A stretch of DNA of 64,000 nucleotides from Castor canadensis (Eukaryota; Chordata; Mammalia; Rodentia; Castoridae), in assembly GCF_047511655.1 (NCBI RefSeq), contig NC_133398.1, forward strand, positions 45,885,638 to 45,949,637, written 5' to 3'. Positions 1 through 64,000 of this stretch are shown here, one piece after another; within the stretch, counting starts at the first letter, position 1, and every line of letters begins with the position of its first letter. A program made the translations under genes and the position numbers. Below the pieces are notes generated by a model. That model was not told where the DNA came from, did not search any database, and saw nothing but the letters and a program-made list of their open reading frames with translations.

Positions 1-2744
1 CTAACCTTTTCTATACAGAACATTCTTAACTGCTGGAGTTTTTAAAGTATGTTCTTATTTCTGGCTTTTGTCTCTTTTAAGACTTTTATTGTGTCAACCT
101 GCTTCCACCAGAAACATTGGTATTTTCATATTATTATGGAGAACTCAGCAAAGAGTCTTCTCAATTAGTTGGCCATTTGCAGTTTCTTTACTTAGGGGAG
201 AGAGGTGCATCTCCCTGAGTGATCTTTACTTGGCTTTTTCAGAATCCTCATATTTTCCTGAGATAACAATAGGTATTTACAACCTATCCTCAATATTTCA
301 GAATGCCTAACATACACTATATATTTACCTTATGCTAATGTGGCAGCAGTCTACAAGAGTATCTGAGTGGTGTGTTTTTAATGGAATTATACAACTCAAT
401 AGGTTCACAGTATATATCATACTAGTCATAAAATAACAAGGATGATGATATACTACTAATGATTAATAATAATAAAACTTCTTGTAAGAGGTTTGGAATC
501 ATTGGTCTTGTAATGCTGTTCCCCTCAATCATGACTAATTCAAATGAGTTTATGTATGAAAAGCTGTACTTTCATTAATCAGTGTTCCCAATTATCCTGT
601 TTCTTAGGAACAGTTTTGATTTGTCTGAAAAAATCACCTGTGTTGACAACCTGTTTTATCTTAGGTCATTTCAAACTGTGTCACATACTGCATTTGCCCC
701 CTGCTCATCCCTACTTCCCTTGAAATGGAGAGTGCATGGTTTTCTTCTTAGCAGCCAAGCTTGTGTTTGAGCAGAATGTGAAACAGCTGATTCCTCATTT
801 TGATATTCTTCAAGGGGGATATAGGTGGGGCAAGAACATGTCAGGCATTTTTTTTAAATAAAGGCATCATGAAATCTGTTGTGACATATTTTAAACAAGT
901 CCCTATAACTGGGCAAAATGAAATGACAACACTGGGAGATTGGACAGAAATACATCAGCCTGTTTCATGTTTTAATTTCTGTTGCCTGCTGTGTTGAATT
1001 GCTCCTCCCATGGAGCCTGTGATCCTGGCCTAGTGGAAGACCTCTGGCACTCCAAAGCAAATACCCTTCACCAGCTTCCCATTACTAAATAAGAGGCAAT
1101 TATAGCCCCCCTTTCCTGGGAGGTGTCAGTTGTAAAGGCAAAGGAGCCTTTGGAGATGGGTTAGAGTATGTCAGTCAGTCAAAGAGTAAACTCAGGCATT
1201 GAACAAGTAGTGTGTTTCTGCGTGCAGTGCCAGCAGGCAGCTTCTGGCTACAAAGTCTTTTGCAGGGATAAAAGCCTTCCTAGTGGAGTTCTAGCAATTC
1301 TAAATATTTCATGCCTGTGCTTGAACAAAAAAATGCCATCGGAAGGTTGGCTTGAAGATGTATTATCAGCTTGGTAGTTTAAAAGTTAAAGTATCTCATT
1401 AGCTTATTCTTCTGTCCCATTCTCCAGATCCTTCAGTCTGCAAGCATTCCTTAGCAATTATTATTTCTATCCTATGTGTCTTTCTGGATGGAAATCTGTC
1501 AGTTCTGCCTTCTGGGTTCTAAAGATATCTCACATGCTAATGGGTGAGGAAGCCAAAGCTGCTTTATCATACTATGTGGTTATAAGTATTCGTAGAAATC
1601 AAGTTGTATCAGTGCTCTGTGATGTGTAACTATCTCCAAAATGAGTAGCTTGCAAAGTACTATCCATGCCCTCCCAGTTACTGTGGATAGGACACAGACA
1701 GGGTGTAGTGAGGAATATCTTCATTTTGTGGTATCTGTCCTATAGTGGAATATTTGAAGGCTGAGGATTGGAGTCATCTGAAGACTTACTTCCTCACACA
1801 TCTAGCAGTTGAGGCTGACTGTTGTTTGGGAGCCTAGCTGGGTTGATCCTGTAGATTTGATTTCTTAACGAGAGGTCAAGATTCCAAAGGCAAATGTACC
1901 AAAAGAGATTGACTTTTTATAAACTATGCAAGCCATACAAGATCACTTCTGCACATTTAATGCAGAAGTTAATGCAGTTGAGGTGTGCTCAAGTTCACAG
2001 AGCCCTCTGTACAAAGGCATGTTAACAGCACACTGTAAGAGCAGCATGTGGGACTGGGTGTGTATAAGTTGCTGTGGTCTTCCAAGAATGTAATCTGCTT
2101 CTCAAATGCAGTTGAGAAAAGTTTGGACTAGCTAGTACTTTAAGAGTAGTGTTTGTGCTTTCTAGTTGTAATTTACGAACTAATGGAAATTGCTCAGTTG
2201 TAAAAGTCTATCATATCTATGTAGCACTTTGTAATATTTCAGTTGCTTTTATATTTAATATTTATTTTAAGTATCATTCAAAGTTGTGTAAGTCAGGTAT
2301 TCTCCCCCTCCCATGGCATTCAGATGGATATCCTAAAATTACCTGGGCATTTAATGACAGACTTTAATTAATGGGAATGGGATTCTATATATTGCAGTTA
2401 GATTGGGATTAAGTGTTTAATTATGCTTTTAAAATTTTTATATCCTATTTTTGACTGCTAAGAATACTAAGAATATATTAAAATCTTTATATATGATTCT
2501 TGATTTGTCAGTTCTTATAATTTAGATATTTATCAATATAGATATTTGGAGACTATATTGCTAAGAATATATAAATTTAAAGTTTTTATATCAATCCAAT
2601 AAACTTTTTCTTATTTTTAACCTGTTGTACCCCATGTCACTTAACAGCAACTTTACACTTTTGGTAGAACCAGGTAAAGCACTTTAGCCATCACTCCTCA
2701 CATTCAATCCTTTACTACATCCCTTCTGCCACTGTAAGAAACAA
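1..2744. other. Unannotated AT-rich DNA, no gene seen
   Basis: No gene, RNA or repeat is recognised here. Open frames are all under 85 codons, lack recognisable domains and look like chance. Confidence 0.5.
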
Positions 2745-3045
2745 CTAACATCATCACTTTATATAGCAGAAAGGCTTATTTTCACTCACAGTGTTGAAGT
2801 TTCAGTTCATGACTGATTGGCCCCATTGCGTTGAGCCTGTGGCATAGGCGAGGAAACCCAGGCACTTCATGGCAGGGATGTGAAAGAGAGAGAGGAAGAG
2901 ACAAGGGTGCCACAATTGCCTGGATGGGCATGCTCCCAGTGGCCTAAGCCCTGCTTTAGACCCACTCCTAAAAGTTCTGTGACCTCCAGTAGCACCATAG
3001 GGTAGGGACCAAGTCTTTAGTCACAGGCCTCTGGGAGATATTCCA
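2745..3045. mobile_element. Ancient interspersed repeat, family not named
   Basis: The wording (a TTATTTTCACTCACAGT start, a region on the gravid 'gccataggcg... cttcatggcaggg' pattern, then a late 'ggaccaagtctttagtcacaggcct' part) resembles a widespread old mammalian repeat. A relative lies at 59277-59575. I cannot name the family or give its ends exactly. Confidence 0.4.
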
Positions 3046-3286
3046 GTTCCAAACTACAGCAGTTAGTCTCGTCATTCTTCCACCTGCTACCCATTCAGCT
3101 ACGTCCCCTGCTATCCTCATTTTGTTCAGTGAAGATATGTTTGGTCCTGCCCTCACAAGACCATTAAAAGACTATCAGCCACATGTTCTGCCCTGAGCCA
3201 GATGGTGCTATGCCTTTGCTAAGCCTCCATGGGTGGGTGCACCCTCTCCTCTGGATAATGCTCTGGCTTTTACTTCTTCCTGTAAT

Positions 3287-3575
3287 ACTCTTTCGCCAGA
3301 TATCCACATGACTTATTCAGTTCAAATGACATCTTTTCAGTGATGTCTTTCTTCACTAGTGTATTTAAAATGTAAACTCCTAAATGTGATTCTTCGTGTT
3401 CTCTCTCCTTGCTTAGGTGTTCTTCAAATTGCTCATAAGCATCCAATAGCCAATATAACTTGTTATTTTGGTTATTGTCTTTTTCCAATAGAATGTATCA
3501 TCATTAAGACAACTTGTTTTATATAGTACTGTGTGAACATTAGTTGGTATATAGTAAGTGCATTTGTATTGAATG
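3287..3575 (+). mobile_element. L2 LINE 3'-end relic
   Basis: The text follows the order of an L2 3' end: a 'tcaaatgacatcttttcagtgatgtc' part, a pyrimidine-rich middle, then 'tagaatgtatcatcattaag'. It is strongly diverged, as expected of L2. The overlapping minus-strand frames here are chance. Confidence 0.45.
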
Positions 3576-3639
3576 TATGAGTAAATAAAATAACCATTTT
3601 TAACCACTAAAAATGCTTTTTGTCTTAGAGACTGGCCTA

Positions 3640-4032
3640 GTTTGTCATCATATTGTATTTGTGTAGTTTTTGCATTCCCTGTTTTTAATCTTTCTGTGTT
3701 GACGTGGTTTAAGGATGCTCATTTTAAAGCATATTCTGAATTTTCTGTTGCTGATAATATCCAATCTAAGAATCTCTGTTTTTTAATCACTGGGTTTAAT
3801 TCATTTTTATTTACTGTAGTCATTGATATGTTTGTATTTCTAGTATTTCATTTTGTGTATGTTATTAATTTTATGTTTATGCTATTTATTTTATTTCATC
3901 ATTCTTGCTTTTTATAATTTTATTACTGTTATTTAGATTATTTTTCCTTTGTTTTCTTTTCGTTTTAGTGTTATGCATTGTATTTGTTTTTGTCTGGTAA
4001 TCTCTCAGTTTAGTCTTTCAATCTCCAGCTTG
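3640..4032 (-). mobile_element. Antisense L1M fragment (probable)
   Basis: T-rich sequence resembling the antisense strand of the 5' part of an old L1 ORF2. The 91-codon plus-strand frame at 3642-3917 is the reverse of this relic, not a gene. Together with 4157-4552 it forms the host context of the U6 pseudogene. Confidence 0.4.
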
Positions 4033-4047
4033 CCTTTACATTTTCTT
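4033..4047. repeat. Target-site duplication of U6 pseudogene (left copy)
   Basis: The 15 bases CCTTTACATTTTCTT recur with one change at 4156-4170 on the other side of the U6 pseudogene. The first base of the right copy may belong to the U6 end. Confidence 0.75.
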
Positions 4048-4052
4048 TTTTT

Positions 4053-4156
4053 AAATATGGAACACTTTACAAATTTGCATGTCATCCTTGTGCGGGAGCA
4101 TGCTAATCTTCTCCGTATCATTCCAATTTTAGTATATGTGCAACTGAAGTGAGCAC
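4053..4156 (-). pseudogene. U6 snRNA retropseudogene
   Basis: Read on the minus strand, 104 bases match U6 spliceosomal RNA from its first GTGCTC to CCATATTT near the 3' end, including the ATATACTAAAATTGGAA block and AGAAGATTAGCATG. It is a dead copy: the invariant ACAGAGA box reads ACGGAGA, CpG positions have decayed, and one or two bases are missing after GCATG. The 3' end runs into an A-rich tail (minus strand). A direct repeat of 15 bases with one mismatch flanks it (4033-4047 and 4156-4170), as expected for L1-mediated retroposition. No snRNA promoter elements were recognised upstream. Confidence 0.93.
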
Positions 4157-4552
4157 CTTTTCATTTTCTTAATAGTGTTGTTTGAATGCAGTTTATAATT
4201 TTTAAATTTTAATATCATCATTTTTGTATTCTGTGTAAGAAGTCTTTATTCTGTCATCCTTTTACCAATGCTACACAGTCTCCATGATTTAGCCTCCTAG
4301 TAAGTCTTAAAAATAGGCAGTATATTTATGCTTATTTTCCAAGATCATTTTACCTAATCTAAATCCTTATCATTTTAGGATTTTCCTTATTGTTTTAGGA
4401 TAAATTTTAGGATTTTCTGGCAAATTCCTACAAAAATATATGCTGTGATTTTGACTGGAAATGAGTCCATGATCAATTTAGGGATATTGGCCAAACATAT
4501 TTGGGGATTGCTATGAAAGTATTTTGATGATTATTAACATTTAGATCAGTGA
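4157..4552 (-). mobile_element. Antisense L1M ORF2 fragment
   Basis: The stretch near 4370-4500, with 'ttctggcaaattcctacaaaaatatatgctgtgattttgactgg', is the reverse strand of the C-terminal half of an old L1 ORF2. It probably belongs with 5046-6340, split by a SINE and an unassigned stretch. Confidence 0.55.
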
Positions 4553-4688
4553 ACTTTTTTTTTAAATAGACCTTGAGCTTGTAGACATTGAACTTGTTTT
4601 GTAACCCAAGCTGGCCTCAGACTCATGATCCTTCTCCCTTAGCCTCCTAAGTGTTGGGATTATAGGTATGTAGCACTGTGTCCAGCTT
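4553..4688 (-). mobile_element. B1-like SINE, antisense
   Basis: Begins with a T-run (reverse of the A-tail), then 'aacccaagctggcctcagactcatgatcc' and 'agcctcctaagtgttgggattataggtatgtagcactgtgtccagc', the antisense of a 7SL-derived B1-like unit. Diverged, therefore old. Confidence 0.75.
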
Positions 4689-5045
4689 TAAAATTGGTAT
4701 ACTTTGAGTACAGAAGATTACCTTCTGTAGTATGTGTGCTGGGTCATCAAATCAGGCTTATGGAAAAAATGAACTCTCCTGAGGAAGAGGGAATTGTATC
4801 AGCAGGCAACCTTCAGACTCTGGCTATAATATCAACTGTTCCCTGGGTCTCCAGCCTGTTAGTACATTCAGCAGATTATGGATTTTCCAGTCTCTACAAT
4901 CACACCCACCAAAGTCTTAAAAATCTCTCTCTCTCTTCCTTCCCTCCATCCTTGACTAAATCATTGGGTGATAATATAGATAATGTGACTTCTCAACTAC
5001 ATTTGAGGAGCAGATTATTTTTTAAATAAAACCAACATAAATCCA
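4689..5045. other. Unassigned sequence between L1M pieces
   Basis: Contains a 111-codon plus-strand open frame (4694-5029) with no recognised domain, no splice context and no similar copy in the window. I treat it as non-coding. Confidence 0.4.
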
Positions 5046-6340
5046 TTCCCAAATACTCTTTTTCTATAATGCTGGATCCAAAATATTTGCTAATATTTTG
5101 TTGATAATTTCTATGTCTACGTTAATGAGGAATGTTGGTCTCTAATTTTCTATCCATTTAATATTCTCTTTTCGTTTTGGGATGAGTTTTATATTGATCT
5201 CAAAAAATGAGATGGGAAGTGTTCCTTCCTGTTCTATTATCTAGAAGGGATTGGATATATTAAGTGTTCTTTAAGTATTTGATAGTACTCATCAGAAGAG
5301 TCATCTAAACATGGAGGTTCTTTGTTTTAAGCTTTTGTTTTTTTCTTTTGTAAAGCATATTGCTTATAACATCTCTTTGGATTTTTTGTTGTTCTTATAT
5401 AAATTTTGGTAAATTGCATTGTTCAATGCAATGTTTCCATTGCATAAAAGTTTTTCCATGTGTTGACATTAAGTTCATAAAATTCCCACATTTTCCTTTT
5501 AATTACTGTAAGAACTGTGTTTACACATCTCATTCATTCCTTATATTAATCACTTGTGATTTCTTCATTTTTACTTATCAGTCATTTTGGAGGGCTTGTT
5601 TTACATATTTTTTCCTCAGAGAATTAACTTATGTGATTCTGCTAGTATCTAATATCATGATTATTCTCTGCTTTCCATTTTCTTTGTGTCAAAACTGAAC
5701 TTTTATTTTTTTGCTTCTTGGAATTATAAACTTGGAAGATCAATTGTAAGTGTTTCTTTTAAAAAATATAAGCCTTAGGTTTTCCTCTAAATATTTTCAC
5801 AATTTTAGTACATTTCAAATTATTAAATCCATGTGGATTTAATTGCTATTTTGCTTAATAATTTCTTTGACATATTGATTTTTAAAAAGGTATTACTTAA
5901 TTTCTAGATACTTAGGGATTTTCTGACTATTTTTTCATTTGTAATTTAATTCATATAGTTAGAAAATATATTCTGGATGATGTTAGTTCTGTGAAAACTT
6001 TCAGAGACTTGTTATATGTCCATTATATAATTTTTGTGATTGTTCTTGGTTTTCATGGCAAATATATATATATCCTATAATTCTTGATTGTAATGTTTTA
6101 TTAATCTTAATTAGCTCTGGTTGGTTGAAAGTGTTTAGATCTTTCATATTCCTCTGATTTTTTCTATTTGTTTTATCAATTACTGAGGGAAGGCTATCAA
6201 ATCTGTAACTATGACTGAGTCTCTGTTTCTCCCTTTACTTTTTCTAGTGTGATTTTTCTTTTAGTGTTTTATTTGCTTTTGTATAGTATGATTGCTGTGT
6301 GAAATTAACTTCTGAAGTTAATTTAATTCCTATCACCACC
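5046..6340 (-). mobile_element. Antisense L1M ORF2 (RT to linker region)
   Basis: Near 5090-5320 the sequence follows the antisense of an old L1 reverse-transcriptase region ('ggtctctaattttctat...', 'gggaagtgttccttcctgttctattatctagaagggattgg'). The 5700-6340 part resembles the endonuclease-RT linker antisense. Heavily mutated. The 112-codon plus frame at 5360-5698 lies in this relic and is not a gene. Confidence 0.6.
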
Positions 6341-6967
6341 CAACTGTTAACCAATGCCATATAATCTACGTTCTTTTATGAAATTACTCCATGGCAAGCT
6401 ACCAGTTATTTTCTATTAGCTCATTTAGGCAAAGTGCTTTCATAATACAAAAATTGTGTGATGGAAGGTTTACTTCATGCTCATGTCACAGTCTGATGTA
6501 GGTTGCCAAGACACATACATGTTACCTACACATTGTTTGGAACATCTGTGCTTTCTTTGAGTGATGCCACCATTTCTTATGATCCCATAATTGTCACTGG
6601 ATCCTCTGAATCTGGCTAACAAAGGGGTAAGAGTGAGTAATACCATATACATGTCTTCTGAGGTTGGACTTGGAAAAGGTGTAACTTTATTCAGGTACCC
6701 AGCTTCTTCTAACTGAATAAGAATGCTGGGAAATCTAGCCTAGCTATGTTTCTAGGAGGAGAAGGAAATACATTTTGTAAGAATAAAATTTAGCTCAGTT
6801 GGTTGCATAATGTTTTGAATTCATGTTCACATAAAATGCCCTATTTTCCATTACCTTGACAACATTGATTATTCTTGCCTCTGTCTTTTCATGGCTTTTA
6901 CTTTGAGCCTTGCATAAAATATTTGCCATAGTCCTTCTTGCATTAGAGAAAGTTAACTTCTCTTTCT
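6341..6967. other. Unassigned sequence
   Basis: No gene or repeat recognised. AT-rich, with short chance frames only. Confidence 0.4.
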
Positions 6968-7085
6968 CTCTAGATGGTGAGTACCTTGAATAAGGGAATT
7001 ATGTGTTATTGATCTTTGGATCCCTACGAATGCCTAGCACAGGATTTCATATTTGGTTCAGAGGCTATCAATACTTGTTTGTTGT
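6968..7085 (+). mobile_element. L2 LINE 3'-end relic
   Basis: Contains the usual L2 tail pattern: 'gatggtgagtaccttgaataagggaattatgtgtta', 'gcctagcacagg' and 'tcaatacttgtttgttg', diverged. Confidence 0.55.
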
Positions 7086-7144
7086 ACTAAATTGAGAGAG
7101 GAATGTAATTCAAAGCTGTCATGAAATTTCCAGACTTCTTTCTT

Positions 7145-7262
7145 GATCTCCCCATTTTATCATTCTGGAAACTGAGGACCAGAGAAATTGCACACCATAT
7201 TTAGGCTTATATAGCTCATTAAATATTTGAATTGGGACTAGACCACAGGTATTCTGGTTTAG
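7145..7262 (-). mobile_element. MIR SINE relic, antisense
   Basis: 'ccccattttatcattctggaaactgaggaccagagaaattgcacaccat' followed by 'gaattgggactagaccacaggtattctgg' is the antisense of a MIR core and 3' part. Confidence 0.65.
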
Positions 7263-7353
7263 CTTTTTTGTTAATCATTTCGACCATGATTATTGCTTTT
7301 TAATAGAGGTAAAACAGTGAAAATAACATGTTTAAAACAGTTAAAATATTGAC

Positions 7354-7430
7354 GACACCTCTGTCAGAAATGATGACAGCCTTTTTAGGTTAATATTCAT
7401 TAATGCCAACTCTGTGTCTCCAAGGTATAC
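7354..7430 (+). repeat. Diverged direct repeat, copy 1
   Basis: Shares GACACCTCTGT, TTTTTAGGTTA, ATTCATTAAT and a later GTGT/TCCAAGGTAT-type stretch with 8194-8270, in the same order and orientation, offset 840 bases. By eye roughly four fifths of positions agree. Confidence 0.65.
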
Positions 7431-7699
7431 TTATCTATAGGTTTTTGAAGATCATTTTCATATACTGAAAAATAGAAAAGACAAATGCTGCAAAGTGGCA
7501 GAATGATGTCTTTTTGGAAGCAAGCATAAATTGTGTATATCAGACACAAACTGATTCTTAATATTTACAGTTGAGAAAAACAAATTATGATGAATTATTA
7601 ACTCATTTCCTTATCTGGTAATTAGAACAGAGGCTTATGTCTTTTGCAAGGCAATGTATAATGCTGAAATAGTGCTGCCACTTCACATTCACTTGATAT

Positions 7700-8130
7700 T
7701 ATGGTTAATTTTATGCATCAACATGACTGAGCCAGGGGATCCCCAGATATTTGGTTAAACATCATCAGACTATGTGTTAGGGGGTTGTTTCTGGGTAAGA
7801 CTTACGTTTGAATGGCTGACTGGGTAAAGCAAATTCTTCTAACGTGGTGAGCCCCATCTAACCAGCTGAAATCCTGAACAGAAAAAATAATGCCTACTCT
7901 CCCAGAAGGAAGAGGAACTCTTCCTTTCTTACTGCCTTGAGTATAGATGTTGATCTTTTTTTCTTGTCTTTGAACTTAAACTGTAATATCAGTTCTCTTG
8001 GTTCTTAACTCTCTGTACTTAGCCAAGAACTACATCATGTGCTGTCTTGGATCTCCAGTTTGCTGACTTAAGTAAGCTCTTGGGACTTCACAGCCTCCAA
8101 AATCTTATGAGTAAATTCCTTATTATATAA
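7700..8130. mobile_element. Ancient interspersed repeat ('ggttaattttatg' type)
   Basis: Starts 'ggttaattttatgcatcaacatgactgagcc' with 'cccagatatttggttaaaca', and later shows 'ggatctccagtttgctgactt', 'gggacttcacagcctcca' and 'cttattatataaatatat'. This is a well-known old mammalian repeat whose family I will not name. Its terminal part ('ggtaaccctgactaatat') appears at about 8300-8336, after the second direct-repeat copy. Confidence 0.6.
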
Positions 8131-8193
8131 ATATATATACATGCATGTGTTAAAAATACATAACAGTTTAAAAATATTAAAGATTTTGCTGGA

Positions 8194-8270
8194 GACACCT
8201 CTGTTAGGAACTATTACAGCATTTTTAGGTTACTATTCATTAATACCAATGTGTGTCCTCAAAGTATGTT
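8194..8270 (+). repeat. Diverged direct repeat, copy 2
   Basis: Partner of 7354-7430. It sits inside or next to the end of the old repeat at 7700-8336, so one copy has been displaced into it or the repeat landed between two copies. Confidence 0.65.
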
Positions 8271-8339
8271 TAACACACATATACCACACAGTGGAGTTTG
8301 TTCCTCTGGGTAACCCTGACTAATATATGTGACACTGTG

Positions 8340-11270
8340 TTCTAAAACATTTCATCCATCAAATGGTGACATAAGATAGGTAAAATATCTAGGTTTGCCT
8401 AGATAACACTGAGTTAACTGAACCTCTTTTAGACAAGTGCATGAGGAGAAATTATGATTGGGGTACTTCCAAAAAGAGAAACGAACACTTAAAAATTCTA
8501 AATAAAGTATAATTACTAAGTAATTCCTCTTGATTAATACATCTATTCTCATGATGAGCTAGGATTCTGTGATAATGTTAGAAGAATGACACTTAGTCAA
8601 AAGTTCAAGTGATATGCCATAAGTATAAGCCATACAATCCGGATCTCTTCAATTAAGAATGTTTAGCAGTGGGTAGGAGGTTATTTTTCTCCACAGAAAT
8701 AGAATAAATTCTCTCCAAATCATAAAACTGATTGTTTTCTTAAAAGCCTGTCCAAAATAGAAAACTTATCTATGAGGCCCTAATAGCTAATATTTTATCC
8801 CTCCGTTTATTGTATTCAGGAAGCTATTGCTAAATAACTTCTCTATAAGATTTCTGGATTGTTTTTGTGTATTAAGCCAAGGAGTTAAGCCATTATTCAT
8901 GGACAAAAAATCCCTTCCGACCACTGGGAGAAAATTAGTTTTTAAGGTGAGTTTGAGTATAGTTTTTTCCAACACCAAATGACTATGACTTGGATTAGCA
9001 CTGACATTATATTTTTTAGCATAGACAGATCTTGTCTTAGTGGATAATCTATTGATTAGTGCCCTGAAGATATTGTTGAAATTTTCTTCAAAGACCTGTT
9101 CAGCCTTGGGCTTATTGTGTCATGTTACAGAGAAAGTGGAGACATAGGGAGCTGTTTTGAAGGTTAAGGCTCATCTGATTTTGATTCCTTCCTACCTTTG
9201 ACAGACAACAGAATACTAATATAAAAGAGCTCTCAGTCCCTTCACTCTTGCTTGGGAATATATATTTTAGGAAATTTTCTTCTGTAAAATATGTAATTCC
9301 CATGTTACTATCTACATTCTGAGACTCACATTCTGTCTATTTTCTCTAAGTTTCTTAAGACTCAAACACACTGCAATTTCTCTTGTTGGTTTTCTTGGGA
9401 ATCTCATTTATGCCAAACAATGCATATATAAATGTATAATTTTATTATATACATTTAGTCATATAACCACAAAACTGCCAAAAATGAAGTATTAAATCCA
9501 ACAAACACTTACTGATCAGCTAATACATGGATAAATGTCAGGAAACATCCTCTTCTTAGGAATACCAAAGAATAGGACTTATTTCTTGATTTCAAAAAGA
9601 TGTCATTGTATTGGTAACATGTTTAAATAATTCTGGAGTAGTTTGGTTAGAATAACCATTTGCAGATAAGGATTACAAAATCTGGAAACAATGAATATAT
9701 ATTCATGTGTATAATGACATCATCTATACTCACCAAACAATCTGAAGGCAGCAGATATGACCAGAAACAGGCAAACATTACAGAGGATGGTACTTTGGAA
9801 GATGAAGAATAATGGGTAAGATGTGTTATTTTGAAGCTCATTGCCTGAAGTTATTCCCAAAGTAAGAAGTTAGAAAGCCACTGTCTTGCTGGCCTGAGCT
9901 GGTAGAGAATAGAGTCTGGGGCTGGAAAAATAGCCATAATATTAAGGAGAAATTCTGGAAGGAAGATACTCAGAGCAGTTCAGTTCCCAGATCTGCATAT
10001 AAAATCCACTTAAATCCTTAACTATGTGCTAAACTGGCTTGCATGCTTAGGGGGGAATTCTACAGGGCCCAGCAAAATATTCAGCATCTGGTAGTTGGAA
10101 GATACATGCGGGATGTCAGGTGATAGCCTCTCAAGGAGACCAAGTTCGGAGTTTGAATTCAGCCAAATTATCTGGTTCTGAAAGAAGAAAAATCACTCAT
10201 CACACTATATAGCAGTATCTAGTTTCTATAACTATTACTCATAATAGTCAGTATATAAAAATAAAATTGAAGAAACAAATAATGTTGCCCATATTCAAGA
10301 AAAAGGCAGCTAATATGAATTGAGTTTGCAATTAATAGATCTTTAAAACAGCAATTATAAGTATTTTAGGACACTAAGTAAAATATATGTATAATGAATA
10401 AAATGATGAATAATCTCAGAAGAGATAGGTACTAAATGAAAGGATAGTCTACAGCTTAAATGTACAATAACTACAATGAAAACCTCTGAATATGGCAGAA
10501 AAAAAGTGTATTTCTGAAGATAGATTAACAGAAGGTACCAACATGAAGAACAGAGGAAAAAGGATTTAAGAAAAATGAATAGACATGTGACCAGTATTAA
10601 TTTAATATACAGGAAGTTGAAGTTCCAGCTGGAGAGAAGAAATAAAGTGGGGCAGAAAAAAAAATGGACTGTAAGTCCCATCGCAGAGGGTCTGAGTCTA
10701 TCTTATTCATGGTTATATCCTCCCTTAAATATTGTGCAAGTGTGTATTTCATGATTATTAACCTTTTTATGAATAGGTAGGCTATATATACCCTCTAAAA
10801 CCTGAGCAAATTCAGTATGTAACTATACTAGATTTAAAAAATCATGATGAATAATTGAGCGAGTAGTGTACGTAGGGATCCTGATAAATTGAGGTTGTGA
10901 GTGGAGTCCAGTAGCATCTGACTCTTTATGACATAAAAGAGGAAATATTGGGTGCTATAGGGAATTCTTTTGTTTAATACAAATACTTGGCTCTTCTAAT
11001 TTTTTCTTGGTTATCCAGTGAGGAGTTTCATTTTTCCTCTTGTTTCTGAGTCCTAAGCTAAGGTGCCAAAGTAGAAGTATATCATTAATTATTAGGTAGC
11101 ATTAGCTCTCTGGCCAATAGATTGACACTCATGTTGCATTGTCTTGACATAGTTGGGTCAAGGATTTATAAAACAAAGTAAGTTAAATATAGAATAGGGA
11201 CACTGTATAAGGACAGAGATTGATAGGAAAACACTACATAAGGATAGAAATTGATAGGAAAAGGTATCGA
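8340..11270. other. Mostly unassigned sequence
   Basis: Nothing coding is recognised over about 2.9 kb. A weak L2-like stretch lies near 9498-9610. The 108-codon minus frame at 10355-10681 is low complexity and has no recognised family. Confidence 0.4.
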
Positions 11271-11274
11271 ATCT

Positions 11275-11632
11275 GATATCTATCATCATAGTAAAGATCT
11301 GCCCTCATGACAATCATCTCTTAGATTGACTCCAGGACTCCACACAGATACAAAAACCTGTGGATGCTCAAGTCTTCTATATAAAACTGTAAGATGTTTG
11401 TATTTGACCTATATATACCCTCCCATTTAATTGAAATCATCTCTAGATACTTGTAATATCTTATGCAATGTCAATGCTGTGTAGATTATTGTCATGCTAT
11501 ATTGTTTAAGGAGTAATGAAAAAAAATTCATACATGCTCAGTACAGACACAATGTTTTCTTCTAATATTTTTGAACCCTGGATGACTGAATCTGCACATA
11601 TGGAACTTGTGCTGTGGAGAGCCATCCATATT
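11275..11632. mobile_element. MER2-type (Tigger-like) DNA transposon relic
   Basis: The two ends are inverted relatives ('ttgactccaggactccacacagatac' near the start, 'ggatgactgaatctgcacat' near the end). The interior has 'tggatgctcaagtcttctatataaaactgta', 'gaaatcatctctagatacttgtaatat' and 'tgctcagtacagacacaat', which match the order of the non-autonomous MER2 family mobilised by Tigger transposases. No transposase is encoded. Confidence 0.75.
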
Positions 11633-12014
11633 TGGATTTATTTTGATAGTTACTGTTTTTAAGCTTTGGGTATTTCAAAAGACATGCATGTGAGCACTGG
11701 AAAGGTGGTACCTCCAGTTCTGAGCAAAATCAAAGCTGGGGGTAATTGTAGATTATGAGTATCTGCTTTTTTAATGGTGCCTGAATGAATATAGATTAAC
11801 TACAAATTCCTAGAGGACTCACATTCATAACAATAAATTAGAGTAGGATTACTGGCTCTAGACACTGTATCCAACCTATGTGATATAGCTCTTTTCAGGA
11901 CTTCAAAGATCCACTGTGTAATGATAGGTTAAAAGAAATTAAAAAGTTTTGTGGTATATAGGAAAAAAAGTGTGAGGTGGAGGGAAGAAAATTTCACCTG
12001 AGGTTGAGTGAAAA

Positions 12015-12145
12015 TAATACTTGGCCTAGAGCCAAGTGACCTGGACCACATACTTATTTTTCCATAATCAATTATATGATGTTGAGTAATCATATCTTCT
12101 CTATGAACTTAAGTTCCTCACATACAACATAAGGCTTTCTTTAGT
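12015..12145 (+). mobile_element. MIR SINE relic
   Basis: Follows the MIR layout: 'cttggcctagagccaagtgacctgg', then a decayed 'tgatgttgagtaatcata' where MIR has its 'tgggcaagt' segment, then 'cttaagttcctcacat'. Low but ordered similarity. Confidence 0.45.
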
Positions 12146-12474
12146 CTTTTTCCAATTTAGGAAGATACAAATGAAAAAGAAAGATATTATAATTGTTTGC
12201 AGTTATTTTTCAAAATAAGAACAATCTAATTATTGTAAGGACAGTTTTGCTAGTATGTGGTCACTATTACCACTATTTCATTTAAGTAAAACCATACAAG
12301 TCTATGGCATAGACTTTGTTTAATCTTGTGATTATCTGGTATGTTGAATATTTGAGGGAAGACATACAAACAAGTACAGTAGCAGAAAGGCTAAAGAGTT
12401 TAGCAGATACTAAGAAGTCCGCTTCTCCTTTCTCTCTGATGCTGTAGTGTTTATTTGGAGACATGACTGCTTAC

Positions 12475-12580
12475 TTACTCATTCAACAAATAGTCAATGA
12501 GCACTCACTATGTATTAGGTACTATTTTAGGTGCTTGGAACAGAGCAGAAATGCCTGTCCTCATGGCACTTGTAGTTTGA
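12475..12580. mobile_element. L2 LINE 3'-end relic
   Basis: 'cattcaacaaatagtcaatgagcactcactatgtattaggtactattttaggtgcttgg' and 'gtcctcatggcacttgtag' match the characteristic L2 3' end. Confidence 0.7.
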
Positions 12581-12599
12581 AACTTATTCCCTTTTGTTT

Positions 12600-14375
12600 A
12601 ATATCATTAATTGATACATATTCCTAAAAGGGGAATAAATTCCAATGTTAACCCAAACTGGGAAAAATGTTGAATACTGAGTAAAGAAACATTCTTTTAA
12701 GGAAATAAAATGACAGTAGACAAATCTGCCTGCAAGGAACTTGAGATGATAGAATTCCACAAGCCTTGAATCTCATTTTGTGCCTTTAGGTAAAAAGAGC
12801 CAATACGATCAAAGCCAAATCCATCCAAAGTCACCCATTTTTATATAAAGCCATCTCACACAGACATAACCGTCATATGTTACAATGTTCCCTGCCAAAA
12901 AATTAATTGGCTGAGGCTGACTTTGAATTCATCCCAGTTTTTCACAAAACTTGCTGAAAGGTTTGTCTACCTCAAGAAAACTTTTATGAACTCAGTTCCA
13001 AGTTTCAAATTTTACAAAAACCTGAAACCAAGCAATAATGTTAGTTTCCTGCTTGGTGCAGAGGTACTGCAGGCTCTAATTATGAAGCCTCCAGGGAACT
13101 CAAGGGAGGCATACACAAAAAGAAAAATCTCTGAAACAGGTGGTTTAAGAAGGAAAAACACACAAGGAAAACAAATAAGAATCAGAGGCTTAATCTGAAA
13201 TTGCAAAATTAGTAATAACATATTTACAAGGAAAATGCTTATATGGATAAACTTAACAGTTATACATTTCTGGGTACATTTTATTGCTAAAAGTTAGTGA
13301 TTTTCAGAATGAATGCCAAACCCATATAGAGGGTGACCCAAAAACAGAAAATACAAATCAGAGCACTCTTTCAACCCTGTAATGTTTTACATCTTTTCCT
13401 CTTGTTTACTGACATTCAAAGATGAGTTAGCAAAAAGTGGAAAAATAATTCAATTGGAAATGGCATTTGAGTCATATATAGGGCATGGCATATGGTTGAG
13501 ATTTGAATGATCAGATTAATCTGCCTTTGCGTGACTTAATCAACAAAATCAGTGCCAATATTTGATTTTAGTCTTTTGGTTCAATATAGTGCTAGATAAT
13601 CGAATTGTGTTATTACATTTTCCCCACTTACCCTTACTTCTAAGTTAAGATATTTCAAGAGAGTCGACTCAGATTGTTTTTGTTCTTGACTCTGACTTTG
13701 CAAGATCTTTTAAATTTGAGGACAATTGAACTATTTTTATTTTAAGAGAAGCTTATTTCCTAAAAGTGTTCTTTTGAAATTGAAGCTCATCTGGGTTTGT
13801 CATTGAAACAGAAACTTCTGTGTATATGCTGTTATTTTATTAATGAAGCAGGTTTTAAGCACCTTTTGTATGCCCAATCTTAAGAGGTATTTAAACACAA
13901 GGATTTTTCCCAATGTTAGAACAATGCCAGATAACAAAACAAAATCAGATGGATAGCAAATTATATTTAAAATATACATGGTTTCAGCAAAAATTAGAGA
14001 GTGAAAGAAGGGGTAGTATAGCAGGATGGTTGCAGTTTCTCTGGATAGTTAAGGAAACATAGGGCTTAGAAGGGAGTGATTGAAATGCCAATCCAGGGAA
14101 GAATTAAGGAAGGTCATATGACTGGTAAGATTCTTTTAGTGTGGTTAGGAAGTGTCTGAATCATCCAACAGAGTATACTAATGCATTTGGTATGTTAGTG
14201 GGAGACATTGGAGGTTTGTTAGGAAGGCATGAAAAACGAATATTTGGTTCATTTGTCCTTGTTTTGTTCACCTTTTAATAATAACTTCTGATTTTCAATG
14301 ATATATGCCAATACAAAAACAATCAGAAGGAGCATAGGATAAAGAAAACTTCATGAAAGAGAAATTTAATAGACA
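12600..14375. other. Unassigned sequence
   Basis: No gene or recognisable repeat. Overlapping 91- and 69-codon frames on opposite strands at 12923-13221 lack domains. Confidence 0.4.
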
Positions 14376-14379
14376 GTAA

Positions 14380-14490
14380 AGAGCCCTGATGCTGAAGTCA
14401 CACTGCTTTCTTAGCTGCATAAATTAGTAGTTGTATGGCCTTAGCCAATTTGTTTTGTCATTCCTATGAAAACAATTGGCATAATGAGCC
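14380..14490 (+). mobile_element. MIR SINE relic
   Basis: 'gagccctgatgctgaagtcacactgctt' followed by 'tagttgtatggccttagccaattt' follows MIR order. Diverged. Confidence 0.5.
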
Positions 14491-14639
14491 AACCTCATTA
14501 GTATTTTAAAGTTATTAATTAATATTTGTCTAAACACATAGAGCCCTGAATCTTGTATCTAGAACATGTTCCATTCTTAGTTGTTGAGTTATGAATATTA
14601 TATCTTCATCTTGAATCAAGTAGTTGATCAAGTAGTTGC

Positions 14640-14765
14640 TGTAGCTATCTGCCCTTGAGCAAGTCATTTAACCACTGGACCTCACTTATCTCAAAGGTAA
14701 AGCAGGGATGGGTGGCAGTAATAGTGCCTATCTGAAGGTAGAGTTAAAGAATTAATCATGAGACA
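14640..14765 (+). mobile_element. MIR SINE relic
   Basis: 'cttgagcaagtcatttaaccactggacctcacttatctcaaaggtaaagcagggatg' followed by 'agtgcctatctgaaggtagagttaaagaattaa' is a clear MIR core and 3' half. Confidence 0.7.
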
Positions 14766-15002
14766 GCACATTATAAAATATAAATCACTACATAACAATA
14801 TAATTTTTCATTGCAACTGACATTTACCTTGGCATCTATAGCTCTGTCTAAATGGATTAAATTATTAAGGATAAATTCAACAAGAATAAATCTGGAAATA
14901 TACCAAAGTGTATTAGGGTTGGAATAAAATAGCAATGTTGTGATCTGAAAGTGATGAACGAATACTAATGTTATCAAAATTTCCTACTTACATATGTTTG
15001 TC

Positions 15003-15100
15003 TCCTGTTTGCCATTAAATTCTTGAGGGCAGAGACCATATTCCAAATTTTTTTCCAAAAGGCCAGGCATATGATAGATTCTTTACAGTTATTGATTGGA
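15003..15100 (+). mobile_element. L2 LINE 3'-end relic
   Basis: 'aaattcttgagggcagagaccatattcc' and 'ggccaggcatatgatagattctttacagtta' match the L2 tail. Confidence 0.6.
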
Positions 15101-15227
15101 TAAAAGTGGAATGGGAAAAATAATTTATATTTGTGGTATGTATGATAGGTATTATGATTTCAATCTTGCTATTACAATCAAATCACAAATAATAACGATA
15201 TTGTTCTGCATTATTTTTTTTCCTCTC

Positions 15228-15556
15228 CCAATACTGGTGTATAAATTAGGCACTTGCTCTACCACTTGAGCAATTACCTTAGTCCTTTTTTGCTTTTGTT
15301 ATTTTTTGAATAGGGTTGCACTTTATGCCTGAGCTAACCTGGACCTCCTATTTACGCTTCCCACAACACTGGGAAGTCAGACCTCCTACTTACACTTCCC
15401 ATGTAGTTAGGATGACAGGCATACACTACTGCACCTAGCTATTGGTCAAAATGAGGTCTCAGGAACGTTTTGCCTAGACTGGTTTCAAATCACAATCTTT
15501 CTAATCTCTGCTTCCCAAGTAGCTAATAGGAGGCTAGAACCACTGTGCTTGGCTTA
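15228..15556 (-). mobile_element. Old antisense ID-like plus B1-like SINE composite
   Basis: Reads as an antisense ID-like unit ('aggcacttgctctaccacttgagcaat') followed by antisense B1-like units ('tagggttgcactttatgcctgagctaacctgg', then 'actggtttcaaatcacaatctttctaatctctgcttcccaagtagc'). An internal near-duplicate 'cctcctatttacgcttccca'/'cctcctacttacacttccca' suggests a partial duplication. Older than the SINEs near 57 kb. Confidence 0.65.
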
Positions 15557-15774
15557 TAAATAAAATTCTTTTCTCCTGAATAATGAAGTTATTTGAAGCA
15601 CCCCTCTAATACCATTTTGAAGATAGGCCTCACTATTTACCGAAGTCAATACTACAAATAGCCTGATAACTTTGGTAGTGTTATTGTTGCGTTGTTTTTA
15701 GTTGGCTGTTATTTTCTGTGTATAGTCATCATCATCACATAAAATGTTCACAAACTGTGCATTACATTTCCCAG

Positions 15775-15925
15775 TGCTTAAGTCACTTATGTGTCATAGC
15801 TTTTAACACCTCACTTTCCCGCCAAGGAAACCTGGCTTAGGGAGGACAATAATTTGCCAAAGATCACACTGAATGTGGTAGAGCTTGTATGAGAACCCAG
15901 GTAGTCCTGCTTTGAAGTCTGTGTT
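15775..15925 (-). mobile_element. MIR SINE relic, antisense
   Basis: 'aaggaaacctggcttagggaggacaataatttgccaaagatcacac' followed by 'gagaacccaggtagtcctgctttgaagtctgtg' is an antisense MIR. Confidence 0.7.
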
Positions 15926-15929
15926 CTTC

Positions 15930-16765
15930 ATCCTTACAGAAACCAGAAATTTCAGAATCACAACCAAGACTTATAAACTGGCATGAATTAACTAGCTTAT
16001 CAGTGCAATAAGGAAGCATATGTAGTACAATATTATATTATCATATTAGTGACATTTAAAAATTGGAATGTTCATTTTCAATGAAAGAGATGATCATGAA
16101 ATTAATAATAAAAAAAAGACAGCTAGGACCACAGTTCTGTGACTACATAAGAACAATGCATTTTAGATCAAGGGTCTCTCTGGAAGAACTAAATCGCTCA
16201 AAGGACTTTCCTTGTTAAAGTTTAAGACATATTTCTATCAATTTGATAAGCAGAAGAAGTGATATTTTTCAGTTACACATAATTTTGGTTTAAAGTTTCA
16301 ACTAAAATTAGGCTATAAGTTTTGACCCATCCAAGATGATACCCTAAAGTTGGGTTTTTATTACTATCAAGATATCTGCAGGAAATCGTCAGGGGCTTGA
16401 AAAGAATATTTATATGTTCTATTTTCCATTGTGGTATTTTTCTTTTGCCTGAAATAACTTTCTGTCCTCAAGATAATTAATGAAAAATATTGAATGATAG
16501 CCCGTAGCTTCAAATAAGCATCTGTGGTTTGAGAGTATGAGCATTTGAGACAGAGTAAATAGCAGAGTAATGGAGTAGGTTCAATTTACCTTGAGTGCAG
16601 ATTAAAAAATCAAGTCCATTGGAAGTAAAACTTGTTCTCCAAGCTACATTGACCTTCTAACGGGAAGTGGTTTGTTCTCCCTCCGTATGAATGTAGAACC
16701 TATATGTGGTGGGAGGAAGGATGTGAAAGGTTTCTGAGTCATACCCCTTTCTACAATGACATGTT
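15930..16765. other. Unassigned sequence
   Basis: No gene or repeat recognised. Confidence 0.4.
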
Positions 16766-16769
16766 TATC

Positions 16770-16889
16770 ATCCTTACTGGCTCATTTCTACTTGTCCTTT
16801 GCATATTTGCTTCAGATAATATCTCTTGCAAGACTTTCCTGATTCTACTTAGCATTTTGTGATTTTTCCTCCAAGCTCTTGAAGCACAC
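16770..16889 (+). mobile_element. L2 LINE 3'-end relic, upstream half
   Basis: 'tactggctcatttctacttgtcc', 'tctcttgcaagactttcctgattct' and the following text follow the L2 3' end. The remainder seems to continue at 17216-17370, so another repeat is inserted between. Confidence 0.45.
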
Positions 16890-17215
16890 TGTTTTAGTCA
16901 GTTGGGACTCCTACAACAGAAATACTATAGAACAGATGGTTTAAACAACAGAATTTTATTTATCACAAAATTTGAGGATTGGGAAGTCTGAGATCAGAGT
17001 GCTAGCATGGTTCATTCTGGTGAGGCCTTTCCCTGGTTGCCCATTTCTCATTATGTCCTCACATGGTGGAGAGACACAGTTGGAAGCAAGCTTCCTATTT
17101 ATGTGGACTCCATCCATATGTCTTAATCACCTTCCTAAGACCTCATTTCTAAATACCCGTCACTGGGGGTTAGGGTTTAATTTGTGAATTTGGGGGCTAC
17201 ACAACACACGTAGGC
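16890..17215. mobile_element. Ancient repeat inserted in an L2
   Basis: 'ttagtcagttgggactcctacaacagaaatac', 'gatggtttaaacaacagaattttatttatcac', 'tcctcacatggtggagagac' and 'gggggttagggtttaatttgtgaatttgggggctacac' mark a common old mammalian repeat that I do not name. The 71-codon frame at 16972-17187 lies inside it and is not a gene. Confidence 0.65.
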
Positions 17216-17370
17216 CATGGTGTACCTGACGTCTTTGTCATGACTTGAAAGTGCCCATTTATGCATATCACTTATGGTAGATCCTTAGGTTTCCAAGGAC
17301 AAAGGTTACATCGTTTTCAACTTTGTTGCCAGTGTTTAGTATGAAGTATAAATTCCTTAGTGTTGAAAGA
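17216..17370 (+). mobile_element. L2 LINE 3'-end relic, downstream half
   Basis: 'tttccaaggacaaaggttacatcgttttcaactttg' and 'ccagtgtttagtatgaagtataaattc' resemble the terminal L2 segment, continuing 16770-16889. Confidence 0.5.
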
Positions 17371-17829
17371 GATTAGAAAAGTATATTAGTAATATTAGTG
17401 ATAAAACAATGGTTAAAAATCAAATTGTATTTCTTTTTAGAGATCTTCTTCACAAAGAATTTATTATTTATCAGACTTTTTAGAACATAGCATAACTTGT
17501 TTATCCTGGTTCCCTGGTGTGAAACTCAGAGCTTGTAAAATTTAAGCATATGTTAGCAAATATAAACTTATTTGCATAAGTTTACATAACAAATGACAAA
17601 TGGCCTTGAATGATAAAAGTGAAAAATATGCAATTAAAAGTAAAAACACATATAAGTCACGTCTACACTACTTGAATTATGTGACTACATGTTATAATCT
17701 ATGTAAAAGAGCATTTATAAAATGCATACATATTCAATTTTAAGATAATGGATTGAGGAAGTTATTGAGTAAGGAATAATATGACAGAGTTAAGTCGTTT
17801 TTTTTTTTTTTCATTTCAGTGCACAAGAT

Positions 17830-18010
17830 TTGTAATCAGCCAAACATAAACTTGAATTTTGAGTCCATAATTTATTAATAGTGTGATTTTGGACAAGTTA
17901 TAAACTTGTTTCATTCTCAGTGTTCCTCACATGTAGCATGGAACCAATACTATGCATCCTGCAAAGTAATAAATGGAATAGAATTAAATATTATATTAAA
18001 ATGCTTCACA
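17830..18010 (+). mobile_element. MIR SINE relic
   Basis: 'gtgtgattttggacaagttataaacttgtttcattctcagtgttcctcacatgtagcatgg' and 'gcaaagtaataaatgg' match the MIR core and 3' order. Confidence 0.65.
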
Positions 18011-18019
18011 TAATCCTCC

Positions 18020-18943
18020 CCATCTAGCAGATTGCCAATAAATGGTGGTCTTGCCCTTTTTGTGGTTTTTGTCACAGTACATGAACAAATAATTTCATAA
18101 TTTCCATTCCTTCATTGATTTCAGTTTTTTCATCTGTCAAATGGCAATCATACCCTTTGTCTGAACATTGGCTACGAAGGTCAAATAGGGTAATGTCTCT
18201 GGAAACATGATGTAAATCTTTACACAAAACAAAGTATAGTTAAATTGATTTTCCTTTCATTTTCTAGAGGTAGAATGCTGGCTAGAGACAAACTACTCTT
18301 TAAAAATATCACTGAACTGTTTTTCTATAAGTTACAAAACAACCACTCTAAATTTCCTGGTTCATTTAATTTTCATTTTCTAATACTTTGTTATCAGAAC
18401 TCCTCTGGCTTCCTTAGTTTCTCAGTGTGTGGGAGACCTAATCAGTATTGAAGCAGGCTCTGTCAATTAATCAGAGAAAGCACTCATTTCTTTTTCTGGT
18501 TATGTACAAAACACTAAGCTTTGTTTTATCTGTTTGAACAGGTTTGCTACACGACTACACCGTCAAAAAATGCCCATAAGCGCATTTAGACCTTTTAAAA
18601 AAAAGTTATGCCCAAGAGAGGATTTATTTATTCCTATTAAACATTCTTCCCCAAGTCTGCCTGTGTCACTTTTTGTTGTATTTCTAATGTTTCAGTCAAA
18701 ATTGGGTTAGTCCGTTATATTCTTTCCACTATTGGTATTTATGCAACCAAACTAAGCCTGAGAATTTCAACTGAACAAAATTCTGCCCTGATAAACTACC
18801 ACCCTAGTTATTTTCAAGTGACATTTTTTCCTCTCAGACTTTAGTAGTCAGGTTTTTTAAAACATGGCATATAAAAAGCCAATGATGTTTTATTTATTCA
18901 TAATTATAAAGAAGAAAGTTCTCAGAAACTGTTAAGTAGCTTC
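18020..18943. other. Unassigned sequence
   Basis: No gene or repeat recognised. The 68-codon frame at 18245-18451 has no known domain. Confidence 0.4.
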
Positions 18944-18948
18944 AAAGT

Positions 18949-19255
18949 TGACAGAGCAATAATGTCACCATTTTGTGAATTGGTGGCCATTTTATCCTCA
19001 GGCTTCACTTCTTGAGAAATGGAGCCTCCCCCAGACAACTTCACCCCTGGCAGCTCCACCCCTAACAGAAACTCCTAGCACCATTGAACTAACTTCCTCA
19101 AGCTCCCTCTTCTATAAAAGCCAGGCCTAGCCCAGAGTCAGTGCTGTGCCATCTTTCCCTGGTCAGCCTGGCAGCTGGAGTCTGTCAGTAAACCTTGCTC
19201 TTGGATGTGAGACTTTCTCGTGAACTTTCTTTGCAAGCGGCATTTTTTCCTAACA
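18949..19255 (+). mobile_element. Solo LTR of an endogenous retrovirus
   Basis: A 307-base block begins TG and ends CA and is flanked by the perfect 5-base duplication AAAGT (18944-18948 and 19256-19260), the hallmark of retroviral integration. Inside are TATAAAA at 19113-19119, an AGTAAA polyadenylation-like hexamer at 19187-19192, and a pyrimidine/GT-rich region after it, in U3-R-U5 order. It is clearly richer in G+C than its surroundings. No gag, pol or env remains on either side, so recombination between two LTRs probably removed the provirus. A gammaretrovirus-like (ERV1) origin is suggested by layout only. Confidence 0.85.
19113..19119 (+). promoter_or_regulatory. TATA box of the solo LTR
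   Basis: TATAAAA followed about 70 bases later by the AGTAAA hexamer, as expected for LTR promoter and R region. Whether it still drives transcription cannot be seen. Confidence 0.6.
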
Positions 19256-19477
19256 AAAGTCACTGTGGACTATTCTTACTAATGCCTTTCCAGGAATCTT
19301 ATTTTAGTTGACACGTAATAGTTCTCCATGTTTATTGGGCGTATAGTGTGATATTGTGCTAAATAGAAACATTGAGCAATAGTCAAGTCGGGGTAAGCAT
19401 ATCTCTTTCCTCATACATTTAGCATTTCTTTGTGGTGAGAACATTCAAAACCCTCTAGTGCTTTGTTTGAAATATAC

Positions 19478-19650
19478 AATACATTATCACTATATATAGT
19501 CACCTTGTAGAATAAAACACTAGAATTTGTCTTTTTTAACTGTAACTTAGAACCCATTGGCCAAGCTTTCCTCACACTTCCTTCTCCCTACTTTTTCCAG
19601 CCATTGATTTTATCATCCAGTTTTTAAATGCATCCTCTTTCTATACATTT
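19478..19650 (-). mobile_element. Antisense L1M 3'-end fragment
   Basis: 'actgtaacttagaacccattggccaagctttcctcacacttccttctccctactttttccagcc' is typical antisense text of an old L1M 3'UTR. Confidence 0.6.
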
Positions 19651-19659
19651 GTAAATGGG

Positions 19660-21045
19660 GCAAAAAAAAAATTCAATAAGCTCTTGAGTTTACCTCCTTG
19701 ACTATTATCAAATACGTCTTCTTGGGTTGCTATGCCCTCACTGTTTAATATAAGATCCTCCATTAGCCAAATTTTCATGTCTTTCCAAAGTACCACATCC
19801 AAAGAAATGGACCATGGAGACTCCCAAATGTGAATTCCAAGTTGTTTACCAAAAAATTTAGGTAACACTTTTTACTCTTAGGAGGCCATAGTTAAAAGAG
19901 CATGAGTTTTATTGTTAGGTAAAAATAGTTTTAAAAGTTGGGAAACCTTTTGCAAATCACTTTTTTGTGAGTTTTAGGTGTAATTACTTTCTGTAAAATA
20001 AGAATGGATGTGCCCATTATATGAGATATTGAGGCAGGCTAAAACAGGGAGAGACCCTATTTTATGACTTAATGTTGGATTAAATATTTCTTTCTCTAGC
20101 CAAGCCTTTTCAATTGCAAAAAATTGTAAATAGATGCGAAGGCTCTTTTCAATTGTGATATTTATAGATTATTCATGCCTTATCCAAGCCACTATCCTAG
20201 CTCAGGGACCACCCAAACACCTCCCCACTCATCTACTATTGGTGATCAAGAACTGCTCAGATTTAATCCCTCCCAGGCTAGGGTGACCTTATTAAAACAC
20301 TTTTGTAAGACAGAATTTGCTCCCTCGGCTTCTGCCTCATACCTGGCCCACCATGGTCTTTTGTACCTTTTTTCCCTAACCTTCAATAATTTTTATTATC
20401 ACCCTCAAAGCACCAATATACCCTGCCTGGATATGTCCATGTGGGATATAAAAATCTGGACTTTCCATTTATCTGTGACTACAAGAGTAGGACTATTCTG
20501 AAATTAAATAAGACAACATAGCGTAATCATTGCAATTATGATCATTGTTTGGTCATTAAAAAAGGCAACATAACAGTTAAGTGATAGTCCTATATATTCT
20601 TGAATAGTTCTATAATCTTGCATTCCCAAAATGGCAGTTGAGTCAGTTATGGATGGCTTTGGCTCAAAGTAACAGGAATTCCAACTGTTTTGGTTCATAT
20701 CAATAAGTGTTATTTAATAACTTTTTTACAGAGCAGTCCCAAGTAAACAGTTGTTGGTATTGGTTTAGGAGCTTAATGATGTCATAGTTAATATCTCTGA
20801 ATAATGCCTGGTACATTTCTTCATGATTGTAAGAAAGTTGCTGTTAGCCCCAGCTGTTGCATAGGTAGACAAATTCTTAACATAATATTAGCAATGTGAA
20901 TCTAGTAATGTATAAGAAGAATAAAATATCATGATAAAGTGATATTTTTCCAGCAATATTTTATATGAGTATAGATACTTGTACAATGATAGTCAATGTA
21001 AGTAACCATATTAAAACATTAATTTATAGGGTCACCTTAACAGGT
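19660..21045. other. Unassigned sequence
   Basis: No gene recognised. The plus frame at 20175-20501 (108 codons, proline/serine-rich start) and the minus frame at 19641-19868 show no recognised domain. I do not call them genes. Confidence 0.4.
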
Positions 21046-21960
21046 ATCAGAAACATATTTGACAAAATTAATCTCTCAGAAAACTAGGATGCAAAAGATA
21101 ATGTTCTCAATCAAATAAAAGACATTCACTCAAAATCTATGGCTCCATCATACTTAACAGAAAAACATTGAAGGCTTCTCCTCTATCATTAGTAATTAAG
21201 CAAGGATGTCCCCTCTTACAATTTCTGTTAAAATTGCAATAGAGGTCCTAGTCAATGCAGTGATGTGCAAAAGTAAAAGGCATACAGATTGGAAATGAAG
21301 TCATAATTGTCCCTTCTCACCAATAATATAACTGTTTCTGTAGAAATTCTTAAGAAATTAACCCCAGAGCTGCTAGAACTAATAAGTGAATTCACCAAGA
21401 TCACAAGATTCAAAGATATATAGAATCAATTATGTTTCTGTATGCTAGCAATGAAAAATTGGAAAAACAACTATTTGCAAAAGAATTAACATGAAATTCT
21501 CAAAATTTAACAAAATATTTATCAGAGAGAAATTAAACTATATGTACACACAGACTGACATGTGTACATTCATCACAGCTTTATTCACAATAATTCCAGG
21601 CTAGAATCAACAGAAACATTCATCAGCACATGAACAGGCAAACAAATTGTGATATTTTCAACAGTATAATGGTGGTAATAAAAAGGAAGGAAATATGAAT
21701 ACACTCAATGACACAGGTGAATCTTACGCAACATTATGCTAATAAAAGAAGTCACACACGCCAAAGCCCCTACTGTAGGAGTTACACTTGCAAGAAGCAG
21801 GGCAGTCGTTGTTTGGTTTTGAGGCATGTGAGGGATATTGACTATAAGTGGCACTACAGAACTTTTTCAGATGACAGAAAATTTTGATTATGGTTATGTT
21901 TGTAAAAACTTCATTTAAGGATTGATTTACGTTGGCACATTTTTTCAATGTGTAAAAAAA
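21046..21960 (+). mobile_element. Sense L1M relic: RT fragment plus 3' end
   Basis: 21060-21540 follows an old L1 reverse-transcriptase region (about 'aggatgtcccctctta' and the text before and after). After an internal gap, 21545-21960 follows the ORF2 3' end and 3'UTR ('tcatcacagctttattcacaata', 'aagaagtcacacacgcc', 'gaactttttcagatgac'). Many indels and stops; no reading frame remains. Confidence 0.75.
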
Positions 21961-21969
21961 CAAATGTTA

Positions 21970-22720
21970 ATCTTTCTATTCACAGTAATTCACAGAAAAT
22001 ATTGTAGGTATAGAATGCAGTGACACAGTGTATCATTGACTGGAAATGAAACAATTGTCCTCCAAAGGCAAGTGCCTACATACTAATCATAACATACAGA
22101 GTGTCTTAAGGGAACAAAACATTCAGAGGCAATAACCTAAAGTGAATGAAAATATGTCCAATTTATAATCAAGTAAAAATGCTGTAGGCAGAAAGCAAAA
22201 GAACATTTTTAGACTGGACTCTGTTTAGCATTCTCAACTTAATCAACTGGAATTCTTTAAGTTCATTCTTATTCCACATTTTGAAGTGAAGTATTTGCTT
22301 TTTATTTGAAAAACTGTACTTCCTCTGAAAGACACAAGAAAGTACAATTTTCTTTGTAATAAAGAGGTTTGGTGTGTAGTGAGCAAAGTTTGCAAACCAC
22401 CCTACTGTACATTGCTGCAGATTTTTGACAAAGCTGATGAAAAGACAGATAATATAATTTGAACTGAAGCTACAGAAGTGACATTTCCAACTTCCATCTT
22501 GTGAATAGAAATATACGTAGATCACTACAACAAAACAGCAATCGGAAGAGCTTTGTGATTTGTAATGTAAAATTTTAATGGTTGGTAGCAAAGAGAGATG
22601 TGATATGGGAAGTTTTCCAACAGTATAGCTCTCTACAATGCAACTTAATACATTTTAACAAGACTGGAAGTTTCTTTCATAATTTTTTATATGTTTAAAA
22701 AATTAAATCTTTTGCCTCCA
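21970..22720. other. Unassigned sequence with a 140-codon chance frame
   Basis: A minus-strand open frame of 140 codons (22169-22591) is the longest outside L1 and its shadows. It is rich in F, S, K, N and has no motif I recognise. No splice or promoter context supports it, so I leave it as probably non-coding. Confidence 0.4.
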
Positions 22721-22723
22721 AAT

Positions 22724-22739
22724 AAAATGTGAGTGTATT
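22724..22739. repeat. Target-site duplication of L1 at 22740 (left copy)
   Basis: AAAATGTGAGTGTATT here versus AAAATGTGAGTATATT at 23449-23464. Confidence 0.85.
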
Positions 22740-23448
22740 CACATCTGTTTATTGCAGCACTATTCACAATAGCCAAACTATGGGAACAGCCAAGATGCCC
22801 CACTACCAACAAATGGATTAAGAAAATGTGGTATTTATACACAATGGAATTTTATTCATCCACAAAGAAGAATGAAATTTTGTCATTTGCAAATAAATGG
22901 ATGGAACTAGAGAACATCATCTTAAGTGAAGTTAGCCAGGCTCAGAAGGCCAAAAATCACGTTCTCCCTTATATGCGGATTATAGGCCCAACATAAATGC
23001 AGTAATATTATTGGACATGGGTCACAGACTGCGGGGACAATGTGCACGGGAGGAATAGGGAAAGGGAAGGAAACCTAAAACTTGAATATGGTTGATGTGC
23101 TTATTGTAGAGGGCGAATAAAGTAATCTTAAACTGGCAGAGGCCACTATGTGAAGTAGACTAGGAACTAGTGTAAAGGTCAGGTAGAGATGAACCAATTC
23201 AGGTTGTAGTACACATATGCAAGAAAGCAACACTAGGAATCTCTCTGTATAGCTATCTTTATCTCAAACTAGCAAAAATGCTATGTCTTTCTTATTATCT
23301 CTTATGTTTTCTTTTCAACAAAATCAGATACAAGAGATGGAACAGGTTCTGTCCGGCAGAGAGGGGTGGCGAGGGAAAGGAGGGAGGTGGTCCAAACAAT
23401 GTATACACATGAGTAAATGTAAAAAACGATAAAATTTTAAAAAATTTA
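22740..23448 (+). mobile_element. 5'-truncated L1, older G-rich 3'UTR subfamily
   Basis: Begins inside the ORF2 C-terminus; the 87-codon frame at 22733-22996 carries the conserved '[12 protein letters not shown]' and '[17 protein letters not shown]' blocks and ends with the ORF2 stop near 22994. The 3'UTR follows, with 'ctctctgtatagctatcttta' and a G-rich tract, to an A-rich tail near 23448. A 16-base TSD with one mismatch flanks it (22724-22739 and 23449-23464). It is more diverged than the copies at 26, 31 and 42 kb. Confidence 0.85.
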
Positions 23449-23464
23449 AAAATGTGAGTATATT

Positions 23465-24810
23465 TAAAAAGCATGGACTTCCCTGTTTAAAAACTCAGCA
23501 GTTGTTCTATTGTATTCATTTGATTAGCCTTGTCACTGAAAATTCTTTCTATACTAGCCCTTTACAAAAAGAAAACAAGACTTTGAGCTCATTTTAACAA
23601 ATTTAGGGTAGCAGTTCGTTTCATTTATTACAAGATATTGTTTCCTTTAGAGAATTAAAAATCATGTCCAAGATACTAATTTCCTCATAAAAAGATTTGG
23701 AAGGATTCTTTTTCCCATACAGCCAATATTCCAGTTAATTCATCCAAAGAGAGAGATTTCTCATGTTGAGCCAAACTTGAAGCACAAGGGTATGATGTCA
23801 TGAATTTTAAAAAGAAACCCCTTTGCCAGATACTTGAAACTCCAGCACACATTCAAGTGCTTCAGAATTAGGCTGGTTGACTTCATGATTTGTTCAATAG
23901 TCCTTCTGCTAAGAGATCTCTTTCAATGCTGAAATGTTACTGTTCTTCTCTTCTTAAAAATTTGTAGGACAAAATTAAATGGAATGCTCATTCTTCAAAG
24001 TATTAAGCTTTTTTGAATAGTCATGGCTCTGATGTTTGGTTGTATAGCTCTGATAAATTTAGCAAGACTAATTATTGATTTGGGTATGGCTCTGTATTGT
24101 AGGACCCTCTTCATGGAGAACTGTGACGCAGGAGAGTGTCACATCTGGCCTGCTGAAGTGGAGTGACAGCCAGAAGGATAGCAATTAATAGAAATGAAGG
24201 TGATGATATTCTTACTTTATAAGTTGAATATTTTCTCACTTTATATCTTAGATAGAAATTTAAATATGAAGCTGTCTGACTCAGAATTGGGCACCTGGTG
24301 ATATTAAGTGACATAGGCTTACGGTCAAAGTTATTATGAGTAGGAAGAAGAAAAATAATTTCTTTCTAAAGAGTGAATAGTATTAATACAGAACATTGTG
24401 AGATGTTTTCAAGGTGTCACAAGACAAAAGCATAATCTATGTTTTTTCATGAATTCTCAAAAATGTTAAATTTCCTATATAGAATGTACCAAAATGAGAA
24501 GTATATATTACTGTTGTAGTCAGTTCTCAGTTTTTTCAACACCTTTTATTTCAAGGAAAAACTGTAAAGCAACCAACTAACAGAGCTTCTAGCCTAAATG
24601 GAAGCTTTTGTAACTATATGTAATCTCCCCAAAATACTACTAAGTTTATGGGCAGTATATTGTTATGTTTTGAAGTTGATTCAGCAGGGTTGCTACAGAA
24701 GGTTTCTCTTCGTTATATATTTAAACTTTAGCATGACATGTTAACCTTTTAGAAATTCTAATGGGAGAAATGAGCTGTTAATTAGGCACTGAGTAAGTGC
24801 AATTATTGGT
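23465..24810. other. Unassigned sequence
   Basis: No gene or repeat recognised. Confidence 0.4.
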
Positions 24811-24811
24811 C

Positions 24812-24892
24812 TGGGGTTTTGGCTAAAGTATTAGAGTACTTATGAGAGATACTGATTCAAACCCAAGTACCACCAAAAAAAGAAAGGCATTC
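24812..24892 (+). mobile_element. ID-like SINE, sense, decayed
   Basis: 'ctggggttttggctaaagtattagagtac' then 'gatactgattcaaacccaagtaccacc' and an A-rich end follow an ID-like tRNA-derived SINE. The B box survives as GATTCAAACCC. Confidence 0.6.
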
Positions 24893-24919
24893 AAATTTTA
24901 GTTTGTTTTGTATATTGTG

Positions 24920-25452
24920 CAAAGTAAAGATATAATCTGTTTCTTTTGCATGTACATATCCAGTTTTTATCAACACTATTTATTGAAGAGACTATTTTTT
25001 CCTGATTGTATATTCTTGGTGTTTTGGTTGAATATTAGTTAATTATACATGTGTGGATTTATTTTTGTTTCTCTAGACCTTATTTCATCTCTTTTTTTGC
25101 ATTTCTTTTATTTTGTTAATTATGGGCTTAGTTTGTTCTCCCTTTTCTAGTTCTTTGAGGTATAAAGTTAGGGTGTTCATTTGAGATACTTCATTTTTCT
25201 TAATGTATTTATTGCCAAAAACTTCCCTTTTAAACCTGTTTTTGCTACATCTCATAATGATGTCATATTTTCATTTCTACTTGTCTCAAGTTATTTTTGA
25301 TTTCCCTTTAGATTTCTTACTTGAATTGTGGTGTTTAGATATGTGTTGTTTAATTTTCTTATATTTATGAGTTTTCCAGTTTTATTCCTGCTATTGATTT
25401 CTACTTCCTTACTACTGCAGTAAGAATAGACATGTGATATGACTTCAACCTT
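24920..25452 (-). mobile_element. Antisense L1M ORF2, first segment
   Basis: 'tttttatcaacactatttattgaagagactattttttcctgattgtatattcttgg' is the antisense of an L1 ORF2 C-terminal block. From about 25100 the text jumps to the endonuclease-RT linker antisense ('gggtgttcatttgagatacttc', 'gttgtttaattttctt'), so the middle of the element is deleted. A SINE (25459-25664) and a young L1 (25869-26517) interrupt it further on. Confidence 0.65.
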
Positions 25453-25458
25453 CCTAAT

Positions 25459-25664
25459 TTTTTTTTTTGTATTGCTGGATATTAAACCCAGAGCCTTGTA
25501 CATTCTAGGCAAGTGCTCTACCACTGAGCTTTATCCCCAGCTTTTAAATTTTATTTTAAGACAGGGCCACTCCAAGCAGCACAGATTGACCTAAAACTTG
25601 TATTCCTCCTGTCTCAGCTTCCCAGGTAACCGGCATTATGGGCATGTACCAATATTTGGCTCTT
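25459..25664 (-). mobile_element. Antisense ID-like plus B1-like SINE composite
   Basis: A T-run, then 'tattgctggatattaaacccagagccttgtacattctaggcaagtgctctaccactgagctttatccccagc' (full-length ID-like antisense), then 'agacagggccactccaagcagcacagattgacctaaaacttgtattcctcctgtctcagc' (B1-like antisense). Inserted in the old L1M. Confidence 0.75.
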
Positions 25665-25868
25665 AAATTTTTTAGGTCTTTTTTGTGCCCTAAGATATAA
25701 ATTATTCTGGAGAACGTTATATTTGTGTATGCTTGAGAAGAATGTGTATTATGCTGCTGTTAGATGTTCTGCATATGTCTTTTAGATCTATTTTGTCTGA
25801 AGTAAAGTTTAAGTCAATGTTTCTTTATTTTCTGTCTGATTTATTGATGGTTGAAAGTGGCTTATTGA
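25665..25868 (-). mobile_element. Antisense L1M ORF2, second segment
   Basis: 'gagaagaatgtgtattatgctgctgttagatgttctgcatatgtcttttag' is endonuclease-region L1M antisense. It stops at the young L1 insertion and resumes at 26518. Confidence 0.65.
25853..25868. repeat. Target-site duplication of the 25869 L1 (left copy)
   Basis: GAAAGTGGCTTATTGA occurs here and, unchanged, at 26518-26533. A perfect 16-base TSD. Confidence 0.95.
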
Positions 25869-26517
25869 CCATGAAGAAGAACAAACTGTTTTCATTCGCT
25901 GGTAAATGGATGGAATTGGAGAACATCATTCTGAGTGAGGTTAGCCTGGCCCAAAAGACCAAAAATCGTATGTTCTCCCTCATATGTGGACATTAGATCA
26001 ACGGCAAACACAACAAGGGGGTTGGACTTTGAGCACATGATAAAAGCGAGAGCACACAAGGGACTGGTGAAGATAGGTAAGACACCTAAACAATTAGCTA
26101 GCATTTGTTGCCCTTAACGCAGCGAAACTAAAATAGATACCTTAAAAGCAACTGAGGCCAATAGGAAAAGGGGACCAGGAACTAGAGAAAAGGTTAGATC
26201 AAAAAGAATTAACCTAGAAGGTAACACACATGCACAGGAAATTAATGTGAGTCAACTCCCTGTATAGCTATCCTTATCTCAACCAGCAAAAACCCTTGTT
26301 CCTTCCTATTATTGCTTATACTCTCTCTTCAACAAAATTAGAAATAAGGGCAAAATAGTTTCTGCTGGGTATTGAGGGGGTGGGGGGGAGAGGGAGGGGG
26401 CGGAGTGGGTGGTAAGGGAGGGGGTGGGGAGAAATGACCCAAGCCTTGTATGTACATATGAATAATAAAACAAACAAAAAAATAAAGACACCATGACCAA
26501 AAAAAAAAAAAAAAAAA
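25869..26517 (+). mobile_element. Young 5'-truncated L1 inserted in L1M
   Basis: The element keeps the last 42 or so ORF2 codons (ending ...FSLICGH, stop at 25994-25996), the complete 3'UTR with its G-rich tract (26375-26430), and an unbroken A-tail of about 19 bases. With the perfect 16-base TSD this points to a recent, typical target-primed insertion. Its sequence is very close to the 3' end of the full-length copy at 42 kb. Host sequence on both sides joins in frame as antisense L1M, proving nesting. Confidence 0.95.
26375..26430 (+). repeat. G-rich tract in L1 3'UTR
   Basis: Runs of three to seven G's spaced by one to a few bases, able in principle to form a G-quadruplex. The same tract is at 42422-42484, 30597-30664 (C-rich, antisense L1) and, weaker, near 23366-23395 and 56287-56335. 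Confidence 0.85.
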
Positions 26518-26533
26518 GAAAGTGGCTTATTGA

Positions 26534-27060
26534 AATCCCCTTCTAACTCTGAATTGCTGTCTATTTCTTCCTTCAGATGGGCTAACATTTACATATATTT
26601 ACATGCTCTAATATTGAGTGGTGCTATATTGACAATTGTAATATAGGCTTGATGAATTGACCCCTTTATTGTTATGTAATGAACCTCTTTTCTCTTGGTT
26701 TCCATTTGCAAGGGATGTCCTTTCCATCTCTCTACTTTCAGCCTATGTTTGTCCTTAACACTAATGTGAGTATCTTGTAGATAATGTATAGTTGGGTCAT
26801 TTAAAAGAATATTATTTAATCATTTTGTCTCTTGATTTGAGAATTTAGTCCATCTACATTTAAGGTAATTATTTATAAGTAAGAACTTACTCTTGTCATA
26901 TTGTGTTAATTGTTTTCTGATTGTTCTATAGTACCTTTGTTCTTCCTTTTTTGCTTGTCATCATTTGGAATTTGATCATTTTTTTCTATTAGGCTGTGCT
27001 TTTATTTCAATCTTTTATCTTTTATACATCTGCTATAGTCTTTTGCTGTGTGATTGTCAC
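26534..27060 (-). mobile_element. Antisense L1M ORF2, third segment
   Basis: Continues 25868: 'aatccccttctaactctgaattgctgtctatttcttccttcagatgg', 'gatgaattgacccctttattgttatgtaatg', 'gagaatttagtccatctacatttaaggtaatta'. The last of these is antisense to the very start of the ORF2 endonuclease. Confidence 0.75.
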
Positions 27061-28095
27061 CTGCTTACATAAAATATCTCATGGCTACAACAATCTAATT
27101 TAAGCCAATAATTCAGTTTCAAGTACAAACAGAAACTCTATACTCTCTCCCTACATTTTATATTTTTGATATCATAATTGAATTTTTAATATTATGAGCC
27201 CATTAACAAATTATTATAGCTATAATTATTTTTAATACTTTGTCATTTATTCTTTATACCAGAGTTTAAAATGATTTATGTATCACCATTACATTCTTAT
27301 AACATTATGAATTTGACTATATATTTAGCTTCTATAGTTATTAATTTCTATAGGCCTAATTTTATTTTGCTAGCTGTCACTATTCTTTTGGCATCAATAA
27401 TATGGGAGATATGAGAGAAAAACTGGAAAATTTGAATGTCGAAGACATTGTGAAGGTAACAGATAAATACTGAAATGGATAAGAACAAAAACAAATACTA
27501 AAGCATATAGCATTCTTGAACCCACCACAGAGAAAATCCAGGAAACAAGTTCTCTAGGAGTTTCTATATTGAAAAATACAATTTCATTCCTATGAAATTT
27601 CTAATTTTTCTCGGGTCAAGGGCATGCATCTCCTTATGCACTATCTGGCTTTTATTATGCTTTCTGTAATGTGGAGGCTTGTTGGGACAGTACTGGTGGA
27701 ACTAACCACTAGGAAAGAGTAGAGAGGAACAGAGAAGGCACATGGAGAATTAATAGTTTTGTAGCCCCCTAAAGAGCCACTATCTATTTCTTTAAAAAAA
27801 ATATTTTGCCTTCTCTTTGAATGATATTCTTATAAATGCAAGATTGTATTTGTCTAGTATTTTTGTTTCTGCTTCTAATGTTGAGGTTTCATTGTCTTTT
27901 GGTTTTAGTAATTTCAGGCAGAAGTCAGCTACCATTCCTATTGTCATCACTCTGAACATAACTTAAGTTTTACCCTTTTAATTTTCAGCAGGATTTTAGC
28001 TAAGATGTGCATTGGTGCTTATTTTAAGCCTTCTTTATTTTGCTTGGGTTCATTACATTTTTGGTTTATGGTTCTGTAGTTTGTTTATTTTTAAA
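27061..28095. other. Unassigned sequence
   Basis: May contain further decayed L1M (inter-ORF) sequence up to about 27400. No gene recognised. Confidence 0.35.
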
Positions 28096-28099
28096 AGTT

Positions 28100-28243
28100 T
28101 GGAGCTGGGCATGGTGGTTCATGCCTGTAATTCTAGCACTTGAGAGGCTGAGGCAAGAGAATCATGAGTTTGAGTCCATCCTGGGCTACATAGTCAGTTC
28201 AAGGGGAGCTTGGACTGCTTAGTGAGACCCTGACACCCCCAAT
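28100..28243 (+). mobile_element. B1-like SINE, sense
   Basis: 'ggagctgggcatggtggttcatgcctgtaattctagcacttgagaggctgaggcaagagaatcatgagtttgag' through 'gctacatagtcagttcaaggggagcttgg' is a 7SL-derived B1-like SINE. A relic of its Pol III B box is GAGTTTGAGTCC. Confidence 0.9.
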
Positions 28244-28261
28244 TTTTTTTGAGAATTCTTA

Positions 28262-28330
28262 TTTGTCATAAATATACATACATACATATATATATATACA
28301 CATTTATTTGTTATTTTATATATATATCAT
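28262..28330. repeat. AT/ATAC simple repeat
   Basis: Imperfect ATAC and AT repeat, probably grown from the A-tail region of the preceding SINE. Confidence 0.7.
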
Positions 28331-28404
28331 TGACTTCCTCTTTTTCTTCTTTGGGGACTAAAACTATGTGTATTGACACCATTAGATATTGTTTTCCTGC
28401 TATC

Positions 28405-28520
28405 TGAGGTAGCTTTTTGTTTATTTGTCTGTTTTTTGAGTTGGGGTCTTAATATGTAGCCCAGGCTGACCTCAAAACCTCCTGAGATTATAGGTGTGCA
28501 CTACCATACCTGGCTTTGTT
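28405..28520 (-). mobile_element. B1-like SINE, antisense
   Basis: 'gagttggggtcttaatatgtagcccaggctgacctcaaaacctcctgagattataggtgtgcactaccatacctggc' is antisense B1-like and shortened in the middle. Confidence 0.85.
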
Positions 28521-28937
28521 GAGTTTTCTAAAATTACCCTTTGCCACTTTGTTTTTCAGTTTGCATAATTTTTGTTGAAACATCCTCAAGTCCTCTGATC
28601 CTTTCTTCTAAAATTCCCAGTCAACTGAGTGAATATTTTATTTCTGTGTAATATGTTTCATTTTTTAGTATTTCCACTTGATTTTGATCTTAGCTTTTCA
28701 GTTTCCCTATTTGTAAAATAAGTTTGAATTAGATTTTTTTTAAACATTCTCAACTCTTAGTACACTGAGATTTAAACTCAACTCTTATTCCAGGTATTCT
28801 GTATGGGGAGACAATGAACACAGGTCTGGCTAAATAGCTTTTTGAATGGCAGATGGTAAATTTTAGTTGCTAATCAAAGCTTCGGTAAGTAATGAGAACT
28901 TCCCTGGATAAGCTGACAGAACAATCAGTGTTTGCAT
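28521..28937. other. Unassigned sequence
   Basis: T-rich. 28560-28730 ('catcctcaagtcctctgatcctttcttct') may be decayed L1M antisense. No gene. Confidence 0.35.
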
Positions 28938-29017
28938 TTTTTTCTTTTTTTTGTGGCACTGGGTTTGAACTCAGGGCCTCATATACTCTTTATTACTTGA
29001 GCCACTCTGCCAGTCCT
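28938..29017 (-). mobile_element. ID-like SINE, antisense
   Basis: T-run then 'gtggcactgggtttgaactcagggcctcatatactctttattacttgagccactctgccagtcc', the reverse of an ID-like tRNA-derived SINE. Confidence 0.85.
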
Positions 29018-29477
29018 CAGTTTCTGAATTTAAACAGTTACCTTTTCACATTTCAAATGCAAATTGCAGGTAGAATTAGTTGCAGATGATAGGAGGAAGT
29101 GAAGAAAAATTTAAAGCATGCCATCAGGTTGACAGGCTTACTGGTGGACACTCTGTGAAATGAATAATTGGACCTTAGAAAGTAGCTTAAAAATAGACAG
29201 CTGTCTACATTCCAAAGACTGGAAAAATATGCGTAAGGTTTTAAAATTTTAAGTGATTAATACATAGTGTATATGTATAAATGTAACAAATGAATGAATG
29301 AAGAATTATGTATCCCAATCCTAGGAAAAATCATGGACAGAACATAAATGGTCATGTTTGTTTTCATTTTCATCTATTTCTGGAATGAATTTTTAAATAA
29401 GTTCAATCAAACACACTCAGTTGCTGAATAGATTTTTGCATTAGGCAGTATCTAAGGCAGTTTCTTCCTGGTATTGC
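29018..29477. other. Unassigned sequence
   Basis: No gene or repeat recognised. Confidence 0.4.
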
Positions 29478-29985
29478 ACCCTTGTATAATCTACTTTTCT
29501 GTAGGGGATGAATTTAATGAATCACTTTTAACCAGTAGAATACAGCCAAAGTGATAGGAGGTCATTAACTTGACATTAGGTGATAAAAGTATTGAGGCTT
29601 TCTCTTGGGGCTCTTTTTTTCTTGCCAGTTTCCCTGTAGTGAGGCAGCCCTCTATAGAGACCCATGTAGGTGAACTCAGAAACAACTTACCAGAGGACTT
29701 CCAGTAGCCACAGGAATGATCTTGCAAGTAGATCTTTGATGGCCTGAAAACTCCCACACAAGTGAGCTTAGCAGCAGATCTTCTCCAAGGCAAGTGTTGA
29801 GATAACTGTAGGGCCAGCCAGTAACTTGAGTGCAGCCTCTGTGACAGATGATCCAAGGACATCCAACTGACCACACCCAGATTTTGACCTCAAGAAAGTG
29901 TGCAATAATGTTTGTAGTTTCCAGCTGCTAAATTACAGATAATTTATGACACAGAAATAGGTAATTAATACAGTTTTTGATATGA
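29478..29985. mobile_element. Ancient LTR-like repeat (MLT1-like, tentative)
   Basis: 'ttttaaccagtagaatacagccaaagtgataggaggtcatt' near the start and 'tttccagctgctaaattacagataatttatgacacagaaataggtaattaatacag' at the end follow a widespread old repeat, which I link tentatively to MaLR-type LTRs. The 127- and 66-codon minus frames at 29491-29876 lie within it and are not genes. Confidence 0.55.
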
Positions 29986-30059
29986 TGACTTCCTGTTTTC
30001 CTGGTCTTTTTATAGCTTACATATGCCTGACAACAAGTATTTTGCACAAAGACCCAATG

Positions 30060-30190
30060 CTATTGTCATGCTTTACAGTAAAAAAACTGAGATTTGAAGT
30101 CTTGTTCAAGATTTCAAAGGTCCAATAAATTGAATCAAACTGTGAATTTATACCTTTTGATTATAAATATAATGCTTTTTCTACAGTGCC
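30060..30190 (-). mobile_element. MIR SINE relic, antisense
   Basis: 'cagtaaaaaaactgagatttgaagtcttgttcaagatttcaaaggtcc' then a decayed 3' part follows antisense MIR. Confidence 0.5.
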
Positions 30191-30235
30191 TGTTTCCTAT
30201 CACTACATGCTGGCAAAAAAGGGACAACAATGAAA

Positions 30236-30308
30236 CCACTCAACAACTCTGCTGAATATGTTAATGGGTCGTGATTTTTCTATCTTCAGCATCCAGTGAT
30301 TACTATAA
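30236..30308 (+). repeat. Donor copy of 73-bp templated patch
   Basis: These 73 bases reappear at 31703-31775 with one difference (C at 30270, T at 31737, a CpG-to-TpG change). This copy lies in continuous flanking DNA, about 236 bases before the left TSD of the antisense L1, so it is the likely source. Confidence 0.95.
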
Positions 30309-30370
30309 AATGAAATAATAGGCCTGTGTACAATATCCAGCACTAGATTCTGAGTTAACAGGTTTTTGTC

Positions 30371-30397
30371 ATATATATATATGACATTATATATATG

Positions 30398-30446
<49 letters not shown>
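30371..30446. repeat. (TA)n microsatellite with dyads
   Basis: Two short AT palindromes separated by GACATT and TGACATTT lead into a pure TA run of about 43 bases. Able to extrude or slip; it lies between the patch donor and the L1. Confidence 0.95.
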
Positions 30447-30450
<4 letters not shown>

Positions 30451-30543
30451 AAATCTAGAGTTCAATGTCTTAAATTCCTTGGGAAATACATGAATCCCTT
30501 CATTTTGCTAAAGTAGTTCTTTCTCTTCCATTTTAACCAATTA

Positions 30544-30552
30544 TCTGGCCCC
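30544..30552. repeat. Target-site duplication of antisense L1 (left copy)
   Basis: TCTGGCCCC here and at 32915-32923. Allowing one gap it may extend to about 13 bases. Confidence 0.8.
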
Positions 30553-31040
30553 CTCTTTTTTTAATTCATATGTGCATACAATGTTTGGGTCATTTCTCCC
30601 CGCTTCCCTCCCCCCACTCCCTCCCCCCTCCCCCCACACCCTCCCTATTCCCCCCACCCCCTCGATACCCAGCAGAAACTATTTTGCCCTTATTTCTAAT
30701 TTTGTTGTAGAGAGAGTATAAGCAATAATAGGAAGGAACAAGGGTTTTTGCTGGTTGAGATAAGGATAGCTATACAGGGAGTTGACTCACATTGATTTCC
30801 TGTGCATGTGTGTTACCTTCTAGGTTAATTCTTCTTGAGCTAACCTTTTCTCTAGTTCCTGGTCCCCTTCTCCTATTGGCCTCAGTTGCTTTTAAGGTAT
30901 CTGCTTTAGTTTCTCTGTGTTGAGGGCAACAAATGCTAGCTAGTTTTTTAGGTGTCTTACCTATCCTCACCCCTCCCTTGTGTGCTCTTGCTTTTATCAT
31001 GTGATCAAGGTCCAATACCCTTGTTGTGTTTGCCCTTAAT

Positions 31041-32914
31041 CTAATGTCTGCATATGAGGGAGAACATACGATTTTTGGTCTTTTGGGCCAGGCTGACCTC
31101 ACTCAGAATGATGTTTTCCAATTCCATCCATTTACCAGCGAATGATAACATTTTGTTCTTCTTCATGGCTGCATAAAATTCCATTGTGTATAGATACCAC
31201 ATTTTCTTAATCCATTCGTCAGTGGTGGGGCATCTTGGCTGTTTCCATAACTTGGCTACTGTGAATAGTGCTGCAATAAACATGGGTGTGCAGGTGCCTC
31301 TGGAGTAATCTGTGTCACAGTCTTTTGGGTATATCCCCAAGAGTGGTATTGCTGGATCATATGGTAGATCAATGTCTAGCTTTTTAAGTAGACTCCAAAT
31401 TTTTTTCCAGAGTGGTTGTACTAGTTTACATTCCCACCAGCAGTTTAAGAGGGTTCCTTTTTCCCCAAATCCTCGCCAACACCTGTTGTTAGTGGTGTTG
31501 CTAATGATGGCTATTCTAACAGGGGTGAGGTGGAATGTTAGTGTGATTTTGATTTGCATTTCCTCAATGGCTAGAGATGGTGAGCATTTTTTCATGTATT
31601 TTTTGGCCATTTGAATTTCTTCTTTTGAGAAAGTTCTGTTTAGTTCACTTGCCCATTTCTTTATTGGTTCATTAATTTGGGGAGAATTTAGTTTTTTAAG
31701 TTCCACTCAACAACTCTGCTGAATATGTTAATGGGTTGTGATTTTTCTATCTTCAGCATCCAGTGATTACTATAATTCTGGTTATCAGTCCTTTGTCTGA
31801 TGTGTAGCTGGCAAATATTTTCTCCCACTCTGTGGGTGTTCTCTTCAGTTTAGAGACCATTTCTTTTGTTGAGCAGAAGCTTTTTAGTTTTATGAAGTCC
31901 CATTTATCCATGCTATCCCTTAGTTGCTGTGCTGCTGGGGTTCCATTGAGAAAGTTCTTATCTATACCTACTAATTCCAAAGTATTTTCTACTCGTTCTT
32001 GTATCAACTTTAGAGTTTGGGGTCTGATATTAAGATCCTTGATCCATTTTGAGTTAATATTGGTATAGGGTGATATACATGGATCTAGTTTCAGTTTTGT
32101 GCAGATGCTAACCAGTTTTCCCAGCAGTTTTTGTTGAAGAGGCTGCTATTTCTCCATTGTATATTTTTAGCTCCTTTGTCAAAGACAAGTTGGTTATAGT
32201 TGTGTGGCTTCATATCTGGGTCCTCTATTCTGTTCCACTGGTCTTCATGTCTGTTTTTGTGCCAGTACCATGCTGTTTTTATTGTTATTGTTTTGAAATA
32301 TAGTTTGAAGTCGGGTATTGTGATACCTCCTGCATTGTTCTTTTGACTCAGCATTGCCTTGGCTGTTCATGGCCTCTTATGTTTCCATATAAATTTAATG
32401 GTAGATTTTTCAATTTCTTTAATGAATGTCATTGGGATTTTGATGGGAATTGCATTAAACATGTAGATTACTTTTGGGAGTATGGGCATTTTTACTATGT
32501 TGATTCTACCAATCCATGAGCATGGGAGATCTCTCCACTTTCTATAGTCTTCTTCAATCTCTTCCTTCAGAAGTTTATAGTTTTCCTTGTAGAGGTCGTT
32601 CACATCCTTTGTTAGGTTTACACCTAGGTATTTGATTTTTTTTGAGGCTATTGTAAATGGAATTGTTTGCATATATTCTTTCTCAGTTTGTTCATTATTA
32701 GTGTATAGAAATGCTAATGATTTTTCTGTGTTGATTTTATATCCTGCTAACTTGCTATAGCTATTGATGGTGTCTAGGAGCTTTTGTGTAGAGTTTTTTG
32801 GGTCTTTAAGGTATAGGATCATGTTATCTGCAAATAGGGATATTTTGACAGTTTCTTTACCTATTTGTGTTCCTTTTATTCCTTCTTCTTGCCTGATTGC
32901 TCTGGCTAGGAATT
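31041..32914 (-). pseudogene. L1 ORF2 fragment (RT to C-terminus), broken
   Basis: Pieces of ORF2p on the minus strand: the RT part after the FADN motif (32367-32828), a second part ending at 32091, a third (31753-32007) and the C-terminal part (31041-31706, ending ...FSLICRH). Breaks: TGA at 32367-32369 where an arginine CGA is expected; a one-base deletion before the K-L-K-L block near 32100, also present in the full-length copy; the 73-base insertion at 31703-31775. The RT active-site motif reads FADN (N codon 32823-32825) instead of FADD. The C-terminal zinc-knuckle-like cluster has N in place of its histidine. Not functional. Confidence 0.92.
31703..31775 (+). repeat. Templated 73-bp insertion inside L1 ORF2
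   Basis: Copy of 30236-30308 in the same chromosomal orientation, offset 1467 bases. The junctions show 2-3 bases of microhomology (CC on the left, TA/A on the right). In the full-length L1 the corresponding place (near 41388-41397) lacks it. Confidence 0.95.
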
Positions 32915-32923
32915 TCTGGCCCC

Positions 32924-34085
32924 ATTTTTAAAGGGCTTCAGTTTGTCTTATTAGTATTAAAATAGCCATCTGCATAAAAGTGATATTTTCTGCTGTCTTT
33001 GTGGGTTCCCCTGGCTATTGACTTCCACTGTAATGTCCCCAGTATCTTCCATCTTCTCATTTTAATTGCTGTACTTTTGGATCCTGGCCCTGATTGGGAC
33101 AGGCAGTTGAAATGGAGTGTACTGGGTGATTGACACTGCCTGTATAAATACCTATCCTCTTAAGCCCACATCTTGTCACAGGCTGTCAGAGCCAGTCTAA
33201 TGCCAGGGCCTTTTTTATAATCATAATTAAAGTATGATGCTCACTAGTCAATTATATGCTCATAAATTAAGCTTAATTTAAAAAAGCTACTTTTAGGACT
33301 CTACATATAAGCATTGAGCATTCTTTTCTGCTTCTGCATTTGAAGAATTGGTAGTATTTGAATTAATCACATTTAAGTAGCTGTAAAAACCTTTACTGGA
33401 ATGCCATATTCTTCTCTGTCTTCAGCAAAAAAAAAAAAGTTAATGGATGAACAACTGTTTGATAGAGCAAGGAGAAGGCTCATGTGACTCATCAGAGAGT
33501 TTTACTGGGTGTGGCTGATAAGAGTCAGGAGTGACAGATAACTTCCTGAACAATTCCAAAATAATTCTCATAATGTATCAGGATTATTGGATGCAAAGAA
33601 GTCAGTAATGAAAAAGAAGAGTCAATTTATAATGTGAATGAGTCATATACAAGTTAAATTAATTATAAGATGGCTTAATTTTAATGAGCCCTAATTAAAG
33701 AGAAATTTCTAGATAGTCCTGTCATTCCATTTTGATTTTTGTGCTCCCTGTGCTTTCTTCCAGTCATTCTCTTTTTATTTGGTAGTCTTAACGAACTTGA
33801 ATGTCAGTTTCCTTCTCGGATTCTCACTGTTCCAGGGTGGTGAGAATAAGAAGTGTGTATGTAATACATATATTATATAAAAACAGAAATAGTTCAACAA
33901 GTAAAAAGCATTATTTTTGAGAACACCCATCTTGTTTCACAGCCTCTATTCTAGTTATGTGTCTTGCCTTATAAATCTATAAAAAAGATTTTATGGTAGA
34001 ATCTAATGGATTCATCACAAAATTAAAAACAAAATGAATCTGTGCTCCAGTAATCCTTTTGTTTATATCTATTAAAAATAATTGA
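32924..34085. other. Unassigned sequence
   Basis: No gene or repeat recognised. A short A-run lies at 33427-33438. Confidence 0.4.
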
Positions 34086-34089
34086 GCAG

Positions 34090-34610
34090 ATTTTGAAGAG
34101 ATAATAGCACTGCAGTGTTCATTGCAGCATATTCACCATAGACAAGGTATGGAAACAACGTACATGGTCACTGATGGATGAATGGCTAAAGAAAATGTAT
34201 ACACATACATGAAATATTGCTCAGCCTTATAAATGAAGGAAATCCTGTCATCTGTAACAACATGAACAAGCCTATAAAACATAGTGAGTGAAATTAGACA
34301 CAGAAGGACAAATACTGCATGATTTCCCTTTCTGTGAAGTGTCTAAAATAACTGAAGCTTACAGAATGGTGGTTGCTGGGGCTAGTGGATGGGAGGAGAT
34401 GGGTGTTTGCTTTTTAAAATAATAAAAAGCTTCAGTTACACAAAATGAGCAAGTTCTAGAGATCTGCTGTACAATATTGTGCCTAGAGTTAACAATATTA
34501 GATCATGCATTTACAATTTTGAAAATAATGATAGAATTCATATTGTATTTTGCACAACAAAAGTATCCATTGTACTGATATAATAATTACTGTTGTTTTA
34601 AGATTTACCT
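34090..34610 (+). mobile_element. L1M 3' end, sense
   Basis: 'cattgcagcatattcaccatagacaaggtatggaaacaacgtacatgg', 'ggaaatcctgtcatctgtaacaacatgaac', 'acacagaaggacaaatactgcatgattt' and 'acagaatggtggttgctggggc' follow the ORF2 tail and 3'UTR of an old L1M. Decayed, no frame. Confidence 0.85.
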
Positions 34611-34639
34611 CTATAAGGGGCTTGCTCATTTTTCCTGAA

Positions 34640-34667
34640 ATATATGATTATTTTAATAATCATATAT
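34640..34667. repeat. Perfect 13-bp inverted repeat, AT-rich
   Basis: Left arm 34640-34652 and right arm 34655-34667 pair without mismatch across a 2-base spacer. Potential hairpin or cruciform. No poly-U or transcription-unit context. Confidence 0.85.
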
Positions 34668-34779
34668 ACCCTAAAAGTCCAAGACTGGATTATTTGTAAA
34701 ATCAACGTTCAAAGTTAAAGGAATCTTGGTTAGATCAGAATTTTCCTATAGTTTGGTGAGATTTTTAATTTTAATTGTT

Positions 34780-35384
34780 TTGCTGAGTGGGGATACATTG
34801 TAGCATTTACAAAAGTTCTTACAATATATCAGATATATCATTCTTGTATTCACCCCCTCCATCATTCTCCTTTATCCTCCCCTTCTACCATTCCTGGAAT
34901 AGTTTCAACAGGTATCATTTTTCCATTTCTACATACATGTATACACAGTATTTGCACTATATTCACCCTCCCATACGCTTTCCACACCTTCTCCCCACTC
35001 CACTGGTACCAACCTCCCCCCCCCCCCCCCGCCAAGACAGGACCTATTTTGCTTTCCTGTCCTTCAATTTTGTAAATGAAAAAAAATGACACTTATTTGC
35101 TTAAGATAGCTACACAAGGTGTTTTCTTATAACATTTCCATATATAATATAACCCAAATTGGTTCATCTCCTCTATTTTACTTCTTTCTAGTCCCCTTTT
35201 TGTGGTGATTTCAAAAGGTTTAAAAATTCTATATTCATTCTTGTATAGAGAGTACACCAAACATAGTCACCTTCTTAACTTTCTTTTACTCTCCCCCTCT
35301 TGTGTGTGACCTGTTTTTCATAATATTGTTGTTTTGTATCAGGTCTGTATTCCACATATGAGAGAAAGCATGTGATTTTTTTTT
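34780..35384 (-). mobile_element. Older L1 3' end (3'UTR and last ORF2 codons), antisense
   Basis: Contains 'attcaccccctccatcattctcctttatcc', 'ggaatagtttcaacaggtatcatttttccatttc' and 'gacaggacctattttgctttcctgtcc', shared with 43192-43615, 61253-61375 and (opposite strand) 63040-63205. At 35350-35384 'tccacatatgagagaaagcatgtgattttt' is the antisense of the ORF2 C-terminus, which identifies the block as an L1 3' end. The C-run at 35017-35030 lies inside. It ends abruptly at the first base of the full-length L1. Confidence 0.8.
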
Positions 35385-36978
35385 CCAAGATGGTGGCTAG
35401 AGGTAGGAAGCAGAAAGAGAGCCTCCTATAGTGAAATCTTGGAGAGACGCTGGAGACACACTTTGCAGGTATAATCACTGAGAAAAGGCATAACTTTGAC
35501 CCCTCCACACCTCCAGCCAGTGCAGAGAATCTCCACCTCATGTTAAATGGAGAAACGAAGAGGGCCCCCAGGGCCGCCAGTGGCCAGCACCCATATGGCT
35601 TGGGAAGACGTGGACCAGGTGAGCTTCGCAGTACCGTGGTACCCCCACAGACAAGCCTGGGCCAGAGCAGCATAGCCCCCTGGACAGACTGACCTCCACC
35701 CAGGGAAAAAAAGAGAAACTGAGTAATAAGCAATAAGAACAATTAAGATACACTGGAAAGAGGGTGGGGTGCACTGAGTGCCAAAGGTTGGGGGAAGGGA
35801 ATCCTTCCCGGGACTGTAAATAAACAAGCTGGCCTGGCCGGAGAGGCTCTGTTGGGAGAGGGTGCACACCTAGCAACCAGGAGCGGGAAAGCTTGTGAGA
35901 GTGGCGGAGGGAGGAAAACTCCACAGGAGAGGAGGGAAGACCCACGTCCAACGTGAACTGTAAATAAACATGGCGGCCAGCAGGAGAAGCAGCACCACCC
36001 AGTAATCAGGAGCAGGAAAGCTTGTGAAAGTGGCAGTGGGAGGAAAACTGCACAGGAGAGGGGGGAAGAACCACCTCCCACATGAACTGTAAATAAACAC
36101 ACAGGCCTGACAACGCGGGGGCAGTGTCACTTATCCCAGTGCTTGGAAAAGGGAAAGCCTGTAGCAGAGGCTTCCACACAGGAGAACTCGGAACAAACAA
36201 AGCCTGTGGGACCAGGTGAGTGCTAGCTCACCCCAGAGATCTGCATAAATAATGCCGCCAGCTACAGCAGGCTGAGAGCAGCAGGCAGGCAAGCCACAGT
36301 TGCAGATACCTCAGAACTGTCTCCAGACTCTTTTTTTTTCTTTTTCTCCCTACCTTTGATGAGAGAACAACCGAATTACACCTGCAAGCCAAAAAACTTA
36401 CTGAAACTGTATGGCATTTGAACATGGGACACTTGGTGGGGCTTTTTTTCTGTGTGTGTGTGTGTGTAGTTTTGTTCTACTTTATGCATCCCCTTTGATG
36501 AGACAACGACAGAACAACATCTGTGGCACCATCTCCAGGACTGGAGACTGAGACGGACACCCAAATTATTAAGACTGAAACTGCATTGCATATAAACTTG
36601 GAAGTTTTGGTTTTTTTTTTTTAATTTTCTATTTTCCATTTTATTTTAATTCATTTTTATATATAGATATTTCTTTCATTTACTTATTTTTTATTTTTTT
36701 ATCTTTGATTTTCAATCCTCTCTCCGTATCTCTAATGTCTGTTCAGCTTACTGTCGATTAGTACACTAACGCTCCCTGGTTATACCTTTGAAACTTTCTT
36801 GTCTGAAACCTTGTTCTGTTTTCTCCCTCTTGTCTGTATATTTGTTTTCCCCTTTTCTTTAACTTCTTGCTTTCCATCTCAGCTCACCCTTCCATTCTAA
36901 ATATTACCATTGTTATTATTACAAGCTAGAAAATACTTAATTGCACACAGTACAGGGACAGTAACAACACCAAAGACA
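35385..36978 (+). promoter_or_regulatory. L1 5'UTR / internal promoter region
   Basis: Most G+C-rich part of the window. At its 5' end 35387-35397 reads AAGATGGTGGC, one base off the YY1 consensus AANATGGCGGC; YY1 near +13 directs start-site choice in human L1. A second, perfect match (AACATGGCGGC) is at 35967-35977 in the second tandem unit. The region ends in T-rich sequence (36605-36720) and a Kozak-poor leader before ORF1. Promoter activity is inferred from L1 biology. Confidence 0.7.
35813..36098 (+). repeat. Tandem repeat units in the L1 5'UTR
   Basis: The motif ACTGTAAATAAAC recurs at 35813, 35957 and 36086 (spacing 144 and 129). Between them are repeated blocks: 'agcaaccaggagcgggaaagcttgtgag' / 'agtaatcaggagcaggaaagcttgtgaa', then 'ggaggaaaactccacaggagagg' / 'ggaggaaaactgcacaggagagg'. 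A weaker third unit continues to about 36200. This resembles the monomer-built 5'UTRs of mouse L1, with different sequence. Confidence 0.9.
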
Positions 36979-38178
36979 ATGACGGGAACACAGAAAAAAC
37001 AGGGAAACCACTTTCTCCACAGCAAAAAATTAGAACAGGAACCAGAGGGGAATGAAGAGAACAGAAACTCAGATCCAGACTCCAACAAAATGAAGATAAA
37101 CTATGCCAAAGAACCCAATGAAGCCCACAAGAATAATTTAAAAGAAGACATACTACAAGTACTCAATGAGAATTTTATAGAGATGATACTGGATAGGGTC
37201 AACCAAAATGTACAGGAGACACTCAAGAAATTCCAAGACAACAAAAATAGAGAATTTGAAAAAGCAAAAGAAGAAATAAAGGAAACCATAGAAGCACTGT
37301 ATAAACACCAAAGTGAAAGAGAGAACACAATGAATAAATGGATAAATGAACTCAGGACAAAAATTGACAACATTAAAGAGGAAACAACCCAGGATAGGGA
37401 AAACCTCAGAAAAAAGAATGAAACAGAACTGCAAAACAAAACGGAAGGCCAATCCAGCAGAATAGAACAAACAGAAGACAGAATCTCAGAACTTGAAGAT
37501 GAAATGGTAATTAAAGGAAAAACCAAAGAACTATTAATTAAACAACTCAAGACCTGTGAAAAGAAAATGCAAGAACTCACTGACTCCATCAAAAGACCAA
37601 ACTTGAGAATCATGGGCATCAAAGAAGGAGAAGAGGTGCAAGCAAAGGGAATGCGTAATATATTCAACAAAATAATAACGGAAAATTTCCCAAATCTAGA
37701 GAAAGATATTCCCATACAGATGCAGGAGGCCTCCAGGACACCAAACAGACCAGATCAAAATAGAACTACTCCAAGACATATCATCATTAAAACAACAAGT
37801 TCAGAAACTAAGGAAAGAATATTGAAGGCTGTAAGAGAGAAAAAACAAGTAACATACAAAGGTAAACCCATCAAAATCACAGCAGACTTCTCAACAGAAA
37901 CATTAAAAGCAAGAAGAGCGTGGGGTGAGATTTTCCGGGCACTGAATGAAAATAACTTCAACCCCAGGATACTCTACCCAGCAAAGCTATCATTCAAAAT
38001 AGATGGAGCAATAAAAGTCTTCCATAAGCAGAAACTAAAACAATATGTGACCACAAAGCCACCATTACAAAAGATTCTGCAAGGGATCCTGCACACAGAA
38101 AGTGACCCCCAACTTAACCATGAAAAGGCAGGCAGCACCAAACCACAGGATAAGGAAAAGCAAGACTGTAGAGAGTAA
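36979..38178 (+). CDS. LINE-1 ORF1 protein, intact
   Basis: ORF1p is the trimeric RNA-binding chaperone that coats L1 RNA in the cytoplasm. The frame is open for 422 codons from 36910, but I choose the ATG at 36979 because MTGTQKKQ resembles the lysine/glutamine-rich start of other ORF1 proteins and the first 23 codons do not; that gives 399 residues, longer than the human (338) and mouse (about 357-371) proteins. Residues about 45-205 are a charged coiled coil (heptads such as RIEQTEDRISELEDEM). An RRM starts near residue 206 with RPNLRIMGI and has ENFPNLEKD and RTPNRPDQ; the basic C-terminal domain has TLKARRAWGEIFRAL and YPAKLSFKIDG. No stop or frameshift is seen. A 50-base spacer separates it from ORF2. 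Confidence 0.9.
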   Translation: MTGTQKKQGNHFLHSKKLEQEPEGNEENRNSDPDSNKMKINYAKEPNEAHKNNLKEDILQVLNENFIEMILDRVNQNVQETLKKFQDNKNREFEKAKEEIKETIEALYKHQSERENTMNKWINELRTKIDNIKEETTQDRENLRKKNETELQNKTEGQSSRIEQTEDRISELEDEMVIKGKTKELLIKQLKTCEKKMQELTDSIKRPNLRIMGIKEGEEVQAKGMRNIFNKIITENFPNLEKDIPIQMQEASRTPNRPDQNRTTPRHIIIKTTSSETKERILKAVREKKQVTYKGKPIKITADFSTETLKARRAWGEIFRALNENNFNPRILYPAKLSFKIDGAIKVFHKQKLKQYVTTKPPLQKILQGILHTESDPQLNHEKAGSTKPQDKEKQDCRE

Positions 38179-38228
38179 CATCAAGTTAGGTGCACACAAT
38201 CAAACCATCAAACAACTAAGACAACTAA

Positions 38229-41200
38229 ATGGCAGGAATCACCACATACCTATCAGTACTAACACTTAATGTTAATGGACTTAATTCACCCATCAAAAGA
38301 CACCGTTTGACAAAATGGATTAAAAAAGAAGATCCAACAATTTGTTGCTTACAGGAGACTCAACTCACCGACAGAAATAAGCATATGCTTAGGATGAAAG
38401 GCTGGAAGAAGATTTACCAAGCCAATGGCCACCGAAAACAAGCAGGAGTAGCAATACTTATCTCTGACAAAGTAGACTTCAAACCTACATTGATCAAACG
38501 AGATAAAGAAGGACATTCCATACTAATAAAAGGGGAAATAGACCAAAAGGAAATAATAATCATCACTCTGTATGCACCCAATGTCAACACACCCAATTTC
38601 ATCAAACATACCCTGAAAGACCTAAAAGCATATATAAACGCCAACACAGTGGTTGTGGGAGTCTTTAACACTCCATTATCATCAATAGATAGGTCATCCA
38701 AACAAAAACTCAATAAAGAAATCCAAGATCTAAAATATGCAATAGATCAAGTGGACCTAGTAGATGTCTACAGAACATTTCATCCAACCTCTACACAATG
38801 TACATTCTTCTCAGCAGCCCATGGAACCTTCTCCAAAATAGATCATATCCTAGGGCACAAAGCAAGCCTCAGCAAATAGAAGAAAATAGAAATAATACCC
38901 TGCATACTATCTGACCACAATGTAGTAAAAGTAGAACTCAACAACAAAAGTAAAGACAAAAAACATGCAAACAGCTGGAAACTAAATAACTCATTACTTA
39001 ATGAAGAATGGATCATCGATGCAATAAAAGAGGAAATTAAAAAGTTCCTGGAAGTCAATGAAAATGAAAACACAACCTACTGGAACCTATGGTACACATC
39101 TAAAGCAGTCTTGAGAGGAAAGTTTATAGCCATGAGTGCATATATTAAAAAGATTGAAAGATCCCAAATCAATGACCTAATGATACATCTCAAACTCCTA
39201 GAAAAACAAGAACAAACAAATCCCAAAACAAATAGAAGGAGAGAAATAATAAAAAAAAGAGCTGAAATCAATGAAATAGAAACAAAAAAAACCATACAAA
39301 GAATTAATGAAACAAAAAGTTGGTTCTTTGAAAAAATAAACAAGATCGATAGACCCCTGGCAAACCTGACTAAAATGAGGAGAGAAAAAACCCAAATTAG
39401 TAGAATCAGGAATGCAAAAGGGGAGATAACAACAAACACCATGGAAGTCCAGGAAATCATCAGAGACTATTTTGAGAAACTATATTCAAATAACGTTGAA
39501 AATCTAAAAGAAATGGACAGATTTCTAGATACATATGATCATCCAAAACTGAACCAAGAGGAAATTAATCACCTGAATAGACCTATAACACAAAATGAAA
39601 TTGAAGCAGCAATCAAGAGTCTCCCCAAAAAGAAAAGTCCAGGACCTGATGGATTCTCTGCTGAATTCTATCAGACCTTTAAAGAAGAACTGATACCAAC
39701 CCTCCTTAAACTGTTCCACGAAATAGAAAGGGAAGGAAAACTGCCAAACACATTTTATGAAGCCAGTATTACACTTATCCCAAAACCAGGCAAAGACACC
39801 TCCAAAAAGGAGAACTATAGGCCAATCTCCTTAATGAACATTGATGCAAAAATCCTCAACAAAATAATGGCAAACTGAATTCAGCAACACATCAAAAAGA
39901 TTATTTACCACGACCAGGTAGGCTTCATCCCAGGGATGCAGGGGTGGTTCAACATACGAAAATCAATAAATGTAATAAACCACATTAACAGAAGCAAAGA
40001 CAAAAACCACTTGATCATCTCAATAGATGCAGAAAAAGCCTTTGTTAAGATCCAACATCATTTCATGATAAAAGCTCTAAGAAAACTAGGAATAGAAGGA
40101 AAGTTCCTCAACATTATAAAAGCTATATATGACAAACCTACAGCCAGCATCATACTTAATGGAGAAAAACTGAAACCATTCCCTCTAAAATCAGGAACCA
40201 GACAAGGATGCCCACTATCTCCACTCCTATTCAACATAGTCCTGGAATTCCTAGCCAGAGCAATTAGGCAAGAAGAAGGAATAAAAGGAATACAAATAGG
40301 TAAAGAAACTGTCAAAATATCCCTATTTGCAGACAACATGATCCTATACCTTAAAGACCCAAAAAACTCTACTCAGAAGCTTCTAGACATCATCAATAGC
40401 TATAGCAAGGTAGCAGGATATAAAATCAACATAGAAAAATCATTAGCATTTCTATACACTAACAATGAGCAAACTGAAAAAGAATGTATGAAAACAATTC
40501 CATTTACAATAGCCTCAAAAAAAATCAAATACCTAGGTGTAAACCTAACAAAGGATGTGAAAGACCTCTACAAGGAAAACTATACACTTCTGAAGAAAGA
40601 GATTGAGGAAGACTATAGAAAGTGGAGAGATCTCCCATGCTCATGGATTGGTAGAATCAACATAGTAAAAATGTCGATACTCCCAAAAGTAATCTACATG
40701 TTTAATGCAATTCCCATCAAAATTCCAATGACATTCATTAAAGAGATTGAAAAATCTACTGTTAAATTTATATGGAAACACAAGAGGCCCCGAATAGCCA
40801 AGGCAATACTCAGTCAAAAGAACAATGCAGGAGGTATCGCAATACCTGACTTCAAACTATATTACAAAGCCGTAGCAATAAAAACAGCATGGTACTGGCA
40901 CAAAAACAGACATGAAGACCAGTGGAACAGAATAGAGGACCCAGATATGAAGCCACACAACTATAAGCAACTTATCTTTGACAAAGGAGCTAAAAATATA
41001 AGATGGAGAAATAGCAGCCTCTTCAACAAAAACTGCTGGGAAAACTGGTTAGCATCTGCAAAAAACTGAAACTAGATCCATGTATATCACCCTATACCAA
41101 GATTAACTCAAAATGGATCAAGGATCTTAATATCAGACCCCAAACTCTTAAGTTGATACAAGAAAGAGTAGGAAATACTCTGGAGTTAGTAGGTATAGGT

Positions 41201-42045
41201 AAGAATATTCTCAATGAAACCCAGCAGCACAGCAACTAAGAGATAGCATAGATAAATGGGACCTCATAAAACTAAAAAGCTTCTGTTCATCAAAAGAAAT
41301 GGTCTCTAAACTGAAGAGAACACCCACAGAGTGGGAGAAAATATTTGCCAACTGTACATCAGACAAAGGACTGATAACCAGAATATACAGGGAACTTAAA
41401 AAACTAAATTCTCCCAAAACTAATGAACCAATAAAGAAATGGGCAAGTGAACTAAACAGAACTTTCTCAAAAGAAGAAATTCAAATGGCCAGAAAGCACA
41501 TGAAAAAATGCTCACCATCTCTAGCAATAAAGGAAATGCAAATTAAAAGCACGCTAAGATTCCACCTCACCCCTGTTAGAATAGCCATCATCAGCAACAC
41601 CACCAGCAACAGGTATTGGTGAGGATGTGGGGAAAAAGGAACCCTCTTACACTGTTGGTGGGAATGTAGACTAGTACAACCACTCTCGAAAAAAATTTGG
41701 AGTCTACTTAAAAAGCTAGACATCGATCTACCATTTGATCCAGCAATACCACTCTTGGGGATATACCCAAAAGACTGTTACTCCAGAGGCACCTGCACAT
41801 CCATGTTTATTGCGGCACTATTCACAATAGCCAAGTTATGGAAACAGCCAAGATGCCCCACCACTGACGAATGGATTAAGAAAATGTGGTATCTATACAC
41901 AATGGAATTTTATGCAGCCATGAAGAAGAAAGAAATGTTATCATTCGCTGGTAAATGGATGGAATTGGAGAACATCATTCTGAGTGAGGTTAGCCTGGCT
42001 CAAAAGACCAAAAATCGTATGTTCTCCCTCATATGTGGACATTAG
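38229..42045 (+). pseudogene. LINE-1 ORF2 (endonuclease/reverse transcriptase), broken
   Basis: ORF2p nicks target DNA and reverse-transcribes L1 RNA. Order: endonuclease (residues 1-239, N14 and E43 present), linker, RT ([22 protein letters not shown]), C-terminal cysteine-rich region. Defects: TAG at 38877-38879 (codon 217), TGA at 39876-39878 (codon 550, from arginine CGA), a one-base deletion near 41061-41066 before KLKLD, a second one-base deletion near 41218, and TGA at 41620-41622 (CGA again). Endonuclease residue 145 is V (GTC, 38661-38663) where aspartate is catalytic, and the second aspartate of FADD is N (40335-40337, residue 703). A cysteine beside the third stop is Y. All frames (0, then 2, then 1) resume in the expected place after each indel, and the sequence otherwise reads like a recent L1. 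The protein cannot be made. Confidence 0.95.
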
Positions 42046-42581
42046 ATCAAGGGCAAACACAACAATGGGATTGGACTATGAGCACATGATAAAAGCGAGA
42101 GCACACAAGGGAGGGGTGAGGATAGGTAAGACACCTAAAAAACTAGCTAGCATTTGTTGCCCTTAATGCAGAGAAACTAAAGCAGATACCTGAAAGCCAC
42201 TGAGGCCAATAGGAAGAGGGGAACAGGTACTAGAGAAAAGGTTTGATCAAGAAGAATTAACCTAGAAGGTAACACCCATGCACAAGAAATCAGTGTGAGT
42301 CAATGCCCTGTATAGCTATCCTTATCTCAACCAGCAAAAACCCTTGTTCCTTCCTATTATTGCTTATACTCTCTCTGCAACAAAATTATAAATAAGGGCA
42401 AAATAGTTTCTGCTGGGTATTGGGGGGGTGGGGGGAGAGGGAGGGGGTGGAGTGGGTGGTAAGGGAGGGGGTGGGGGCAGGGGGAAGAAATGAACCAAGT
42501 CTTGTATGCACATATGAATAATAAAAGAAAAATGATAAAAAAATCTACTTAAAAATAAATAAATAAATAAATAAATAAACA
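42046..42581 (+). other. L1 3'UTR and A-rich tail
   Basis: Follows the ORF2 stop (42043-42045). Contains 'ggtaacacccatgcacaagaaatc', the 'tagctatccttatctcaaccagc' block, the G-rich tract, a polyadenylation context (AATAATAAAAG at about 42518) and a tail that has become AAAT repeats. Very similar to 26010-26517 and the antisense 30553-31040. Confidence 0.9.
42422..42484 (+). repeat. G-rich tract in L1 3'UTR
   Basis: G-runs of up to seven in 63 bases, the same tract as at 26375-26430. Confidence 0.85.
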
Positions 42582-42597
42582 GTCATAGATTGCTATA

Positions 42598-42690
42598 ACA
42601 CAGGTGCTATTATCACCATTTATCAGATGAAGAAACCAAGAAATAGAGTTTTATCAGCTTGCCAGAAGTGACAGATGTTGTAAGACAAAA
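42598..42690 (-). mobile_element. MIR SINE relic, antisense
   Basis: 'gtgctattatcaccatttatcagatgaagaaaccaagaaatag' and 'cagcttgccagaagtgacag' are antisense MIR. Confidence 0.7.
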
Positions 42691-42699
42691 ACCAAAAAA

Positions 42700-43183
42700 C
42701 AGTATGTCAGCTCCAGTGAGTTTTATTTCAGAACTCACACACTTTCTACTCTCTTCTCTTGCCCACTTGAGGGTGTTTGCTAGTAACAAAACACTTCCTC
42801 ATCCTGATCCTGAGCCAAGGGTTTGGGAACATAAGATTCATGGAAGGCGTGCTCTAGGGAAAAGAGGATGAGTTAAGCAGGATAGGAAGGAGAGGGAGTT
42901 GAGTATAAAGCCTTCTAAGCCAAATTCAGCTGCAGGAACATTACTGCCAAATTGGTCTCAGCCCTGCTATGATCCCTGTGGATATGACAGCTTTCTATCA
43001 GTTACAGACAAGGGAGGATGGTAGGAAAGGCCAATCATTCTACTCTTGGGGCTAAGAGGCTTTCCCTAATGCAAACTTTCAGTGTTAAAAGTGGGGCCAT
43101 CCTGGCAAGCCAGGATGGTTTTCTCTGTACCTGATGGCCTGTTAGAGCAAAGAGCACCCAAGAACCCCTGCTCATCCGTTCCT
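42700..43183. other. Unassigned sequence
   Basis: Moderately G+C-rich. The 70-codon frame at 42659-42871 shows no domain. No gene called. Confidence 0.4.
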
Positions 43184-43191
43184 TAGCTCAT

Positions 43192-43615
43192 TTTTTCTTT
43201 TTTATTGATGTTGTACTGGGGGTACACTGTAACATTTGCAAAAGTTTTTATAATATATTGTAGTTGAACTCCACCCCCTCCACCCTTCTTCTTTATCCCC
43301 CCCACTCCCATTCCTGTAATAGTTTCAACAGGTCTCATTTTTCCATTTACATACATGTGAACATATATTTCCATCATATTTACCCTTCTACCTTCTTTCC
43401 TTATATCCTCCCTCCTTGCATTATTACCAACCCCTCAGACAGGACCTATTTTGCCATCCTGTTCTCTGTTTTTGAGAAAGAAATGACATTTTTTGTTCAA
43501 GATAGTTTTTCAGAATGTTTCATTGTAATATTTCCATGCATATATGCATTATAACCTGAATTGAGTCATCCCCACTATTCTTCACCTTTCTACCTTAGTC
43601 CCCTTCTTAGTGTGA
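43192..43615 (-). mobile_element. Older L1 3'UTR, antisense, with TSD
   Basis: Shares the 'caccccctccacccttcttctttatcc', 'aatagtttcaacaggtctcatttttccattt' and 'cagacaggacctattttgcc' blocks with 34780-35384. It begins with a T-rich stretch (reverse A-tail) and is flanked by the 8-base repeat TAGCTCAT at 43184-43191 and 43616-43623. Frames on both strands (43183-43377, 43264-43554) lie in the repeat. Confidence 0.8.
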
Positions 43616-43624
43616 TAGCTCATC

Positions 43625-46600
43625 GGGATAGAGACATCAATCAGGCAAAGGGACTGAAGAAAGCTATACGGTAATATGCAAGTACATGACCCCTTTAGAT
43701 TCTACTCAATGAACTTTGCAGAAATTTGCCCTTTAAGGCAAAAGGATGAGAATTGATTTAGATAGATTTCAGACCTACCTTGAAGCACCCAGCAATTAAG
43801 AGTTAGGTTATGGAAGATCCTCTCCACTGTAATTTGCAACAATGTTATTTCTGTATATGTAATGGGAAGGTCAGTCATCAGTGCTAACTCTTAATTTCTT
43901 GTTTGAATTCATGTGAAATCAAGTATATAAAGCCCAAACATTTGTAACAAACTCCTAAATAAATTTAGACAAAGTTAAAAAAAAAAGAGTTCAGTTCTGG
44001 AAAGGATGCTGTCATCATGGAAAGTTCTTTCTCTGAACATTGTGAACATGTTGCATTATGAAATGGCCATGGTGAGACTAATAGTGTCTTTTCTGCCTCC
44101 TCCTTCAGTGGTTTTCCCACACTTTCTTTTAGGTAATTTATACAACTGTGAGGAAGGTGTTTGCTGGGAAGTGGAAGGTGAAATCAGGAAGAATAATTTC
44201 CTATGGCTTACAAATTTTGATATAAATAAAAATGCTAGCTATTTTCTCTGAGATGAGTCACCAATACTTCTAATTATGGCTTTTATTTGGGTTTGTAGTT
44301 ATAAAATAATCCTGCTGGGAAGAGATAATCTATTGTAGAGTTGGGTATGATAGATATTAAATAGTACTCATTATCATTATAAAAAAAACCCTTGCACTTA
44401 CTAGGGATTTTAATAAAGAATAAGAAGCCTAAAAGTCTGTATCTTGAAATGATGCAGGTAATGATTTCTAGCTGTTTTAAACTAGAAGAGAAATATTAAG
44501 TCGGTGTGAATCATAGTCCAAAAGGTATAATCATGAAATAATTATTTTCTTTAAAATTTTAAAGAAACTTGTATTCGATTGAAAATTATTCTCTGGGCTC
44601 CTATTACTGTAGTTACTATACTGGATAATAAAAGGCTTAAATTACAGTTTAAAATATGTGAGTGGGGGAAGCAGCATTCATACGAGAAACTTTCACATTT
44701 TCATTTCACATATGGCTTGTCCTGAAGTTGGTGAGTTCGCTTCCTCAGACTCACCTTCAAGGCAGAATTTCAGGAAAGTTAGGTCTCTCACATCTTTCCC
44801 TTTTGGAGGCCTTTTGAAGTTGCTACCTCAGTTATCTGAGGGAACAGGTTAGGAGATGATTTTTTTTTTTTTTAAGTAGATGTGAGGCCTACTGTCAAGG
44901 GGTCTGGAATTTTTCTCACATGGACCCCGATCTTGTTTTGAGGGACCTGTCTCTTCAAGTGTAAGGAGAAGATGGATATGACTGAACTGTTACTTTGCTG
45001 ACAGAAAGTATCCTTTCCCAAAGTGTGCTGTGGTGACCCAGCCCCCAGGCTTCCTGGTCAAACTATTTGGGTATTGCTATTTGATCCTTCAAAGACATTA
45101 TGATATATAGAAGCATATTAAACTAATCCAGGACCATTCTAATGTATTTGACAACCAAGTTCTTTTTACATTGAAACTTGAATGCACCCTTGATGGACAA
45201 ATGCATCTCTTAGAAAAATGTTTTCAGAAATGCTGAACAGCAGGAAGGGATAAAAAGGGCAAATAGTTAGAAGCACCTTTTTGAAAACCTTGTATTTTTC
45301 TCATATTACTTGTCCATTCCTTCTGATTCTCATTGCCTCTTGCTCTTGTAGCATCTTTACCCTTTTGAATAAAAAAAAATAATTTGGGAAAATTATGGTC
45401 TTTTCAGAAATACACTGTGCTACTCTTTTAAGATAGAAATAAGAGGTCATCTATTTTCCCTATATTGGGGGCTGTATCTGTATATCTTCCTTTGCTTTCC
45501 ACAAGAGAAAAATCTATGTACCCAGAGGGATAGAGGAAAAGAAAGGAAAGCCATATTTAGCAATTTTATTTCCTGTAGGTACTTAAACATTTAAACAGTA
45601 TATGTGTGCCTGTGTGTGGGTATGTGTGTGGTGCCAAATAACACTATCAGAGATGAAGTAGTATATTTAAACATTTGAACACCAAAATCTATTAAAAGAA
45701 GGCTGTGATGGAGAAATACCCAAAACATTCAATAAATCTTTTCAACCTGAATATAGAGTTACCATGACAACGAAACTAAAAAAAAAAAAAAATTCCTCTT
45801 CTTCATGTAAAGTTGGTGAAAAAATGCCCCTGGTGGAAGCAGCATGGAGTACTCAAATTTATAACTACAGAACAGAGATACAAAGAATGTTCAAAACATT
45901 TGTTAAAGCTCCAGGGTGAGCATTTTAATATCTTCATTTAAAAAATAACTAAAAGACTCAAGCCATTTCCATACTTCTTCATTTTTTTTAATCCAAACTA
46001 TTTTGAGGATTTTTCATTCTATTTTTGAAATCATTTTCTATGAAAGAAAACAGTGTTGATTACAGTGGCTTAATGAGGACTATTAATAACATTGATCTTA
46101 AAATAGGTTTGGAGGCTCCCACACGTGGTAGAAAGGGTTCACGAGCAAAACACAGCAGCCTTGTCAGGTTGGTGCTGAGTCAGCGCTGCTGGGTGTGACC
46201 TACTCTCTGTGTGTTCTTGGGAAGCCTTGGAATATGCAAAGACATGTTCTTCCAGAGAAAACAGAAGCAAGACCCTTGATTATCTCATTTTCAACCTTTA
46301 AGAAGCTTCTCAGAAGGACAAGAACATGGCACGAATGCATATGTGTGAACTCATGTCTTGCACATATCTACTCAGCATGTGTATAAGTTATATCTATGTC
46401 TGTGTGCATGTGTATGTTTGTAAACATATTCTATTCTGCAGGGCAACACAAAGGCAAGCTTCCACAGGAATGATGGGACTTACTGGTATTTAAGATGTCC
46501 TCTCGATGATGTGTGCTGTGAAGGAAATTAAGACTATGGACTTGCCAGTACCTAATAATAGTTTCTCATACATTTTTTGTCTACATAAATAAAGGAAAAT

Positions 46601-46983
46601 TTAGAAATGGAAACTTTCATTATAAGTTTCTTACTAGGGAAGCTTTAAGTTTAGGTTCCTGTGTCTAAATAGTCTGAATAATCCTGTGCCATGTCTTGGA
46701 TACCATTCCTTGTTTTCTGAATGTAATTTATGACTATATCATGTAAATAGGCTTTTATTTGTTACAAGTTAGCACATACTGCTCTTGGATTGATTTTCTT
46801 TCAAAAGAAGTCATTTTGGAGGTGGAGAAATGAGTGACAATAAGAGCCATCATTCTTACAAAAGGAGTCACATCTGGAGGTCCATACTACAAAAGCTAGT
46901 GTCTTACTCTCACACAGAACATAATAGTTGTAAGAATCATATCCAAAAAATAGGGTCAGAACTTTGGGAATGTAAACTTCTAG
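43625..46983. other. Unassigned sequence, 3.4 kb
   Basis: No gene or clear repeat recognised apart from simple GT-rich sequence near 45600-45632 and an A-run at 45778-45792. Longest frames are about 80 codons without domains. Confidence 0.4.
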
Positions 46984-47320
46984 AGCAGTGTCTCTCAAAA
47001 TTGGATGTTTATTAGTAACACGTGAGAAACTAAAAAGTTCCTGATATCCAGCCCAGAGCAAATAAACTGGAATCCCTGACATCATGTGTGACTCATGTGC
47101 CAGTGTTTGTGAAAACTCAAAATAATACTAAGATTCAGGCACATTGGAGAGCTAGAGTTTCATGGCCTTAACATTCAAAGCAGTCTTTGGTATCACCCAA
47201 GAGCTTTTAAGAAATGCATAATCTCAGTTCCTACCCCTAACAAATCAGATTCTGAATTTTAACAAGATCACAAGTTGATTCTTTTGCACACTAAACATTG
47301 AGAAATACTGGCTTCCAATT
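46984..47320 (+). mobile_element. MER5-type (hAT-Charlie) DNA transposon relic
   Basis: 'gcagtgtctctcaaaattggatg' at 46986 and 'ctaaacattgagaaatactgg' near 47290 mark the two ends, and 'gcagtctttggtatcacccaagagcttttaagaaatgcata', 'ctcagttcctacccctaacaaatcagattctg' fit MER5-like elements. Possibly two overlapping copies (46984-47110 and 47170-47315). Encodes nothing. Confidence 0.6.
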
Positions 47321-47329
47321 TTAAACTTA

Positions 47330-49355
47330 GAAAAAGAACACTGCTGATACAGGTAACCTTTTGTAAAAAATAAAGGTGGAAAAACAAAACTACTCAGAAT
47401 CTCATCATTGCAAATTTTTCAAATATCTATGTAAATATGCTGTTTAGATTGTATATGTTCTTTGTATTATATACATTGCTCAGATGATACTCTTCAGAGA
47501 GTCTTGTCATTTATTTGTTGCATCATTTAACATTGTATTGGGATAATTTTTCCATGATGGATTAAAATTACTGGTAGGAAGTCCTAGAATATGTTTATTA
47601 TCCACAGGGAATAAAGATAAATCAGGGTTTGACAAGGATGAAAATCTTTAATAATTCATTTGAAATTGCTAATATTATATTAAAAATTCTACTCATGTAT
47701 GATCTTATCGTGAATGAAAACCACACTAAGGATGAATCAGGACAAAACCTCAATCTAAGAATAAGAGTCATGGAGAAATGAATTCCATTTGTTATGCTTT
47801 TTTATTCTAAGGCATTTTCACATTTCCAAAAATTCTTAAAACAACTCCATGCATTAAATTTGTTTTAAAAACCACCCTTACACTTTAATGAAATGAAGGT
47901 AAAGGGGGTTAATATTGAACAGTTGTGGTAAAAAAAGTGTTTTATAAAAATCTAACTGTTATTTTTATGGGCTGTTGAATTTTATGGGTTTATAATATGC
48001 ATCCAAGGAATTATGAAATGGAAGGAAATTGTGTGAGTTACTCTGTAGGCTGACTGTCAGTGCTTCATTTTGCCAAGTAGAATGTGTCCTCTTGAGCAAT
48101 GTGATATAGTGACAGCACTGGCCAAGAGAAAAGGGGACAGAAGGTCATAGGATTTGGGGATTTGTAAAGATCAAGTCCTGGTTTGTTAAAGACAGTCAAG
48201 GTTGTTGCTCGTTATCATGGAGCAATTTTAACAGTGTCCTCTTTCACTCTCAAAAAATGTCCTGATTAGGAGATGTATGGTTCTGCACACAGAACATCAA
48301 GTCCAACTTTATCATGTTATAAAGTAGGAAATTCTGAAATGGTTGATTGTGCTGTTCTTTGCAAGTTCAAGAGCAAAAAACAACACCCTTAATCCCTCTC
48401 TGTTGTCTTCTAGCTCAAGTTCAAAGTCTTCACCAGTGTACAAAGCCTCCTGGATGACATGGGTCCTGCTTATGTTTTCAGTCTCTCCTCTTCTCTTTTT
48501 CTCTCTCTCTCCTGTATTTCTTTTTTACTTTGACTTTTGTCTACATCTTACTTTGTCCACATCTCCTTAGTATGTCATGCCATGCATGTACACATTTGGC
48601 TGAGGTAGTTGTCAGTGCTGTTTTCCAAACATTTCCAGCTATTTTCCTTTTTAGGTACTTGATTACATTGTGCCTACATGCTTCTAGGTGATGCCAGTTG
48701 ATCAAACTGAATAGCAAGGCTGTAGATATTTATGTTTCCCTTTTCAACTAAGTGCTAGAATCTCAAAATAATTTGATCTTGGAGGTTATATTTTTACATA
48801 CTTCTATTTTCTGTAGGTTGATCTTATTCTTGATTACTCTTATTTTCTTCAATTTTAGTTGTCTTTAGGAGTTATTTTTCAAAGCTTTATGTCACCGTAA
48901 ATCTTTTTAAAAGTGAGGCATAAATAGATATATAAATGTCAAGAATGGTGCTGAGTACTGAAGATCTGAGAATCAATGAGAGAAGAGGATCCTGCCTGGA
49001 GAAACCTCACGGTCAAGAGAGTCATATCAGTAACCAGTTGTTTTCCTGAATTGTAGAGTGAATACTTCTCTGATTTTCAGGAGAGTGGAATTTCTCTAAA
49101 TAGATTCCTTTCTTTACTCATTCTGTCTCTGGATAGAGGGAATAACTTCCACAATTGGTATATTTGACAAGAAAAATTTGATTATGCTTGGAGGCAGGGG
49201 AAAACAGCACTGCTTTGTCTACATGGATGAAACCTCTCTAGGGTTCAGCAGTAGGAACAGTGTTGGGCACTCATGCTAAGCTATATTCTCCAGCTTGGCC
49301 TCCCATTTGTTTTGCCTCAGATTTATTTTTCATCTGTTCAGGACATGGGGAAGGA
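47330..49355. other. Mostly unassigned sequence
   Basis: Weak MIR-like antisense stretch at about 47805-47910 and L2-like stretch at about 48920-49030; otherwise nothing recognised. Confidence 0.35.
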
Positions 49356-49370
49356 AGAGATATGTTATTT

Positions 49371-49566
49371 TATTTTATTTTTTTGTGGTGCTGGGGTTTG
49401 AACTCAGGACTTACACCTTGAGTCACTCCACCAGTCCTTTTTTGTGAAGGGCTTTTCAAAATAGGGTCTTGCAAACTATTAGCCCCAGTTGGCTTCGAAC
49501 TGCATATCTCCTGATCTCTGCCTCCTGAATGGCTAGGATTACAGGCATGAGTCACCGGTACCCAGC
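49371..49566 (-). mobile_element. B1-dID composite SINE, antisense
   Basis: T-rich start, then 'gtggtgctggggtttgaactcaggacttacaccttgagtcactccaccagtcc' (shortened ID-like part) fused to 'atagggtcttgcaaactattagccccagttggcttcgaactgcatatctcctgatctctgcctcctgaatggc' (B1-like part). A 15-base TSD with two mismatches flanks it (49356-49370 and 49567-49581). Confidence 0.92.
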
Positions 49567-49581
49567 AGAGGTATGCTATTT

Positions 49582-52500
49582 ATTGGGGATCTCTTGGTAT
49601 CTCCAGCATTTGCTGCACTGACCAGAACAATGAAGACTGAAAATAAAAGACTTCAAATCAGGGGAACAAAATATATTCTAGAAGGAGTTTTGGATCAGGC
49701 ATGCCACTGTGACCTTGGCATTTTGGAACAGCGTTGTGTTGTCTGCTTTTAACTATAATGGCTTGGGTGAGTGACTTTAGACCAGTCACATGGTTGTTTG
49801 ACCTTGGCAATCGACTGTAAATATTATAAGTATTATACAAACACTTGGCAGTGCAAATTGTGTGAGGTCCCTGCATAAGTGTTATGTAAATGGACGAGGC
49901 CAAGGATAGACATTGCCTTGCTATGAAAAAGTGGTCCATAGAAGCCTTTGTGGGTAGGAACATTGGTGACAAGAAGTCAATTAAGATATTCAGGTCTGAT
50001 CTTCCTGTGCAGGCAAACAAAGGCATGAGCCACATGTCCTCAGTAAGAGAGGGTTTCAGAGTGGAGTTACAGTTAGGGTGGAGGCAAAATGTTATTATAG
50101 GAAATGTGATTCTTGAAGCCTTTTAGCTTCAAGAGTCCTGAGTAATCAGGACAATATTTGCTGTTTTGAAACAATAACATACCTTCCTGGTTTCTGGTTT
50201 CCTGGCTTATCAGGATATCTGAATACTAAGAGGTTCCAAGGTTTAAATTATTAGTGCAAGGGTCCAGATGGGTTCCTCAAATTCAATTCTGTATTTAGGA
50301 TCAACTAGACAATGGAGGGGCTGTGCTTAAATGTAGGTGGCTTTCACATCTCAAGAAGCCACCAGCCTCAAGCTGGGTCTGGATTGGTTAATGGACAAAA
50401 TCAGAGGAACCTTCCTTAAGAGAACCATTTAGAAATAAAGGAGGCCATAGTACAACAAGCACTGAATGTGCCTGCTCACATGGATACCTCTTGCTACACT
50501 GTTAGAGAGAACCCTCATTCAATTTGGAACCATGGGGGATGGAATAAGAGGTTTTAGTAAAACCTATGAGAAAGAAGAACTTGGTGAATAAGGCTGCCCA
50601 AATCATAGATTTCTAAATTTTATAAGATAGAGCTTTTCTCTGAGAAATAATAATATGCACAGATAGACTCCCCTCCTCTATATTATAAATGGGATGATGT
50701 CAACAGCAATCTCTAAAAGAGTGATTTCTGGAGTGAAGTTCACAGGCACTTCTGAAAAACTAGCATTACTGACTGACAGCCAGGTGAAACTGGAGCCAAC
50801 AAAAATTTTCTCTATTTGCCCTTTTCCTTCAGATACCATTAGGTTTCTGCTGTGGTCTTTGATAAAAGAGCTGAATTCTGCAAACACTAATTTGGAAATT
50901 GTTTTGGGGGTTATAGAGCCAGTGCTACAAGAACTTTGTGTTCTATTAATTCTATGGGCTTTTTAAAGAAGGGACACAGTTAAATTAACTCAAAGTGTCC
51001 AGAAACCTATAGCTATTCCCATGAACAGCAGTACAAACTACAGCAGCTGAAAGAACCTGTCTCTAAGCATACGGGGAAAGGCCTGGTTCAAGTGTACACA
51101 ATTAGAAGTTGGCAAATGTCTTTACTGTCTTTAGAATTTGACTTGTGAGAAGATTTAAATTTTAAACTATGATTTCTCTTTCACAGTTTGATAATGGAGG
51201 GGAGTTTTAATTCAAATTTGAGGATCTCTGTGTTGTTTTCATTTTCTTATGCAATTATATCGTAATATTGTCATCTGAACTAACTGGCGATTATCTGATA
51301 TGCAATGAGGATAATACAGCTGGTCAAAACTAGAGACTGAATTTTCAACCCTCTCTACAAAGTTGTTTTGGAGATGACTTGAATCTACTTTGGAAAAAAA
51401 TCTGAACTGTTCACCAATGGTTGGAGGGAGATACCCAAAAGTGCTGGGACTGGTATTGGGAGAACAGCCTCATGAAAGTGATAGAGGTGTGATTACTTTT
51501 CCTTTGGAGATAAACACACCCCTAGTTTGTCATAGATTTAGCAGGTAAGTCCAAATGGGCTAAGAGGACAAGGCTAGGGAATTTTATAGGGCAGCATTTC
51601 TTCTCTTATTTCTATATGAAAGCTTTTAAAACCCACTCTTAGCCTTTCTGTGCACTTGATATCTGTCTTTATACTTGTGGAGAAGTTACTTATTTGATTT
51701 GTTAATTTGGTATTGATAGTGTGAACATGCTCAGTTAAGTTAAACTCTTCTTCCTCTTGGGAATGGGCTGTCCACTGCCAGTTATTTACCCTTGCTCCTG
51801 CTGGAGCAGGCTTTCCAAGGGCAGGGTAAACTTTAGATTTGTTCAGGAGCCTTCCTGGGAGCAGGGTGCTATTTGTTAGAATACCCTGGTTATTTGTAAA
51901 GCAAGTGGTGCTATTATAGATCTGCTGAGAAGATGAATTATCAGATTATACTCTTTTTTATGTAAATGAAGCCTCAATTCTAGTTGTTAGTTAAGACTTT
52001 CCAGTGGATTTATTTTGTTTGAAATTACTAAAAGGTATTATAATTCAGTGGCTACAGATGCAATACATTGTCGAAGACTGTTCTCTAATTTGGAAGTCTG
52101 GCTTGCTCTTCCTGGAGTCAAAGCAATTGAACAAACTGAGGAGACATCTACATTACCATTATACATACAGTATAATAAAAAGCATGCTGTGAGTTTATTT
52201 TAAAATTGAGTCTATGGCTGCAGTCAGATTGCTCACTAAGGATTTTAACATAGCTGAAAATTCATTCTCTAGAGAAACTCTTTTGTATTTCTCTTGAAGA
52301 TTCCACATCAGCTTCTCTGAGTATCTGAGTGATATTTGTATGCATTTGATTTCGTTTTTATCTTGTCTTTGCTTGTCAAGGGCCATCACTCATTAGCCTA
52401 CACATTAATATTATTCATTTATTATTTGATTAAATTCTTTTCAGTGCATTTCTTTGTATTTGAAAATGTGTATTTTTACCTCTTCCTTGGAGATGGTAAG

Positions 52501-53699
52501 AGCCTGAGTGTGGAACTGAATTTCTGGGTCCATTTGGTTTTGCTTAACAGTACTATTAGAGATTAAGTGCTTAGTGTGCTTTCAAAATTGTAACACATAA
52601 GGAATTAGACTGGCAGCATTAGACAACAAGGTAAATTTAAACCTCATCGTTCCTTGCTTTTTCACTCTAATCAGAAGCATAAGCCATAAGTGGAGCAGAA
52701 TACTCCCAGTTCTTTTGCAAATAGGAAGTGACCCTTTCCAGTAGAGTCAAAGAGTTGCCTCACCTGCTTTTGATAATTAGAGTGAGGGTTAACACTGCAA
52801 ATACTAATTTTTAAACAGAAATCTTTATTTTAACAAAATGTGCATCTTTTGTTCCTTTATAAACAAACTCTCTCACAAGGATTATATCTGGGATAGGATT
52901 TATAACATTAGATTTTGTGTATGTTTCTTTTCTTCATGTCTCTCTTTTTGTGGTGACCTGGACAAAATGGCCCCTGAATGTTTTAGACAGGGTATGTATA
53001 GTTGTCCACCAATTTTTCCAAAGTGCTGCAATTAATCCTTAGGTGGATCTCTGTATTTTTAACCGAGTAGCACATCATTTTTCCAACAGAGGGCAGTGTG
53101 TGTTTGCTTAACATGGAGAACTCAGCAAGGCCAGGGTTTATAGTGTCCTCTGCAAGAGTTGAAAGGACGCACGGAAACAATTTCTTTCTTTCAATTCAGA
53201 TTCTATAGCTTTTACTACAGTTGCCTTTTTTTTAGTGAAAAAAATATATATGAAGAACATCTTCCCAAATATCCCTGACCTCCAAAGAAGAAATTGAGAA
53301 AATAAAGCAAAATGCACAGAGAGAAGGTCCTAGTCACCCTGACCATTTGCCCACTGCTGCGTCATCCTTACCTTTGTCTGTTTAGGTAGACATTTGGCCC
53401 TGGAGTAAGAAAAGCATCTCTGATGGTTCAGGCTGTACAATGCTGGGATTTCTTTTGTTCTTTTTTTGAGTAGTTTGTGTCCTTTGGTTCTCTGACAGAA
53501 AAGCAGCTTGGTGTGGTTTGTAAATTGTGATACAAAATTTCATGTACATAGCTTAAAAGGTTAAAAGACAGTCACTTTTTCCAGCTGAGTCCTGAGACTA
53601 CCTTCATGGCCAGGAATCTTGTGAAATATAGTTGGTCAGTAAAAATAAACTACTCATTAAATATTTATTTTGAGTCTGGAATTACAACTTGATACAACT
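49582..53699. other. Unassigned sequence, 4.1 kb
   Basis: No gene recognised. The 125- and 78-codon frames at 49658-50126 lie on opposite strands over the same DNA and lack domains. A 90-codon plus frame at 50694-50966 likewise. Confidence 0.4.
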
Positions 53700-53862
53700 T
53701 ATACCATTTAATTTTTGTGACATCTTTAAGAAGTGAACATTATTCATATTGTTTTACAGAGGAAGAAACAAAGACAGAGAGATTGAGCATCCTTCTTAAA
53801 TCACCCAGACAGCAAGTGGCAGAACTAAGCATTGAATTCAAGCACTCTGATATTCAGGAGTG
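53700..53862 (-). mobile_element. MIR SINE relic, antisense
   Basis: 'gttttacagaggaagaaacaaagacagagagattgagcatccttcttaaatcacccagacagcaagtggcagaactaagc' is a clear antisense MIR core. The 73-codon frame at 53717-53938 is a shadow of it. Confidence 0.75.
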
Positions 53863-53869
53863 GCTTTAT

Positions 53870-54825
53870 TCTAAATATCCAGCTTCTCAAGTCTTTAGAC
53901 CCTGGTCTAAGAGGCTAGCTCTGGAAATTCTTGAATAGTCAAGCAATTGCAATTTAGGATCATGGAAAATGGTGGTTTGACATATTGAAGACAGACATAT
54001 GTATGGAGGGTGAGCAATGATTTTCTTATTTAATTAAAAAAAATTTTTTTTTTGCCCTTAAGAAATGTGCTACACTATTTGTAGCTCCTTTTTTGGTGTG
54101 CCTAGATGAAAAGCCCTGATAGCCTTCCCTAAAATGATTTTAACATGAAGAAATTGAAGCTCTTCAGATGGTTGTGCTGTCAGAATTATAATTTGGACAC
54201 ATGCATGCCTAGTTCCAGTGTCAAAGTTTTATTTTTTTCATTTGAGTTTCTTCTATTGATAGGGAAGTAATGAAAGGCTAGTGGAAGGGAAAGCGATTTC
54301 CCAAAGAACAACTTCTAAAGGAATATTATCTAGGCGACCTGGAAGAAATAATCAACTAAAGAGGAAACTGGTAGGACAATTGACAGTTCTTTAAAAAAAA
54401 AAATCAAATATCTTAAGCATTTTATTTGCTTGAAACTAAGCTTGTTAGCACTGTATAATAAAAATGTGCATAAAATAATTTTGCAGTTTTTGGTTAGATT
54501 TAAATCAAAGACATTCATAAGGTATCTTCAAATGTAAGCATTCTAGAAATTTCTGTAAGCCATCTTGTTAGAACAACTGTCTCTGAATAGTGTCTTACAT
54601 TGTCAGATATTGGCATACGTTTGAATTGAACTTGAGAATTTTTCAAAATAAGCCATAATTATAAAATACTCTATATTTGAACTAAAACAATTTTAACAGA
54701 ACTTTACATAAAGAATAGTAAAGGAAATAGGCAATTTATAAAGTGTGGCCCTAAACAGGTTACAGTTAAAAAATCAGTGTATGCTTAATTTCCACTTCCT
54801 CAAAAAGACTACTTTTGTTCCACAG
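53870..54825. other. Unassigned sequence
   Basis: AT-rich; no gene or repeat recognised. Confidence 0.4.
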
Positions 54826-54964
54826 GTTTGGAAACAAGGTGAAGCTGATAAGCAACTTCAGGCAGGGGGTCGTCACAGCAAAGCTCAAGCAGTTGAACAT
54901 GGACACCTCAGAAGAATTTGGAGGAACCTGGCCGACGGGTCCAAATACTACTCTTAATAACTGA
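54826..54964 (+). other. Weak candidate 3'-terminal coding exon
   Basis: A pyrimidine-rich stretch and CACAG at 54803-54825 look like a 3' splice site. After it two frames stay open: one of 43 codons to TAA at 54955-54957 and one of 46 codons to TGA at 54962-54964 (ending MDTSEEFGGTWPTGPNTTLN-like text). G+C is higher than in the neighbourhood. I recognise no protein family, there is no upstream exon in view, and a chance frame of this length is common, so this is a lead and not a gene call. Confidence 0.2.
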
Positions 54965-56090
54965 GAGGAAGGTGAAGTGGTTCCTCCCAAGTTGCAGTGC
55001 CAGCCCAGCCTTGTGTTCCCAAGCAAACCCCAATGCACCTGCTTCAGGGGAGACCTTTTCCCTGTAGAGGTTCAGTGTCCATGGAGCTCTTTTTGTGAAT
55101 GAGGCAAGCACAGACTCCACAGGATATTTTAAGGCTAGGAGTCAGAGTATTTTTCTAATGGGATTAGTAGAGTCCATGTGTCATTGACATTCTTGAGGAG
55201 AGCTGGTGAGTTAGAACAGGATCAGGATACTCAAGCTTCAGAAAGAAAGTGGGCATGACCTCACTCAGACTTTATCAGACACCAGACCACCATACAGTGT
55301 GGGCACAGATTGCATTAGCTTCTCCATTATCTTAATTTGTTTTCCCCAAATATGGCAGCCTGCCATTTGAAGAATATTCTTATTGTCAGAGAGAGTCTCT
55401 TATCTTTTTCTTCCTGTTTTTTTTTTTTTTTCTCCCATATTAAGTAAACACAGAGGTCTGGGCAGTCAGAGGTAGAAGCCAAGCACAAACGTTTTCAAAA
55501 ACGATCTCTGAAGTAAACAGTGAAGTGGTGTATCTCATAACCCTACACAAAACTGATAGTAGCCAGCTGTTGTTTGATCTAAACATTCTCCTAAAGAGCC
55601 AAGAACCATGAGGTGAAAAGGGAGAAAGTGAAAATAACTCCTCTCCTACTGAACCATAGATGACAGATCAGCCAAAAAGGACCCTGGAGGAAACAAAAGT
55701 CAATGAGGCAAAAGTCCTTGCAAATGACCCCTGCCTGCTCCCCTTTACCACTCAAGAAATAATGTACTCAAATAGCCTTTTATTGGTGCAGGATCTGAAC
55801 AGTCTCTTCCATTACAATTCTATATATTGGCTGTAAGTCTTGCAATGATTATCTTTCATAACACCAATTTTCTGTTTTAGTTTTTTTTCCTATTTTCACT
55901 CTCTCTATCCCTGTAGGTCCCTCATATATGGAAAGAAAAAAACTAAGACTTATTGTCCCTACTTTCATGGACCCTGTGACCAGAGAAAGTTTTCCTAAGC
56001 TATCAAAGACTTTCTAGGCTAACTCTGTGAACTACTCTTCTCAGTGCTAGAAATTTACTGTTGTTTAAAATATGATTCCTAAGGTGATTG
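54965..56090. other. Unassigned sequence
   Basis: No gene or repeat recognised. A T-run is at about 55417-55431. Confidence 0.4.
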
Positions 56091-56390
56091 GGAAGTAATG
56101 AAAAGTTCAAGTAGAGATGAATCAGTTCAGGTTGTAACACACTTGTGCATAGAAGCAATGCTAGGAATCTCTCTGTATAGCTATCCTTATCTTAACTAGC
56201 AAAAACGCTTTGTCTTTCTTATTATTGCTAATGTCTTCTCTTCAACAAAATTGGAGAAAAGGGCAGAGCAGGTTCTGCCTGGAAGTGAGGGGAGTTGGGG
56301 GGAGAGGGAGGAAGTAGGGGGCAGGGGGGAGAAATGGCCCAAACAATGTATGCATATATGAATAAATGAATTAAAAAAAGAAAAAAAATT
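56091..56390 (+). mobile_element. L1 3'UTR fragment, older G-rich subfamily
   Basis: 'gtagagatgaatcagttcaggttgtaacacac', 'ctctctgtatagctatccttatctt', then a G-rich tract (about 56287-56335) and an A-rich tail. It is closest to the 3'UTR of the 22740-23448 element. Truncated to the 3'UTR only. Confidence 0.8.
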
Positions 56391-56423
56391 CATGAGGTCC
56401 TGTTGCTACCTTGAATACCAGGG

Positions 56424-56445
56424 CATATATATATATATATATATA
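56424..56445. repeat. AT microsatellite
   Basis: AT repeat immediately before an ID-like SINE, where the reversed tail of the SINE would be. Confidence 0.8.
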
Positions 56446-56517
56446 CTGGAATTTGAACTCAGGGCCTCCAGCTTGCTAGGCAGGTGCTCTACAGCTTGAG
56501 CCACACCCCCAAGCCTT
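56446..56517 (-). mobile_element. ID-like SINE, antisense (long form)
   Basis: 'tggaatttgaactcagggcctccagcttgctaggcaggtgctctacagcttgagccac' retains the central segment of full ID-like elements. Confidence 0.85.
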
Positions 56518-56519
56518 TT

Positions 56520-56642
56520 GTGTTTCAACTTATTTTTCCTGTAGGGTCTCTCTCTTTTGCCCAGCACCAGTCTCACATTGAGATCCTTCTATCTCTACTT
56601 CCTGAGTAGCTGGGATTACAGGTGTGTCACCATGCCTTGACT
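56520..56642 (-). mobile_element. B1-like SINE, antisense
   Basis: 'tagggtctctctcttttgcccagcaccagtctcacattgagatccttctatctctacttcctgagtagctgggattacagg' is antisense B1-like. First of two in tandem. Confidence 0.85.
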
Positions 56643-56766
56643 GTTTTTTTTTTTTTTTGATAGGGTGTCCCTAACTTTTTTTGCCCATGCTGACCTCAAA
56701 CTATGACCCTCCTATCTCCACTTTCTGAGTAGCTGGAATTAGAGGTATGCACTACTAAGCTTGGCT
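56643..56766 (-). mobile_element. B1-like SINE, antisense
   Basis: Starts with a T-run of 16, then 'gatagggtgtccctaactttttttgcccatgctgacctcaaactatgaccctcctatctcc', ending in 'actaagcttggc'. Second of two in tandem. Confidence 0.85.
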
Positions 56767-57017
56767 CTTACTTTGTCTTACTTTCTCTCGCTCTTCTCCC
56801 ACTGTGGGAACCCTGGCTTCCAACACCATGAGTATACTCACTCATTTGCTCAGGTGTTGATATACATACCAGAGGCTGAGAATTCACATAGCTGTGCTAG
56901 GCCTCCCCAAACCTAATAAGTAGGGCTCAAAATTTGTACTTTTTCTCTTTAGCACATATGGGTTTCTATATACCTATTCAGATGATTGTGTTTAGAAGTT
57001 ATTTGGCATAATTCCTA
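56767..57017. other. Unassigned spacer in SINE cluster
   Basis: No gene or repeat recognised. Confidence 0.4.
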
Positions 57018-57212
57018 TTTTTTTTTGGTTGTGGTACTGGGGTTTGAACTCAGGGTCTCCACCTTGAGCCACACCACCAGCCCTATTTTTGTTATGGTTT
57101 TTTCGAGATAGGGTCTCGTGAACTATTTGTCCAGGCTGGGTTTGAACTGCAATCTTCCTGATCTCTGCCTCCTGAGTAGCTAGGATTATAGGTGTGAGCC
57201 ACTGGCACTGAC
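57018..57212 (-). mobile_element. B1-dID composite SINE, antisense
   Basis: 'gtggtactggggtttgaactcagggtctccaccttgagccacaccaccagccc' (short ID-like part) fused to 'agatagggtctcgtgaactatttgtccaggctgggtttgaactgcaatcttcctgatctctgcc' (B1-like part), same layout as 49371-49566. Confidence 0.93.
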
Positions 57213-57294
57213 TTTTTTTTTTGGTGGTATTTGGTTTGAGCTCAGGGCCTTATGGTTGTTAGGCTCTTACCGCATGAGCCACTCCAATTGCCGT
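57213..57294 (-). mobile_element. ID-like SINE, antisense (long form)
   Basis: T-run then 'ggtggtatttggtttgagctcagggccttatggttgttaggctcttaccgcatgagccactcc'. It abuts the previous SINE. Confidence 0.85.
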
Positions 57295-57418
57295 TTGGAA
57301 TACAGTCAGATTCATTTACTTATGTTTGTATTTGGTTTCAGTTTTCTCACCTGCCTTTGTTGATTTAACTTCTTTTATGAATTTGTGCAAGGCTCCCAAA
57401 TTAAAACTATTTCAAAAA

Positions 57419-57536
57419 GGGCTGAGCGTGGAGGTTCACATCTGTAATCTCAGCACTTGGGAGCCTGAGGCAGGAGAATTATGAGTTCAAGTCCTGCCTG
57501 GGCTACATAGGGAAACCCTGTCTCCAAAAAAAACAA
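57419..57536 (+). mobile_element. B1-like SINE, sense
   Basis: 'gggctgagcgtggaggttcacatctgtaatctcagcacttgggagcctgaggcaggag' to 'gggctacatagggaaaccctgtctcc' and A-tail. A box GTGGAGGTTCACATC-like and B box GAGTTCAAGTCC are both visible. Confidence 0.92.
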
Positions 57537-57690
57537 ATTCAAGAGCTGGAGAATCACGGACTGAAGCCAGCCCAGGGAAATAGTTCACAAGATTCTATCT
57601 CGAAAATAACCCCATCATTAAAAAAAGGGCTGGTGGAGTAGCTCAAGGTGTAGGCTCTAAGTTCAAGCTCCAGTACTGCAAAAAAATCAA
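57537..57690 (+). mobile_element. B1-dID composite SINE, sense, 5'-truncated
   Basis: 'gctggagaatcacggactgaagccagcccagggaaatagttcac' is the right part of the B1 unit, followed by 'gggctggtggagtagctcaaggtgtaggctctaagttcaagctccagtactgc' (shortened ID unit: A box TAGCTCAAGGT at 57639, B box AAGTTCAAGCTCC) and an A-rich end. Confidence 0.9.
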
Positions 57691-57717
57691 AAAAACAACC
57701 CCCCCCAAAAAAACCAA

Positions 57718-57816
57718 GAGTTGGGATATAGCTCAGTTGCAGGGCATCTGCTTAGCATGCACAAGGAGCTGAGTTCAATCCCCAACAGGGCAAACAAATA
57801 AACAATAAACAACAAT
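57718..57816 (+). mobile_element. ID-like SINE, sense
   Basis: tRNA-derived: A box TAGCTCAGTTG at 57729-57739, B box GAGTTCAATCC at 57771-57781, then an AAAC/AAT-rich tail. The best-preserved Pol III promoter of the ID elements here. Confidence 0.92.
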
Positions 57817-58046
57817 AAAAATGGCTCTAAAAAGTGCCCAGGAGACATCATTGCCTCTCTTCCACCTCATTCCCACCCAGCTCCTGCAGGTAGCCTAGTT
57901 CCTTAGCTTCTGTTTATCTATCCTGAGTTTCGTTTTTGCAAAAGTCAGTTGTATATTTGGATGTGCCCGCTTATGTGTGTGTTCAAATATATGTATGTGT
58001 ATGTATGCAAAATTTCTGTCCTTTCTTCCTCTAAAATGAACCTGGT

Positions 58047-58125
58047 TTTTTTTGGTGGGACTAGGGTTTGAACTCTGGGTTGTGCTCTTGCTAGGCAGGG
58101 GCTCTACTCTTTGAGCCACTCCCCA
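58047..58125 (-). mobile_element. ID-like SINE, antisense (long form)
   Basis: 'tttttttggtgggactagggtttgaactctgggttgtgctcttgctaggcaggggctctactctttgagccactcc'. The 74-codon minus frame at 57895-58119 is partly this SINE. Confidence 0.9.
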
Positions 58126-58129
58126 TACT

Positions 58130-59276
58130 CCTGAATAAAGCCTTCTGAGCCACCTTTAAAAAAAAAATAGATGATTCCCAGTAGATAGGTCTCTAAATAA
58201 GAATATGGTCCAAGATAAAGAAAAGCTAATTTCAAGATTTTATTTGATCTTAGTTATACTAAGAGTGGAGAGGTATTGTAGGCAGCCATTTTATTTAGTA
58301 AAACACCATAAGGCATTTTTACAAGGGATGTTTGTAAAGGTAGATCTGGGTGCTGATTGGGAAAGGGTTTGAAAGCTAAAAAGTCATGTGTAATAAAGTA
58401 GTATAATTTCGAATCACTTCTGTGAAGAGGTGATATGGGTTTATTAGGCCTTGAAATATGGTGAAAAGGAGGTATCTCTTCAAAGAGAGGCTCTACAACA
58501 TGATAGATTGGGGCTTAATGAAAAGTATGACTGTCAGTCAGGTTCCTGTGGTGACTCTGGCCAAGCATGTTCAGACGGTATTATCTGATACTGACTTTCA
58601 TGTTGGTTACTGTTTGCTATAGTCTAGTCACCCTCTGATGTCTTTAAGTCTTCAATACAAGTTCATACATACACTGGCAGGTAGTGATAATGCTTTCATG
58701 CATGGAGATCAACAATAGCCAATCTGAAGTAGTGATGGGACAAAAAGAGGAAAACAGGCACAGAGGCAGAAATAATGGGAAATTACCAAGAAATCAGTAA
58801 GTAAAGAAATTTATAAAGAAAACTGATTAGAAAGATCAATCTACCCTCCTCCTAAATCCACAGATAATCTAAGAGAGTGTGAAATTTCCTGCAGAATGCA
58901 AAATCAATCCATTTTATTTGGTTATTAAGGATAAAATAGGACCTCTGAAGGCTGTGTACATCTAATTATATTTGTTTGCCCTTTTGTGTTGAATTCAATT
59001 GAGTTTTATATAATGATTTTTTTAAAGCTTGATATGCAGTTCTTTAAAAGCTCTGTGTATTTGGTTTGCTGAAGATTGATCTAAGTAAAGTATAGAGTAT
59101 TAAACTTAAGGTGATTTTGAGTTTGATATCATTCAATTTTCAGACAGATATTGTTGCCCTTGTTTTGCATTTTTACTGAGACATACTCAATTTTTTGGTC
59201 AGGAATCTATACATAAAATTACTTTTATATTCTTTCAGAAGAAATATATAAGTTGTTAATAGTCATGTTTTGTTTG
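58130..59276. other. Unassigned sequence
   Basis: No gene or repeat recognised. Short A-run at 58155-58167. Confidence 0.4.
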
Positions 59277-59575
59277 TATTAGTCAGACCTTTCATCACTC
59301 TGACAAATCCCTGAGAGAGACAGGTTAGAGGAAGAGGTTGTCTTGCTATATTGTTTCTGAGCCTGTAGTGAGGCTGGACATCATGGTGGAAGGTCATGGT
59401 GGAGGAAAACTGCTTACCCCTAGTGGCTAGAAAGTAGAGAGAAAATACAAGAAGTGTCAGCACAAGATCAGTGACATTCTTCCTTCAGCTAGGTCCTACC
59501 TCCTAAAGTTTTCAGCACCTTGCAAAGAGCACCAGTGGCTTGGGATGAAACTTTCAACACATAAGCATATGATGA
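59277..59575. mobile_element. Ancient interspersed repeat, family not named
   Basis: 'gtattagtcagacctttcatcactctgac', 'ggctggacatcatggtggaaggtcatgg', 'agctaggtcctacctcctaa' and 'gggatgaaactttcaacacata' mark it; related to 2745-3045. Confidence 0.5.
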
Positions 59576-59579
59576 GCAT

Positions 59580-60890
59580 TTAATATTCAAACATTGCAAT
59601 GATTTATAAATTTTTTTTCCCTTCTCATCCATTTTTTATCTAGGATGTACATGATTGTCATAAATCAAACATATACCATTTGCTATTATTAAGAAAGGGA
59701 ATATGTGACATTTCTCCACACCAGATAGCATAAAGACACGAGTGAGACAAGTATGGAACAGATAAACCGTTTTGTTTTGCTCTCCAGGTGGTCTTGCTAT
59801 TGTGTTCCAAAGAAGATTTAAGAAAAACAATTTTGATTTGATAATTTTCCCTTTTCACTTTATGAGTCCAAATTCCCCATCTTCATATCCACCATATAAT
59901 CCTTTCCTTTTTCAATTATGACCACAGAATCAGTCATTGAGGCTGGTTCTATGATTGCTTCAATCTGAACATGTACAACTACGGCAAAGGAGATTGTTTT
60001 GGACTTCTTAATTTTTGTTAGATTTATTTATTTCATATTAGAATCTTCACCTGTTTTAGTTTTGTTAGAGTTTTCTTAAGGGATTTTCCTTTTGGGTTTG
60101 AATCTACTTGGTATTTCCTTTTTGCTATTTGTTTGACTCTAGTTTTAAATGTTTATGCTTTGGATTGGCAGAGGAATCAGACAGTGATGATTGCTTATCC
60201 ATCCTTTGTGTAGCTATCTGAACAGTCTATTCCTGGCTCCTCTACTTTAATAGTTTCAATATTTTTGTTTATATGTTCTTTTTTTGAGTGTAAGTGTCAG
60301 GGACCCCTCTTCAATTGACTGAGGTCTATCTCTTTGTCCACTGGTGTTTCTCACAGGTACATTGCTCTTCTTGCTGGCTGTGGGCAGCTCTGTCAGTCTA
60401 GCATACAGCTGTCCTGCTCCTGGACAATTCTGCCACCTGCACCAGATGCTGGTTTCTTGTGCAGGACAGAGAAGTTGCTTGGCAGAACTGGCAGTAATCT
60501 CCCATCTCACTGTGGACAGGGCTGCCTTGTTTAGAAGGGTCATGTTCCCTCTCTCCAGTATATTTTGTTAACTGTTCATTCAGAACAAGTAGACAGGCCT
60601 AATTCCCTTGAATGAAATTGTGTATCTTGCCAGGAGAATCACCACATATTTGATTGGGTAGTGCTGGGATTGTGTGTTAGAAGCAGGGACAACTGAAGCA
60701 AGTTCAGAGATGGATACTTTTAAACCCCTACTGTTTTGCAAGGCCAGTTTGACTACTAGGGAGAGTAATTCATTTGGCGACCACCCTTACCCTTCAAATT
60801 CTTCAAACTAAGGTAAACATTTGTCAGGTCACTACTTCAATAGTCTATTGTTATGAGAACAGGTATGGTCTGAATTATAGATTCCAATTC
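59580..60890. other. Unassigned sequence
   Basis: The block at 60300-60570 is richer in G+C and open in several frames on both strands (66-95 codons), but they overlap one another and no domain is recognised. No gene called. Confidence 0.35.
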
Positions 60891-60892
60891 TA

Positions 60893-60930
60893 AAAACAAA
60901 ACAAAACAACAAAACAAAACAAACAAACAG
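60893..60930 (+). repeat. AAAAC-type simple repeat
   Basis: Near-perfect AAAAC/AAAC repeat, probably a leftover SINE tail. Confidence 0.9.
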
Positions 60931-61075
60931 AAATCCTTTTCTTGAATGTAACCGTCAGACTTCTGAGATGCAGTAAGCTTTTCACATTGCCTGAGTTCTC
61001 TGGAGACTAGCAGGGCAGAACTTGACTCTGACCCTGTTTTTTTTATCAAGACAAATGCTTTTCATTCTACAGTGC

Positions 61076-61141
61076 AGATTTGGGTTTGAACTCAGGCGCT
61101 TGCTAGGCAGGCACTCTACCATTGGAGGCACAGTGCCAGTT
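61076..61141 (-). mobile_element. ID-like SINE, antisense
   Basis: 'gatttgggtttgaactcaggcgcttgctaggcaggcactctaccattggaggcac', without a poly-T. Confidence 0.8.
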
Positions 61142-61252
61142 CATGGGTCATGTTTTGCTGCTGCTTTCTCCCTTTGAGGCTCAAGAAGACTTCTTTAAAG
61201 TTGAATTATACTTTTAGCAAATATCAGGAGAGAAGGTGGCATCAAACATACA

Positions 61253-61375
61253 TATGTCATAGTTGAATTCACCCCCTCCATCATTCTCCTTTATCTCCCT
61301 GCCACCATTCCTGGAGTAGTGTCCACAGGTCTCATTTTTCCATTTTCATACATGAGTACATATTTCCACAATTAG
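61253..61375 (-). mobile_element. Older L1 3'UTR fragment, antisense
   Basis: 'ttgaattcaccccctccatcattctcctttatc', 'gtccacaggtctcatttttccattttcatacatgagtac'. Same block as 34843-34960 and 43262-43375. Confidence 0.8.
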
Positions 61376-61379
61376 GTTT

Positions 61380-62350
61380 CCAGCCAACTATCAATCAAAA
61401 CATGAGGGCTGGCTAAAGAGATTGTCAGATACATGTTTTCAAAATGACTGCTCCAAAATCACTTGAAGATAAAAGGATACACCAAGAAAGAATACATGGA
61501 ATTCATAACAGAGAAACAAAAACAAGAGAGTTACAAAAATTTCTAGGATGTGTGAAAAGGAAGCCCCAGCCTGGTAACTAGTTCACAGGCATAGGGAGCC
61601 ACAAGCCACCATGGCAGATAAGAGAAGAGTCTCCAGGGAAAATAATGTAACAGTATGCTATTCCATATTTTTGACCATATTTACTTGTATTTTACATCCT
61701 TACATACTGTTTATAGGAGGAATTAGTGATGGGTATATATGAAACTAAGCAAGTGAGGAGCTAAGATAATTATGTTTTGGAAAAGTTGGCTTATAAAACT
61801 GTTTTGCTAACAATAATGCCTACGTTTTCAATTCAATAAACATCAATATAGAAAAAAAGAAGGCAAATATCAAATTAAACTTTTAAATAATTAAAGCAAA
61901 AATTGATAGTCTCTCAGGAAAGGGCCTTGGCTGTGGAAGGAATGTGCTGGGGAACTTCTGGGTTTCCTAATTTTCTGGAAGAAGTGCTTGATTTTTCTAA
62001 GCTATAAACATGTATTGTTTCAGTTCAAAATATAATTTGCAAAAACCTTCTCAGACTCCTGTTTTTTTAATTTTACATGATAGCCACAATATGTTGCTGC
62101 ATGCATGTGTTGCATGTCTTGCCTATTTCCTTTAGAGAAGGAAGACAGTCTGTACCCAATGCCTTTCATTTTGATCATACTTCCTAACTCTTCACATAAT
62201 TATCAATTTTGGATTATATTATGATTTATTTTTAATGCATTTATTAAGGAAACACAGTGTTAATTTGTATTATAAGCATAGTATAAAACCTATGAAACAT
62301 AGTACTAATACTTTGTAAAGCACACAAAAGGTCTTTAGTTTTTGCTTTTT
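61380..62350. other. Unassigned sequence
   Basis: No gene or repeat recognised. Confidence 0.4.
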
Positions 62351-62354
62351 AAGT

Positions 62355-62450
62355 TACATTTATTCAATATTTTTAGTGTTGATCTATGTGCCAAGTTCTT
62401 TATTATGCCAGGTGGCACTAAAATGAGTAAGATTTGTCAGCTTCAAAATT
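62355..62450. mobile_element. L2-like relic (weak)
   Basis: 'gttgatctatgtgccaagttctttattatgccaggtgg' resembles part of an L2 3' end. Confidence 0.35.
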
Positions 62451-62604
62451 ACACTTAATATAGCTTGACAGTAGAGAACTGTGCTAATGGAATTGGCGAG
62501 GGATAAAATTCCCCTGAAAAGGAATGATGTTCTTAAAGATATCATATTGAACAACAAAGCCTTGACTGGGATGCTACCTGATGTTGATATGATATTTTTA
62601 TTCT

Positions 62605-62691
62605 TATTGTTTTGGTGGTACTGGGGCTTAAACTCAAGGCCTCACACTTGTTGAGCAGGCACTCTACCACTCGAACCACTCCACCAGCCCA
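62605..62691 (-). mobile_element. ID-like SINE, antisense (long form)
   Basis: 'ttttggtggtactggggcttaaactcaaggcctcacacttgttgagcaggcactctaccactcgaaccactccaccagccc'. Confidence 0.92.
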
Positions 62692-63039
62692 GTATGTTCT
62701 TATTTTTTAGAATTTTTCAAGCAATTTTGAATAAAACTATTTTATAAGCAATCCATCTGTGTAGGAAATCCGATGTTTTTGATATGCATAAATATTTTAA
62801 CAAGTGTTAAAAAAATAGCCATTTTAGCCCCAACTTTCACTCTAAGAAATGTAATATTTTTAATAACTTACAGAGGCCATCATTTTCAGAATGATCTTTT
62901 CAAAAAGAAAAACAGTTTTAATTGTGAAGTAACTTAGGAGCAGTCATTTTGAAAACATGTATCTGAAAATACTTTAGTCAGCCCTTATTTTTGATTGATA
63001 GTTGATTGGAAACCTAATGGTAGAAATATTATGTACTCA

Positions 63040-63205
63040 TGTATGAAAATGGAAAAGTGAGACCTGTTGAAACTATTCCAGGAGTGGTAGCAGCAGGGAG
63101 AAAGGAGAATGATGGAGGGGATGAATTCAATTATGATATATTGTAAAAACTTTTGTAAATGTCACAATATACTCTCAATATAACAATAATATGGTCTTTA
63201 AAAAA
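63040..63205 (+). mobile_element. Older L1 3'UTR fragment, sense
   Basis: Reverse complement of the block at 61253 and 43262-43375: 'aaaatggaaaagtgagacctgttgaaactattccagg', 'gagaatgatggaggggatgaattcaa', 'ttgtaaaaacttttgtaaatg'. Confidence 0.8.
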
Positions 63206-63209
63206 GAGG

Positions 63210-64000
63210 TTTAAATAAAAAATAATCTGAATAAAGTTCCCTGAAATTTGGAGACATTGGTAGCTTTTATCTGCTAGTGTTATAGTCTAGAAATATGATT
63301 TCATTATTGTTATCAGTCTCTTGTACATGACCTGCTTTGTAATTTTAGGAAAATTAATTTCCCAGTGTACTGCAGTTTCAGGTGCTATCCTTTGTTGTGG
63401 GTTCTGTGAAGCCTTGTGATTCCTGATAACACTTTTGCAATTCTCTTTTGAGAAAGTTGAAGGTTCTACTTGCTTGGTTGATCTTTTAATTTCCTTAACT
63501 ATTATTTCTTCTTTCATTTGTCTCTTGGCTTTTTTTTCTAACAGATTTCTTAGCTTTACTTTCTGATACCTCTATTATATCTTACTTACATAACTGTATT
63601 TTTCATCGGGAACATTCTGTTATGTTTTCAGAGATTTAAAAAAAACCATAAAATCCTTTTCCTATTGTATAGATATAGATGCTTTCTCATCTCTTGAAGT
63701 GTATTAATTATAGATTTTTCATCATGTTCTCTGTAATTGTTTTTTTTCTGAATTCTTTTTTCTATTTTGTTGTCTTAGTCTTTATTTTCATTAGAAGCTT
63801 TTCTCATATGTCCAGAACTCTTTGGCTGTCCATTCATAGTTAAGAGTGAACTTTTAAACAATCATTAGAGCACAGATGTATGCGCAAAGGCTTGATGAGG
63901 TGGGTCTCACTGTAGGCTAACAGGCAGGAATCAGTAACACTAAGTATCAGTGCCTGTAGATCTTTTCTGTAAACTGTTTAATTCTTCCACGGAAGATCTC
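63210..64000. other. Unassigned T-rich sequence
   Basis: T-rich on the plus strand from about 63480, maybe decayed antisense L1M. The 76-codon minus frame at 63287-63517 has no recognised domain. Confidence 0.35.

Follow-up and report, generated by a model that had tools for sequence, protein, structure and literature searches.

A 73-bp copy of flanking DNA inside a truncated L1 element of Castor canadensis

End joining by polymerase theta is known to produce insertions templated by flanking DNA, and in the passages of PMC12426944 cited here they are generally shorter than 25 bp. In human cells under replication stress, the insertion templates of one large data set, described in the relevant part of PMC11541566, lie no more than about 20 bp away from where the break presumably ended, and templates many kb distant have been recorded at class-switch joints (PMC7454005, excerpt). 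Junctions of the FoSTeS/MMBIR type carry templated insertions from 6 bp to more than 13 kb, as listed in Table 1 of PMC5120786, and two nearby-templated insertions given in the same source measure 7 and 15 bp.

The window analysed here, a stretch of 64,000 nucleotides (64 kb) of Castor canadensis DNA, contains an L1 element in which 73 bp of the neighbouring flank, referred to below as the patch, interrupt ORF2. As in polymerase theta joining, the template is nearby, the loss is small and the overlaps at the junctions are short; unlike the usual products of that pathway, with their insertions below 25 bp and templates at about 20 bp, the patch came in one piece of 73 bp from 1.47 kb away. For polymerase theta both its length and the distance of its template are unusual, while its form and the accompanying loss suit this enzyme. 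Template switching at little or no microhomology and variable insertion length liken the patch to FoSTeS/MMBIR events, for which several template switches or a copy-number change at the junction would be looked for. The patch shows one excursion with a return, and no larger rearrangement or second template was seen at it in the alignment to an unpatched L1. The events of MMBSearch, as described in the cited part of PMC8421209, are inverted copies within 100 bp; the patch is a direct copy at 1,467 bp. Class 2 templated sequence insertion polymorphisms (TSIPs) are likewise templated DNA patches consistent with break repair, but the donors described in the cited passages of PMC5110952 come from distant genomic regions and not, as here, from 1,467 bp. 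In the L1 chimeras that arise when the reverse transcriptase switches template or RNAs are ligated, foreign sequence is also joined to L1 (PMC13174262, excerpt), whereas the patch is enclosed by L1 and corresponds to the insertion's own flank. Class 1 TSIPs, that is L1-mediated RNA insertions, were considered and rejected: the patch has neither a duplication nor an A-tail of its own, L1 follows directly on both sides and 6 bp of it were lost.

The repeat pair and the receiving L1

Comparison of the window with itself by blastn (16-base words, at least 30 bp and at least 93% identity, with low-complexity sequence masked or removed) yielded three repeat pairs. Two of them are L1 against L1, and donor and patch (Table 1) form the sole pair that is not. 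In the repeat search the two segments agreed at 72 of their 73 bases, in the same orientation and at a spacing of 1,467 bp, which bears out the initial annotation in its claim of identity but for one C/T difference; the 235 bp found between the end of the donor and the left target-site duplication agree with the 236 bp given there. The lone mismatch falls on the only CpG of the segment, as would be expected if one copy decayed later. A 37-mer taken from the pair, with up to 3 mismatches allowed, occurs exactly twice in the 64 kb, and two matches were obtained in none of 100 dinucleotide shuffles. The chance origin of the pair is excluded. No third copy of the segment was found within the 64-kb window, and, the patch aside, the donor resembled none of the window's L1s, nor did any of its matches there fall below E 0.10. 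In a collection of viral contigs a 34-mer from the donor remained without a match; in the same collection six stretches fitted a pattern for relatives of the L1 ORF2 end and none was confirmed; both are weak nulls, since the collection consists of viral contigs and may omit the window's own genome.

In the assembly used, a local misjoin or a sequencing artefact might have doubled the 73 bp. Such an artefact is improbable, as the copies differ from each other, and do so at a CpG site, and as 6 bp of L1 were replaced with collinear L1 on both sides, unlike in a simple misjoin.

The recipient bears all the marks of L1 retroposition, namely a 3' A-tail, a 5' truncation and a 9-bp target-site duplication. 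An oligo(T) of 7 T (30556-30562) stands at its 3' end, and the ATTTTTAAAG which follows the right duplication is similar to the L1 endonuclease site, given as 5'-TTTT/A in the cited part of PMC5110952. Minus-strand ORF2 peptides could be read on either side of the patch, which shifts the ORF2 frame of this element and brings stops. When two minus-strand ORFs of this L1 were compared with Pfam, one gave RVT_1 below the curated cut-off (20.2 vs 29.6 bits), and no Pfam family was found for the C-terminal ORF. The palindromic tract between donor and L1 could, as a suggestion from its sequence, be a candidate fork-stalling site.

Table 1. Positions in the window of the donor, the patch, the receiving L1 and associated features
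Feature	Position	Strand	Basis
Donor, 73 bp of non-L1 flank on the left side of the element	30236..30308	+	repeat search; blastn within the window
(AT)n-rich palindromic tract separating donor from L1	30371..30447		inverted repeats, sequence
Left target-site duplication TCTGGCCCC, 9 bp	30544..30552		read from the sequence; identical to 32915-32923
5'-truncated L1 with the patch; 3' UTR and 3' part of ORF2	30553..32914	-	blastn to the second L1, end alignments, ORF2 peptides
Patch, copy of the donor within the L1; 70 unambiguous bases (31705-31774), the rest common to L1 at the junctions	31703..31775	+	repeat search; alignment to the unpatched L1
Right target-site duplication TCTGGCCCC, then ATTTTTAAAG	32915..32923		read from the sequence
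Six L1 bases absent from the patched L1, within the I-Y-R-E codons of ORF2	41385..41390	+	alignments, second L1

The unpatched L1 and the direction of copying

A second L1 without the patch is found on the plus strand about 9.7 kb away. To one side of the patch it aligns with the patched element at 94.6% identity (1,140 bp), to the other side at 92.0% (1,151 bp); exactly six of its bases are left unmatched between the two alignments. Accordingly, 70 unambiguous donor bases stand in for 6 L1 bases, and donor and L1 have CC in common at the left border and A at the right-hand one. The earlier estimate of about six replaced ORF2 bases is confirmed as 6 against this element, the single unpatched L1 of the window that spans the site. 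The breakpoints rest on this one reference, the site being covered at the DNA level by none of the window's remaining L1 copies. The ORF2 frame of the second L1 is continuous through the patch point.

The second L1 is long (traced over 36910-42528); its ORF1 is open, its ORF2 is broken into several pieces, and Pfam recognised in it Exo_endo_phos (38229-38879), RVT_1 (39936-41069) and two L1 ORF1 domains (37000-38178). Upstream of its ORF1, at 35813-36109, there are tandem units with a spacing of 129-144 bp which are 83-88% alike and may be promoter monomers of a 5' UTR. Among the ORF1 relatives that bear an organism name the best comes from Castor canadensis, with 82% identity across 64% of the query, and stands behind 15 JGI sequences in the ranking. 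Elsewhere in the window, a full-length match to the U6 snRNA (4051-4156, minus strand, 85.8 bits, model positions 1-105) is perhaps a retrocopy, and a tRNA-like match just over the threshold (56438-56510, minus strand, 30.1 vs 29 bits) is perhaps part of a SINE.

In the PDB, four of the seven sequences matched bear the name LINE-1 ORF2 protein and correspond to query residues 2-134 (133 residues); these chains are human. The patch-point stretch of the second L1 is free of gaps against a LINE-1 ORF2 protein chain in the one alignment examined. Chain 9d2f_J, cilia- and flagella-associated protein 61, was matched as well, to 39 residues of the L1 ORF2 fragment (41071-41700), with an E value of 9.6e-11; it perhaps reflects an L1-derived exon. 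Among the 120 ORF2 relatives listed of the 7,999 scored, 39 span the patch point under the rule used and 81 do not, and all 39 are continuous there. Eight peptides derived from the patch were sought in the 120 listed relatives and occurred in none, although the comparison with relatives is biased: with its frame broken, a patched copy would tend to escape a protein search. In one non-spanning relative, P0147, the reading frame opens with MELKKL exactly beyond the patch point, which either a second patched copy or a one-base R-to-M change would explain; at the protein level this relative is ambiguous.

The uninserted state, which fixes the direction of copying, is therefore known from the second L1, from the LINE-1 ORF2p of the PDB and from the 39 spanning relatives. 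Since ORF2 is continuous in all of these, the segment derives from the flank; the segment-free L1 is the general state and the donor is unlike the L1s of the window, hence the copying ran from the flank into the L1. Within the 64-kb window, the copy, its source and its breakpoints are established.

Another reading, in which the 73 bp were part of the L1 when it landed, or in which a third, repeated source supplied both copies, could draw on the ambiguity of P0147 and on the fact that the copy count of the segment holds for the 64-kb window; the flank may belong to an old repeat family. We regard it as very improbable: an L1 with such a cargo would have had to land by chance 235 bp from another copy, and the insert is absent from every spanning relative and its peptides from the whole listed set, from which broken-frame copies could escape.

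Junctions, timing and the proposed repair

The microhomology at the junctions of the patch amounts to 2 bp (CC) on the left and 1 bp (A) on the right. The initial annotation had given 2-3 bases; this stands for the one junction, while the other has just 1 bp. A total of at least 3 was reached in 20% of 200,000 random placements (P=0.20, mean 1.49). The microhomology of the patch does not exceed chance and cannot identify the pathway. Homologous gene conversion was rejected, as donor and recipient share just these 2 and 1 bp at the borders. For TMEJ, microhomology beyond chance and a size below 25 bp would be looked for, and the patch offers 2 + 1 bp and 73 bp, though a single event cannot exclude TMEJ. 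Duplications shorter than 2 kb at human meiotic hotspots have a median microhomology of 15 bp in the cited part of PMC7615360, and the chance-level 2 and 1 bp of the patch count against this parallel. The 50 bp next to the patch contain 2 differences on one side and 3 on the other, compared with 5.8% and 5.3% for the two flanks as a whole; no clustered mutations were seen in these 50 bp on each side, thus there is no sign of error-prone synthesis.

In a three-way alignment of L1s comprising 486 columns, 13 changes are private to the patched L1 and 18 and 14 to the other two. If the patch were coeval with the L1 insertion, 3.9 differences between donor and copy would be expected, and one is observed (P of one or fewer = 0.10; P=0.21 with a 2% branch). 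As far as divergence can tell, the patch may have been made after the insertion, a weak leaning for which P=0.10 is not decisive, and private changes older than the insertion would further weaken this dating.

A coeval origin would be conceivable if the L1 reverse transcriptase, during integration, left its RNA, copied the adjacent genomic DNA (or RNA thereof) and rejoined the L1 RNA six bases on. The new insertion would then have sampled its own target flank. The donor is indeed near the integration site, the polarity would fit, in that a plus-strand first cDNA growing rightwards from the left flank could copy the minus strand of the donor, the L1 enzyme has been described as changing over to other RNAs as templates (PMC13174262, excerpt), and the divergence allows it. 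However, two switches would be required, one of them back onto the same RNA, the chimeras in the cited passages of PMC13174262 consist of L1 and other RNAs and not of flanking DNA, and the low divergence between donor and copy leans weakly towards a later event. Such an excursion of the enzyme is unlikely, and quite unlikely in the form of a switch to the neighbouring genomic DNA strand and back.

In our judgement the patch is very probably a local templated insertion, in which germline DNA repair or a replication template switch put 73 nt of flank into the L1; a near-identical donor only 1,467 bp off is what such an event leaves. It belongs to a known kind of event and is a clean repair scar. 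The initial annotation proposed a templated insertion, and that flank was copied into the L1 is well supported by the non-L1 donor, the unpatched L1 about 9.7 kb off and the continuous relatives (39/39); break repair is a step further, and microhomology does not prove it, being at chance level. What we infer is a break, the kind of polymerase, a germline setting and the time of the event.

Under the local templated insertion, a break or a collapsed fork would have arisen within the L1 near 31703, and the right-hand 3' end or nascent strand would have primed on single-stranded flank about 1.5 kb leftward. After the copying of 70-odd bases the template would have been released, and joining to the other end at CC would have cost 6 bp. 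If the opposite resected overhang served as the template, a copy in the same orientation would result, as seen; both the direct orientation and the one-sided donor would follow, because the right 3' end would copy the left overhang and re-anneal to the left end. This would need a resection of about 1.5 kb. At human meiotic hotspots structural variants are in excess as far as resection reaches, which is about 2 kb in the cited part of PMC7615360, and a reach of this size would cover the donor distance of 1.47 kb.

Thanks to the many relatives of L1 copies, what stood at the site beforehand is knowable to the base, and the position of the patch inside an L1 makes the donor, the breakpoints, the loss and the orientation readable, giving a clean natural record of templated repair. 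One case by itself adds little; a genome-wide screen for L1 copies interrupted by stretches of their own flanks would measure the frequency and the reach of such copying.
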